Below, in pieces: positions 1 to 64,000 of a stretch of 64,000 bases of DNA. The notes beneath the pieces were generated by a model that searched no databases, was not told the DNA's origin, and saw nothing but the letters and a program-made list of their open reading frames with translations. The stretch covers positions 62,001-126,000 of the forward strand of contig JBAJFG010000294.1 of assembly GCA_037903475.1 (NCBI GenBank). The letters run 5' to 3'. A program made the position numbers and the translations under genes. The first letter of the stretch is position 1. The number at the start of each line of letters is the position of its first letter. The stretch comes from Ancylostoma caninum (lineage: Eukaryota > Nematoda > Chromadorea > Rhabditida > Ancylostomatidae).

Positions 1-956
1 TCAATAAGAACGAATCGAATGAGGTTCAAATCAGCAAATTCGGAGGCGAGGTGGGATGGAGACAAGAAATATATAGCATGGCAAACATGGTGGACTAACA
101 CATCAAAGAAATAAAACAGCACGTAAATAGCGAGGTTGGATGGAAATGGCAAAAAAAAAAGCATAAAATGGCGAGTATGGGGAGTGTAGACAACCAACAA
201 AATACCAGATGCGAAACATACAACACTGAATTCTTCACCTTCAGAAGTTGAAGAGCATTTCATGCATGAATTATGATAAAAGAGAAGCAAACAAACATAA
301 TGTATGGCAGACATTTGGCGACACCTGATTTTTCAGAGATCCGTAATTGCAAGTGGCTCATCCATCATAAATAGCGCATCGTCCGGCATTGTTTGCTGCT
401 CTGTTTGCGGAAGCATGTTTTCGCTTAAGTACGAAGAATATAGCAAGTTTGCTCATGCATGGGAAGAAATACTACAGCGAATATTGGAACTTTGCCGAAG
501 TGCCTGGAAACAATAGATCTTATTACCTATGTTTCGGAGTAGAGCATTCGCTACAATACGAAGATGTACAAGGTTGCACTATGCCACGTCATCACCTCAC
601 GTTTTCGCACAGCGGCATAGCTGTGACAACCTATTAGAACAAGATTTTGCAATACTCCTTGAAAATTTCAAATTTTACAAAATCACTCGTACGTTCATTC
701 CGGATCATGGATATGCTCATGTTACTATAGAAAATCTACCGCAAAAGACGTATTCCTTTTCAACCGAAAAACAAGCCCCAATAGGACAGCATGAAACTTC
801 GCGAACGAAAAATGCCGTCAACCTAGCAAACAAGGAATACATGAACCTGAGCATGCTACATAACATTCACCAAATCAAAGAAGAAGCAACAAAACGAAAA
901 CGGCCAAAGCAACAACCGAAACACAGCCGAATTGCATGCAACCAGGTACTCCACTC

Positions 957-1347
957 CTACCTTTTCCACTTTCTTCTTCCCATAATCCGACTTGGAAAGG
1001 ACTGGCAAAGGACCAAGACCAACACTGCATTGGGTAGGAGGATCCGGTGTGGACGTGATGCAACCAATTTCCTGTCCGTGCGAGGTATAGATGGCTCAGG
1101 ACGATTACTCGTGTGTGCCGATTCTGGAGACACCGGTGACTCCGAGGAGGTCTTCTTGAGCCGAGACTTCAGCTGCACTAACACCTGTAAATGTCGATGA
1201 GTACATGGTGATCCGTAGGAATGCGTGAGTTATCGTCTACCTGGCTTTTCCCTTCCAAAGAGTCAGGAATCGCAAGTCCATCCAGGGAGTCATCAGAAAG
1301 AGCGTGGCTCATTCCAGAACATTCGGCATCTCCGGCATCAGAGATAA
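957..1347 (-). CDS. Possible two-exon gene fragment, Ser-rich, function unknown
   Basis: Two minus-strand open segments can be joined by plausible splice sites. Exon 1347-1241 follows a TTTCAG acceptor and ends at a GTAGAC donor. After a 56-nt intron ending ATTTACAG, exon 1184-957 stays in the same frame to a stop. The product is acidic and Ser-rich in the first part (for example LSDDSLDGLAIPDSLEGK) and Ser/Pro/Arg-rich in the second. No domain is recognised. A further minus-strand open segment at 1814-1640 encodes a hydrophobic stretch and could be an upstream exon, but no clean junction links it. A chance open frame is possible; no transcript evidence is available. Confidence 0.3.
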
Positions 1348-1861
1348 CTGAAATAGGACATGTAATCAGAAATGAAACGAAAAACATTTCCTAAAAGCTG
1401 AATTTCAACGTCTATTGAACTTATGGCTTTCCATTGACATTTTCACATTTTTTTTTTGAAATCGAAAAAATATAATGAGAAGCACAAATTATTTCATGCT
1501 TTTCCTCGGAAATTTTGGATCCGAAGGATGAAGGCTGAAGATTAAGACTTCAAACAAATAGAAAACAGTTCGAAGACAACCGACACAGCGTGTAAATGCA
1601 GAAACTGCTAAATACAAACTCTTTGTTCCTAATTTATAAATTCTCTGATAACATATTCACAACGAACGTTTAGGCATGAACCAAACAACACCATATCAAC
1701 AAAGTCATGAACATTTATAGCGATGAAATGTTCAGGATCTGGCCATACAAAAAGGTAGCACAACACGTAGGTAGGGAGACAAATGAGAAGCACGGGCAGT
1801 AATGAAATAATCAAGAAAGATTCAGCATTCCTTTAGCAGAGGAATCGTCCGCAAAGTCATC

Positions 1862-2540
1862 CGCGGATCCACCGCGGGCATGTGTGGGTCCACCGTGCGG
1901 CATGTGCGGGTCCACCGCGGATAGCAATGTTACTGCGGGTCCACCGAGGGCATGTGCGAATCCACCGCGGGCACGTGCGGACACAGCGCGGGAGTGATGT
2001 CACTCCCGGTTGTCCACCGCGGGCATGTGCGGATTTATCGCGGGCAACCGCGGATCCACCGCGGATCGACCTCGTACCGCGGGTCCACCGCGGGCAAAAA
2101 GTTCAGAGTGGGGAGGAGGAGGCAAATCCACGATGGCACTGATACTTCATCCTGAACGTGTGTTTACACCACTGGATTCGAACCCACGTACCTTTTCGAA
2201 TTCATGTTTCCAAGTCCGCTCTCTTATCCACTCGGGCATGCGTGAATCGTGCGTGGAGGTTTTGTTGGCACTGATGACGCAGTCAGCTCTACTGCGGGTC
2301 CACCGCGGGCATATACGGGTCCACCGTGCGGCATGTGCGGGTCCACCGCGGATAGCAATGTTACTGCGGGTCCACCGCGGGCATGTGCGGATACACCGCG
2401 GGCACGTGCGGGCATAGCGCGGGAGTGACGTCACTCCCGGTTGTCCACCGTGGGCATGTGCGGATTTATAGCGGGCAACCGCGGATCCACCGCGGATCGA
2501 TCTCGTACCGCGGGTCCACCGCGGGCAGAAAGTTCAGAGC
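1862..2540. repeat. GC-rich duplicated repeat (CCACCGCGGGC family)
   Basis: Two direct copies of a block of about 245 bp lie at about 1866-2108 and 2291-2540, and each is built from the short motif GGTCCACCGCGGGCATGTGC. Both copies end in AAAGTTCAGAG, the same tip as the TIR element at 20347-21665 whose internal repeats use the related motif ACGGTGGGCCCACCG. No matching CTCTGAACTTT start is visible on the left. The open frames across this block arise from the repeat and are not genes. Confidence 0.75.
2134..2275 (-). mobile_element. tRNA-Ser-derived retroposed fragment (SINE-like) with 10-bp target duplication
   Basis: The segment between the two GC-rich repeat copies reads on the minus strand like a decayed tRNA. 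A D-arm/A-box like TGCCCGAGTGG is at 2238-2228, an anticodon arm with loop TTGGAAA (anticodon GGA, Ser) follows, and a B-box GGGTTCGAATCC is at 2185-2174. The acceptor stem does not pair and the T-stem has a central mismatch, so it is not a working tRNA gene. The 10-mer TGGCACTGAT flanks it directly at 2134-2143 and 2266-2275, which is what retroposition would leave. Confidence 0.5.
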
Positions 2541-4794
2541 AATCTCTCAAATATTGCGTCTATCTAAATTACTTAGTTTTTAAAATTACCACATGACTTT
2601 GTTCTTTTCCCGAGTTATGCCTTTATTATGAACATCTGAACATTGCATTTTCTCTCTTTGTGCTTATTCTGTTTAAATAAAAACGCTTCACAAGCCAAAA
2701 ATCCGATGGCGGAAAGAAAGTAGGTAGCAGTGATGGCAGCGTTATCGATTTCTGTTCGTTTTCTGTTCGACCCCATACGTGTAACTCGACCGCCTTGATG
2801 TAATCAAGCAAGGCAGAAACATCCAAAAAACTGTTTTTGCATGAGTTTTAACTGGATTGCACACTTCATCCATATTCCCCATACTCGAAAATCTAAGATT
2901 CCGCCAAAATCTTGTACCAGGCGTCAAACATGGCCAGGGACCGGCAAAGATATGCCAATAGGTTCCACGATAAGTTGGACACGCAAATGACAACCATCTT
3001 GCTTCAAAATGTCGATTTATTGATTTGTTGATTTTATCGGTCGTGTCGAATCAAAAATCTCGAGATTTTGTCTGTGTTGTCTAGGCAAATGTCTCGAACA
3101 CACATGTACAAGTTCACACTCTATTGCTCTGTCTGAATTTTGCATCAGCTGTGATCAGCAAATGAGATGCAAATGATCAATTCTAGCTAGTAGGCCCCTG
3201 GTGACATCTTTCCAAGAACTTTCAGATGGAACCGATGTCTTCTGATGCTCGTATGCTATTCCTAGCAGCTTTTCTACCCAATTTCAAGGATTTTCGATCG
3301 AATGGGGGAAGAAAAGCGCCTAGAAATGGCATTCCGGCGGGCGGCAGACGACATCGATTCTAGCGCGCAGCGCGTTTGCATGACGTCCTTCTCGAGGCCG
3401 TGGATGGGGCAATGCCATTGTTGTCCACTGTAGATAGTATTCCGAACTCATCGTTCCTTGAAGTTGTAGAAAAACGAATTTAACACAAAAACGCGTCATT
3501 ACGAATTCAACACAAAAATGCGCCGTTTCTTTTGCACCAACCTAATGAGTGCCGACGCTGATTTACGCTGACGAGACCTTGTCTCTAAACTGCCCCGAAG
3601 CAGGGCGACACCGATTCGCGACAGTAGCCTATTTGAATGGTCATGTAGGAGGCGGGTAATTGTGAAGCTCTCCACGAACATGTGACACTCCGCATTGCGT
3701 ACGTTGCATTGCCGTGATCATGGCGCACGACTCAGCAAATTCGGGAATGGACTTCCCAGATAGCATTTTTTGAACATTTGGATAACGAGCTATGGGGAAC
3801 TCTAAGTAAGTTAAGTTGCGCCGGGAAGCGGCACTCTGGTGGTCTGCAACAACTCACAAGCCATGTACGCCTTCTTGCTATCTACCACGATGCACCTTAT
3901 TCTACTCGGCCGCATGACCCTCAACAGTTGGAGTTCCCTGTTTGAAGACCGCCGCTTTCGAAAGAGTCGAGTGATTTAGAACTAAATACATAGAATGACT
4001 TCTCAAGCATGATGACATGATAGAAGCTGCAACATGGCCCTTCGTAGCACTACCACGATACATATTTTATTTGCTTGAAACACGCCCATATACGACCGGT
4101 TTATTGGACATTGTTCATGACAATGCAATGAAAGATAGATGGTCGACAACGAGTGCAGTAATGGGTGCAGTAGAATTAATGAGGATCAGCACAGAGCACT
4201 TCGTATCTATCTGGCGAAAACAGCCCACTGTCTATTTTTCTCTTGAAGTTAAGGACGACCACCTGAAATAATCCCTTCATGCTCTAAAAAATTTTGATTT
4301 TTTTCTTTCCTTAGACTTTCGTAGTCACGCTCTTTATGGATCGCGCGTTTTCACCATGTACAGTGAGTGCCCCTCAACCATTCTTGCATCACGGAATTCT
4401 TTTTGCTCTGCCGCGCAGCATATGAGTTGCGGCGCGGCAGAGCACACAGCTGCGCTGGCTCTATAGAGAGTATAACAATGACTTGAGCACAAAAAAAGAC
4501 GTACACGTTCGCCTTTTTCATTTGTGTAATACAAGCTATCTTTTATCAAAGAATAAGTTCCGATATACTTCGGGGAATCTTCGTTGTTAACATCGCTGAA
4601 AAAGCCTACGTGTTAGTGTCTTAGCGTCAGAGCTTGTGAAATTTAACAAAACTCAACTATTTGATAAATACTAGTACGGAGTAGTGGAACTGCACCATCT
4701 TACATTTGCCAAATTTATCCTTCCATGGCTGCCTGTCCAGCCTAAAAATGGGCTGCTCTCAGGCAGAATATGTTCGAGCATTGAACAAATTCAT
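2541..4794. other. Gene-poor stretch
   Basis: No coding exon could be supported here. A GC-rich hairpin sits at about 4403-4447: the arm GCTCTGCCGCGC pairs with GCGCGGCAGAGC downstream. The open frame at 4017-4271 on the plus strand has no splice signals or recognisable domain and is treated as chance. Confidence 0.4.
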
Positions 4795-4948
4795 TCACTT
4801 GTATCGATCGTGGACTAAGAGGAAGTAACCAGAGCATTTTCGAACAGATCCGCGTCCATCTTGGAAAGTCACGCATACATCTTCTGATGCTTTCTTTTTC
4901 AGATACTCTATCGGGTACTTTGCAAAGGCTATTTCGCCCACATCTATT
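4795..4948 (-). CDS. Possible terminal exon, function unknown
   Basis: A minus-strand segment starts right after a CTCTTTCAG acceptor (4949-4950) and runs open to a TGA at 4795-4797. It encodes about 50 residues with normal protein composition (it includes EIAFAKYPIEYLKKKASED). No upstream exon was found between 5.0 and 6.2 kb, and the family was not recognised. It may be the last exon of a gene or a relic. Confidence 0.3.
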
Positions 4949-5334
4949 CTGAAAGAGCACGTTGAGAGAGGGCTAGAATTCATTAGTAGAAATGTCTATC
5001 CAGACGAGTCGTTCTCTTAAGCGGCGATAGGTTAAACGAATTCTCTCAGTTACAAGAATGAATAATATTTCCTTCAGGATTAGAATGTCGTCGAAAATGT
5101 TGAGAAAAAGTCATCGCACTGCTACCATCAGTTCAAGATAGGAAGTTGGGTGAGGAACAGTCTCGCAACAGATACCTTTGAACCCGCTGAGGATGATCTT
5201 GATTCTTACGAATGGAAGTTTTCCCGGATTTCATCAGTGATTCAGTCACTTTCAGTCACAATTTACGGCTTCTCTGGATAGTTTATGCCTTAGAATTTAC
5301 GAATGTCGAATCTTCTGTTGCATGCATCTCGGTG

Positions 5335-5517
5335 CACACTCATACACATACAAAGAACTCCAAATGGACGCAGTCAAGAGTCAAGATCGCGGCGCGGCTC
5401 TCTTGGGCAGAGTCACGGGAGCTCAGCATAGGGTGCGCCTGCGTCTCTACACATGAGAGCCGCGCCGCGATCTCGACTTTTGTCTACGTACGTTTGGAGT
5501 TCCCTATATGTACACAC
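5335..5517. mobile_element. Short inverted-repeat element (MITE-like)
   Basis: Two arms of about 60 bp, at about 5340-5400 and 5455-5515, are inverted copies. Both contain GAACTCCAAA and then GATCGCGGCGCGGCTCTC on reading inward. The right end abuts GTACACAC at 5510-5517 and the hAT-like terminus that starts at 5518. Confidence 0.5.
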
Positions 5518-6309
5518 CAGTGGCGGACGCGGAAAGTGGGCGGGAAGGGGGGGGGGTAGGAAAAAAGTGGGGTCTCAGCCGCTTTGGGCACCCATATGGA
5601 AAATAAAATTAGTAAAAATATTAATTATATCCCCTCTTATAAATCATGATAGTGCAACAGAAATTTCTAGAGCGCAGGCATAGGGGGACTAGCACGTGAT
5701 TGCATACGCTCGCTGTGAGACTCAATTATAGACTGTGCCTCGCGAGGATGCGCATTCAGCCGATGTTACGTCATAGTTGCATAGATGTAGTGGAAGTCGG
5801 GTGCATTCGGGATTTCGCGGCGGGACCAGCGAATAGCGATCTCGAGCCCCCCGAGCGAGACAGTGTTGACAACGAGTAGACAATGCATAGCAGCGATGTA
5901 CAGAGCAGAGTCGCCCCTCTGCTGAAGCTTTGAGGTCAACTATACACAATATTGGAACAGTGTGCGATCACCGCTGCGAGAAGTAGTGTGCATGCCGACG
6001 TGAAGGTAGCGACAGGATTCACTCGGTGTCCTCGCTTGGGATATGCTATTTGCGGCCCTAACTTTGAGGTCCCATGGGGATCATACAGCTTGGGGGTCCG
6101 TCTGTCTATTTTTAGGAAGGTCAGTGAAATCATATATACAGGATGAAGAACATATTCATAAGTTTTTGTATCATTTTTTGAAACCAGTTGTGCAATCGAA
6201 CAATCAAACTTTTTAAAAGTTCCTAACTTTGTTCCATCATTCTCGAGATTTACAGAGAGTGCGGTTGCACTGATGACGGACAGATATGCCGGGGCCCCTA
6301 ATTCAGAAA

Positions 6310-6321
6310 AACATCAGTATA
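6310..6321 (+). repeat. Target-site duplication, left copy (PLE composite)
   Basis: The 12-mer AACATCAGTATA lies directly outside the left end of the composite PLE and matches 12401-12412 exactly. Confidence 0.85.
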
Positions 6322-8644
6322 TTGTGGATTGTTCTATTGCAGCCGAACACGAGATTGTTAATGACTTTATTAGGCTGACGTTTCGGCGAGTTCGCCTTCT
6401 TCAGAGCCTGAAAGGGCGAATTCGATTGCAAGCTATTCGGCCAAACGCCTCCGCAAACCTACGGAGAAACATTCTAAGCCTAATTTTTGGCCACAGGAAC
6501 ACGAGCTAACGAAAAAACCGTACCTTATTGGCGATCCACAAGGTGGGGGCGTTGGGTGCGACTACGGGGTGTTCACCTAGGGCGCTTAAGTACCTACTGT
6601 AGGTCAAAACAATAGGCCGAAGTAAGGTGAGAGCTCCCGCGTGATTTGAAGGCACTCGTCTTTCCGATTCATTTTTGGATTTCGAGCGTGGATCCAAAAC
6701 GCCTCTAAAGTTTTGCGAGCTGCTACCTGGGTCTCTTGCGCTAGGATCTTGACCGATACATCAAAATCGGCTCCGTGGTGATGTTCTACGCGATGACTAC
6801 CCAGAGCAGAAGAAGGACGCGATCTGGTTTTTGCATCCAAGTGTTCCTTAATGCGCACGCATAGAAGCCTAGCCGTTTCTCCTATGTATTCGTAGCCACA
6901 CTCATTGCAGGAGATCAGGTATATTGCACCTGAAATCATGCAATCTCCCTCACTGCCACCTGGGCAAATTTTGCAGTCAGGGGTGGGGCAGAGGCGATCA
7001 TAAAGGCGATTACGCACTAGCATGCGCTTAAGATTGCTAGGGGGTATTTCAACCACAGCAACTGTGTTTTCTAGCTGAGTTTTCCTCAGGCACTGCCGAA
7101 TGGCAGCGCTTACCTCATCGGAAATAAAAGGAACACAAAATGGAATCTTTTCGAACGCAGAGCGGGTCTCCCTTTGTCGATTGTGTCCCGTTTTCCGCCT
7201 CCATTTAAAGTCTATAGGCTTGTACCCGTTGGAAATTGCTATTTGGCGAGCTAGCCCAGTGATTCCCTCTTTTCCTCTCTACCACTGCAAACGTGTGCTG
7301 CCGTGCGAAACATGTTGGTAACCACTGACCTTTTTGTGTAACTTGGATGAGCTGACCAATAGTTAACTATGATATTTTTGTTACTAGGTTTCCGATACCA
7401 TTTAGTTACGTGAGTCCCTCGTGAAAGGTGCACTTGTACGTTAAGGAATGGAAGCCAGCCACCCTCGGGTACCTCCCGTGTAAGTTTAATGAACTCTGAC
7501 TGCTCGTTCAGCAACTGAAAACATTTGTCCAACTCCTCTTGTGTGGAGCAGACAATGAAACAGTCGTCAATATATCTGCAGTAGAGTAAGGGACGGGATT
7601 CTAGAACGGGTTTTTCAATTTTGGCCATGAACGCGATGGCAAGAGTTGGTGCCAGTCTTTGGCCCATAGCCAGCCCCCTGGTCTGTGCGAAATAGTTACC
7701 GGACCATCTGAAAATTGTGCACTTTAAGCACTCTTTGAGCAAAGCCACCAGCTGCTCGATGGAGAAACCGAACAGGTTAATGCTAGTGCTGTACTCAGTA
7801 AGAAGCTCGAAGATCGCTTGTATAGCAGAGTCGTTGGAGACGTTGGTGTACAGTGATGTCACGTCAAATGACTCCATTACACAACCGCTACCAAAACTTG
7901 TGTTGCGCAAGTGGTCTAGGAACATTTGCGTGTTACTAAGGTGAGCTGGTATGAATCGCAACAACTGACTTAACACCAGATTTAGAAACCATGCAATTCT
8001 GTCCGTAGGGCCTCCCACACTGCTAATAATAGGTCTGACCTTAAAAGTGGCAGGGTTATTTGAAGCTAAGTCCTTGCTATCAGAGATTTTGTGAGTTTTG
8101 ATAAGCAAATAAAGGACAGGGCATACCGGTAGCTCAATTTTGAGACGCGAGATAATAGAGGGAGACAACCCAGCTGTTTTTGCGATTCTAGCCCACTCCC
8201 TGTTTAGCCTGCGATGCTGTGTTAAAAATTCCTCAGCGCTGGACGTACGGTATAGCGATGCATCTTCAAGATGGCGTCGTGTAATCGCTTCGTCCAACTG
8301 CCTGGGAATAACCACAAATTCCCCTCCTTTGTCACTGGTGGACAATCTTATTGCTCTGGAACGGACTAGATCGCGCACTTGTTTGACACCGCACCGCTGC
8401 TCGTACGTTAAATTAGGGCTCAGTCTCCGTTGTCGAAAGCGATTGATGACCTTCAACAACTCGTCTGAGAAGAGGCGGAAACTAATGTCAACTGCAATAT
8501 TAGGTTCCTGTTGTTTGAAAAAGCTATTAGGGAAAGGAATGCTAGCGAATGTGCGCTGCTGTTGCTGTGGATTTCCCAAGGCCTCCTGTTTTGCTTTAAT
8601 ACGAAGCCGATCCTGAAGTTCTTGTAAACCACACACAAATTTAC
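6322..8644 (-). pseudogene. Inverted, 5'-truncated PLE copy (RT + GIY-YIG), frameshifted
   Basis: Reading on the minus strand, the frame enters at the truncation point (about 8644, at the KFVCGLQ-encoding segment) and runs through the RT core. Motif A is FDVTSLYTNV, the GQRLAPT motif follows, and the catalytic YIDD is near 7575. The frame stops at 7251 because one T is missing near 7260 (CTGGG where the plus copy has CTTGGG). The next frame continues to 6604 and carries the Cys-rich linker (CPTPDCKICPGG) and the GIY-YIG domain (YLISCNECGYEYIGET). The 3' region with the hammerhead-like fold follows down to 6322. Homopolymer-length assembly error could explain the single-base shift. Confidence 0.85.
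6372..6409 (-). ncRNA. Hammerhead-ribozyme-like motif in PLE 3' region (inverted copy)
   Basis: The minus strand reads AGGCT, CTGAAGA, a GGCG/CGCC stem, GAAAC, GTC, AGCCT. This matches the type I hammerhead order: stem I strand, CUGANGA core, stem II, GAAA, very short stem III, cleavage triplet GUC, stem I return. There is one extra base between the CUGANGA box and stem II. AATAAA-like sequence follows within about 10 nt. Confidence 0.65.
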
Positions 8645-9084
8645 CCCCTAGCAATCTTAAGCGCATGCTAGTGCGTAATCGCCCTTATGATCGCCTCTGC
8701 CCCACCCCTGACTGCAAAATTTGCCCAGGTGGCAGTGAGGGAGATTGCATGATTTGAGGTGCAATATACCTGATCTCCTGCAATGAGTGTGGCTACGAAT
8801 ACATAGGAGAAACGGCTAGGCCTCTATGCGTGCGCATTAAGGAACACTTGGATGCAAAAAGCAGATCGCGTCCTTCTTCTGCTCTGGGTAGTCATCGCGT
8901 AGAACATCACCACGGAGCCGATTTTGATGTATCGGTCAAGATCCTAGCGCAAGAGACCCAGGTAGCAGCTCGCAAAACTTTAGAGGCGTTTTGGATCCAC
9001 GCTCGAAATCCAAAAATGAATCGGAAAGACGAGTGCCTTCAAATCACGCGGGAGCTCTCACCTTACTTCGGCCTATTGTTTTGA
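8645..9084 (+). pseudogene. Partial PLE 3' copy (GIY-YIG region), with nonsense change
   Basis: This plus-strand fragment repeats the last 440 coding bases of the full unit (compare 11634-12073). A TCA codon is TGA here (8755-8757), a single C-to-G change, which splits the GIY-YIG domain between the YLISC segment and its upstream Cys-rich region. The downstream part is open from 8758 to the stop at 9084. It is the upstream partner of the full unit in the partial tandem (the pseudo-LTR arrangement described for PLEs) and is not expected to give an active protein by itself. Confidence 0.85.
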
Positions 9085-9278
9085 CCTACAGTAGGTACTT
9101 AAGCGCCCTAGGTGAACACCCCGTAGTCGCACCCAACGCCCCCACCTTGTGGATCGCCAATAAGGTACGGTTTTTTCGTTAGCTCGTGGTCCTGTGACCA
9201 AAAATTAGGCTTAGAATGTTTCTCCGTAGGTTTGCGGAGGCGTTTGGCCGAATAGCTTGCAATCGAATTCGCCCTTTC

Positions 9279-9316
9279 AGGCTCTGAAGAAGGCGAACTC
9301 GCCGAAACGTCAGCCT
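9279..9316 (+). ncRNA. Hammerhead-ribozyme-like motif, first pseudo-LTR
   Basis: AGGCT at 9279-9283 pairs with AGCCT at 9312-9316 (stem I). CTGAAGA occupies 9284-9290, stem II is GGCG/CGCC inside 9291-9303, GAAAC follows at 9304-9308, and GTC ends at 9311 as the predicted cleavage site. Hammerhead motifs in PLE terminal regions are established in the literature; activity here is inferred. The stem III of A-U and C-G without a loop suggests it would act as a dimer, which the tandem copies could supply. Confidence 0.7.
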
Positions 9317-9380
9317 AATAAAGTCATTAACAATCTCGTGTTCGGCTGCAATAGAACAATCCACAATCTGCCAGTCTACA

Positions 9381-12073
9381 ATGCCGAGATTCATCGAGAG
9401 TCGAACATGGCGACTACTACGCAACGTTCCAGCCAGATACTTCCGACTCGTGAGAGAAACATTGTCGCTAAGACAGAAGATCGTCTTGGCCAGACAATCG
9501 ATCCACTTCCTTCGGCGATGTCTCAATCATCGTGTGGTGCCAAACTTCATAGAACGAAAACGACTCAGCGATCTATGTGGCAGACCAGAAAACGACCAAC
9601 GAGTGTTGAGCGTCGAACTGCGCCTCCTTCGCACATGCATTCGAACGAAACAAGACGAAATGTTTGCCAATGTCAGAAAATGTCAATGGAAAGAAGAATG
9701 TTGTTCAAAGTTTCTCGAGGAGCGCCTTTGGAGGAGGATAGTGGGTGGGTCGATTTCGATTTGCGACTCTATTCGCTCTAAGACCAAAACTGACTTGCGA
9801 AGAAAATTCGACTGTCTTTTGAGTAGGTCACGCAGCCATACTGAGCAACGCCGTAGTTCCGTACCCTGTTTTGATCAGTGTGCGAACGAAAAGGGTGTCA
9901 TAGGGCAGATCACACCTACTGAATCCAGAGTGACCGTGTTGGGAGGCATCTCAATACCAGACAGCGCGCGATCAGTACTCAATCTAGGCCCTAGTTTTTC
10001 GCCGTCGCAGCCTATCTCTACCTGGGTTTTGCGTAAATTTGTGTGTGGTTTACAAGAACTTCAGGATCGGCTTCGTATTAAAGCAAAACAGGAGGCCTTG
10101 GGAAATCCACAGCAACAGCAGCGCACATTCGCTAGCATTCCTTCCCTAATAGCTTTTTCAAACAACAGGAACCTAATATTGCAGTTGACATTAGTTTCCG
10201 CCTCTTCTCAGACGAGTTGTTGAAGGTCATCAATCGCTTTCGACAACGGAGACTGAGCCCTAATTTAACGTACGAGCAGCGGTGCGGTGTCAAACAAGTG
10301 CGCGATCTAGTCCGTTCCAGAGCAATAAGATTGTCCACCAGTGACAAAGGAGGGGAATTTGTGGTTATTCCCAGGCAGTTGGACGAAGCGATTACACGAC
10401 GCCATCTTGAAGATGCATCGCTATACCGTACGTCCAGCGCTGAGGAATTTTTAACACAGCATCGCAGGCTAAACAGGGAGTGGGCCAGAATCGCAAAAAC
10501 AGCTGGGTTGTCTCCCTCTATTATCTCGCGTCTCAAAATTGAGCTACCGGTATGCCCTGTCCTTTATTTGCTTATCAAAACTCACAAAATCTCTGATAGC
10601 AAGGACTTAGCTTCAAATAACCCTGCCACTTTTAAGGTCAGACCTATTATTAGCAGTGTGGGAGGCCCTACGGACAGAATTGCATGGTTTCTAAATCTGG
10701 TGTTAAGTCAGTTGTTGCGATTCATACCAGCTCACCTTAGTAACACGCAAATGTTCCTAGACCACTTGCGCAACACAAGTTTTGGTAGCGGTTGTGTAAT
10801 GGAGTCATTTGACGTGACATCACTGTACACCAACGTCTCCAACGACTCTGCTATACAAGCGATCTTCGAGCTTCTTACTGAGTACAGCACTAGCATTAAC
10901 CTGTTCGGTTTCTCCATCGAGCAGCTGGTGGCTTTGCTCAAAGAGTGCTTAAAGTGCACAATTTTCAGATGGTCCGGTAACTATTTCGCACAGACCAGGG
11001 GGCTGGCTATGGGCCAAAGACTGGCACCAACTCTTGCCATCGCGTTCATGGCCAAAATTGAAAAACCCGTTCTAGAATCCCGTCCCTTACTCTACTGCAG
11101 ATATATTGACGACTGTTTCATTGTCTGCTCCACACAAGAGGAGTTGGACAAATGTTTTCAGTTGCTGAACGAGCAGTCAGAGTTCATTAAACTTACACGG
11201 GAGGTACCCGAGGGTGGCTGGCTTCCATTCCTTAACGTACAAGTGCACCTTTCACGAGGGACTCACGTAACTAAATGGTATCGGAAACCTAGTAACAAAA
11301 ATATCATAGTTAACTATTGGTCAGCTCATCCAAGTTACACAAAAAGGTCAGTGGTTACCAACATGTTTCGCACGGCAGCACACGTTTGCAGTGGTAGAGA
11401 GGAAAAGAGGGAATCACTTGGGCTAGCTCGCCAAATAGCAATTTCCAACGGGTACAAGCCTATAGACTTTAAATGGAGGCGGAAAACGGGACACAATCGA
11501 CAAAGGGAGACCCGCTCTGCGTTCGAAAAGATTCCATTTTGTGTTCCTTTTATTTCCGATGAGGTAAGCGCTGCCATTCGGCAGTGCCTGAGGAAAACTC
11601 AGCTAGAAAACACAGTTGCTGTGGTTGAAATACCCCCTAGCAATCTTAAGCGCATGCTAGTGCGTAATCGCCCTTATGATCGCCTCTGCCCCACCCCTGA
11701 CTGCAAAATTTGCCCAGGTGGCAGTGAGGGAGATTGCATGATTTCAGGTGCAATATACCTGATCTCCTGCAATGAGTGTGGCTACGAATACATAGGAGAA
11801 ACGGCTAGGCCTCTATGCGTGCGCATTAAGGAACACTTGGATGCAAAAACCAGATCGCGTCCTTCTTCTGCTCTGGGTAGTCATCGCGTAGAACATCACC
11901 ACGGAGCCGATTTTGATGTATCGGTCAAGATCCTGGCGCAAGAGACCCAGGTAGCAGCTCGCAAAACTTTAGAGGCGTTTCGGATCCACGCTCGAAATCC
12001 AAAAATGAATCGGAAAGACGAGTGCCTTCAAATCACGCGGGAGCTCTCACCTTACTTCGGCCTATTGTTTTGA
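9381..12073 (+). CDS. Penelope-like element protein: reverse transcriptase with GIY-YIG endonuclease (one frameshift)
   Basis: The frame opens at the ATG 13 nt into the unit (MPRFIESRTW) and would encode about 897 residues if one frameshift is ignored. One T is missing at about 10141-10144 (CCTTCCC, where the inverted copy has CCTTTCCC), so the first frame ends at 10223 and the main frame is open from before 10217 to 12073. Domains in order: N-terminal region; RT with FDVTSLYTNV (motif A), MGQRLAPTLA (motif B) and YIDD (motif C, near 11100); Cys-rich CPTPDCKICPGG linker; GIY-YIG nuclease with YLISC, YIGET and the R of LCVRIKEHL. PLEs use this enzyme for target-primed integration. The shift is in a homopolymer, so a sequencing or assembly error must be considered. 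Codon frame is otherwise clean, which supports a recently active element. Confidence 0.85.
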
Positions 12074-12267
12074 CCTACAGTAGGTACTTAAGCGCCCTAG
12101 GTGAACACCCCGTAGTCGCACCCAACGCCCCCACCTTGTGGATCGCCAATAAGGTACGGTTTTTTCGTTAGCTCGTGGTCCTGTGACCAAAAATTAGGCT
12201 TAGAATGTTTCTCCGTAGGTTTGCGGAGGCGTTTGGCCGAATAGCTTGCAAACGAATTCGCCCTTTC

Positions 12268-12305
12268 AGGCTCTGAAGAAGGCGAACTCGCCGAAACGTC
12301 AGCCT
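12268..12305 (+). ncRNA. Hammerhead-ribozyme-like motif, second pseudo-LTR
   Basis: Same organisation as the copy at 9279-9316: AGGCT (12268-12272), CTGAAGA (12273-12279), GGCG/CGCC stem, GAAAC, GTC ending at 12300, AGCCT (12301-12305). AATAAAG follows at 12306, so self-cleavage and polyadenylation signals are side by side about 200 nt after the stop codon. Confidence 0.7.
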
Positions 12306-12400
12306 AATAAAGTCATTAACAATCTCGTGTTCGGCTGCAAAAGAACAATCCACAATCTGCCAGTCTACAATGCCGAGATTCATCGAGAGTCGAACATGGC

Positions 12401-12412
12401 AACATCAGTATA
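12401..12412 (+). repeat. Target-site duplication, right copy (PLE composite)
   Basis: AACATCAGTATA directly follows the 44-nt PLE tail and matches 6310-6321. Confidence 0.85.
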
Positions 12413-12745
12413 GATGTCCATCGATGGAGAAAGGTTTGCCGTAGCTTGTTAATGGGAAAAACGCCAGGATATGGGTCCATCGATGGCGATCGGGTCAGCT
12501 GGGGCGCATTAATGGGGAAATGCCAGGAAACGAGTCCACTGATGGGGATGGGGTCTGCCCTGGCCCAATAGTAGAGGCTTAGCCAGGAAGCCAGGATACG
12601 GATGGAGACTGGGTCTGCAGGGGGCCCATTAGTGGGGAAAGCGCCGGGATACGAGTCCCACTGATAGTTCGGATGTGCTCTGTCCCAATAGTGGGGTAAG
12701 CGCCAAGATGCACGTCTACCGGTGGAGTAGGGGCACGCTACGCGC
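12413..12745. repeat. Degenerate minisatellite, unit about 65-70 bp, about 5 copies
   Basis: Motifs such as GGGTCCATCGATGG, GGGTCTGC, GGCCCATTAGTGGGG and GCGCCAGGATACGAGTCC recur in the same order about every 65-70 bp with many substitutions. The left end abuts the PLE target duplication. Confidence 0.7.
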
Positions 12746-14842
12746 TCATTTGTCTCAGTGGACCAGCTCTTTTTCCTCCCTGTATATTGAAGCAGAAGCT
12801 CATCAGTTGGACTGTCTCAGTAACGTGAAGCTTGAATCATTTCAGGTGGTTATTCGCACGGCACTGATTACATTGTATTGTTCACAAGTAGTGATAGGTA
12901 CTCCTTTGCAGAGTTAAGAAAGCAAGAAACGTGAAAAGAAGGTTAGGTGGTATCACTGCATCGCAAATTTGCTTCATATGTAGATGCGTGATTAAGAATT
13001 TGCAGGCAAGACTAGGATCACGAGGAGACTCGAAGCCCGACGTTGGCGAGGCGGCCAGAATCGTAGAGTATACGCAACTCATGAGGAGAATTTCGTATTT
13101 GAGCTCATCTAATGATTAGTTTTGCTTATTTGCTGATATCACAAGCATTCCGCACGTGTGAATCTTTTGCACATACCTGGCTGCCCCACCCCACTTTCTG
13201 GAAAAGTGGCTGCCCCACCCTACTTTCTGGCGTCCCGAAGGGGCACTCATAATAATAAATAATGAATAAAAATTATATTAAAGATAAAAATAAACAATTA
13301 GAAGTAGACTAATATAAGATTTTCATTTGTATTGCAAAGTAATTTCGAAAATTTTGCGATCCATTCTCGATTGGGGGGGACGCGTCCCCCCCCTCCGTCC
13401 GCTACTGGTACACACCAGTGGCAGAAGCAGAGGACGAGGAGGGCTCGCGCTTTCCCCTGAAAATGGATCGCCAAATTTTCAAAATTACTTTATACTATAG
13501 ATAAAAATCTCGTATTAATTTGGCCCATTGTTCATTTTTATTATTCTTATTCTTTTAAAACAATTTATTAAGTCTGGCTAACTAACTGTCCCATCGAGTT
13601 TTCATTGGAAAGTAGTGGTGTAGAAAATGAATGGAAATAATGAGGACAAAATGTTACAAGTTCTCACATCTTATCACTCAGTTTGCGTGTAGTAGTGTGC
13701 TGGGATAGGAGCAATTGTGCGAGCGACAGCGTCGCTGTGTATTATGCCATAGGACTCAGAAGAAAGAGGAGTAGTCTCACACTGTCAACCAATGATACGG
13801 CTGCGTCGGCACAGATGTAGGGAAGGGCACGTGAATTGGAAAAATGACCTTTGGGCTGTCTGCCCTATCTATGATTTACATCTTTTGTAAAGAATTATGC
13901 AAGTTAGAAATGATAAAGGCTAACATGGGTATATAAACGAGGGAGAAAGGGTAGGTCCCATCCAGATGCAAGGAAGAGGAACCGGGCACGGTGGGGGTAT
14001 AGTATCAAGAAAACTCACTCGGACAGCATTTGAACAGCAAATGGGTTCCAGCGCTTCAGGGCATAGTCAAGCAAAACCAGGTTAGCAAGCTACTTTTGCG
14101 TCATCTAACATTACCTAGTCTTAGGATAAGCAGTCGCTCTAATCATCTTTGGCTGTGTGGTTAACGTTTCATGAATCCAAGTCTAGGACTATTTCGTTTT
14201 CCCATCACTGAGCGCTGGCACACTCTTACTGTGGCAGCACCAAGTGGTGAGAAAAGAAAAATACCTCGAAATTCGGAAATCCACGTCGTTCTTGCCGAGA
14301 AATCGCTGGTCGCTTCAAAGTGGCTTGATTTCGGAGAACTGGTTCAACCGCTTGAGTCGGCAGTCGGTGATCGGAGGAAAGATTACTATGGATCCAGCAT
14401 AACAAATGTTAATGATAAGATAGGGCAGAAAGGCAAAGTTGTCCGGAAGGCTTATGCCCATGAATTGTGTCCATAGCTGTGAAAGAGGTACGCTGACGAC
14501 TATCAAGAAACCTGCCACGCGACTAGATGAGTTGGAGTGCGCTGGCGCGCAACCGGCTCCTAGTAATGGAGTAGGTGTCGCTGGACGAATCCGCACCTGC
14601 GATAGTGGTGCGGCAGCGCTCAGCAGTGGAGAACATATTCACGAATGCGAGGCGAGTCCGGAAGCAAACCCAAAAAAACCTGAGAGTATGGCCCAAGTCG
14701 GACGATCAGGCTGGTGATGAATGATAAGGAAGGTTGTCGTTGACTTGTCTTCATTGAATGTCCGTCGCAAATGGATGCTTGCATCTGACTGGTACTAACA
14801 TTCCTGTATTCTTAGGCTTTACACTGCCAAAGAGGAAGGAAA
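12746..14842. other. Gene-poor stretch with inverted hAT-like ends
   Basis: The sequences at about 13270-13407 and 13416-13560 are inverted copies of each other, centred on GTACACAC. Both contain ATGGATCGC, AAATTTTC, AAATTACTTT in order. Two copies of CACTTTCTGG-type sequence lie at about 13180-13230. A plus-strand open frame at 14171-14476 has no recognised domain. Confidence 0.45.
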
Positions 14843-14965
14843 TAAAAGGAAAGCAGATCCCAAGTTCGACTCTCTTTAAATCTTGGCATTATTATACTCT
14901 AGTGACGTATTTCTTTTTCTAGCTGTTTTTTGCCCAGATTGTTATAATTCTTTATTCTCCACTTC

Positions 14966-15001
14966 GGCTAACGTTTCGGCGATGTCGCCTTCGTCAGAGC
15001 C
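14966..15001 (-). ncRNA. Hammerhead-ribozyme-like motif (inverted copy in small PLE)
   Basis: The minus strand reads GGCT, CTGACGA, a GGCG/CGCC stem, GAAAC, GTT, AGCC. It mirrors the plus-strand motif at 15453-15488. Confidence 0.6.
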
Positions 15002-15259
15002 TGGAAGTCGAAGGCAACATTTATGCCCATCCTCTCAAACGCCTCATCGCATTGGAGAACACAGTTCAGTCAAAAGGCAAATCAAAAACCATAACCATCA
15101 TTCGATTATGGCACACTAACGAGTTGGCCTTGTATCACAATCTTTGCGGATTCTGATTCGATTATGGCAGAGATGAGCGTATTACTATCACTAACGAGTT
15201 GGCCTTGTATCACAATCTTTGCGGATTCTGATTCGATTATGGCAGATTGTTAAGGCACA

Positions 15260-15266
15260 CTATAAA
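15260..15266 (+). promoter_or_regulatory. TATA box inside the small PLE
   Basis: TATAAAA followed by GGCAG, about 190 bp upstream of the hammerhead-like motif and downstream of the two tandem repeats. It is placed as expected for an internal pseudo-LTR promoter; function is inferred. Confidence 0.4.
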
Positions 15267-15452
15267 AGGCAGTAGGAGTACAGTTTCCGGCAATTGCGGT
15301 CTGCCTTTCTACCATCTCTACTGCAGCAAAGGTGAGCACTGGCCGGCTGTGTGTGCTTCGTTGTGTTTTTGATTTGCCTTTTGACTGAACTGTGTTCTCC
15401 AATGCGATGAGGCGTTTGAGAGGATGGGCATAAATGTTGCCTTCGACTTCCA

Positions 15453-15488
15453 GGCTCTGACGAAGGCGACATCGCCGAAACGTTAGCC
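15453..15488 (+). ncRNA. Hammerhead-ribozyme-like motif (small PLE)
   Basis: GGCT (15453-15456) pairs with AGCC (15485-15488). CTGACGA is at 15457-15463, stem II is GGCG/CGCC, GAAAC is at 15477-15481, and GTT (15482-15484) is the predicted cleavage triplet. The core differs from the full PLE copy at N7 and at the cleavage base but keeps both stems. Confidence 0.65.
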
Positions 15489-15569
15489 GAAGTGGAGAAT
15501 AAAGAATTATAACAATCTGGGCAAAAAACAGCTAGAAAAAGAAATACGTCACTAGAGTAAAAGGAAAGC

Positions 15570-17514
15570 GTTGGATGATTCTGCTAACGTCGAACGCCTT
15601 CTCAGTACAGCTCTGGCAAGAGCTAATGATGAGTGGAATACTTTCGAACATGATTTAGCACGCCAAAACATACAGAACAGCGACTCCTGTGTGCTCGTAC
15701 ACGTTTGATTTTGCTTTGTAGTCATATCGAAAATAATATCCATGACCTAAGCGCTGAGTCAGCGGGACAACGATCTGAAAATTAAGCAGGTAAGCTTAAG
15801 CTGCTATCCTCGTAAAGAGGTTTGACGTCACCGCTCACAGTCTTGTCGCTGCTCCACGTAGGAGGACCAGATGCAGCTTCCACAGCGGCTATGGTAGTCA
15901 GGATACAGGGCAACCATCTTTGAAACATCGTTTTCGGAATGCATCCTACTCAACTACTCACTCTTATGTATGAGTCTTTATCACTGCCGTTCGATAATGT
16001 GGGCACATTTTATAACTTATGGTGATGTTTACTCCTGAAGCAAGTGAGGTGAATGCTTGTAGTATACATCCTCTACCATAAGCCCTGGGCATACTTGAAG
16101 CGACGCGATTTGGTCGCCGTGACTACGTTTTGCACATGCGATCCAGTCGCGGCGAATACTTCATTTAATGATTGGCGATGGTATTGAATCATTTGCTAAG
16201 TTCATCCCACTAGATTTCGATATTTAGGCTTCATTCACATTCGTTTCCCGAACCCAGCGGTAATAAGCCGGTATAAGAAGCTTTCTATATCTGAATCGTG
16301 GCTTCTAATTCTATTGAAAAGCTATTTTAGCGTCTCGAACTGGTTCTAATTCTGTCCTTGACCTACTGATCATAATTATCCGCGCTCTTTCTTCGGTCGC
16401 CTTCAGATCGCTTCCGCGACTGGGTTACCAGATGAGCGGTGGGGAGCAGGTCCATTGTAATTTTTTGCGCTACATCACCCACTTTGTCTGCCTTTGATTA
16501 TTTTAAAGAGAAAATATGGGTCCTTCCCCAGCATGGTGGTGCTCAACACCCCCTACCCTCCTACGGCAAATCCGAGAAAAAAACAGAAATTCAACACAGG
16601 GAAAGTTCTGCCTCCATCACGGAAACACCGCATTTCAACATAGGGTGGTTCATCGTTCAAAATCACCGAGGTTGTACCCAATAAGTCATATCATATGGAG
16701 CGTATGGAAGTTAGTTGATTGATGAAGGACCCCAAAAAGCAGGGACAACAACTGTAGACGGCTTTTAGAAAGAAGGGCGTTCAAAGGCAACGACCCACCT
16801 CGTTTATTAGGTAGATTATATCAGGAGATTCTTGACCTCCTCGACATGCTGATTCCAACATTGTGCAGCCAAAGTCATAGAAATAGAGAAAACCTCGCTT
16901 TTCATAGGGTCGGAATACTCGCTCCTTAGAGCAAGACAGGATATCGCTCCAAGCTGCAGCAACGTCGGGTAGACACGTTTTGACCTGTCCGATCGATAAG
17001 ATCAACTGTGATAAACATCTTTGCCCGTAATTTGCTCCAGCAAACCGGTACAGGCCCCGTTTCGAAAAACGGGTTTACGGGGCGTTTCGAGACATTTCAA
17101 GTACATTGCCGGAATCAGCGCACCGAGAGGGTTCGGAGTGTGTCCGTAGCTCAAACAAGAATATGAGATGGGCCTTTGAGCAAATGGTGACCATAATGAG
17201 GACTGTCCTCTAGTACACAAACGCATTTGTTTCCGTGTGTCCAATGACGTTGTTTCGCTCAAAAATTAAGAATAATTCCAAGCTAGTTCTATAATTTTCG
17301 TCACCCAGCGGACTCCATAGGCCTATGGCATACTTTTCAGCGACGATGTCGCTGCAACCGTTCACCACCAAAAGTTTTAGCAGAGTTGCTCTTATGCCAC
17401 CACACTATTTCACGCAAACTCTGATAAAATTTGAGAATTTGTGACGTTCTGTTTTTACCATTTCTACTCGTTTTCTTCACCGCGACGGTGTCGCTGTTGA
17501 TTACGCAATCGGTC
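15570..17514. other. Gene-poor stretch
   Basis: No supported gene. Two minus-strand open frames (16781-17005 and 17002-17262) and a plus-strand one (16439-16684) have ordinary composition but no recognised motif or clear splice sites. A short palindrome built on CCCGTTTCGAAAAACGGG lies near 17055. Confidence 0.35.
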
Positions 17515-17517
17515 TTA

Positions 17518-18659
17518 GGCTGCCGCTATACTCCTCGAGGAGTATAGCACCCAGCATTGCCGTCGCCAAAGTTTGGCGATCGCCCATCGCTAAAGATTGG
17601 CGATCGCCCGTCGCTAAAGATTGGCGATCGCCAGTCGCAAGAGTTTGGCGATCGCCCGTCGCTAAAGATTGGCGATCGCCAATCGTCGAAAAGTACCGAC
17701 GATGGCGACTGCACAACGTTGGCGACGAAGCGCATAAGTCTTCAATTTCCGGATTTCGCTTTAATTTCACTTATTTATTTGCTATATACTGATGAAAGAA
17801 TTGGTGAGACATCACATTCGGGCTGCTGTAGTCCGACATGGACCTAAAAACAAGTAATATTCCTCTCAGCTCAATGGATTATGTATTTCCATAACCTGCC
17901 AGTGTTTCCACAATTTTAATACAAAATCTCCAAAGTTCAGAAATTTGCAGGAAACACTAAAAAGTTGCTTTAACAGTGAGAGTGAAAGAAACAAAAAGGA
18001 AGGAATAGTAATGATTGAGCGAGTGAAGTAGATGTAATCTCCATAATAACGAAATCTTATTGGTTATTTTGAAAGGGGTAATAGAAAATAACCAAAAAAA
18101 TTAGCTTCTACAATATCTATATCAATTCCTTAAGACATTTTTTGGGTACGTGTCTATATCTGTCAATTGTTCACTTCTTGGAAGAGTCGAGAGAACGTTG
18201 GCCTCCCTCCTTTCACGAAAGAGTTTTCGTTGTTACGTTATCAGTAGGGACACTGGAAAAAGTTATCGGAGTCTCATCGCACATTCTGCGCGATGAAATT
18301 CTCAGTTCTTCGGAAATGGATGCGGATATGTTTGCACGTCCCAATATTTTGTTTGAAAGAAGTAGGAGTAAAAAGCAAGCGGTTTCTGAAAAATTGAAGA
18401 CCTAGGCGCTCCGTCGCCAAGGTTTTCCGGTCGCCATCGTCGATGTTTCTCGAAGATGGGCGATCGCCAAACTTTGGCGACTGGCGATCGCCAAACTTTA
18501 GCGATGTAGCGTCGCGAGGAGTATAGCACCCCTCTAGCGATGTATCATTGTCGACGATAATCGCCAGAGTTCTCATCGCGATCCTCCCACAATCAATATG
18601 TATCAGAAATGAAGTCGCCAATCTAGGTGCTATACTCCTCGAGGAGTATAGCGGCAGCC
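17518..18659. mobile_element. Harbinger-like foldback element, TTA target duplication
   Basis: Terminal inverted repeats of about 35 bp start GGCTGCCGCTATACTCC and end with the exact inverse. Each TIR contains the palindrome CTATACTCCTCGAGGAGTATAG in its outer part (about 17527-17548 and 18632-18653). TTA flanks both ends (17515-17517, 18660-18662), as in PIF/Harbinger elements. Inside each end, short repeats built on TTGGCGATCGCC appear several times (17574-17685 and 18450-18500). No transposase frame was found in the 1.14-kb unit. Confidence 0.75.
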
Positions 18660-19047
18660 TTACGACCTGCACTTGATAATGACTGCTTTAATCCATTGTA
18701 AGGATGATTGGACTCATCGCTTGTTAATTATTGGAAGTCCGGTGCTTTACTTGCTCGGCTATTCTTTCTGAGCTGGCATGAGTTCTTATTTCCCCACTCT
18801 CGTGGAAAGTAGCATTATCATGCATCTTTAGAGGGATTGATTCTCGGCAAGAGACGTGCAAAAGTCTTCATGCAAGAAACTCCGAACAGCCTGTGGCGCG
18901 GAGTAGCACTCTGGTCGTCTGTTATACTCCTCAACCGATAATGCTTTCATCGTGCTCTCTGATACTCCTTATTCAACTTTGCCGCGCCACGTTACTGATC
19001 ACCGTATTCACCTGGAATTTTGTAATTCCTCGTAGGTGCCAGGTATA

Positions 19048-19269
19048 GGCTGTCCGAAACGACGAGTCCGCCCACGCACGCCGGAATCGAGAGGCGGCGC
19101 GGCTGGGACGTATCTGTTAGCTGCCACGTCGTCCACATCACAGCCAAATCATTGTGAAGATAACGATGAAACGTGATACGCAGATTAGAGATGATGACGT
19201 GGAGTGCCGGCCACGGTGGCCATCGCTCGATCCCCGCGTGCGTGGGCGAACTCGTCGTTTCGGACAGAC
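19048..19269. mobile_element. 222-bp TIR element (MITE)
   Basis: The left end GGCTGTCCGAAACGACGAGT is inverted at the right end with one or two changes, and the similarity continues through CGCCCACGCACGC. TATA flanks both sides (19044-19047 and 19270-19273). It is too short to code. Confidence 0.65.
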
Positions 19270-19699
19270 TATAACGTCAATTAGATTGCGCCACTCATCA
19301 CTCGTTAACTCACGTTGATGTATATCATCTTAGGTTAACGAGTGATATAGGCACTGCTCCCCAATACGCATGGTGTAATGGTAGCTGACGCCCCCCTCCA
19401 GTTGGCATAATGGCACAAACGGCATCACGTTGGTGGTTATCGATATGTGCTAGCTCCTGCTGTTCATTCTTTGTTTTCATTCTGATTCACAATCATTGAT
19501 TCAGTACGGAATCCAAAAATGAACAACAGGAACAAGCAGACGGCGATAGCCAACGAATTTCTCCCATTTGTGCCGTTATATGAGCCATAAAATCGTCATT
19601 AATAGCATGGGCTGAGCAATGCTCAACCATCCGCTACTGACAATGATGCGGATAAACCTTCCGTTTCTTGGTGTTATACGTTCTGAATTGGTCTTCCAC

Positions 19700-20346
19700 G
19701 TCTGGTGTTTACTGTTAGCTAGTTGAGATGAACCGAATGCACACTTCAGGAGATAGTGTTCCGAAGGAAATATGCATACGAGCTCTAATATCTATGTACA
19801 GTTTGGGTCTGGTAATGCCTTCAGTCTCTATCACTTCAGAACATCTTTCAACAATACCAGCGAAAAGTTCATTCCATAACGGTGACGAGGTTTTTTTGGT
19901 GGAACTTTTATTCGGTCTGACGTTTCGGTTTCTATCGCCGTCCTCAGAGGGCTGCAAAGAGGTTGGTATGAGAAATCTAGCGTGTAGTCCGCCAAGCATC
20001 TCTCAATCCTGTGCTGGAATCTCGATATTCTCCAAAGCACAGAATGCAGAAACCTCACACTGTCAAAAGCTGGCCCACCCGTTGCTCCACCGATGATGGC
20101 GGTGTCACCGCACAAGACTGCCGAACTAGGAAGAGTGAGTATCGCCATGTGTATACATGAGTGGTGGTAGGCAGTATGCGAGATCTACGCAGGCAGTATC
20201 AGGCAGTTTATAGCTCACAAAGTGGCACGAACGGCATGAATTCATTCGTAATCGATAAGCACTCATTTTTGTTATTCATCGGAGGACTCCGGACGGATAT
20301 CCAGAATGCTTCCAATGTCTTACGTGCTGATAAATCTGTCTCGCGA
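19700..20346 (-). pseudogene. Old PLE copy, 3' part (end of GIY-YIG and 3' region)
   Basis: On the minus strand, from 20346 downward, the frame encodes a segment with SARKTLEAFWI and NNKNECLSITNEF, matching AARKTLEAFWI and NRKDECLQITREL of the full PLE. It continues the copy at 21668-23027, which was split by the TIR element at 20347-21665. A hammerhead-like motif at 19914-19952 and an AATAAA-type signal lie further downstream, as expected for the PLE 3' region. The exact end of the element and its target duplication were not found. Confidence 0.75.
19914..19952 (-). ncRNA. Degenerate hammerhead-ribozyme-like motif (old PLE)
   Basis: The minus strand reads CTGAGGA, then a short GG/CC stem II with a large loop, GAAAC and GTC, followed by AATAAAAG. 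Stem I pairing is weak. It corresponds in position to the motifs of the younger PLE copies. Confidence 0.45.
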
Positions 20347-21665
20347 CTCTGAACTTTCGTACCACGGTGGGCCCACCGTTATCCCATGGTTAATGTTCGG
20401 CACGTCAACCATGGGCAAACAGTGGGGCCACCGCGGGCTATTGTTGGGGCCACCCTGGGCTAACTAGGGGATTCACGAGGGGAACCCGGGGGATTTCCGT
20501 GTGGAAACTGTGGGATTTCCGTGGAGAAACTGGGGTATATCCAGGGATTTTCCAGGTTTAATCGGGGTATTTCCGAGGGTTAATCAGGGCACTTCCAGGG
20601 GTTAACCGGGGTAATTCAACAAGTTAGGCGGGGGTCATCATGCTCTTCCGCCTACATTCTCATCGTGTTCTGATCGCCTTTTTCTGGATAAACACCACAT
20701 AACAGCATAGTGATTCATTTCCAACATATTGGCATTTAAAAAACAGTACAATCATGAGTGCAACAGAACAGCAATGTTTCGCGAGAGGAGCGAAACCAAG
20801 GACTTTGCATTTCCATGTGGCCTGAATATGAGCAGGATTTTCATCCATTTGGAACGAACATTTCGGAGGTTATCTACTCATGTGCTTGGACAGGCCTTCT
20901 TCCTCGTGAAGAAGTCAGAAGGGATGTACGATATTTGAGCATTCACGAGTGTCGACTCAATTACTCCTCTTCTAACAATTAGTTACGATATGTGCCCAGT
21001 GACTACGGCAAAGAATACCTAAAAGAGCTAGTACTGAAGTAAGCACTGAAATAAAATCCTCACTTCACCAAGGAGAGTTCGCATCATACTTTTGCTACAA
21101 TCGTTTACGCCGTTTGCCGTGCCGGAGTATCAGAGTTAGTAGAAGTCCAGAGGAACTCACCACAAGCGGGAGAGGAATCGGATGAATAGATTGGAACCAG
21201 CAAACACAATGAACGATAATGTTTTCATCAAATACCTATGTCATTCTGCAAACACGCTCCCGCTGGGCAGGTCTTTAGATGAGGTTAAGGTGGGCGAATG
21301 GTGGGCCTTTGGTGGTTAAAACGGGGGGCGGGGGGGGGGGGTAAGGAGGAATTGGGATAGGTGGGATAACGGTGGGCAAATGGTGCGCAAAAGATAGTTC
21401 AATTGTGGAAAAAACGGGATCGTGAGCTAACAGTGGGCAAAGGGTGGGCAAACGGAGGTTTCACCGTGGGTTGTCCAAGCACGGTGGGCCCACCGTGGGG
21501 AAATGGTGGGTGCACCTTGAGAGTGATAACAACGGTGGGCTAACGGTGGGATAAGTGGGGAGGATACCATAATCGAGGGATAACCGGGGGAAACGGTGGG
21601 CCCACCTTCGGTTGGGGGTCCACCGTGGGATAACGGTGGGCCCACCGTGGTACGAAAGTTCAGAG
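20347..21665. mobile_element. 1.3-kb TIR element inserted in the old PLE
   Basis: The left end CTCTGAACTTTCGTACCACG and right end are exact inverses, extended by ACGGTGGGCCCACCG-type repeats for about 300 bp at each end. GA flanks both sides (20345-20346 and 21666-21667). Removing the element together with one GA rejoins the PLE reading frame (ILA followed by RETDLSARK), which confirms the boundaries. No transposase was recognised; the open frames at 21427-21682 are repeat reads. Confidence 0.75.
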
Positions 21666-21667
21666 GA

Positions 21668-23027
21668 GCTAGAATTGTGCATTTCACGCCGAAGTCCATT
21701 CCGCGGTGTGTCTCATTCTTGTTCCTCCCAAGCGGTGTCATCAAGCTTCCGCGCTGTTTCCCTGCCAGGCGTTCCCCAATCCTTACTCCCAAACTTCTTC
21801 CCGTCTCTCTATTGTATGTTGCGTTGCATGTCATGCATTGTATTTGGTAAATAACTCCCGCTTGTGCGCAGCCGCTCGTTCTACCATATGGACATACTAT
21901 ACATCCTTCAGAGATACAGTTCCTATCGTATAGTTTGTTTCGAACAAACTGACTTTTTATGTTACTGTTGGGAATATTTACTAGTCTTACATCGTTCCGT
22001 AGTTGTGCTCGGACAATGCAGCGCCGTACAGCGGCACTTACGTCGTCAGATATGAATGGAAGGCAAAGAGACAGTTTATTTTGTCGCGAGATATTGCTGC
22101 TCTTAACATGGACCAACTATAACGCGGTAACACTGTATAGCCATTAGCTACAGCAATCTCCAGCGCGAGACTGCGGGACTCCTGTCGCTCATGATCCCCA
22201 GTGCACAGTTCACTTGCCGTTTTGAACATGTTAAAAATGACTGCGCGCTTCATAGCCATCGAGTGCGCCGATCGGGCATGTATCAGGATGTTCTTACAAC
22301 TGTCTTCGCGGTACCATTTTACTCTGATGTTGCCTCTCAATAAGTCGATTTAGTGTTGAGGAAGGGGAGCCAGCCGTTTCGTGGTTTCTCTCGTGTAAGC
22401 CTTATGTACTGCGACTGCTGGTTTAGTATGCGGAAACAATCGTCTATTTCGGACTGTGTTGATGTAATAACACAGCAGTCATCGATGTATCTGCAGTACA
22501 GAATTAGAAGACGAGCTAGCACTGGCGCTTCAATCCTGCTCATGAAGCAGATCGCCAGTATCGGTGCCAGTCGCTGACCCATTGCTAGATCTCTCACTTG
22601 AGCGAATTACATGCCAGACCACTTGAAGATATTACAGTTGAGGCATTCATCGACGAGAGTGAGTAAACGCGCTTTGCTCAACCCATATGTTTCCACACAA
22701 GCGGCGTGTACGTTGAGCATTTCGGATATAGCCTGTAGAGCCTCGCTATTTTGCACGTTAATGTGTAACGAGGTTACATCAAAGGACTCTACCGCGCAGT
22801 TACTGTCAAATCTCACGCTGTGCAACTATTCAAGGAAGTGGTTTGTATTCGGCAAGTGAGATGGTACTTCGCATAAGATTTGGCTCACGATTTTGGTAAG
22901 AAACCAAGAGATACGGTCAGCTGGCCCTCCTACGCAACTTAAGATTGGCCTGATTTTGTAAGATTCCGCTGACATTGATCGCAAGTCGTCTGTGGTAAGT
23001 TTGTGTGTTTTGATAAGGCTGAGACAA
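21668..23027 (-). pseudogene. Old PLE copy, RT and GIY-YIG start, several frameshifts
   Basis: From about 23027 the minus strand encodes LIKTHKLTTDD and then PLE RT motifs: FDVTSLHINV (motif A), MGQRLAPILA (motif B), YIDD (near 22480), and later the Cys-rich linker plus YQIQCMTCNATYNRETGRSLGVRI. The frame changes at least four times between 23077 and 21668. The element is truncated at its 5' end before the RT fingers region (a T-rich sequence replaces it). The YIGET box of the nuclease reads YNRET here. Confidence 0.8.
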
Positions 23028-23350
23028 CAATAAAAAAATAAAAAAGTCTTTAAAAAATTACAGCAGACTCTAATCAATATACTACGAACATGGGAGAAAC
23101 TATCAAGAAATACGAGATACGAGAAGAGATAGTTCTCACTAAGAAACTCAGCGCTTCACATGGAACGGGAAAATTGCTCGATCGGCATGCATGAGTTTTA
23201 AGACCCTAAAAACCCAAACTCAGGCAAAATCTCATGCATGAGGGTTTGAGCGGGTGCTGCCTTCGACACATATTGCAGAGAAATCTTTGTGTCACGCTTC
23301 ACTGACAGACTCAGTGCAGAATCTTGAATTGGCTATACTTCCTCGAAGAG

Positions 23351-23421
23351 AGAGAGGAATGGAAAGAGAGAGAGAGAGAGCGAGCGAGAGAAGGAGAGAG
23401 AGAGAGGGAGGGAGAGAGACA
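23351..23421. repeat. GA-rich simple repeat
   Basis: A purine tract of (GA)n with interruptions by GC and GGG. Confidence 0.85.
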
Positions 23422-23909
23422 GATTGGCCTAATAATAAGTCCCACTTCCGAAAATGACAGGCGGGCGACTTTGCCTGAGGTCACGACGACAAATGAAGGG
23501 GGGGGGGGTTGGGATCGGCCGATAGCTCTGATACTTGCGTCCCGCTAGAATTGCCTGACTGCACAGGAAGTAAGCTCATTGCGAGGTTTGGACAAGAGAA
23601 TAATAACATTGAACAGAAACAAATTCAATTCGATTGCCATCGCAAAGGCAGGCACAAACCATCGTGCGCTTACCACGTGTCTCGAATTTTTATGATTGTC
23701 CCAGTACTCACAAACAATATGTATTAACAATCGCGTCTGCAAGAACTAGAGAAGAGACAACGGATATATAGAAATATTAGTATAGAAAAAGAAAATCACA
23801 GAAATCAAAGCGTTTTTCCTTTCGGGGTAAAAAAAACTAATTATGAAGTGAGAGAGAGATTAGAAGACTGGCGATCAACAAATAACTTATTACACCAAAG
23901 CTAACGATA

Positions 23910-26900
23910 TTATTGTTGTTCATTCAACACGTGGCCTGCTTGTTCAAACTCCATAAAGTCCTGAAACATGGTAATCAAACACTTTCACGACATTCCAGGA
24001 TTTTGGTGCTGCTGCAAAAAGTGACATTTCGAATAAAGTGACATTTCGAATTCGAATATCAAACTTACAACTAGGAACGCTGCTCCAAGTAGTACAGCTT
24101 TTGACTTTACATCGAGACTCATGGGAACTGCAAGGAACTAACTTTTCCGCAACAAATTATTAGGTTGTAGCGTAAGTTTCCGCTGTTTTCGCATAGGCAT
24201 CGGATAGGTAAAGTAGAGCAAAGAGGAACATTTTGTGCCAGTTCGTTCGTTACAAATTACTTTCGCATAGGCATTTCCGAAGGCTTCTAATAAATGAAAA
24301 CCGATTAGATTTAGCGCATGCCTGGAAAGCGTGTTAACGCGCATGATCCCGCGAACATTCTGGACTGCAGGACCGATTTTTCTGTCCTATTTTGAACTTG
24401 TAATTATCTTCGAAGTGAACCATTCAAGAATGCGAATTCGATAAGTCCACTTGCACGAGTGATAATTTTACATAATGCTGCAAGAGACTAACCAAATTTG
24501 GGTGGATTAATCTCGAGGCCTTTATTCTCCCTGGTACTTTACCCCTATTTTATTGTCAAGCGGTCTCACGCACAGGCACCGAACTTGGTAACCCAAAATT
24601 TTGGTGATGCCATTTTCCTCTCTGGAACTGAAGTCTGACTTTTTCCACTGTTGCTGCAAACATAAACTGTTTGCGGACACTAAACGGTGGAATTTTGGGA
24701 CATGTTCCAAGCGCTCTGTCGAAATCGCACCATTTCGCCAGACCGCGGAGGGCGCCTTAATTTTGTTGGCAGGACTCTCCGGAAAGGAGAAAAGCTCTCG
24801 GAGGAATTTCCGATTGCGCATTTTGTAGCCTAAATCTGCTCTAGCCGAGCGCCGGTTATCAGCTCACAAGGATGTCTACTGAGCGAGAACCACTTTGCCA
24901 AAGTCAGTGACCTCTAGCACTGCCCGACTCATTTCTTTGCTTCGCAGTCCACGAATCTTTGAAGCAGGGGAGGCGAGCTCCTGCTGCAAAAACGGCAAAA
25001 GACCATTGACTGTTGTGGTCCATACTCCGATTGGTATCTTTTTTTACATGATTTTCTATAAAATTTTTTTCGTCAAAAATTTCAAAACAGCGGAAACTTG
25101 TGTCACAACGTAATACTTGAGACTGGCCTTTTTTTTCAGAAACTAAACCTAATCGGATAGATATGAACCCACAGGAAACACAGAACCGATCCGCATCTGT
25201 AAATGATTCTTTACAGCAGCCACCCCATTCCTTCGTTATTGATCCGAAAGGATCGCCTGATGGTGTGTCTATCTGGAAGCTTTTCGCTCTCTGTTATGGA
25301 TTTTCTGGCAACTAGGGATCAGAATAACTCACAGGGAACTCCTTGTCTTGGCATCCACACATCAAACAGCAGCACGGACCATCAATTTGAAAGATTACCT
25401 GGTCATCTTGGTCCTTTATAACGAACGAACTGGCACAAAATGCTCCTCTTTGCTCGACTTTACCTATCTGATAATGAGCTTCAACATCTGATGCATTTTT
25501 CGTGGATACGGTGAGGAACTATAATAACGTAAACAGTATCACTTACAACACGGCCAGGAGGTGATTCAATTTTGCATACCGAGCCGCAACCCGAAACGTT
25601 CCCACAGAGTCCAAAACAAGCTGAAATAGGCGAAGCAACATTCCATTGCGTTTTTAGTGAAGGAGGGCAAAAATCATGAATGACCTGTTCCACAACATCT
25701 GAATGGTCGTCGAATCCGAATGACTTCCTTAAAATGTTTACATGCACCGCAACGAATCACTGTTTCAACTCTTGCAATACCAGTAAGTGTTATGCCAGTA
25801 AGTTCCAAAACAATAACCTCACCCTCCCAAAATTATCTACAATGTGTAATGTGAAGCCTCTATTGGGTCCACAACAAATCCGCTCGCAACAATCCGAATC
25901 CTCGAGTGCATAATACAGCTGAAATCTCGCGAAGTCACTGGTTTCCATGGTTATTTTTCACCTTGAACTTGGGTGAAATCCGAACTATACGCCCAATAAT
26001 TTTTCGATGAAGTTGCTTGCGTAGGCATTCATGGAGATACGACTCGATGATCAAGTCATCCATAGCTTAATTTTACAAATATTTTGACCAAGGTTCCATT
26101 CTCTACCATCACCCGGAGGGTCGTCTACAAGTACTTCACCAGGCTGTAACATCGACACGTCCTATAGGTGCAAAGAAAGGTGCCCTTAGTGTGCAGAGCA
26201 TCGTTAGAGAACACAGCTATTTATAATTATTATTATTATTATTATTGTTATTATTCATTACGCCACTTAAGATGGACGTAAAAAAGACAATGACATGACC
26301 AGACTTAATCGAGCAACATCGAGTAATGCTTACAGAAATCTACTAATTGCACTGGTAACACAAAAACCTTTTAGAGACCCAACGTTTAAAAGAAAAACAC
26401 TTCGGAGAGGTAGGAGTGGTTTTATATCGTAAGGTCGGATAATAAGATCCCGCCCGGCATGTGAAACCTTCCCATCTAGCAGTTGTTCTTGGACCTGCAT
26501 AAGAAATTTTCTCCGAACCACCTCTTGTTTTCGATAAAATTATATTATAAAGCTTCATCGCATCGATTTTCACCACGCCACCTAGAATTTTATAGACAGT
26601 AAAAACATCCGTTACCCTTGTTCGTGATTCAAGGGTATGAATTTTGCATCGCGAATTCCTTATCTTAGCAACTGGTATGTTTGAGAAATGATACCCTCCA
26701 CATCATATCATCGTTTTCTTAGTGAAGTTATTTTGAACTTTTTCCAACATACTCATGTCATTTTTATTATGTGGACAAAAAACTGCAGAGCCAAATTCGA
26801 GTATTGGTCTGACGTATGATTTATAGGCCTTCAACAGCACATATTTGTCTTTCAAACAGAGCCCTGTGAAGATCTGATAAGTGCAGGTAGCTGTTGCCGG

Positions 26901-27793
26901 AGTTCCGCAATGCTATTCAAATGGCCTTGCCGCTCTTCATTAGCAAATCGTCCACAGCTCGAGCACAACTCCACTAAACGCTATCAAAATTTAGTGCAGT
27001 CGCAGGACGACTTATAGTGCCCAATCGTCTAAGGGAACTGAGGTGATTGATAGGATGGCTAATTATTTTGGAAGATTAGCATGCAGTTAGACAGTAAGAT
27101 CTTTCTCGACATCAGCTGAAAGTTGCGGAAACAACTGAAAGCTAGAAGTGTACTTACCTGGCGTCCATTTGCATTCTTCAGAGAATACTTGTTCTTCGTC
27201 TCAAAGCCACTGAGTATTTCCACTATTTCAACAAGCTGAAAGCGTTTTTGTAGCATATCAATTTTTTGAATTTCGGAGACCATATGTGCCTTTGTGATGT
27301 CCTCAAACTGATGTCGATCACATTACATCCCCTCCTCAATGAAGGAAATTTGAACAGGAGGACATGGCACAAGAATTCATGTAAGAGCGCGGCCATTCTC
27401 CGCTTCTTCTAAGGTTTTCATTCTGCCTACGCTCTTCGTTTTGAGGCCAGTTTTGCGGTTTCTTCTTCGGTTTCACGTTTACTGGATTTAAAGTCCCGCT
27501 CCCGCACATCTATATGGATCCTGAATCATGATCGTTATGTGAAATGCGTATTCCTTGATCACTCCATAAGACGCGTACAAAATTACCAGGTTACCAGCGT
27601 GCAAAATTGCGTGCAAAATTTTATTGACAATAAAAAAAGTAGGAAGCACCTCAAAATTGGACAAATCTATTGTCATTTTCCATGAATTCAAAAATATGCA
27701 CCTGTTTGATTCTTATACTGTCTACCATGTTCAGACATTCAAGACCTGGAGGCACTCCTTCAACCGACACAGGCCCCGGCATCCATATGTCTG
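23910..27793 (-). CDS. Phospholipid scramblase, paralog 2 (first exon unresolved)
   Basis: Ten consistent minus-strand exons: 27793-27702, 27235-27158, 25918-25823, 25727-25685, 25620-25547, 25467-25333, 25290-25173, 24127-24069, 23960-23910, with matching phases. (That is nine after an unresolved first exon; a tentative one is 27998-27938, MSKKYGDG..., phase 1.) The product follows the scramblase order: VPPGLECLNMVD; VEILSGFETKNKYSLKN; YYALEDSDCCERICCG with FTLHIVDN; EVIRIRRPFRCC; PPGRVIGKVEQ; IFQIDGPCCCLMCGC; GSITKEWGG with the EF-hand-like FTDADRF; FPMSLDVKSKAVLLGAAFLV, the single C-terminal membrane helix; and DFMEFE near the end. Scramblases move phospholipids between plasma-membrane leaflets; the Cys clusters are palmitoylation candidates. 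Introns hold a LINE relic (26218-26870) and an inverted exon fragment (24206-24256). Confidence 0.85.
24206..24256 (+). repeat. Inverted copy of a scramblase exon inside an intron
   Basis: The plus strand here reads almost exactly like the minus-strand exon at 25467-25417 (ATAGGTAAAGT..., encoding IGKVEQRG-FCASSFV). It lies in the intron between exons 25290-25173 and 24127-24069 but in the wrong orientation for splicing. A second inverted match, AAGTTTCCGCTGTTTT, links about 24175 with about 25084-25099. Confidence 0.7.
26218..26870 (-). pseudogene. LINE (jockey/CR1-like) reverse transcriptase C-terminal relic
   Basis: The minus strand from about 26830 encodes LLKAYKSYVRPILEFGSAVFCPHN and LEKVQNNFTKKTM, the typical segment after the RT domain of jockey/CR1-type LINEs. 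It continues with frame changes (VTDVFTVYKILGG) to about 26330. An (AAT)n run follows at 26256-26218, the kind of short-repeat tail such LINEs end in. It lies within an intron of the scramblase gene, same strand. Confidence 0.65.
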
Positions 27794-27999
27794 CTAAAAT
27801 AATTGTGAGTAGATAAACTAAGAAATGTAGAAACGATACTGATGTGTAAAAAATATGAGCTCCGATGAAAATTTCGTGGTTATTCGCTGAAGCATTCCTG
27901 CAATTTTTGAGAGGAGACATCGTATTCACGTAATTACGCCCTTCTAAACATCTGGTCATAGTGCAGCGAGTAATTCCGTCACCGTATTTTTTACTCAAA

Positions 28000-28340
28000 C
28001 ATGGTTTGTTATTTGACTATTATAGTAAGTGTATAGGGAATATTCAACTGCCGAAAATATTGAGCCATATTCTGTAGCCTGCGGGTTGCAGCCGTTGTGG
28101 CCGAAGCGACAATGGTACACATGCACAAAAACGCAAGTATGTGAGCAGGGCGAGTGCGCAGCTTATCCCTTCTCTCATCCAAAAACAGTGCTGCTCACCC
28201 GCCCAGCAGGCCTTTTCTAGCCTCCAGCGAAGCATGGTCACTTCTATGTTTCATTGTTTTTCATGATAATTTTATTCTGTTTTTCTCTTTAAGACGATTT
28301 TGTACGACTGACCTTTTTTCGTTCGATGATTTTTTATAAA
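28000..28340. other. Short intergenic stretch upstream of scramblase paralog 2
   Basis: Likely holds the 5' flank of the scramblase gene. No promoter element could be assigned. Confidence 0.3.
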
Positions 28341-28362
28341 GGTTTAGTTACCCAAGTTTGAG
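28341..28362 (+). other. SL1 spliced-leader-like sequence
   Basis: These 22 bases match the nematode SL1 leader except one base (position 7, G for A). SL RNA genes have a GT splice donor right after this sequence; here GAACC follows, so it is not a standard SL RNA gene. It resembles the 5' end of a reverse-transcribed trans-spliced mRNA. A mariner-type element begins 11 bp downstream. Confidence 0.55.
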
Positions 28363-28373
28363 GAACCAAAATA

Positions 28374-29292
28374 TTAGGTCGTCAAGTATGAAATGTCCGA
28401 TTTTATGAGCGGTCAGTTTGACAGTCTCTATCTTCGAAGATTTACTAGATCTCTTCTCATCTTTATTTTCATTATGAAGGTACATCCTTTTCCTTTCAAA
28501 ATCACTTCCTGAATTTTTGATCAGTTTTCGAATTTTTGTTTGGAAGCATTTTTTGTAGAACTACTCAAAGACGAAAAATCGTGTCGTTTCGGAACACAGG
28601 TTCCATTTTCCATCCATTAGAGCTGACAAAGCTGGGAACATCAGGGTAGTGTTAAGGGACATTCGGCTAGTAAATGCACTAAACATCGCTTGCTTGGGCA
28701 GTTCCGCTCACGTGACATGAAGCTCCAAAGTGAGCCTTATGATGAGCCTGGATATCGATGAGCAGGAAGCCGTAGCCGAAGCAAATAGGAGTCAAACTAT
28801 TTCAGCGTAAGCAGCAAGGTGTTACTTTTATAATTCAATAATATTTAGGTACTCAAGGCAATGTGATCATTAGAAGTGGTTCGGTAAACAAATTTTCCCC
28901 AGTTCGACCCTCAAAAATGGGTGCCAATTTTTGACCATTTTTCACAAATCCACGCTGCTCAAGCCAGAGGAGCAGGGGTGAGGGCCAACCTGCCACTCAC
29001 TGTGCTGGGCAAACCTTGCTCTATTTGACCACAACTCCTTTCAGGGATTAGCACAGTTCTTGCTGGAGAAAATGATCAATTTTCAACATGATGTTGAAAA
29101 CGCTCTTCGCAACTTGATTGCTACTAGCTTTCCATTTTTCCAAGCTGTTGGCGCAATCAAGCTGCAGTTAATATGGCAAGGCTGTAGGGATAGTACAGGA
29201 GCATATTCGGATATCTTATACTGCATCTTGCTTTAGAAACAAAAATCGAAATCTTCTCAACCAAAATCGGACATTTCATACTTGACGACCTA
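28374..29292. mobile_element. Mariner-like element or MITE, about 0.92 kb
   Basis: Terminal inverted repeats of about 30 bp (TAGGTCGTCAAGTATGAAAT and on through GTCCGATTTT) are identical at both ends, with TA flanks. No transposase frame is visible inside. Confidence 0.7.
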
Positions 29293-31356
29293 TATAAAAT
29301 AAATGGTCTCGTGTTGGCGGTCAATGTTGATTTTTGGGAACCGCGTGGAACGAGCTCTGCTCTATTTTATCGCCGCGGACGCTGCCGGCGCTGAAAGCGA
29401 GGAGTATTCGTAGTGTAGCTACGGTGGTACTGGTACCAGAGGCTTCATGGAAAGGGACTGACTACCTACAAGACATTTTTTCACTACCTACGAGACATTT
29501 AACTTGATATCAAAATGTTGGCATCAAGCCAGTCGAATAACTCAATGGACCGTTAGTTTTTATCAAGTGATATCATGAATACTGATAGTTCTAGTATCCA
29601 GTGCTACCTGGAAATTCGATTCCTAACATCGGACTAGTCGAAAATAGAATCGATCAAATCAAGCATAAAACTGGCATAATTAACGAAGTGCTCATATTGT
29701 CTTGTATCTGATGATTCAACACTACCTCGATTACCATTAAATTAATGCGCAAGACTTGGGAAGCTTCTCAATGATCTTCTTTACCTTCTGTTCATTTTTC
29801 TGCACCTATTTGTTCACCTCAGCCTCTCAGTCGTGACGGGATAGAGTGAGCATGTTCGTCTTGAACTGGACTATTGTGTTTTGACCACTAGCCACGATCC
29901 TATCGTTCCACCAATCTATTAATCCATTTCTACTCTCCAAGCATTATTTATTACATACACCGAAAAGAGGTACGCCAAAAAATTTAATAAAACAGGTTCA
30001 AAAGTGAAAAAAAATCAACTAAGCACTAAGGTAAAAAAAAACTCCAGGGCAGACTAAAATAGTGAAAGTGACAAAGCAGGAATGGGTCTTGACTTGGTTC
30101 AACGATGGTGAATATTTTTTTCACAAGGAGATAATCTAATCTTTTGCGGAGAAAGCTTTTCATCAGCAGCACCTTAACATCTAGAAAACCTAGCAATCAC
30201 TGAAATTTTTTTGATGATGTAGCCGAATTGTTTCGAAACAGAAGGGTGTGGGTAGGTAAGTGACTGAAACTGCTGCAAAACATTGAGGGACCACAAGAAG
30301 ATTGAGACAATCACGCTCCGACAGCGCAATTGAGCTGACTATTCTGAGGCGGAAGCTGAGGCGACTCTTGGATCCGGTTCGAACCCCAGGCGTAAATTAA
30401 GCGGGATGTTAACCGGCTCTTGGCCCTGAACTAATTCGCAGCTAGGCATTTTCCCAGGAAAGGAGCACAATTTAATGTTGGTGATGAGAATGGGTTCATG
30501 TCCACCACGTGCAATCGTAGACTCAGTCTTAACGTGTTGGTTGTCTTATTTTCGTCCATCACACAGCGAACTATTGCACGCATCGGACCATCAATAGACA
30601 CTAAACACTAAACTTGCCTTGTGCTGGGAAGGCACCTGGTTGAACTGTTATTGCTTGGTTCCATCCATATGAACCGTCCAATAGCGACATTTTGACTATA
30701 TGTACAGTTGTGATATGCGACTCTAGGAACTCAGAAGTATCGAAGTAGCGATTATTTATACACAAGAGAAGATTGAGCGCTTGAAAATGGAAATGAGAGG
30801 AAAGACAAGTGAAAACAAGAGGTAAGACAAAGACCATTTACTTACTCATAAGGCCATTTTACTTGAATGAGAGAAATTGGTCATCTGCTGTATCTCTTAG
30901 TGCGTCTGCAGTTTTACACGGAAGCCAGCTTTTGCTGAAGGAACGCACGCACGTTCTCCTCCAAATTCCGAAAGAATATGACTTCTTTTCTAGTCTATTA
31001 ATAGAAATCACGAATCAGCACGCTTCATCAGTAATGAACTGGACGACTAACTCAAGCAAAAATTTGCACATTTCTCCGGGAAAATAAATTGCAGAAGATG
31101 GGAAAAACGCAGAGCAAGTTGAGAAAAACTAATAATTTTTTGTTTGAAAACTTCGTTCACTTGGACTGATTGATGTATTTTTACTTCTTAGTATCCATGC
31201 GTTTTAGCTGGAGGCTAATATGCCCATTTCCGAGTAATATAGGCTTATAGCAACTCACGAGTGGAGAAGCGATAGTTGCCGCAATGTTGCAATAGGAAGA
31301 TACATGGAGGTTTTTGGCTCGTGCCAGACTCACGCGGGTGACCGAGTTCAATAAAT
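29293..31356. other. Gene-poor stretch with one uncertain exon-like frame
   Basis: A minus-strand open segment at 30837-30601 encodes LLLCINNRYFDTSEFLESH and about 40 further residues to a stop. It has no confirmed splice sites and no certain family. Otherwise the region is AT-rich with no recognisable gene. Confidence 0.25.
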
Positions 31357-31439
31357 CATGATTTACCATTCATAAAAATAAGGGATTCACACTCCAATAT
31401 GGAGGAAGAAACTAAAAACTAAGTACCTATTTCTTTTAG
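31357..31439 (+). repeat. 83-bp direct repeat, copy 1
   Basis: Starts CATGATTTACCATTCATAAA and ends CTATTTCTTTTAG. It is repeated with two small changes at 34016-34102, where it forms the left interior of a TTAA element. Confidence 0.75.
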
Positions 31440-31809
31440 GTTGATGCAAAAGAAATGGCGCTTTTTCATGTTGACTCTATTTTCTTTCACAACTTTAATG
31501 AACGATAACTTCGACAAATAAAATTTTTTCAATTAGCAGAGACCACTGCTTGTCGCATCTGGAGATCACTGGCACCGTACGCCTATATCTTGTGGAACTG
31601 CAAGGCCGAGAACAACGAGAATCCATAGTCATGTTTGGCGAATTTTTTTTCTTGCGGAATAGGAGCTTCTGGAGCTGGGAAAAGCGGCAGAAATTCGACA
31701 GCTTTTCTGCAGAATTCGATGACTACTCAAGCGTTCCCTAGCCAAATTATCAAAGTTCAAGCCAGCTCTCGGAAGCAAATTTTGGCCAGGATTTGAGGTG
31801 CAGGAAATG

Positions 31810-32406
31810 CGCTTTTCAGCTTCTCAAGAGTTTTTCCAACTGATCGTTCGCGACTTTTCAGGGCCAAGAACAGGAATAGGTATTGCTGGAAATGTTCTTT
31901 CCGAAAAGCAGCTTCCTGCAAGAATCCTAGAAATGGCGAAGGAAACTTCAAAAGGTACTCATCCACATTTTCCATAGGAGCGGAGCCGTTGCAGCAGAGC
32001 TCACATGTGGAATAGATTGTGATGTCCTAGCCAAGTACAAAGAAGGTATCTTGGACTGCATCCCTCGTTGTGTTATGGAAAAACCAGAAAAATTTGGAAA
32101 ATAGAGAACAAGATTTCCTGACATTTTCAATTATCTCACGACTGCTGACTATGAAGGAAATCTCTGGTACCCACAGAAGAAAAGAGCTTTCTTTTTTCTA
32201 CAATGCGCTCTCTACGCTGCCTCTGGCGTCTCTGACCCTGCAGACAACCGGTGGCAGCATCGTCGTGGCCACGCTCCTCTTGACTGCGGATATTTGGAGC
32301 TTCCTGTAGATGTCAAACTCTTTCCGAACGAAATTATATCTTTTCGAAAAAAGTGGCGCCATTTCTTCGGCATCAACCCAATAGTTACAGTTTTGAACAA
32401 AAACTA
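31810..32406 (+). pseudogene. Broken coding remnant of unknown family
   Basis: A plus-strand frame encodes SASQEFFQLIVRDFSGPRTG, GIAGNVLSEKQLPARILEM and on to a stop at about 31975. One frame over, AVAAELTCGIDCDVLAKYKEG runs to a TAG near 32103, and past that stop the same frame continues for about 100 codons (RFPDIFNYLTTADYEGNLWY ... LELPVDVKLFPNEIISF) to a TAG at 32404-32406. Composition is protein-like throughout. The family was not recognised. The break pattern (one shift, one internal stop) suggests a pseudogene or several exons with unresolved short introns. Confidence 0.35.
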
Positions 32407-34000
32407 GATCAAAGGCTTACGGCCTCCTCTAGCACCAGACAGTAAGGGAGGAAAGGCCCAACTTCCAAGAAGAAGTTTATGAATTCTTCACAACTGTTAT
32501 AAATAATTGCTGACTATGAAGATGACCTTCTTATTGATTCTACGTTGGCGCAAATAGTAACGATATCGACTAGGTCAGTTCGGAATGGGAAATCAGAGGT
32601 GAGCTCCTCGAGCGTTAACTTTTCTTCAATATACATATGTACATATTTCTGCCTGTGAACATAGTATTGCTTCCTAAGTGCACCACCAAAGATATATTCG
32701 ACCAATGAAGAACTAGTCGGAAAATTCTCGTCAACAAAGACTTTAAAATGCTGGATTCATTCATAAATCTGAATGCAGTGAGAAATGTAGTGCGACAAGA
32801 AGAGAAAGCAACGTGAAAATGTGGCCGTGATGCAAAGACGTTTGCGATAAGGAAGAAATACACAAAGACAACCTCGACACTGAACGACACTGTCGAAACT
32901 TGCAACGAAACACTCAATGACGCATGGGAGGACGACTCGATGACGCATTTGTTCACGGGGGAAAAGGATCTAAATCAAAGATGTGCGTTACGAAAAATTT
33001 GATTCTCGTAAAACGTAAGTCGTCAATTCTTAAAATCGCCATGAACCGTGAATCGTAAGATGTAACCGAAAATCCGAGTACCATCAATGATACCCAGAAA
33101 ATTTTAGTTCGTTTCATAACGAAGTCATTCTTAAAACGTTCTGGGTTATCAACCGCAAAATCGCATATCACACGTACATTGGATGCACCTAACAAGTTAC
33201 TGTACAGAGCAAATACGCATTGCCTCTAAAGTCAGATGAAGTTGAATGTGTGGTACAGCCTAGAAAAAGATTATTTGCACATTGTCATCCTTGTTTATGG
33301 GCATGATCAATCGGTCGATAAGAGGTCGCTTAGGAAGAAAAAAAAGATCTCTACACAACGTAGTACATAACGTAGAAGCTGAAATCAGAAAACAAAGTGA
33401 ACCTTCATAGCAAACGGCAGAGGCTTGGGGGACAGCGCATATTCCCTGCGCTAGCTTTGTACCGTCAGGAAAAAGAAGCTAAAGATGTGGCTACCGGCTG
33501 CTTGTGACACTTGATGGAAACCTTCAATCTCCACAGTTTTAGTAGATCTTCTCAACAGAAGTCTCGGAAATGAATTTGGCATGAGTCACCGCTTTTACCC
33601 TTGAAACTCACATGAGAATCTAATCGAAATCGCCCTTAACATTGGTGCGAAAAACAAACACAGATGAATTATGCATATTTGCGCCCTTACCGCAAACACT
33701 CTGGAAACACTCCTTTCCCGTAGTTATTTTTAATTTTGTTAGGAGGTCGATGTCATTTTTCGTAAATCCTAAGAGGTAAAAAATAGCAAACCATGAACGT
33801 ACAGTTCTTGTAGAAAAGGTGGGCAGATTGCGCGTGCGGTTTCACAGCGTTGCGGTCGCAGAATCGTGATGGGACCTACTCGACCCTCTCACTTGGAGCA
33901 TACTCTCTCCGCCTCCTTCTCTCAGGTTCCGCCACAATTCTGCAGTGACGGAATCCGTCTGTCTTTTTGAGAAGGGCTGTAAGTTGTGAATCGTAATTCG
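32407..34000. other. Gene-poor stretch
   Basis: No supported gene, RNA or element. The minus-strand frames at 32514-33195 lack motifs and splice signals. Confidence 0.35.
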
Positions 34001-34004
34001 TTAA

Positions 34005-34733
34005 CCCATTGACGACATGATTTACCATTCATAAAAATAAGGGATTCACACTCCAGTATGGAGGAAGAAAAAAACTAAAAACTAAGTACCTATTTCTTTT
34101 AGCTCACCGGTGAGGCGCTCTTTTTTGGTCGCGTAGGACCGCGCGGCTCACCGGTGAGCCGCACCCTTATTATCAATTACTGACCCTTACTTTCGGCATA
34201 TTTTGCAGTGTTTCCATATGAATCGAGTACAACACTTCCAAACAATGCCGATATAATTTTGGTTCGAGAAAGATATCCTTTTTGTAGTGGCAAATACCAT
34301 GAAAAGAGTGGAAAAAGTTTAAAATCAAGCAAAATCGCGTTACATTTCTTGTGTAGTGGTTGGGAATAATCTGTAGAAGAGCCACATTTTTTCCACAAAA
34401 ACACATTCGCTGCATCTTGCACTTCCTTACTTGTCGGGCTAGAGCAATACAAACCTGTATACTCTTGAGAAATACTTCATAATACTCAAAATACCTCTAA
34501 CAAGCTTGTTTTGACCTTAAATAAAGTGAGAAGCGTTTAGATTCTCCGGTTTTCTAGTCCGATGACACTAGTACGCTTCCAGAACAAGATTCCAGATTAT
34601 TTTCACAAAACTTTGTGTTTTGTTCTGAATTATGTTATCATAACAGCGTTGAAATATGCAGGCGCCGCGCTCCCTAAAATGGGCGTTGGTCCCACGCGCC
34701 ATACACGCGAAAATGCGCGCGGTCGTCAATGGG
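34005..34733. mobile_element. TTAA-type (piggyBac-like) MITE, 729 bp
   Basis: CCCATTGACGAC at 34005-34016 is inverted as GTCGTCAATGGG at 34722-34733. TTAA flanks both ends (34001-34004, 34734-34737). CCC/GGG ends and TTAA duplications are the piggyBac pattern. The interior has the 87-bp repeat (34016-34102) and palindromic CTCACCGGTGAG sequences; it does not code. Confidence 0.7.
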
Positions 34734-35209
34734 TTAATCATGGTTAGGCACATCGCTCATCTCAATAGATGGGTGCGAAGTGGTCAGATAGTGAAAAAGG
34801 CATGTTTAGCACTCATCACATAGGCGTGAACGCTCCCACTGATTTATTGTCGGACGTCGTACCCATCACTCCGCCACTATCACGTCGTCTGTTCCTCAAC
34901 ATTTGATGTTTCCTGTCAATTTCGGCGAATGATGATAAGGATACAGGGGCGCAGGAGGACTTTCATAAAAGATCCTGCGAAACTCTTAAACTTTCACGTA
35001 CGAAATTGCGTGCCTCGCTCCCTCTCCGCTGCTCTGCACCCAAATCATTGACAAATGCAATGGAAAAAGCAAAAGCATATTACACCTTGCATCTTCTTCT
35101 TTAGAGTTTCTCTCGTTCGTTGACGGGACCCGCTTTCAATTCACGCAGTGTTGACGCCAGTGACGATTCCATGAGCTAGGTTGCCATCGGCTGAGAGTGT
35201 TCAGCCGAG

Positions 35210-35800
35210 ACACTTCAACTAGACCGATTTTGTGAGGTCATTGCCATCAACCTGAATGGTGGCAAGAATCCTGACCCACTCAATGAGCTCCACTGGAACG
35301 CCGTGCCAACGCAGAGCGTACTAGATGACATTGTGCGGATCACGGTCGAAGGCCTTCTTCAGATCGAGGAAGGCTAAATGCAGTTGCTTCTGCTTCTCGC
35401 GATGCTTTTTGATCAACAGGTGTGCCGCATGAATTGCATCCGTTGTCCCTCAGTTGACTACAAAATCCCACTGGTTCGGGTTAACTCAAATATAGCGGAT
35501 TCGGCGATTGATAGTGCGTTTGAATATCTTCATACTGTGAGACAGCAGACGTATCGGCCGCCAGTTTGCACAATCTGCATGATTGCGTTTCCTTTTTCAG
35601 GTCGGGATTGTGGCGGTGCTTTTCTAAACTACAGGAGTCTTGCTCTCTGTGATGACTTGGTTGAAGAAAGCCGCTAGCTATTCATCCAAGTTTCGATGTC
35701 TTGACTTCCAAAGTTCCGCCGCTACTTCATGACGACACGTCGCTTTCCCTGGCTTCACACGCTTCAGCACGACCATGGCTTCGTCCATGATGATTGGCTG
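35210..35800 (-). pseudogene. RTE-type non-LTR reverse transcriptase fragment
   Basis: The minus strand encodes, with several frameshifts and stops, MDEAMVVLKRVKPGKAT, VAAELWKSRHRNLDE, NWRPIRLLSHSMKIFKRTIN, GTTDAIHAAHLL, AFLDLKKAFDR and HGVPVELIEWVRIL in order from about 35800 to 35210. These are the palm-domain motifs of nematode RTE-like LINEs (AFLDLxKAFDR is RT motif A). Both ends are missing, so it is a dead fragment. Confidence 0.8.
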
Positions 35801-35960
35801 GATAGGACAATAAGTTGACGGTAATTGTGGAATGCATGAATGGCTGGACTATTCCGTTGAGATTATGCCACACTAGGAGATAGTCAAATACGCCGTGACG
35901 AAGTTGTGGAATGTTCACAATACCGCTGGTGCTAATACCCAACTCTCTGAGAAAAAAAAT

Positions 35961-36383
35961 TCAGCCATAAAATTGAAACAAATGGTTGTTTGGTGCAGTT
36001 TTGCAGAACGAATCTAGGAAATTCTTTAGTCCAGTTGATATGTAGAGGATAGATTGAATTGGTGCATAAGCAAACATCCACAATACACGGAAATCTCTTC
36101 TCTTAGCCGAATTGGATGGATAGACGCGAGAAGATGTGGTACTCATGGGGGCGCAGAAACGCTTGTCTAGTGGAAAGATTAGTCCGAAAAAAGCGACTAC
36201 CTCGTAAAAGAAAGGAAGTGAACAAGAGATAACAGTTGTCAGCAGTATGATAGTATTATCAACGCTCGACGCAAGGACAAGTAGTGGTAGATGCACGCGT
36301 GCGTCATGAGTGCGCCTATGTGATGCCTTCCTGGCACAGCTCCTACTCACGAGTGCTAGGCTCCGCAACCACTCGTGCATCAT
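35961..36383 (-). other. Uncertain open frame with hydrophobic segments
   Basis: A 140-codon minus-strand frame has a hydrophobic run (IILLTTVISCSLPFFYEVVA) and then SAKRRDFRVLWMFAYAPIQS, which could be two membrane helices with a basic loop. It might be an exon of a membrane receptor or a chance frame. No family signature was recognised. Confidence 0.2.
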
Positions 36384-36733
36384 CAGTTCACGTACAGGAC
36401 ACTAGAATTGACGGAACCCACACGGATCACGCTCAAATTGACACTCTGTTTGTCTGCGCATCCACATATTTCATCGTCTGATACTCCTGCTTCCTGTTCT
36501 AACCTGTCCAAAGAGAGTGTGAGGCGAGCAGAAGTGGGCCACCATCAATGATGTTTTCCGTAAATGTTGGTTAATTACACCTTACATTTTACCAAAAATG
36601 GCATGAAAATAACGCGCACATTGGCGTCTCACTTGCACAAGCAAAATATACTGAAACAATCAATGAAAAGTTCATTACTAATTTCACATTTGTTTCTGAG
36701 TTCGATATGTTATGAATAGATAGTAATGATCAA

Positions 36734-39700
36734 TCAATACATGGGGTGTCCACCTCTCCGTTCGTTCTTGGTTCTTTGATCGTCTTCAAACATCATGAAA
36801 TCCTTAAAATTCAGGAAAATAGGTGGAGCATCACTGCATTTACAGAAACATAGAAAATTCCGATTCCTTCTGCATTTTTTCAATTTTTTATGGGAATGAC
36901 TAACTATCATAAAAGTGGCGGCAAGCAGACCAGCTTTTGCTCGTATATCGAGGTCACATGGAACTGAAATTAGAAAATTCTGGCTTTTCCAAGTTTGAGA
37001 AAGCTGACAGTGCTTTGATGGCAATGAAAATAAGTAAAACTCACAAGTCGCACTGAAAATATCTGCATCTGTCATAATTTCACGCAAGTAACCTCCCCAA
37101 TGCTTGTTTATGCTGCCTATGGTAAAGTTATCCATTGTTAGTACCTTAATGGTGCGCGTCCAAGTCACATTATTACACTGCACTCCCATGCCCATGTAAC
37201 AAACAGACTAAAACTCACCGGGAACCCGACGTCCACTCTCATTGCTCCACCGCAACAGGGTCCTCTGATCTTCAGAAATGGACTTCCTTGATTATCGGCC
37301 ACTTCAAATACATTGGAACAACAGCCTCGTCGCTGTTGAACCATTGATATCTGATTTGGGCGCGAGAAGCACAGTACAACAGGATGATAAATGGTTATTT
37401 TACGCGTTACCGGAACTCTAGGTGGAACTTCTACGAAGCACTTTGCGCTGCAAGCATCACCACAACATCCACAACAAGCTACTGCAAAGTTGTTTTTGTA
37501 GTATGAAAAAATAGTAAGTAACAGAAATACTCAGATCCCTAGAACAACTCGCTGATAAGCATTAATTGACGAGCAAGTTTCTGATCGCATATGAAACTTG
37601 CTCTCACATAAGCTTGTTGACAACTTGCTTTTGCCCCAACTTGCCGACAAGTTGTCTGCCACATGAACTTGTCGTCAACTTGCTGTCGCAAATTCTTGCC
37701 AGCAAGGTGGCGGTCAAGAAGCTTGTTGACAACGTCGGTACAAAAATGCCGGCAATTTGCTTCCGTCTTTTCTTGCTGGCAACTTGCCATCCGTTAAACC
37801 TTGCTGAAAACTTGGTTTTGTTTTCCATTGTTATCTAGTTGCTAAACTTTTCCCAATTGTACCACGGTGACCACTGCCCCAGTGTCCCCAAAGGTTGCAT
37901 CCTGAATACGGGGGTGAAGAAACTAGCTTACAACTAGCTCTGACTCTTCCTTGTCAAGAAGTTGTTTAGCTGAGAAGTCGTCGACAACTTGCCGACAACG
38001 TTTTCAACGAAAAGCTTGCTGGCAAGTCGTTTTTCTGAGAACGTAGTCGATAATTTACTCCGGCCCTTGTCGACAACATTGTGGGAGAAAAGGTTGCTGG
38101 TAACCTTTTCTCCCACAATGTTGTCGTCAAGGGCCGGTGCAAACCATTGCGATCAGAAGTTCCTGGAGATTCTTCTCTTATGAAAATCTTGGAAACGATT
38201 CTGAGGGGGAACAAAAGGTTCACAAGGAAACCTGGACAAAACAAAAGAGAACCGATTTTTCTAAAAAGAGTGGAATGTAAGAGCAAAAATAGGATAAATT
38301 GAAAATTGGTGTAGAAATGAATGAATGGAACAATATCTTCAAACAAAATATGAGATGCACCAACATAAATAGCATAAAATAGACGAAAAACAAAGAAAAG
38401 GTTCCCGCGAAATGGGTAAATGAACACATGACCATGACCATATATTACAGTGAGAGAGAAAGTAGAAAATGAACAGTATGAGCTGCGATGTATCAGCATC
38501 CTTTTTTAGTATTCTGATGTTCCACTTCAAATTAATGTAGAGATGTATGGCGTAAGAACGTAAGATGACGTGTTCGAAGATTACGCCTTACCTCCAGAAA
38601 AGGCCCTGTATGGAGAATGTACAGTCATTACATCCTGAAAAATGAGCTTCGCTTCAGGAATGGATGACGAATGGAGGTCGAATTACACATGTCTTGCCTA
38701 GAACACACCCTTTGTGCATTGTCGATTATATGAATTGTGAACGGTCTTGCATTGCCGTACCATTGCCTCTCGAAAAATTCCGACTCCTCAACAGCGTAGT
38801 AGATCTAAAGTCAGTATATGCGCGTAAACACTAATCAGGTTTCGTGAAGAAAAGCAGTCTTCCAATGTCATCTCAAGTACATGGACCTACAGAGTGCTAG
38901 GCTATTGCATATCTGAGAACAAAGCCGCGCCGCACCACGCGACGCGGCAAGCCAGCTTAGCGCTGCGGTTTTTGGGGTTGTTTTGCCATTAGTTTCAACG
39001 GCTTATTTCTCTATCTGCAATCATTTGCGTATACTCACATAGCTGCGTATAAATGCCGTAACCCGGGCGACGTCTGGGAACCACAGCGCTCAACTGGTCT
39101 GCCGCGCCGCGTGGATGACGCAGCGCGGCCTGATCCTTAGGTGTGAAGTAACGATTAACGCACCTTCGAAAAAAAATCCCTTTCCGCAATAAGCCACCTC
39201 ATCTTTGACAAAATGCATGTATGTAAATGCCAAACCTGTTCTCTTGCTGCATTCGTCACTCGATATTTGTTGGTTGTCTCATAACCCAACATAAACTCCA
39301 AAGGTTCCCTCTCCTGAAAATATAGGCAAGCATAGGAGAGTAAGTCAAAAATGCTCTCAAGCTTGTGGGAGACGCCAAAGAAGTGGGCGGCACACTCGCC
39401 ACACCACCTGTTTGGACAGGTCTGGACAGGGAGCCTGTAGATCGATCGATAGTTGGCCAATGCAGCGTGCGGATACGCAGACAATCAGAGTGGCAAGAGC
39501 TGACAGCGCGGCGCGGTGAGTATGCCCAAACCGGGGAAGAGGGTGGGGAGGGAGATAATTACGTTTCACGACTACTCTCTGAGATTTACTATTTACGAAA
39601 TCCTAAGTTTCGTTAAAAATCGTCAAGGGCGAGAGTGAGCTAAACTCGTCCTTGCGCTTGTAATTAGTAGGTAAATGTTTGTGGTTTAACTTGATCCTAC

Positions 39701-40162
39701 AAGGCCTAGATACATTGTTTAGGTTAGTCAGGGTAAATATGTTCGCGTCAGCGTGTTAACGCTGGGTAAATCAGGGTGGTAACAACAATTTCACCCTGGT
39801 TAGACCCAATGATGCATGCTGCCCTATGTGTAGGTCAGTGTCAACGCAAATAGGCCTGCTTAGGCCCTGACATTCTTAATAGTTTGCAAAAGCACACACC
39901 TGAAATATCATTACACTGTCGACCATTGCGAGATATTCGAGACCTGGCGGGACACCCGGTATAGGGCCAGGCACTGGCATCCAGGTAGGGGCTAAATGGT
40001 TCTCATATGAGAAAACGAGGAAAATGATGCTAAGGGGCTCTTACCTACTCTTGGTCGAGTACCGAATTCGTCTTGCATAAGCACTGCTGCAGCTGTTCCA
40101 GGCATTCCAGGTCCCATTCCAGGTTGCATGGCGATCGGGTGGCCAGCACCCATCATGCCCAT
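36734..40162 (-). CDS. Phospholipid scramblase, paralog 1
   Basis: Nine minus-strand exons join in frame: 40162-40045, 39991-39900, 39313-39236, 38804-38709, 38634-38592, 37481-37219, 37177-37045, 36963-36905, 36802-36734 (stop). The protein is about 316 aa. It starts with a Met/Gly/Pro-rich tail (MGMMGAGHPIAMQPGMGPGM), then VPPGLEYLAMVD, FMLGYETTNKY, RPFTIHIIDN, Cys-rich ACCGCCGDACSAKC, LKIRGPCCGG, TIGSINKHWGGYLREIM with EF-hand-like TDADIF, PCDLDIRAKAGLLAATFMI (C-terminal helix) and DFMMFE. An alternative ATG in frame lies at 40189. Five exon lengths (92, 78, 96, 43, 59) equal those of paralog 2. The intron 37178-37218 is only 41 nt. Scramblases mix lipids between membrane leaflets in response to calcium; this is inferred from family. 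Confidence 0.85.
37560..38050. repeat. Degenerate ACTTGCCGACAAGTTG repeats in scramblase intron
   Basis: Short repeats of the type AACTTGC...GACAAGTTG, each partly palindromic, recur through the intron between exons 38634-38592 and 37481-37219. They create several spurious open frames on both strands. Confidence 0.55.
38060..38137. repeat. Long perfect-type hairpin, 38-bp arms with 2-nt loop
   Basis: The arm 38060-38097 (starts CCGGCCCTTG) is the inverse of 38100-38137 with two mismatches. It lies in the same scramblase intron as the ACTTGC repeats. Confidence 0.75.
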
Positions 40163-42307
40163 CTTAAGTGATAAAAAGACGTTCCGCACGCTTCATCTTA
40201 TGTTTTCACATCAAATATTACGTAATACAAACAAACAGTACGTTTAAACGTTAGGCTATATATCATTCATACTCCTAGCTTTCTTGAACAATAATGGTCC
40301 AAACCCGGGCTGAAATCAGGCATACCAACGGTGCGCAAGTGCAGGGCTATATGGGGACCCATTCACTGCAATTTGGGTGCCAACCGTGAACTTTACGCTT
40401 TCCGAGAATGAAGAATGAAAGGGATTGCCCTGGTAAATTTCAGTTATTTTAGATTTTCTTATTACCATTCTCTGTCAGTTTTCGTTTTGGAGTCAGGTAT
40501 ATGCAGAGGAATCCGGGAAGCTCCAAGCGGTTTCCCGTGGACGAATCGGGTACTTACAAGGAAGAACCAGTACCAGCCTACAATATATTTTCTTATTAAA
40601 TTATCTTCTCTTCCATTTCCTACCTTCTGCAAACTAACTCTCTAGAAAAGGGGTGTTTAGGCCGGAGAGGTGAGCAAATGGTGGATACTAGTGGTTGAAC
40701 GCGAAAGTGAGATATGTGGGCTAAAACTGGTTCAACCACGGGAAGGAGGAAAGACCAATAGTGGGTAATGGTGACCAAGCGGTGGAAATCAGCTAGCTCC
40801 CTGTGAAGGCGATAGCGCTGGTAGACGAAGGGTGGGACAACGGTGGGATAACTGGGTGGTGAGTGGGGACAACAGTGCACTGTCAGCTGAGGGTCCACCT
40901 TGACACAAATATTATAATCAGAGTAGCTCGAATGAATGACTTATAAACCAGAAACCCACCATTTTTACGCGAACGGCAGGAGCTCGACACTTAATCAACT
41001 GGTGCTCACAAATACAAGTAGCAAAACCGCTAAACCGCACACGCTGTTGGGAATTGTTGATAAGATTGTTATGGCACCATGATAATCATATTCATCATCA
41101 TGACTGCCTATTCAAGAAATCTTGTGGGTAGAACGTGTGCCAAGCCTGATGTTGGTAGACCAATATATCATTAAGTTACTATTTTATAGTAGGTTGGTTT
41201 AGGTTCAACAATTCTTTTCTTAAATTTCACGATTTCATAGAAACGGGCTGCGGCCTGTCCCACACGGAAAAATTTGTCCTCCGCGACTAAGCCTGCGGGG
41301 AAATGCTCACAGTAACCTAATTCAAATTGACTACACACTAACCGACCAGGATCTAATAGGATTTAGATTTGTTCCAGTGGGTAAGGATGAAATTTACATC
41401 TCTGCCCGGAGTAAATCTTGAAGGCTAAATTTGGTTTTTTTTTGGTAATGGTGAAACCTAAACCGTTACTTCGCCTGAGAGTGAATTTTTAGAGAGACTG
41501 TGCAGGCGAGTGAGATCCCCCAGAAGTAGAAGTATGTACAGTGTAAACAAAATATGGGACTGGCAGTGCCTGATCACAACCCGGTCATGTAGAGCTATAT
41601 TGCGTTTCACCGGGGAACATAGTTGTGAAGATATTAGAGAAAGAAAGAACGCGAAAAGTAGCGCCGCATTCGAAGAGACAAGCGAGAGCAAATCATACGC
41701 ACAAATACTCAACTATCATCGTTTTTGAGACGGAATATGTACAGCTCACATATGCTCTTCGAAGACTTTCATACTAAATATGTAAAGTTTTTTTCCGCAC
41801 CAAAGACGAGTTCTGAGGCGATGGATGTCATAATAACACTAACAATTAGTAAATCGGATCGTCTGCGTAGCCCTCATCCATGCTCCAGAATTTGGAAGAG
41901 TATCAGCTCTCAATCAATATCGCAAGCAGTTGAATGCACCAGTGCTGACGTCGTTTCATGAGCAATGTCCTTCCTTTTGTTAATTTTCCAGTTATGGTAT
42001 TTTCTAGTTTGATTCTCGGAAATGTTTCCTAGTAAGCGAACGAAAATTTAGAAAGTTGTAAAGAACCTGTAAAATCTTAACTTACATGTACGGGGTTTTT
42101 TTCTGCAAGCACGAGCTATCTTCTAGAGCACAAGGCTGAACCCCCAATTTTTGCACTCCACATTTTAGAAAAAAAAATTATTTCTAAGATTTTAATGATC
42201 CAACATTTTTTTCCTTTTCAATGGTTTCATGACATTTGTATAGCCTCAGTTAATAATGCGGCGAGCGTTTGCTTGCTCCTGTGCGGTCTCCACAGCAACA
42301 CACCCGT
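40163..42307. other. Intergenic stretch between scramblase paralog 1 and tRNA-Leu
   Basis: Contains a decayed relative of the ACGGTGGGATAAC repeat family at about 40655-40900. No supported gene; the frame at 41458-41712 has no motif. Confidence 0.4.
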
Positions 42308-42391
42308 GTCATTCTGGCCGAGTGGTCTAAGGCGCTGCGTTCAGGTCGCAGTCCTCTTCGGAGGGCGCAGGTTCGAATCCTGCGGATGACA
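42308..42391 (+). tRNA. tRNA-Leu(CAG)
   Basis: An 84-nt cloverleaf with long variable arm. Acceptor GTCATTC (42308-42314) pairs with GGATGAC (42384-42390), discriminator A. The D-arm contains GGCCGAGTGG, the anticodon loop TTCAGGT gives anticodon CAG, the variable arm is TCCTCTTCGGAGG, and the T-arm is GCAGGTTCGAATCCT. The A and B boxes are intact. A TTTT run at 42396-42399 can terminate RNA polymerase III. It looks functional. Confidence 0.95.
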
Positions 42392-42639
42392 GACGTTTTG
42401 CCTTCCGTACCAGTTGTTTCAGAAAAGAAGTGGAACACCACAGTTTCGAATAAATCTTTGTTAGAAGTATGTTTAAGTAGAAAATGATGTTTTTTTCACA
42501 CTGATTTAGCATTTTCTATGTATTCAAGAATCAAAAGTAAAGCTTCCTTTAGTTGATGAACTTAAGTTTGTTCGCGCTTCGAGCAAACCTTCGCATTTCA
42601 AACCTTCAATGACATTCTTTCTATAGACACAACTGTTAA

Positions 42640-43372
42640 AGGCAGCAGGAGCTGAAATTCTCGACTCTGAGTTCAGCTGCGGGTGGTGAAGTACGTCTGG
42701 TAGCCCAGAACGCGCACCAGAGTGAACTTTGTGTGCAATTGCGACCGCAGTGGTTTTGACCGGGCGATCGGCTTTTCGATCCATTTTTAGGCTTTCTTTT
42801 ATAAGTTTTGGTATGTTTTTGATATGTAGGTGATGTGATTCCTTCCATTTTGATGTTTCGATGCTGTCTTCCATGGAACCGGCTGGTCGGCAGGCCGATA
42901 CCACTGCGGTCGCAATTGCACACAAAGTCCACCCTGGTGCGCGTTGTGGCCTACCAGACCATACAGACTCAGCGCATCATAAATGTGAAACGAACACAGA
43001 CAGTGATGGCTTACCTGCAGAGAAAATGGAACATTCGTCGCGAACACGCCTGGCCGTGTTCGTGCGCGGACGAGTTTTCCCCGCCGCGAAAGCCATTGCG
43101 GCGCGTGATTTTGGCCGAGTCCAGCCATGAAACCCTGTGAATTGAATGCATTTCGCTTTCCGTTTGCGCCAAACCACGCATCGCAATGGCTTTTGCGCCG
43201 GGGAAAACTCGTCCGCGCGCGAACACGGCCAGGCGTGTTCGCGACGAATGTTCCATTTTCTCTGCAGGTAAGCCATCATTGTCTGTGTTCGTTTCACATT
43301 TGTGATGTGCCGAGTCTGTACTTCACCACCCGCAGCTCAGCTCAGAGTCGAGAATTTCGGCTCCTGCTGCCT
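42640..43372. mobile_element. TTAA-type palindromic MITE, 733 bp
   Basis: TIRs begin AGGCAGCAGGAGC and match over about 50 bp at both ends; TTAA flanks them (42636-42639, 43373-43376). A second, inner inverted pair of about 90 bp (about 43010-43105 and 43185-43275) shares GTTCCATTTTCTCTGCAGGT-type sequence on inversion. The many overlapping open frames are palindrome reads. A smaller relative with the same AGGCAGCA tip is at 48919-49340. Confidence 0.75.
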
Positions 43373-43376
43373 TTAA

Positions 43377-43912
43377 GAATTTTTCATCCCATAAGGTCTC
43401 AAACATGTGCTTTAGGAAGGAAATATCGTTCCTGAGCGGAAGTAATGTCCAAAACTGTTCTCTATTTCCAAACTCACTGTAGTACTCATTTTTTTCTAAA
43501 ATAAAAATAAAAGACGAAAAAGAACTGAAAGCCGTATAATTGCAGATATCCCTGCAAAGACCAGCTGCGAGTGCATTTCACAATTTTTTCGATAGCGTGG
43601 TTACGAAAGCCACGAAAATCGCACCTGCTCACACATAGAACTAAATTTGATCCTATGCACAAATAAAAGCAGCAAAAACATAGAATACAACGTATTTATG
43701 TACATCAACAATAAAAAATCAACAATAACATCTAACAATTTGAAAACCACTGCACCTCGTCGATTAGTAGCAATGAACTTTTTTAGAAACAGTTCAAACC
43801 TCGCATAACATGCAATATATAAACTACATGGATAAAAATTTTATCCGTAATATCAAAGTCAAGTATTCTATGAATCATTGGCTATTTATGACACTTTAAC
43901 ATTATGCTATAG
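43377..43912. other. Downstream flank of the mitochondrial methyltransferase gene
   Basis: AT-rich and non-coding. It should hold the 3' UTR and poly(A) site of the minus-strand gene that ends at 43913; no clear AATAAA on the minus strand was picked out. Confidence 0.35.
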
Positions 43913-46900
43913 TCAACACAAAAACTTATCTGCTTCAGCTAATCGTATACCTTCCTCTGGCATCTTTTCCACTTTGAATGGATTCATAGGGGGTAAAGCT
44001 CCAGCTGTCTTGGCTAACATTGCTACCGTCCGATTAGGCTTTATGTAGTCGTAAGGGAACAAACCAGGCATGCTAAAAAAGATTTTATAGTCCTCAGCAT
44101 AGCTAAATGAAAAAACGTGCCAAAATTGAATCACAAGCGAGGTTTTATAGCAGAGCCACCCCAAAAATGAGACAGAAACTCTAAAATCACAATGAGTTTT
44201 CTTAAAATATAAACCAACAAATGCTGAACTCACTCTCGACACTGCTTCTCGTATGCAGCGGCTAGATCGGCAAATTCTTCAATCCCTAACTGGACTGAGG
44301 GGGCTTTGGGATTCACTCGACAATCCTTTAGTAATTGATGTGCCATTTCATCAGCTATCTATATCAAGTTTGAATCAGTTTCCTCTACTTGGATTGAGAG
44401 AAACTTAAAAAAAAACTATAAAATCTCGTCAAATAACTCTAACCTCCTTCGGATACAAAGTTTTCAATCCTTTGATCATGTACTTTTGCCGGTAATGGAA
44501 AACTTGTCGACAAAGCTTCTCCACAATCTGAAGAAACATCGCTAAGAGTGTGCACATACCAGGAAAACTTTTTCAGAATACCTCGAATGGGGCGCTGATA
44601 AGCGGCTGTATCCGAGGAACAAATCGTACAACACCTACGTCAACCTCCGGTCGAGGAACGAAGCAAGATCCTATCAGATAATGAGCAAACTCAGTTGGGA
44701 TAGAAAAAGCTTCAAATTACCATACAAATTCAAATATAAACAAGAAAAAAGAAAAACTGAACAGAACTTCGTCAAAGAGGTAAAATTGTAAGAGGGTAAC
44801 TTACCAGGAATTCTGAATAGAATCTTCGGTTCTGTTAGATACTGAGCCATAATTGAAATCCTCGCACGTGCATCATCATCGATAGGACTACATATCCGCT
44901 TAGCGACTTCCATTTGGAAAGTCAGTGTCAGTGGTACTCGCCCAAATCGCCACGCATCTCGGCGATAGGACATATCTTTGAGAAGCCTAGGAGAGGGGAA
45001 CAAAGTGCATAAATGTCATGAGCGCTCTAGTTCAAAACCGTAAAAGAACATTCCGAAACATTATATAGAAAATGGCTTTTTTCAGGGAACCCAAAGTATT
45101 TCGCTCTTTACTTTCCTGTAAACAACAGCAATGGAGTGAATGTGCGCCAAAACATGTTGAACTTTGGAGGGGGAAGAACTGTTTTCTGTAGATTCTTCCA
45201 GGATTTCGGTGAAAAGACTAGGAATGAGGAATCTCGATTTCCTTCAACTAGTCACTAACTCACCAATTAAGATGAGAAACCACCTTCTGGATTTGCTTCG
45301 AGCCATGAGGTGATCTAATCAGGCCCGATTCTCTTCTATGTAGAAGCTACGGGAAGCTCCGGTAAAAAAAAGCCCACGTATGCGCCTCACCGTCTGCTTG
45401 GGCAAGCAGAAAAGGAAGCGCTAGGATCAGATGAGAATGAGGGCAGTCATACAAACATAATGCGTGAATGCGCAGACAATCAGAGCACCACGTTACACAT
45501 GGTATAGCGTGTTCGGTGGAACCTCGACTAATGGAGTCTCCCGTAGGTTCAGTGAGCGACGATGGAATATGCGTTTTCCGCGGCCTCGAAAAATGTGGTG
45601 GGACCATCGCGCTGGGATCGCCGTCGGAATGACACATCAGGGTTTCCTCTATAATCCTTCCTCCTACTTGGTGTTAACCATTAAGAAAACTAACAATTTA
45701 CCAAAAGAACCCTATGTTTTGCCACTATGATGACGGTTCTAGCGCGAGCGACGCGGTCGCGGCGCGTGCTCCTCGATTTCGCAAAAAAAAAACCAACTCA
45801 TCGACGGTCACTGTATGACATGGCATAGACGTAAAAGCAAGCAATATAATGCAAAAAAAAACCGAGAATGCTCTGATGTTCATTGGCGATACATTTTGAG
45901 AGGTTTGCTTGGCAACCTCGCTTGCCAAACAAGAAGTCCCGTGAAATGTACTGCCAAACAAAACTCGTCAAATGTATCGCCACGCAAAGCTTGCCAATTG
46001 TATCGTCAAACAAAAGGGTTATCAACCGTGCAAAAATTTCGATATCATCAGGAATCGTGCTATGTCACCAATCTTCAGAGTCCGCCGCCTCACAAGCTGA
46101 ACCATCCCAGTCGATACCACTGATGGTTAAGCCTCCAACTAATTGTAAGAATGAAATGAATGCCTTATCAGAACACCCGTAAAATGTATCGCCATACAAA
46201 CCTTGCCATTTGTATCGTCAAGCAAACCTCGTCAAATGTATCGCCAACAGATTCTCTTGCCAAATGTATCGCCAAACAGGCTCTTGACTCGTTCTCCCGT
46301 AAATCATATTTCCAAGCAAAATTTTATCCCGTAAAATGTATTGCCAAACACATTCTCTTGCCAAATGTATCACCAGTGAACATCAGAGTGCTTCTACAAC
46401 TATGTGAGAGAACTTACTTGATGATAAGAGGAGATGCTATGTTGAACGGTAAATTCCCGATAATATGCATGGCAGGCGGCTCGTCACTCCATTGCACACT
46501 TCGTTTAGCACCCTCTTTACCCCAGAGATCACCAATATTAGTTTTTAGTACGTCTGCATGATGGATATGAAGACGATCATCAGCTGCTTCTGCCAGATGC
46601 TGCAAAGTATAGTGCATTGGTACGCAAACCAGCAAAAATCCAAGGACCATGATTCAAAAATGAAATTGACAAGTAAACAAATCAAAACTGTGCGTATGTG
46701 ACGGCTTTAACATCAGAAGATGTTGAACAAGAATCCAGCTCACCTCTAGTGGAGGGATAAACCGCTGATCGATTTCAACGACATCTAGGCGATCACAACC
46801 GCTCTCTAGAATAGCCCTAGTGATCCCGCCAGGGCCAGGTCCAACTTCACATACCCAATCTCCGGGTTGAACTCCAGCGCCTCGAACAATCTGTGAAGGA

Positions 46901-47164
46901 AGGACATAAGATATTGAAGACAAGGAAAACTGTGAATCGAAAGTTATGAAACGATCGTCTTCAATTCTTTCAACCTATTTTATGTTGTTTCGAAAAATTG
47001 GTCTTATTCCTCTCTAAATTCAACATCAACAGACACACCTTCCGTGTAAGATTCATGTCCATGAGGTAATTCTGTGACAGCACCTTCTTTGCTCTTAAAC
47101 GATACATATGAATGAAGTCCCGTAATGGCGGCAATGGAGGCAAACGAGAAAAGTTCGTCGTCAT
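43913..47164 (-). CDS. tfbm-1: Mitochondrial dimethyladenosine transferase 1 / transcription factor B1 (TFB1M family)
   Basis: Eight minus-strand exons join in frame: 47164-47039, 46890-46744, 46599-46418, 44986-44805, 44670-44582, 44527-44444, 44358-44234, 44102-43913. The total is 1125 nt, 374 aa, near the family length. The enzyme dimethylates two adjacent adenines near the 3' end of mitochondrial small-subunit rRNA, using S-adenosylmethionine. Visible motifs: KVLSQNYLMD near the N-terminus, SAM-binding EVGPGPGGIT, acidic EIDQRF, DVLK, catalytic NLPFNI, and the C-terminal FHYRQKYMIKGLKTL and RVNPKAPSVQL regions. All junctions follow GT-AG with TTTCAG-like acceptors. TTTCAG lies one base before the ATG, so the mRNA is probably trans-spliced right at the start codon. 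Intron 3 (1432 nt) is filled with short tandem repeats. The gene symbol follows the C. elegans family member. Confidence 0.92.
45870..46390. repeat. Tandem AAATGTATCGCCAAACAAAC repeats in tfbm-1 intron 3
   Basis: Units of about 30-35 bp containing TTGCCAAATGTATCGCCAAA recur with gaps from about 45880 to 46380, interrupted at about 46020-46160 by unrelated sequence. All lie inside intron 3. Confidence 0.7.
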
Positions 47165-47407
47165 CCTGAAACGAAGGAGAAATCGTTCAGTTGAATATTA
47201 GAAGCCAAAAGACCTTAAATATACGTTCGATTCTTACAGCTGAAGCTGATTCACGAGTTAATAGTACAAACAGACTAAATATTGCACACTTCACAAATCT
47301 CAGGAGTCGCTAGAACCACTGCGGAATAACGCGCTCCAATTGAAAAGTGCGTTGAGCATGAAAGTTAGTTAGGAGCGCGGTATAGACCAGAGGACGAGGT
47401 CGCGCTG

Positions 47408-48156
47408 CCGGCAGATGGGTGTAGGTCGTATGGCGCTATTCTTCGGGTGACACTAAAGACAGGCTGAGTCTGGGGCGCGCTACTACCACCCGATTACGGT
47501 CATGCGTCACGGTTTGCATGGATCTGCCTGGCAGAGCAACTCGTCCACCTTTCCTCTACTATCCTACGGTGGAAGAGAGCATACAGAGTCGCAGTTACCT
47601 TCTGTAACGAAGCTCCGAAACTAGGTTTCAGTTCTCTATTTGCTACATTATCACATAGAACTGATAGAGCTTTGACGTAATTAATCTTTACATAGACTAA
47701 TTTGACGTCAAGAGTTCAATTTTATATACAAGTCCTAATCCAATAACTTCAGGAAGCTACGAGTTCGGGTAATTCAATTATTCGGAAATTTGGAAAGTTT
47801 ACATTTTAGAAGTATTTGTTCGGACATTTCAGGAAGGTTCTTATTGTAACAGAGAATTCGTTGGGCTTCCGTAAAAACTTAAAACTTCTCTGTTTTAACA
47901 GTATATCTACTGGGGTATTCAAATAAGCTTGATGTTCGAAACGTTCGTTCATCCCTACACCCTAAAAACCACTGGTAAAGCTAGTCCAACGTTCTTCTCT
48001 ACGCTCGGATGATGGTTAGATGGACGAGTTGCTCCCTCAGGCAGATCCAGGCAACCGCGACGCGAGACCGTAATCGGGTGGTAGTAGCGCGCCCCAGATT
48101 CGGCCTGTGTCTAGTGCTACCCGAAGAATCGCGCCATACGACCGCCCTCCCGGCAG
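47408..48156. mobile_element. Foldback element with about 140-bp inverted arms
   Basis: 47408-47547 and 48021-48156 are inverted copies at roughly 85 percent by eye, sharing GGGGCGCGCTACTACCACCC and the TGGACGAGTTGCTC inner end. The 470-bp centre does not code. It lies upstream of tfbm-1. No clear target duplication was found. Confidence 0.6.
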
Positions 48157-48918
48157 ATTTGCGAAAGCGTATGCGATGCTTCTGTGCGTTTTTGTGGTTG
48201 CAGACGTCCTAAAAACGTGATACGCTTCCATAGTAAAAACCCTCGCCTACAACAATGAGAGTGCATCGCGCGATGTTCTCGTTCACAACGCCACAGTGAG
48301 CGTCTATGGAAATGCGTTCTTTACGGACTCCGGAGGCACGTATCCCGACAATGCCGCTTGCGCTGGAATCCTCGCTGTAACAGCAAACCGCAGAATTTTC
48401 TTGATAGTTAGTTTTCCCAATAGTTGACATCACATAAGATGGAAAACTATCGAGAAGACCCTGATATCCTAATACGAAACCAGTTCCAGCGCAAGCGGTG
48501 TGGCCGCGCTGAGTGTTTAGTGAGTCTGCAAAGACTATACTTCTATCGACACTCATTGTATCCGCAAAGTAGGTAGGAATCTACGGGACTATCCATACAG
48601 GGAACTTCAAAAGTCCGGGTGAATACCATTAACGTGGACCAGTGACGCCCACCCAGAGTGCCACGCCGCGCCACGTCATGGGGCCCCATCTATTCCCTGG
48701 CCGTTTGGAATTCCCTGTAACTGTATGTATATACATGTGTAAGTTAGGAGTACTCTATCACACTTTTATAGCAGTTCTACTAGTCAACTCTAACTTTCCT
48801 ACATCATGACACCAAGCATAAATTTTGACTGAAGAGTGGCAAAGGCGTTTGAATGGAACATGCACTTTGAGCACTCCCATCATTTTTAGTGATAGACTGC
48901 AGTGCACCCAAACGTTAA
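48157..48918. other. Gene-poor stretch
   Basis: A minus-strand open frame (48556-48209, 115 codons) has no recognised domain or splice context. Nothing else is supported. Confidence 0.3.
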
Positions 48919-49340
48919 AGGCAGCACTCATGGAAATTTTTGGGTTGAAGATTTCGCGATATATCGGGGTTTTTAGGGACGATGGACTCATTAACAACGA
49001 TGAAGTAGCGTGGAACATGTGGAAAAAACTTAAAATGATAGCGGCATTTCATGTGCGTCCATGGCGCGGACGAGTGTTCCGTGATGGATCTCGCCACGGG
49101 ACCCTGCAAATGGTACGAATTTCACAAAGAAGCCCCCGCTGAACCACACGCGCACACCCTGTCAACGGCGTTAGTTGGCGCGACGGAACCCTAATGTCCA
49201 GAGCGGCATATGTGTCCACGGCAGTATCTTCGCAGGTAGGTGGCTATTCAAGGTGTTCAACTTAATGTTGCGATTGTCCAGTGGCCGGCTTCATGGTAAG
49301 CGACCCATTTCAGAAGTGAAAGTTTCCGTGAATGCTGCCT
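48919..49340. mobile_element. TTAA-type MITE, 422 bp (AGGCAGCA family)
   Basis: The left end AGGCAGCACTCATGGAAA and right end TTTCCGTGAATGCTGCCT are inverted with a few changes. TTAA flanks both (48915-48918, 49341-49344). It shares the AGGCAGCA tip with the element at 42640-43372. Confidence 0.7.
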
Positions 49341-49707
49341 TTAAGTGAGGTGTACTTCTACCCAAGCCTCCCAGACTTTTCATCTTTTGATTAAAGAACC
49401 TGAACGGGTGGTACTTTTAGTACAGCCAAACATATCAAGCCTTACAGTCCCCGTACGCCCATTTCTCTTCACCCCTTAGGGACAATACGATCACTCAACC
49501 CTTTGTGGGAAGGTTAGGCGAATACAAATTTAGGCTCTCTTTTCTGGATGAATGATTGCCGTGATTTCAGATGACAAGTATAGCCACGCCCAGCATCGTG
49601 CACATAAATACCTCACTGCGCTGTTTCTAAACATACTTTTCTACGCTAAACCACTTTGTATGGCCCAACATTCCACGCAACTGCTACTCCACACTCCTTC
49701 CCAACTA

Positions 49708-49815
49708 GCAACTCGCTTCGGATGTACCGCAAGACTTAGACGCAATAAGAAGACCGGCACGCGCAGAATGGACTGGGTGTGTGTCTATGACAAAAAGTAC
49801 GTCCTCACTAACTGA
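49708..49815 (+). pseudogene. CAP-like gene, last exon only
   Basis: The plus strand encodes ATRFGCTARLRRNKKTG, then RRMDWVCVYDKK to a TGA at 49813-49815. It is nearly identical to the last exon of the gene at 53181-54034. The conserved start of that exon (VIYPE after TTCAG) is missing, and no earlier exons were seen upstream. The similarity continues past the stop to about 50085. It is the inverted partner of 52866-53298, so it looks like a partial inverted duplication. Confidence 0.65.
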
Positions 49816-51327
49816 ACTTGCTATTTTATTCGTTCAGGACTCATATGCAATAAGACAGAGTAAGCTTTCAAATCGTTTTGATCTGACAGCGATTGTTCAG
49901 ACCTAAAGATGGAGAAAGCTTTGAAGGAGGAAAACCCTGCAACGAAAACAAGGATTGCACCCACTACAACGACTCGACATGCGAGTGGAACCTGTGTTAT
50001 ACTTTCTTCTAAAATTATTCTTGCACCTCCTCAAACCTTTCTTTTCGAAATAAATCCTTAGCACATCTATTCACGTTCACAGATTTTACTGGAAAATAGT
50101 ACCACAAAGTACGACAGCAATTGAGTTCCATGACGTTCAACAAAGATTCTGAGTAAATGTCGTATCCAGTGTTTGCCCACATGCGAGACCTTCACGCATA
50201 TTTTCTTGCTTGCTGTTTTGTTCTCGTCTTTGAAGTCTTCAAAGAAAAAGTAGTGAGTGAATAGTTTGAGACTATTATGAGGAAAAGCTACGTGATTTCA
50301 GAAGAGCCATGAAACATTCAAAGACAGTTTTCTGGTTTTTCACGTTTCATTGATTTTCGGTGCTCCTTAATTAAAGTACTTGATAAAAAATCAAAATTTT
50401 TAGTATTTTTACTCTTCCATCTGGGTCCTTATTGTCACTTTTCCTACGCTCCCCTCTCTTGGCCTCATGCACCCCTCCCCGATGCGAGTATCCAAGCGAT
50501 TTCCTTACTGTTGGGCCAAAGCGGACTTGTTCTCCGTTAGCGGACTGGTGCCCTGGCGTCCTCCACTTTATTGATGCACAGCGAACCTAAGTGTCATAGG
50601 TTTCCCGACAGTGTTGGGCAACAGCGGATACGTCCTCCATCGATGAACCCTAGTGGCGGATGAAGGAGTGGCTGTTTAGGAGGGGGGGGGGAGGGGTGAG
50701 AAAAAGACAAGACCATGAGTGGAAGGACATGTTCGTATGACTCTAGCATGACCAGAACGAAAGTGCAAGATGTAGCGAACGTGCTGCTGTGTAGAAAATG
50801 TGGCTTTTATATAGATTAATTCCATCCACTACACAAGAAATGTAATGTAATCCTATAATATTTCATAATCCCATCCTTATCATGATAATTGTCGCTATGA
50901 AAAAGGAATCTTTTTCGGAACCAAACTTGATTTACGCACTATCCGGAAGTTTTGTACTCATTTCATACGTAAATACTGCAGAATAGTTCGACGATCGGGT
51001 AATTGATAAGGAGGCGGGGTGAGCCACGCGGTCGTCAGTGAGTTCAATAACTGGTTACAGACAATAATGCCATAACAACCTATGATGAAACGATTACTCT
51101 GTATGTGATATATGAGCGTAGAAAATGATAAGCGGATGTCGTGGCCGCACAATCTTATCGAGACTTCAACAAGGGATGCAAAGGCATCCACCAACTTAGT
51201 GGATCGTAGTGCTTCCACCGCTATACTGGGATCGCGACGCAGTGGAACCACACGGAGCCTGCTCATTAATTAAAAACTTGTGTGTGCACAAAGGCTGTAG
51301 AGGGATCATCTTGCTCCGTATATTATA

Positions 51328-52569
51328 TTAGGTTGCCCCTTAAGTAATGGCCATTTTAGAGGTGCGCATTCCAAAGTGCGTAACTCAGCTCAAACTTGAG
51401 ATTTTCCTTTGAAATAAAAAGTATTATGATCAGCATTTCCTGCACATTTTAGCAGTATAGTGAAACTTATGTGAGGAAGAAAGTCGAAATCACAGGATTC
51501 AAAGAAGTGCGAAAGGTCAATTTTCACTACACATTGATTCGCATGAATTTTCTAGCCAAAAATTGGATTCACCGCAAGCTCGGAAAGAGCCCCTATTAGG
51601 CAAAGGTCTGGCCAACACAATATTACAAGGAGAGATGCAACGTCTCACTCAGTGAAATTTTTCTTGGTAGGATGTGAACCTGAGTGGATTTGCCTGCCCC
51701 GCCAGTGGACATGCACTTGTTCGGCTCACCAGAACTGAGGCATTTTCAACCGAATCTCGAAACCAAGCCTAATATAGTAACAGGCGAGGTATCTAGTGAA
51801 TTCTACTCATGGCCTGGTCTGGCTACTGTCGAACATCTCGAGGAGTACTTCACCTCCCAGAAAAAAGTTACCGTTTTCTTAGATGTCAAAGTTCGTTGTA
51901 GATATCCAGATCACCCTCGGCGATGCAAACAAGACAGAAGTCCATTTCAATAGCCACTGTCCACTCATTATTAAAAGTGGCCCTTTTCTCCAGAAAGTTT
52001 CGCAACAGTGTTCATTAGGGGGACTAAAGGAAATGGTGAAGCAAGTGAAGTACTGACCGGCAATGCTTTTGTTCAAAATCCAACTTCCCCATTTCTTGCC
52101 ATGGTTGGCAATCAGGAAGGCAGGGCGACCACCGATTTAGATGCGTCTAACCTGGCTGCTAACATTTTTACGGACTGTTTCAAAACTCTCGCCTCCAGAA
52201 CTATGCTTTCGTTTCTGCGTTTCATGACCATCACCTGGTCATGTTTGAAAACTCGTATCGTTGTGGAAGTCTCTAGTCACAGCTTCTGCGCGCTTACAAC
52301 ACAACTACCTGGCCAAGTGCAAAGATAAGACCAAATTTGGCTTTTATCCTATGAGGGCGAAAAAATAGTCTAAAAAATGGAACAGGACAAAAACCATGTT
52401 TTGCCTCATCGTGTACAATTTCGTCTGCAGAAACCAGAGAAAGGGTAATTGAGGAAGGATTAATTAGGATACGGATAGAGCAGACTTTGCCCTTTATAAT
52501 AGTTAAAAGATTGTTCGTCTTGCTCCAGAAATAATGGATTTTGCGGCTATTTATTGTGGGACAACCTAA
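51328..52569. mobile_element. Mariner-type element, about 1.24 kb, no intact transposase seen
   Basis: Ends TTAGGTTGCCCC and the inverse of TTAGGTTGTCCC, with TA flanks (51326-51327, 52570-52571). The right end reads AATAAATAGCC inward and the left AAGTAATGGCC. Size fits a mariner element. Open segments inside (51684-51953, 52008-52328) have no recognised transposase motif. Confidence 0.6.
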
Positions 52570-53180
52570 TATTATTATTTATTTTGCTATCTTTTTATTA
52601 TCTCAATATTATACAGCCTGAAAGCTTGTAAACACTCCCTCACGCGGCTGCTGCGAAACCGGTAGCGAAGGTGATGAAATCACTACCCCGTGCATGGAGG
52701 AATGCCAGAAGTGCCGCAGGATGCGAATTCCGCCGCTACCGAGAGTCTGAGTCCCTAATGATCGGCCGGCCGCCTCACAGTCTGCACACCAAGCTTCACA
52801 TTGTCAACGATAAAAGAATTGGAGTGCTGCATTCCAGGCGCTCCATGCATTTGTTGTACAGGTTACTTAAATAAAAACTGTGAACGTGAATACATATGCG
52901 AAGGATTTATTTCGGAATGAAGGTTTTGAGGAGGTGGGTGAATAATTTTAGAAGAAAGTATAACACAGGTTCCACTCGCATGTCGAGTCTTTGTAGTAGG
53001 TGCAATCCTTGTTTTCGTTGCAGGGTTTTCCTCCTTCAAAGCTTTCTCCATTTTTAGGTCTGAAGAATCGCTTTCAGATTAAAACGATCTAAAAGCTTAC
53101 TCTGTCTTATTGCATATGAGTCCTGAACACGAACGAGAATCTTAATTTAGAGAGGAAAGAACGAGAAAAAAATAGCAAGT

Positions 53181-54034
53181 TCAGTTAGTGAGGGCGTACT
53201 TTTTGTCATAGACACACACCCAGTCCATTCTGCGCATGCCGGTCTTCTTATTGCGTCTAAGTCTTGCGGTACATCCGAAACGAGTTGCTTCTGGGTATAT
53301 TACCTGAAGTTTCATTTATATGCGCGCAAACACGGAATACCCCTCATTGTTTTTGATACCTGTCTCATGGCATTCTTGTCAGCGGAGAACGTCTTCAGAA
53401 TCTCCTTCAATGCACTTATAGCACTTCCCTCATACTCACTGAATAAGGTTAATGCCTCGATTTTATGCTAGAGTGCTAGAACTGTGTAATCTGTGGAAGT
53501 GCTAACCCTGAAAAGCGGGTAACTCCACGATGATGTAGATCAGCGTATCCAGGCAGCCTTGTCTCATATCCAGCTTCTTTTTCTAGCCCACAATCGTAAA
53601 CCTGAAAGCGGCTGCTTAACCGCTCGAGGAGATATACATATACGACTTCCATGACTTGTGGATTTTGCAGCATAAATTCCAATTCATCTGCAGAGCATTA
53701 TATCTCGTAGTTTACCCACCAGTCCGTACATCTCTCGTGCTGGTCCATAACCTTCGGCTTCTCCTTTAGCGATGCGCTGACGTAGCCCATTATGAAACTT
53801 GTCGATGGCTTCTCTGTACTGTCTGTCCACCATGCATCCACTTCCCTGGTTGTCTGCAGGATATCCCATAGTAAGGATCTACCGTAACGATTCCGTTTCG
53901 CTTACCCATGACAATCTCCAAGGGGAGGGCAGATGAAGCAAGGTAGAGTACCTAAAGACGATTATGGAATTCATTGCTCACTTCAGAGCAAAACATCCAG
54001 CTAAACGTACCGTTACTAGAAGGAGTGCCCTCAT
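53181..54034 (-). CDS. Secreted CAP/ASP-like (SCP/TAPS) protein, short form
   Basis: Six minus-strand exons join in frame: 54034-54011, 53951-53906, 53853-53720, 53601-53524, 53467-53360, 53303-53181 (stop). The total is 513 nt, 170 aa. It begins with a signal peptide (MRALLLVTVLYLASSA), then GSGCMVDRQYREAIDKFHN with GLRQRIAKGEAEGYGPAREM, the HN-x-LR-x-xIA and PAxxM pattern of nematode CAP proteins. VYDCGLEKEA follows (usual Y-D-x-x-LE-x-A), and ATRFGCTARL with DWVCVYD near the C-terminus (usual GC...VCxY). The usual central HETVGY-like part is shortened. The exon 4 donor (GTTACC) is weak; a GGGTTAGC site further on would break the frame. Strongylid worms secrete many such proteins; function here is unknown. 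Confidence 0.6.
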
Positions 54035-54577
54035 TGTGATGTCTTCTCTACATTACGACCAGGATTTTATATGCAGCACCAATATTCATGAGTGATGTGT
54101 TATGTGGAATAAAATACATATATGTCTGGAGAGTTTCGAAGGGTACTGCACTTCGAGTGGATTCGCCACGGAGACAGCATTTTGAAGGCCTAGTTCCACT
54201 TCAAAGTGTGGCAATCAGTGCGACGGTGTTCACCAGACGTCTGTTAACATTACCATAATATGTTGTTCGTAAAATGACCACAGTTATAACATACTGTATG
54301 GAACCAGAAAACTATGGTAGTACTTTTCAGCTATTTGCACTATGAGCAATCTTGAAGGAGTGGAGCTCTCATCAGTAATCCTGATACTGCAATAGAAGCA
54401 TTCTTTGGCAATAGTTTCAGGAAGAAGTGATACAAAAGATGCAGAAAATTTCATGGCTTTTTGTGTGGCTATTTTGCTACAGAATGACTTGTTCTTTACT
54501 TTGTTTGGGAAATCGCAGGAAGCACATTTGCGGATTTCAGGAAATTATCTGAGAAAGTTAAGAGTGTCTGTCTGGTA

Positions 54578-55469
54578 TTAGGTTGTCTTGCACCTAATTT
54601 CATAATTTTTTCAAAGGATGTTGAGTTCATTGTGAATAGATATCAATCAACAAAGTAATTATATTCATGATCCACGAGGTATGGCCAACACTTCACTAAA
54701 GCTCCAGCTTCGGGAGTCAAGAAGTGCAGCTGCTAGTCTAAGAAGCTTGAAATCTCACTTTTCAGTCTAGTCCAATCATCAAATTTCTTTTCTCTTAGAT
54801 GTAGTTGCAGGGTTCCGAGGAAGTGGCATTCAGATGGGGATAAGTCAGAAGAATACGCAGAGTGTAGTAGATCTTCCCAACCTAATTCGGCAATTTTTCG
54901 GCATTTAAGATTTGCCACGTGGGTGTCGGGCATTAGCATAAAGTGGGGCGACATGGTTGATTTTTCCCAGCTCCGGGCGAGTTGTATCCACCAGTTTCTG
55001 TAGGTAAAAAGATAGACTCGGGCAGTTGCGGTGGCCCAGGTTTTAGAAGTTCTTGAAGCAGCATTCCCTCGGAATTCCACCAATAACATAGAAAAATCTT
55101 CTTTCGTGCACCTTTCTTTTCGACTATATTGGAGAAGGTTCTCTACGCGCGGCTCAACATTTCTCTCGTGTATGGTCAACACACAGACCCAAGTCTCATT
55201 TCCATTAATGAGCTGGTGGTGAGAATTCCTCCTGTGTGGACGCAGCAGCAAAGATTAGCACACACTCAGTCTTGCAAGGCACTCAGTTTGTGGGGGATTC
55301 AACCTCAACCCGTCATCAATTTTCTGTAATCCGGCGCTTTGAGATCTCTGGCGATTATTGTACGGCCGTAGTATGCTATAGTTCACATGTAGTAGCATTC
55401 TGATTCGAAGTCTATGGAATTCTAGATCTTAAAAAAATATCTTGGTCCAAAACTTTCGGACCAACCTAA
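54578..55469 (-). mobile_element. Mariner element with decayed transposase
   Basis: Ends TTAGGTTG and its inverse, TA flanks (54576-54577, 55470-55471), 892 bp. The minus-strand frame 55251-54733 encodes the middle and C-terminal part of a mariner transposase: LLRPHRRNSHHQLINGNETW, KIAELGWEDLLHSAYSSDLS, PSECHFLGTLQLHLREKKFD. The usual TGDEKW motif reads NGNETW, so the first catalytic Asp is Asn; YSPD is YSSD. The N-terminal DNA-binding region is absent. It is inactive. Confidence 0.8.
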
Positions 55470-55978
55470 TACAAAGGTAGAGTTGTTTATGAAATTACCT
55501 CCTTGAAACACACCTTGAATATGTGTACATGGCACACACAACACATGGGAACTCCATGAAGTTATTTGTATCCATGTCATTACAATGACTTCCTCTACTT
55601 AGATTGAAGTTGAGAATCTGAGAACTGCACTCATCGTTGTCTAGTCTGTTACAGTTCGCTATACCTGTGGTCGCTTCGAGGGCAGCATGCTATTGTAGAA
55701 TTAACAGACGTCTGGTCAACACTGCTGTACTAGATGCGGCCAATTAGAAATTTGGGTGGAAGTGAACTTTCAAAATGCTGCTGACATGACAAAGTCAGTC
55801 AAAGTGCAAATCTCTATAGAATTCCGGAAATATTTCTATGTTTTTCTGTTTGGAGTGGATCTACTGCATATGAAAACTTCGGCAGAAGGTCTGGAAGTCT
55901 GCACTCCTCCTGATTTCGATAAGTTTAACCTGATGTTATTTTCTTGAACTAGAGAATCAATTTCGCATCCACTCTTAG

Positions 55979-56679
55979 GTACTGTACCTTTCTTCACCTG
56001 TCGTCTCCTTGGAATTTGACATAGGTAAGCGAAACCGAAGACATTGCGATAGCTCCTTACTACAAGATATTTTTCAGACAATCAGGGAAGCGGTTGCACG
56101 GTTGACCGACCGTTCAGGGAAGCAATCGACAAATTCCATAATGGGCTACGTCAACGCATCGCAAAGGGCGAAACGGAAGGTTATGGACCAGCAAGGGAGA
56201 TGTACGGACTGGTGGGTTAACTATGTACATAAATGAAGTAGTTTAATGTAAAAGTTACCCATCATATGGTTTATAGTAGTTCTTCACTCGAAACTACTTG
56301 AGAACTTCACAGTTCTTGCAGAAGAACATCCAAATTAGCTCCTTATAGACAACAATGAAACCTCTCAGCTGGTCCGAGTCGAAATTCCTGCTATAAGCTT
56401 CTACGGCAATGGATTCTACAACTGTTTGCCTTCAGGTATATGACTGTGGGCTAGAAGAGGAGGCTAGAAAAGAGGCAAAGCTTACTGGAGACGCCGATCT
56501 CCATCATCGTAGAGTTACCCGCTTTTTTGGGTTAGCACTTTCACAAATTCTATAGTAATAACACTCTAGCACCGATAACCGAGGCATTAGTCAGATTCAG
56601 TGACTTCGAGGGAAGTGGGGTAAGTGCCCTGAACGAGATCCTAAAGGCGTTGTCCGCTGAAAAGAAATCTATGAGACAG
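55979..56679 (+). pseudogene. CAP-like paralog, plus strand, probably broken
   Basis: Exons matching the gene at 53181-54034 occur in the same order. They are 55979-56024 (end of signal peptide, VLYLSSPVVSLEFDI), 56078-56211 (GSGCTVDRPFREAIDKFHN ... GPAREMYGL), 56436 to about 56530 (VYDCGLEEEARKEAKLTGDA) and 56570-56679 (ITEALVRFSDFEGSGVSAL to MRQ). The first two have exactly the same lengths (46 and 134 nt). The GT donor after MRQ is replaced by AA, the in-phase start of the 56570 exon hits a stop, and no last exon or first signal exon was found. The 1.1-kb duplicated segment begins right at this lost junction. Confidence 0.7.
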
Positions 56680-57800
56680 AAAATTCATTCTTCATACTTC
56701 TTCTATTAGGTGAAAAGGCCATTTACTGCATGACGAACGGAACGCATGTAACACAAATTTTCAACTGTCAAGGTAAATAAGAGAAAAATGTTCTTACATT
56801 GCTGGCCTGTACCCATGTAGGCCGCTACTTGTAAAATATGGTGGCTTACCTTAAATAAGAATTGTCAAATCAAGTGGATGCTTCCCTGCAAGGTATTAAG
56901 AGAAAAATGTTCTTACATTGCTAATAATGAACCTCGCAGCAGTTTCTCACCTCGAAAATCATCCTTGAGATTTGTGCAGTAATACAGTTTTAACGAACTG
57001 CAGAGAACAATTTCTTCTTTTTCAAAACAACTTTATTCTTGAATTTCTGGACCGACTGTGGGTAATCATTTGCAGCCTATCAAAAATGAACTGTAACTAC
57101 TGGGTTGTATTATTACGTGGCGAAACGCCTTCGGTTTATACATTAAACACGGAATGCTAATACAAGCTGCAATTGGTTGCGCAGCGCGGAAAAGTATTTT
57201 GGCCACTTTGGGGCATTTCATGCATATCACTGGAGTCAGCGCGTCGAGCTGATCTACAGTCTTTTAACATCTAAAGATTGGAATGAAATGAGACACTGCC
57301 TTTAATTAAATACCCACCATTTATGGGAGCTTGGTCTATGAACAAGCTCAAAAAGATTAAAGGTTTGGGAAATTATATTTTAGCAATTATTTTCATATCC
57401 GACCTGAGAAGACTTGAAATGTGAATAATTTTTTCGTCAAGTTATAGAGGACAGATCCTCACTTACAGTGCTCTGGAACGAGCACAACCCTTGGGAAGCC
57501 CGCGCAGCAAAAACGAAATTCCTGATCAGATTTGTACACTGCACAGTCTCCAGCATTTCATACAGCAAGAATGAAACACCACCATTATCTTTGAAAGAAT
57601 TAGAATTATTATCATAGCTGCTCTGCCCACAAAACAGGGAGCTCAGATAAGGAGGGATGCGCGACTGGTTCGCTAAGATGATAAAGCGTGCGCGGGCGCT
57701 CCTCTAAAATAGAGAAGGGTGGGCGGGCGGTCCTCCAAAAGTGCCAGAAAAGATCATAGCTCATTAACTCTCCTTTCATCTAGTCCATTGTGTCTGAACT
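56680..57800. repeat. 1.1-kb direct duplication, copy 1
   Basis: Matches 59285-60352 along its length with scattered substitutions and short gaps (for example the shared run GTGGGTAATCATTTGCAGCC). It starts with TTCATACTTCT and ends with CTTTCATCTAGTCCATTG. It contains a short repeat of AGAGAAAAATGTTCTTACAT in this copy only. No gene was recognised in it. Confidence 0.8.
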
Positions 57801-59284
57801 ATAACCTGATTTAGTAGTGATCATCATCATTGGCGCTATCGAAGACGGAAATCATTTGCATGGTTGGAATCTCTCCATTTGAAGTCAGTGAGGCCTTTCG
57901 CGGGCTAATCAGCTAATTAGGCTACACAATGACACCAAGAGTGTCAGAAATGAATCGCAGAGATTTTGAGTGCCTGGAGGCATGTCTAGAGGATACGATG
58001 TCATTAGAGTGCCATTAATTATGGCCTCCGATCACACCGATTATTCACAAATAAAGAAAGTGCTAAGCGATTATTCGTCAGTAGTTGAAGAATAATGGAT
58101 GAAACTTTATAAGAGCAAAGGAGGTGTCTATTTGAAACCCTGATTGCAAAAATTGAGACAAAAAAGCTAGAAAAATCATTGTTTGTTGACGAACAGATAG
58201 AATGCTTCCTATGTTTGTAGATGTAAGCAGCGGGACATAATTTATTCTTAATGTATTCAGGACATTTTTGATACATGTTACGCGTATGCTTCGCTCATTT
58301 TATCAACAGATTTTTATCTTACACTTGAATTTCGTTTGTATTCTATTTCACAGTTCTTGACCGAATCCCAAGAATTCCGACCTCGAAATAAGCTTCTGCA
58401 GAAAGATGAAATATCTCATACATTTTGGATTCGCTTACTATTAGAAAAGAGAGAAGCAAAGGAATGGAGAATTTCTTCTTCTTTCTGAGAAACAAATTAG
58501 TGAAGCTAAGAACCCGAAAGATGAGTGAATTGAAATACATGATATCTTCTTCTTAGAGTTCCATTGGACCATCATTTTTGACGTCTTCCTGCCCCATTAG
58601 TGTTTTTCGAGGAGAATGAGGGAAAACATTCCCAAATTCCATCCCATATTTGAAATTTCACACATCTCAAACTTCAGTTCAACGTCGGTAACGTCCATTT
58701 TCCTTCAGTTGCAATAATTATTAGTTGAATGCGTCCTTGTGGAATATAACAATAATTCTCAGTTTTCATGATAAATGCTGGACCACACAATCCCGACGTG
58801 CGCTCGGCCTGTGCGAGTGTCTGACAAGGTACCACCTTCCAGAGGAAGAAGCTCCTGAAGCGGAAGAAATCGTTGATCGTAGGTTTCTTAATCACACCAG
58901 TACTGCACAAGAGAACGGCTTTACTCCATTGCGCAGGCACCCGCACAGCAAATTCTCTCAGGCAACCGTAAAAATCAGGTGAAAACGTTGAGTTGTCTAC
59001 ATGATCGCGATCTCTTTCGGCGTGAGATGTCGTCTTGAGCTCGCTTTGATGGCACCTGAGGTGGCTTCTCAAAGTAGAGAGGATGCGAGAACGATGAGGA
59101 AGTACTCGAATATAATTCAGATAATTCGAAATTTCCGTTATTGGAACTCACAACTGAATACCAGCTCGAATGATAGGTTTACGGAAATCTTATGAAATTG
59201 AATTTGAATTTTGAATTTCACTCAACTTCACTCCTAGTACGGAAATTTTGTCTCCTAAGTGTAGAATTGAGTGAATGAGAGATT
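57801..59284. other. Gene-poor stretch between duplication copies
   Basis: A plus-strand open frame at 58725-58982 and a minus-strand one at 58674-59072 overlap; neither has a recognised motif. No element ends were identified. Confidence 0.3.
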
Positions 59285-60352
59285 TTTCCTTCTTCATACT
59301 TCTCCCATTAGGTGAAAACGCCATTCACTGCATGACGAACTGAACGCAAGTAACACGAATTTTAAACTGTGAAAGGAAATAAGAGAAGAATGCTCTTACA
59401 TTGCTGGCCTATGTACCCATGTAGGCCACTACTTGTAAAATATGGTGGCTTACCTTAAATAAGAATTGTCAAATCAAGTGGATGCTTCCCTGCAAGGTAT
59501 TGGTCTTATGATGAACCTCGCAGCAGTTTCTCATTTCAAAAATCATCCTTGAGATTTGTGCGGTAATACAGTTTTAACGAACTGCAGAGAACAATTTCTT
59601 CTTTTCCAAAACAACTTTATTCTTGAATTTCTGGACCGACTGTGGGTAATCATTTGCAGCCTATCAAAAATGAACTGTAACTACTGGGTTGTATTATTAC
59701 GTGGCGAAACGCCTTCGGTTTATACATTAAACACGAAATGCTGGTACAAGCTACAATTGGTTGCGTCCCGCGGAAAAGTATTTTGGCCACTTTGGAGCAT
59801 TTCACGCATATCACTGGAGTCAGCGCGTCGAGCTGGTCCAGAATCTATTAATATCTAAAGATTGAAATGGAGTGAGACACCGCCTTTAAATTAAAAACCC
59901 ACCACTCATGGGAGCTTGGTTAATGAACAAGCTCAAAAAGATTAGAGGTTTGGGAAATTATATTTTAGCAATTATTTTCATTTCCGACCTGAGAAGACGT
60001 GGAATGTGAGTTATTTTTTCATCAACTTATAGAAGGCAGAACCTCCCCTACGAAGTTGTGGAACGGGCACAACCCTTGGTAAGCCGCCGTAGCAAAAACG
60101 AAATTCCTGATCACATTTGTACACTGCACAGTCTTCAGCATTTCATACAGCAAGAATGAAACACCATCATTGTCTTTGAGAGAATGATAATTATTAACGT
60201 GGCTGCTCCGCCCACAAAACAGGGAGCGCGACTGGTCCGCTAAGATAATAAGGGGTGCGCGGGTGCTTCTCTAATGCAGAGAAGTGTGCGGTCCTCCAAG
60301 ACTGCCAGAAAAGATTATAGCTCATTAACCCTCCTTTCATCTAGTCCATTGC
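59285..60352. repeat. 1.1-kb direct duplication, copy 2
   Basis: Partner of 56680-57800, same orientation, spaced about 2.6 kb. Confidence 0.8.
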
Positions 60353-60976
60353 GTCTGTACTCTCGCTCATATCTTAAGTTGGCGATCCGCTGCTGGCCGG
60401 AGCCCTCTCGTACACTATTGGGCTTGCACTGTTGGCGGGCCACTGCCCTTCTTATACTGCTCTCGGAGTGGAGAGAATACATCCTTGTGTCGGTGATCAT
60501 CAATTTGCCGTTGCATGATGAGATGATCTATGTATATTCAAGCACTTCCGCATTAACCCTGACGACTGCAAAAGTAAGGATCTAGAATTAGCTGTTGTGC
60601 TGACTCCTTGAACCTCATGGAGCAACGACTAATCGTCCTCTTCACGATTTTCAGAGCACTTATTAAGATCTTGCTTATCGTCCCAGGCTTGCAACCTACG
60701 ACTCCCAGATAGTTGCCCAATCTATCACTAGTACTGGTGTGAGATTTGTCCTCCAACTTACATTTGTATCATTTTTATCACCTCTGTTTTAATTTCCAAC
60801 TCTAAATATAATAATGGTTCGTTTTGTTTGTACTCCCACATAACATTTAACCATTTTCTTATCAGGCGACTCCATTTGGCTTACGCACCTTGAGTGCATC
60901 AATAATCAAATAAATAAATGAATAACAAGGGTACTCACTAAATCGACGTCAGCCTCCTTCCATCTTTTCTCCACAG

Positions 60977-61138
60977 GCATAAAGTGGTGGAGATAAAGGA
61001 TCAAGAATCGTCCATTTACGATAACGGAAGTTGTGGCATAAGGAGAACGATCCCGTTTTTACAAACCGAGGAAGTGGACTACGATCGGAAGGATGTGAAA
61101 ACGTGCATCGTTTGTTCTTCCCACAATTTAAATGTTAG
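60977..61138 (+). CDS. Possible internal exon, function unknown
   Basis: A 162-nt plus-strand segment is bounded by a CTCCACAG acceptor and a GTATGTGG donor and is open in one frame. It encodes HKVVEIKDQESSIYDNGS and ends DVKTCIVCSSHNLNVR. The CxxC pattern and codon use look real, but neighbours in frame were not found and the family was not recognised. It could belong to a gene with distant exons. Confidence 0.35.
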
Positions 61139-61954
61139 GTATGTGGATAAGTTTTCGCCCTCTAGCGGCGAAAAGTTGTAATAGTTAGTTATCCTTGCAA
61201 ATGCTTTGTAAACGCAGCTTATCAGGAAAGGATGCTAGGGGATCCGAAAACTCCTAATGGGATGTATACCGTCGTAGTTTTTGATGCTGATCTCAAGTCC
61301 CTTTTCCTTTTCCCTATGGAGCTCTTTGTGAAGAAATGCGTGGCATAATTTCGGCTCGCCTAGACCTAGTAATCCTGTCTTTATAGTTAATTTTCGCTGA
61401 AAATATGCGCGAAAACTATTTCACACTTGTCAAAAAATTGAAATAAATTGATAGCTCCAAAATTTTCTTTGATCGAGATAAGTATCCGCGATCTTTTGGG
61501 GGAATATATCCGAGATGACAAATTTTAGCCGCCTTGAGTGTGCTGGAATTATGCTATGTAACTCTTCACAGAGGACTACGCAGCAGAAAACGAAACGAAT
61601 TTGAGATCAGCATCAAAAACTGCATGTGATAGTGTACATTTCGTTACACTGTCGTGCTTCCTAACATCCTTCCCTGGTTAGCTTTGTGGGTTTGACATCT
61701 GTTAGTAATATTCAGTACATATTTGTTTCAATTTGCATTAACATCATTGTGTATTACAGGAACAATCATGTCGAATTTGAGCCAAATAGTCATTATTTGC
61801 CGCACTAACCCTACCGTAACCCTAAAAACGGGGTTGCGGTGCATATTTAGAATATTTGTGCTCAGCACTTCAAAAAACTCTTCTGTACAAAGTTGCGGTG
61901 AGAAAAAACTCTTCTGGAAATTTCGGGGCCCCAATTCGGAGTAGTGCCCTTATG

Positions 61955-62236
61955 ACACATGACGTAAAAGCCGTCAAGGAAACGCTTGAAGCGCTTCGCT
62001 GGGATGTGCTACCTCGTGTATTCACCAGACTATGTCCCGTCGAACTACCCTTTGTTTGGTTCGTTGTACCGCAAGCTTCCCGAGCAGCGCTTCCAATCTT
62101 TCGAAGATGTCGACAAATGGGTGAAGGAATAGATCGAGTCGAAAGATGAGGATTTCCATCGCCGTGACATCCATCTCCTCTTAGAAGGATGGGAAAATGC
62201 TATAGCCAGCGATGGCCAATTCTTTGATTGATTTAT
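61955..62236 (+). pseudogene. Mariner transposase C-terminal fragment
   Basis: With one frameshift and one stop, the plus strand encodes DVKAVKETLEALRWDVLP, SPDYVPSNYPLFGSLYRKLP, EQRFQSFEDVDKWVKE and ESKDEDFHRRDIHLLLEGW to a TGA. This is the region around and after the third catalytic Asp (YSPDxxPSxY) of mariner transposases. No TIR was found on either side. It differs clearly from the copy at 54578-55469, so it is a different mariner lineage. Confidence 0.75.
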
Positions 62237-62729
62237 CCGCGCTGTTTCTCTTTCAATAAAAACAATGTCTTGCTTCAAAAAAAAGGCAGAAATTTTTTCA
62301 CATATCTGACGGCATTGCACGGATCTGTTGAAGATGCTGATCATAACAATTAAAGAAAATCCAAGTTTGAACTCAGTTATGCATTTTGGAGAGGTTCAAG
62401 AACGACCAATATTTCTGGGACAACGTGCTTCTGTTTGCATTCAAATAATAGATGTGGTAGTAAACAATGCTGCGATGACTTTATTCAGAAAGGTGGACCA
62501 AGAATGCCTTAGTAGCAGTTTGAGAAGTAACACCAGCGACATTAGAACGATGTATAGCACACAGCAAGTGGAGCCATAGTAGAAAGTGCAATCGCTGGGG
62601 CTTTCCTCCACCGACGCCTTCTCGATTTTTAGCTGTAAAAAGTCCCAGTAATTTCTGAGTTATCAGTTGTGCTAAATACGTGTAAAGTTTCTCAATAAAG
62701 GATAGAACAGAAACAGAGAAGCAAAGATA

Positions 62730-63118
62730 CTAATAGTGACACCTGTCATAGACGCATATCCATTTCTGTCCACGCTTGCCTGCCCCGCTACCCCGGTACA
62801 GTCTTGCCGAACATCCAAAACGAGTTGCTTTCGGGACCTACGATTTTGGGAACTTGTGAAGAGCAATTATGGAGAACTGCGTGGAGCGCTTCTAATACCT
62901 TTTTTTTGTCCACCTTACTCAGAATCGTCTGCAACCCTTGCAATGCCCTTCCAGTGTGTTCACTAAATCAGAGTTTGTGTACTAGTGGTGGAACAGCATA
63001 ACCTAATGACTCGTGAAAGTATTCACCCGGAGAATTCGAAAAGCCTATTATATCTACCAACACTTCCTGGGTTCCTTTGTTCGTCGCTGGCTTTTTTCTC
63101 CAGTTCACAGTCGTAAAC
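62730..63118 (-). pseudogene. CAP-like paralog fragment, minus strand
   Basis: Three exon-like pieces follow the order of the gene at 53181-54034. 63118-63027 encodes VYDCELEKKASDEQRN and follows a TTTCAG acceptor. About 62990-62900 is a degenerate piece equivalent to the SALKEIL exon (ALQGLQTILSKVDKK in one frame). 62837-62730 encodes ATRFGCSARLYRGSGAG and QKWICVYDRCHY, then TAG. The middle piece needs a frame change. Earlier exons (signal peptide, HN-x-LR) were not found up to the window edge, so it is truncated or has a long intron. Confidence 0.55.
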
Positions 63119-63119
63119 C

Positions 63120-64000
63120 TGAAATTGAGATATTTGTATACGTAGGTTCAATCTGTTATCTGTGGACGGGCCGTTGGCAGACTTCTGCCGCAACCACGGC
63201 GAACGCACTGTCTGCAAGGTCCCTCTGTTTATTCCATGACTTTCTTGGTTTTTTGACTATTTCGTTTGCTTAATTTTTTTTTGTATTAGGATTCATCGCA
63301 CATAGATACTCGCTTAATTTTGTTTTCTTTTCCATTCAATTTCAAAACTTTAAGGAAGCAGTGGAAATGTGATCAAAATCATTGTCCATGCATAACAGAT
63401 TCTCATACAAGGAATTAAAAAGGAAGAAAATAGTCAAATAAAAGGTGAAAATCAGAAAAAAACAACCGGGAGACCAGACTCTGTCTGTCGCTAGAGTGCT
63501 TCCACTCCCCCCCCCCCTCCCTTACCCTCATCCACCCTTCGTTATAGGAAAGGGTAGTCTGAGAACTACCCTATGGAAAACAAGAAAAAAAGCAACAGTT
63601 ACAACTTGTTCTCTTTCTATAATGAAACAAGCTCCAGTGTTAGTTGGGAAGTCATATCAAGACTTTCTATAATACTAATATAGTGCTCTAGCACACGAAT
63701 TCAAATTGAGATTCATTAAAAGAAGTGATTCAAATCTTTGGCCCAACTTGTGAATACCGGGATTTCTAAGACCTTCGTTAACAGCTTTGAAGGAATAGCT
63801 TAGGGTTTTTTTGGTTATTGGGGCCCCCTCTCTCCCCACCTTCCAATAAAAGCAAGAGCAGCGCTTGCTCACGTGACGTACAACGCTTCACAGGGATGCA
63901 GCACACTAATGTCTGGGCAGATATGAAGCTCAGATCCCTTCACGCTATTTTTCGTTGTGGCTTATGTGGTTTACGCACCAGTTCTGCCTCATCTTCATGC
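63120..64000. other. Gene-poor right edge
   Basis: Upstream side of the CAP-like fragment. A C-rich run lies near 63507-63520. No exon with the expected CAP N-terminal motif was found. Confidence 0.35.

What the first reader, a model, noticed from the sequence alone, without database searches (positions are those of the whole stretch)
14843..15569. Tiny non-autonomous PLE sharing the coding start of the full element
The 727-bp unit has no enzyme gene but has a TATA box, repeats, hammerhead-like motif, poly(A)-type signal, 12-bp duplication and a one-sided tail encoding MPRF-x-ESRTW like the full PLE. So the tail end includes the ATG region of a longer, so far unseen parent. It could be a small PLE-dependent family.
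Basis: partly seen in the sequence, partly recalled or inferred. Interest (0 to 1): 0.75.

Follow-up and report, generated by a model that had tools for sequence, protein, structure and literature searches.

The report
Short stub of a Penelope retrotransposon
This short stretch of roundworm-like DNA looks like a heavily shortened insertion of a Penelope-type jumping gene: it still carries the last and the first few codons of the missing enzyme gene, which marks it as a copying remnant rather than proof of a new small family.

Summary
14843-15569 is a 703-bp insert between exact 12-bp duplications. It has two head-to-head arms, identical over 195 bp, each with a minimal hammerhead motif. One end runs 35 nt into an ORF reading MPRFKESRTWD, like strongylid-nematode Penelope-like (PLE) proteins and the PLE at 6322-12400.

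One correction: the unit is not free of enzyme gene. The direct arm's repeat encodes the PLE C-terminus (DERITITNELALYHNLCGF-stop, partly duplicated). So the unit joins the end of the parent ORF, its pLTR and its start.

The family reading is weakened. In the anole PLE (PMC11167929) both nicked strands prime reverse transcription at two sites inside the ORF start, giving the known "tail" at one end. Both two-armed PLE insertions here have one short end (7 or 14 nt before the ATG) and one long end (+35 or +31 nt), with swapped polarity. The large one joins arms of arbitrary length at 3-nt microhomology.

Best reading: a 5'-truncated, two-armed dead-end copy of an unseen sibling PLE. Copy number stayed uncounted: the genome search failed 16 of 16 times.

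The parts
14843..14854 (.). left target-site duplication TAAAAGGAAAGC
15558..15569 (.). right target-site duplication, identical (its first two bases TA also fit the element end, so the end is 15557-15559)
14855..15089 (-). inverted arm (235 nt): 3' part of the pLTR plus ORF start; carries the long end
14855..14889 (-). first 35 nt of the parent PLE ORF, reading MPRFKESRTWD
14855..14896 (-). 42-nt 'tail' between the short-end and long-end positions, read as the interval between two reverse-transcription start sites
   Evidence: interpretation from PMC11167929
15089..15100 (.). head-to-head junction of the two arms; a 6-bp inverted repeat CCATAA/TTATGG (15089-15094/15106-15111) spans it
15090..15557 (+). 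direct arm: end of the parent ORF, stop, pLTR; ends at the short end, 7 nt (or 5) before the ATG position
15115..15156 (+). first copy of the parent ORF end, TNELALYHNLCGF-stop
15172..15231 (+). second copy of the parent ORF end, DERITITNELALYHNLCGF-stop
15232..15557 (+). pLTR (326 nt; stop to ATG position 333 nt, against 296 nt in the full PLE)
15261..15269 (+). TATA-like box TATAAAAGG
   Evidence: sequence; function not tested
15453..15488 (+). minimal type I hammerhead motif GGCU-CUGACGA-AGGCGACAUCGCC-GAAACGUU^AGCC, direct arm
14966..15001 (-). same hammerhead motif, inverted arm
15498..15503 (+). AATAAA poly(A)-type signal downstream of the hammerhead
6310..12412 (+). comparison: full PLE insertion with 12-bp duplication AACATCAGTATA (6310-6321 / 12401-12412), inverted arm 6322-8644 (short end), direct arm 8642-12400 (long end, +31 nt of ORF), ORF start 9381

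Best explanation
The unit is a 5'-truncated, two-armed insertion of a Penelope-like element, made by the enzyme of a longer sibling family that is not in the window. The PLE protein nicked both target strands 12 bp apart. Each nick primed reverse transcription inside the ORF start of a tandem (or circular) PLE RNA: one at the distal start site (+35 nt in the ORF), the other at the proximal site just before the ATG. One cDNA ran 235 nt; the other ran back through the pLTR into the last codons of the preceding ORF copy, apparently with short template jumps that left the 75-bp duplication, and stopped after about 460 nt. The two were joined head to head, and fill-in of the staggered nicks gave the 12-bp duplication. 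The MPRF peptide is the scar of the start site. The unit lacks nearly all of the ORF and is probably a dead end. Shown: anatomy, ends, duplications, homology at both ORF ends, the same architecture in the neighbouring PLE. Inferred: the order of steps, the template form, the jumps and the dead-end status.
For: Exact duplications flush with both ends; arms identical over 195 bp. The direct arm carries the parent ORF end and stop 29 nt before the TATA-like box, so ORF end, pLTR and ORF start follow each other as in a tandem PLE. Long ends at +35 and +31 nt and short ends at -7 and -14 nt in the unit and its neighbour, differences 42 and 45 nt, a little above the published 30-40 bp tail, which in the anole PLE is the interval between two RT start sites, both strands being cut and extended (PMC11167929). 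A rotifer PLE has a 31-bp tail on one of its inverted pLTRs and a 9-bp duplication (PMC3846280 passages). The neighbouring PLE joins a 3759-nt and a 2323-nt arm at arbitrary inner points with 3-nt microhomology. Of the 120 proteins listed, 14 begin MPRF or MPRL in the family pattern.
Against: No second copy and no parent sequence were seen. The mechanism comes from a lizard PLE whose commonest start lies 111-118 nt inside the ORF. Later recombination between two direct pLTRs could leave the same structure. Rfam does not recognise the hammerhead, and the unit's best fold competes with its core. Of the 120 query proteins only 3 reach E 0.01 against the ORF end in the whole-window search.
Confidence: 0.72

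Rival explanations
1. A longer insertion (inverted arm, ORF end, pLTR, ORF, pLTR) came first; recombination between its two direct pLTRs then removed the ORF and one pLTR.
For: The neighbouring PLE has just this order in its direct arm: partial ORF end, pLTR, ORF, pLTR. Solo pLTRs in a rotifer were ascribed to recombination or deletion (PMC3846280). The structure seen is what would remain.
Against: Arms identical over 195 bp leave little time for a second event, and one step suffices. The rotifer solo pLTRs so explained lacked target duplications; this unit has one.
Confidence: 0.17
2. A true non-autonomous family: small elements with their own promoter and ribozyme, mobilised in trans by PLE protein.
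For: The unit keeps a TATA-like box, a hammerhead core and AATAAA. Foreign sequence between pLTRs was moved in trans in a rotifer (PMC3846280); short non-autonomous Penelope elements are reported in butterflies (PMC6685494).
Against: It retains the ORF end, as a truncated copy would. No other copy found in 64 kb. In the anole the template needs the first 172 nt of the ORF (PMC11167929); the unit has 35 nt, on the inverted arm only. Its cleavage site is GUU where the full PLE has GUC (that GUU is slow is recalled).
Confidence: 0.08
3. A foldback or MITE-type DNA transposon unrelated to PLE.
For: Long inverted repeats and a target duplication.
Against: The ends are asymmetric (42 nt on one end only), and PLE ORF start, ORF end and hammerhead are all present.
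Confidence: 0.01

Closest known systems
Endonuclease-bearing Penelope-like elements with inverted pLTR and optional tail (e.g. Pen2a_Av, Adineta vaga; PMC3846280, 12 of 13 passages seen)
   Same: Head-to-head inverted pLTR, direct pLTR reaching the ORF start, 31-bp tail on one of the inverted pLTRs, short target duplication, TATA box in the pLTR, 5'-truncated copies
   Different: The unit keeps only the ends of the ORF. Its short end is just before the ATG, while the A. vaga pLTR already holds 12 codons. Its duplication is 12 bp; the passages give 8-10
Anole Poseidon PAc (PMC11167929, parts 1-3 of 4 read)
   Same: Both strands primed, internal start sites at the ORF start with a tail between them, hammerhead sharing GAAACGUC^AG with the full PLE here
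   Different: Commonest start 111-118 nt into the ORF, and the hammerhead overlaps the ATG there. Here the starts are at about -14/-7 and +31/+35, and the hammerhead lies wholly upstream of the ATG
Metazoan retrozymes (PMC7229834, 12 of 21 passages seen)
   Same: Small, no working protein gene, hammerhead; PLEs proposed as the helper
   Different: Retrozymes are tandem repeats of about 150-450 bp with canonical hammerheads. This is one direct and one inverted arm with a minimal PLE-type hammerhead and PLE ORF ends
Short non-autonomous Penelope elements of heliconiine butterflies (PMC6685494, two passages seen)
   Same: Short and of PLE origin
   Different: An expansion of copies there; one copy known here. 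Their end structure is not given in the passages seen

Membership tests
Penelope-like element insertion | pLTR in direct plus inverted (head-to-head) arrangement | tested here: met
Penelope-like element insertion | tail of some 30-40 bp on one end that continues into the ORF start | tested here: met
   42 nt (slightly longer), MPRFKESRTWD
Penelope-like element insertion | short target-site duplication | tested here: met
   12 bp exact
Penelope-like element insertion | homology to the PLE ORF | tested here: met
   start and C-terminus only
Penelope-like element insertion | active minimal type I hammerhead in the pLTR | tested here: inconclusive
   core and stems present; competing fold; Rfam negative; cleavage not testable
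Penelope-like element insertion | RT plus GIY-YIG ORF in the parent | not testable with these tools
   parent not in the window; the neighbour has RVT_1 (46.9 bits, cut-off 29.6) and weak GIY-YIG (18 bits, cut-off 22.6)
Non-autonomous PLE-dependent family | several dispersed copies of the same short structure | not tested
   The genome search unanswered 16 of 16 times; no other copy in the window
Non-autonomous PLE-dependent family | carries the template region needed by the PLE enzyme (first 172 nt of the ORF in the anole) | tested here: not met
   35 nt present, inverted arm only; the rule is from another PLE
Metazoan retrozyme | tandem direct monomers with a hammerhead in each | tested here: not met
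   one direct and one inverted arm

The most novel reading that the evidence does not exclude
A small hammerhead-bearing family in a strongylid-like nematode that spreads in trans on PLE enzyme, with each insertion built by two cDNAs that obligately use different start sites, so that every copy has one short and one long end.
Probability: 0.06. Interest if true: 0.55.

Novelty: new member of a known kind. Interest (0 to 1): 0.28.

Why it matters
It gives natural insertions in a nematode-like genome that match what was measured in vitro for a lizard PLE: both strands primed, two internal start sites, arms joined head to head. One short and one long end in both two-armed insertions here, with swapped polarity, is a simple prediction to count genome-wide: does each nick use a different start site? 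As an element in its own right the unit is ordinary.

Tried and rejected
Copies elsewhere: the hammerhead pattern in viral contigs gave 0. A PLE protein in viral contigs gave 2 pattern stretches, neither a relative by tblastn. An antisense ORF across the pLTR, used only as bait for mis-annotated copies, gave 1 candidate and no hit. An N-terminal search with P0012 gave 4 proteins, none with the unit's exact peptide (peptides). Two further MPRF-like peptides were rejected: 2239 minus lies in a stretch that looks tRNA-like by eye, and 40155 plus shows no PLE match; of 998 tblastn rows none lies near either.

An earlier tblastn of the unit had printed rows of one query only and hid this. For that reason I moved the odds: best explanation 0.62 to 0.72, family reading 0.13 to 0.08, recombination 0.20 to 0.17, foldback transposon 0.02 to 0.01, novel case 0.10 to 0.06, interest 0.30 to 0.28. 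Foldback DNA transposon: rejected for the PLE homology. Much of the weight against the family reading rests on another species' biochemistry, so it is lowered, not excluded.

Full report
What is there. The unit at 14843-15569 is a 703-bp insert (14855-15557) between exact 12-bp duplications TAAAAGGAAAGC. It has two head-to-head arms: inverted (14855-15089) and direct (15090-15557), identical over 15365-15559 and its mirror. The direct arm holds, in order, a 75-bp-spaced repeat, TATAAAAGG at 15261, a minimal hammerhead motif at 15453-15488 and AATAAA at 15498. The inverted arm repeats the hammerhead part and runs 42 nt further, through an ATG, into 35 nt of ORF reading MPRFKESRTWD.

The repeat is the end of the enzyme gene. 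Read in frame, the direct arm gives TNELALYHNLCGF-stop at 15115-15156 and DERITITNELALYHNLCGF-stop at 15172-15231. PLE proteins end the same way: Ancylostoma ceylanicum P0009 TNELAPFAGLCGF, Necator americanus P0064 TNELAPYQDLCGF. The two copies rank 2nd and 3rd of 3100 stop-preceding 13-mers of the window, after the C-terminus of a third PLE; 49 of the 120 held proteins fitted the pattern used as reference, 41 distinct. In the whole-window tblastn 3 of 120 queries reach E 0.01 there (0.003 to 0.005); against the 1-kb stretch alone the best is 2.9e-5. From stop to ATG position is 333 nt, against 296 nt in the full PLE.

Is the rest more than chance? A 12-mer match has a per-pair chance of 7e-8; 9 occur over all 251 spacings of 600-850. 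The hammerhead descriptor, written after seeing the motifs, finds 5 places, all in the two PLEs, and none in 60 shuffles. The folded stretches of the unit score z -2.99 and -2.72, the full PLE's -2.07; the unit's best fold pairs core bases GACG with CGUU, the full PLE's does not. Rfam finds no hammerhead in either. The MPRF peptide ranks third of 1440 stop-free ATG 11-mers.

Relatives. The RT-EN part of the neighbouring PLE is closest to strongylid nematode proteins: best-ranked A. ceylanicum 67%, N. americanus 64%, Haemonchus contortus 59% identity. Of the 120 proteins listed there, 14 begin MPRF or MPRL in the family pattern; a fifteenth beginning MPR is unrelated there. P0012 (A. ceylanicum) reads MPRFKDSRTWEV. 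The two pLTRs share 45 nt at 87% and 31 nt of ORF start at 84%, so the unit's parent is a different PLE family. The species of the window was not determined.

The neighbour as a control. The full PLE insertion has a 12-bp duplication AACATCAGTATA (6310-6321, 12401-12412). Its direct arm (8642-12400, 3759 nt) ends 31 nt inside the ORF; its inverted arm (6322-8644, 2323 nt) ends 14 nt before the ATG position; they meet with 3 nt of microhomology. The direct arm exceeds the 2989-nt unit length, so its template was tandem or circular. In the small unit the polarity is swapped: long end on the inverted arm (+35), short end on the direct arm (-7). A third, decayed PLE (minus strand, about 19857-23024) has a candidate 8-bp duplication TATTGTTG, no inverted arm seen, and a short-type end; 9 of 83 tblastn rows at its upper end run past the duplication's inner edge, so that boundary is unsure.

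Mechanism. Frangieh et al. 2024 (PMC11167929; parts 1-3 of 4 read) showed for an anole PLE that both strands are cut and extended, that reverse transcription starts internally at two adjacent sites in the ORF start, that the genomic tail is the interval between them, and that the template needs the first 172 nt of the ORF. A 2013 rotifer paper (PMC3846280; passages) describes a 31-bp tail on one of two inverted pLTRs, 5'-truncated copies, solo pLTRs, and foreign sequence moved between pLTRs. On this basis the unit is best read as two short cDNAs from one tandem or circular template, joined head to head; the coding start is a start-site scar and the coding end is where the longer cDNA stopped. 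Steps after cutting are inferred, and so is the origin of the 75-bp duplication by template jumps.

What remains open. Later pLTR-pLTR recombination (0.17) and a trans-mobilised small family (0.08) are not excluded. The decisive genome count could not be made: the genome search did not answer in 16 of 16 tries. Both two-armed insertions with readable ends in this window (2 of 2) have one short and one long end, and the rotifer passage puts the tail on one of the inverted pLTRs; with so few cases this is only a prediction to test.

Novelty. Tails, truncated copies, solo pLTRs and short non-autonomous Penelope elements are in print (PMC3846280; PMC6685494, two passages). Six paper searches showed 20 of 51, 14 of 14, 20 of 72, 15 of 140, 8 of 4878 and 20 of 105 listings; among the titles and abstract starts shown, none concerned such units in strongylid nematodes. 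That covers only an open-licence library and only the rows shown; Craig et al. 2021 was not held. I file the unit as a new member of a known kind.

Noticed in passing
19849-23032 (minus): A third, decayed and 5'-truncated PLE with candidate 8-bp duplication TATTGTTG (23025-23032 / 19849-19856; some alignments run past it), a degenerate hammerhead at 19947-19920 and AATAAA, interrupted by a 1.3-kb inverted-repeat insertion (arms 20339-20390 / 21622-21673).
   Followed up: partly
19399-19587: Old PLE debris: the enzyme C-terminus occurs twice head to head (19501-19584 on +, 19470-19399 on -), inside a 175-nt palindrome of 70% identity, perhaps another old two-armed PLE stub.
   Followed up: partly
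14858-15008 (against P0050): The predicted Necator americanus protein P0050 matches the unit's inverted arm read antisense (residues 24-33 the ORF start, 38-51 the hammerhead), so its gene model seems to run through a similar inverted PLE arm with a long end.
   Followed up: partly
9310-9322, 12299-12311, 15483-15503, 19920-19907: In all three PLEs of the window with a hammerhead, AATAAA starts 7-15 nt after the GAAACGT of the hammerhead, a close coupling that might be worth testing across nematode PLEs.
   Followed up: no
1863-2539: Two 246-bp GC-rich repeats (94% alike) flank a stretch that looks tRNA-like by eye on the minus strand near 2239, which also gave a chance MPRF-like peptide.
   Followed up: no
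17517-18660: A 1.1-kb foldback with 38-bp ends containing the palindrome GCTATACTCCTCGAGGAGTATAGC and arrays of GGCGATCGCC, probably a non-autonomous DNA transposon.
   Followed up: no
6322-12400: The large PLE's ORF is split across frames in both arms (pieces 9288-10223 and 10136-12073 on +; 7251-8684 and 6604-7278 on -), although the arms are 99-100% alike.
   Followed up: partly
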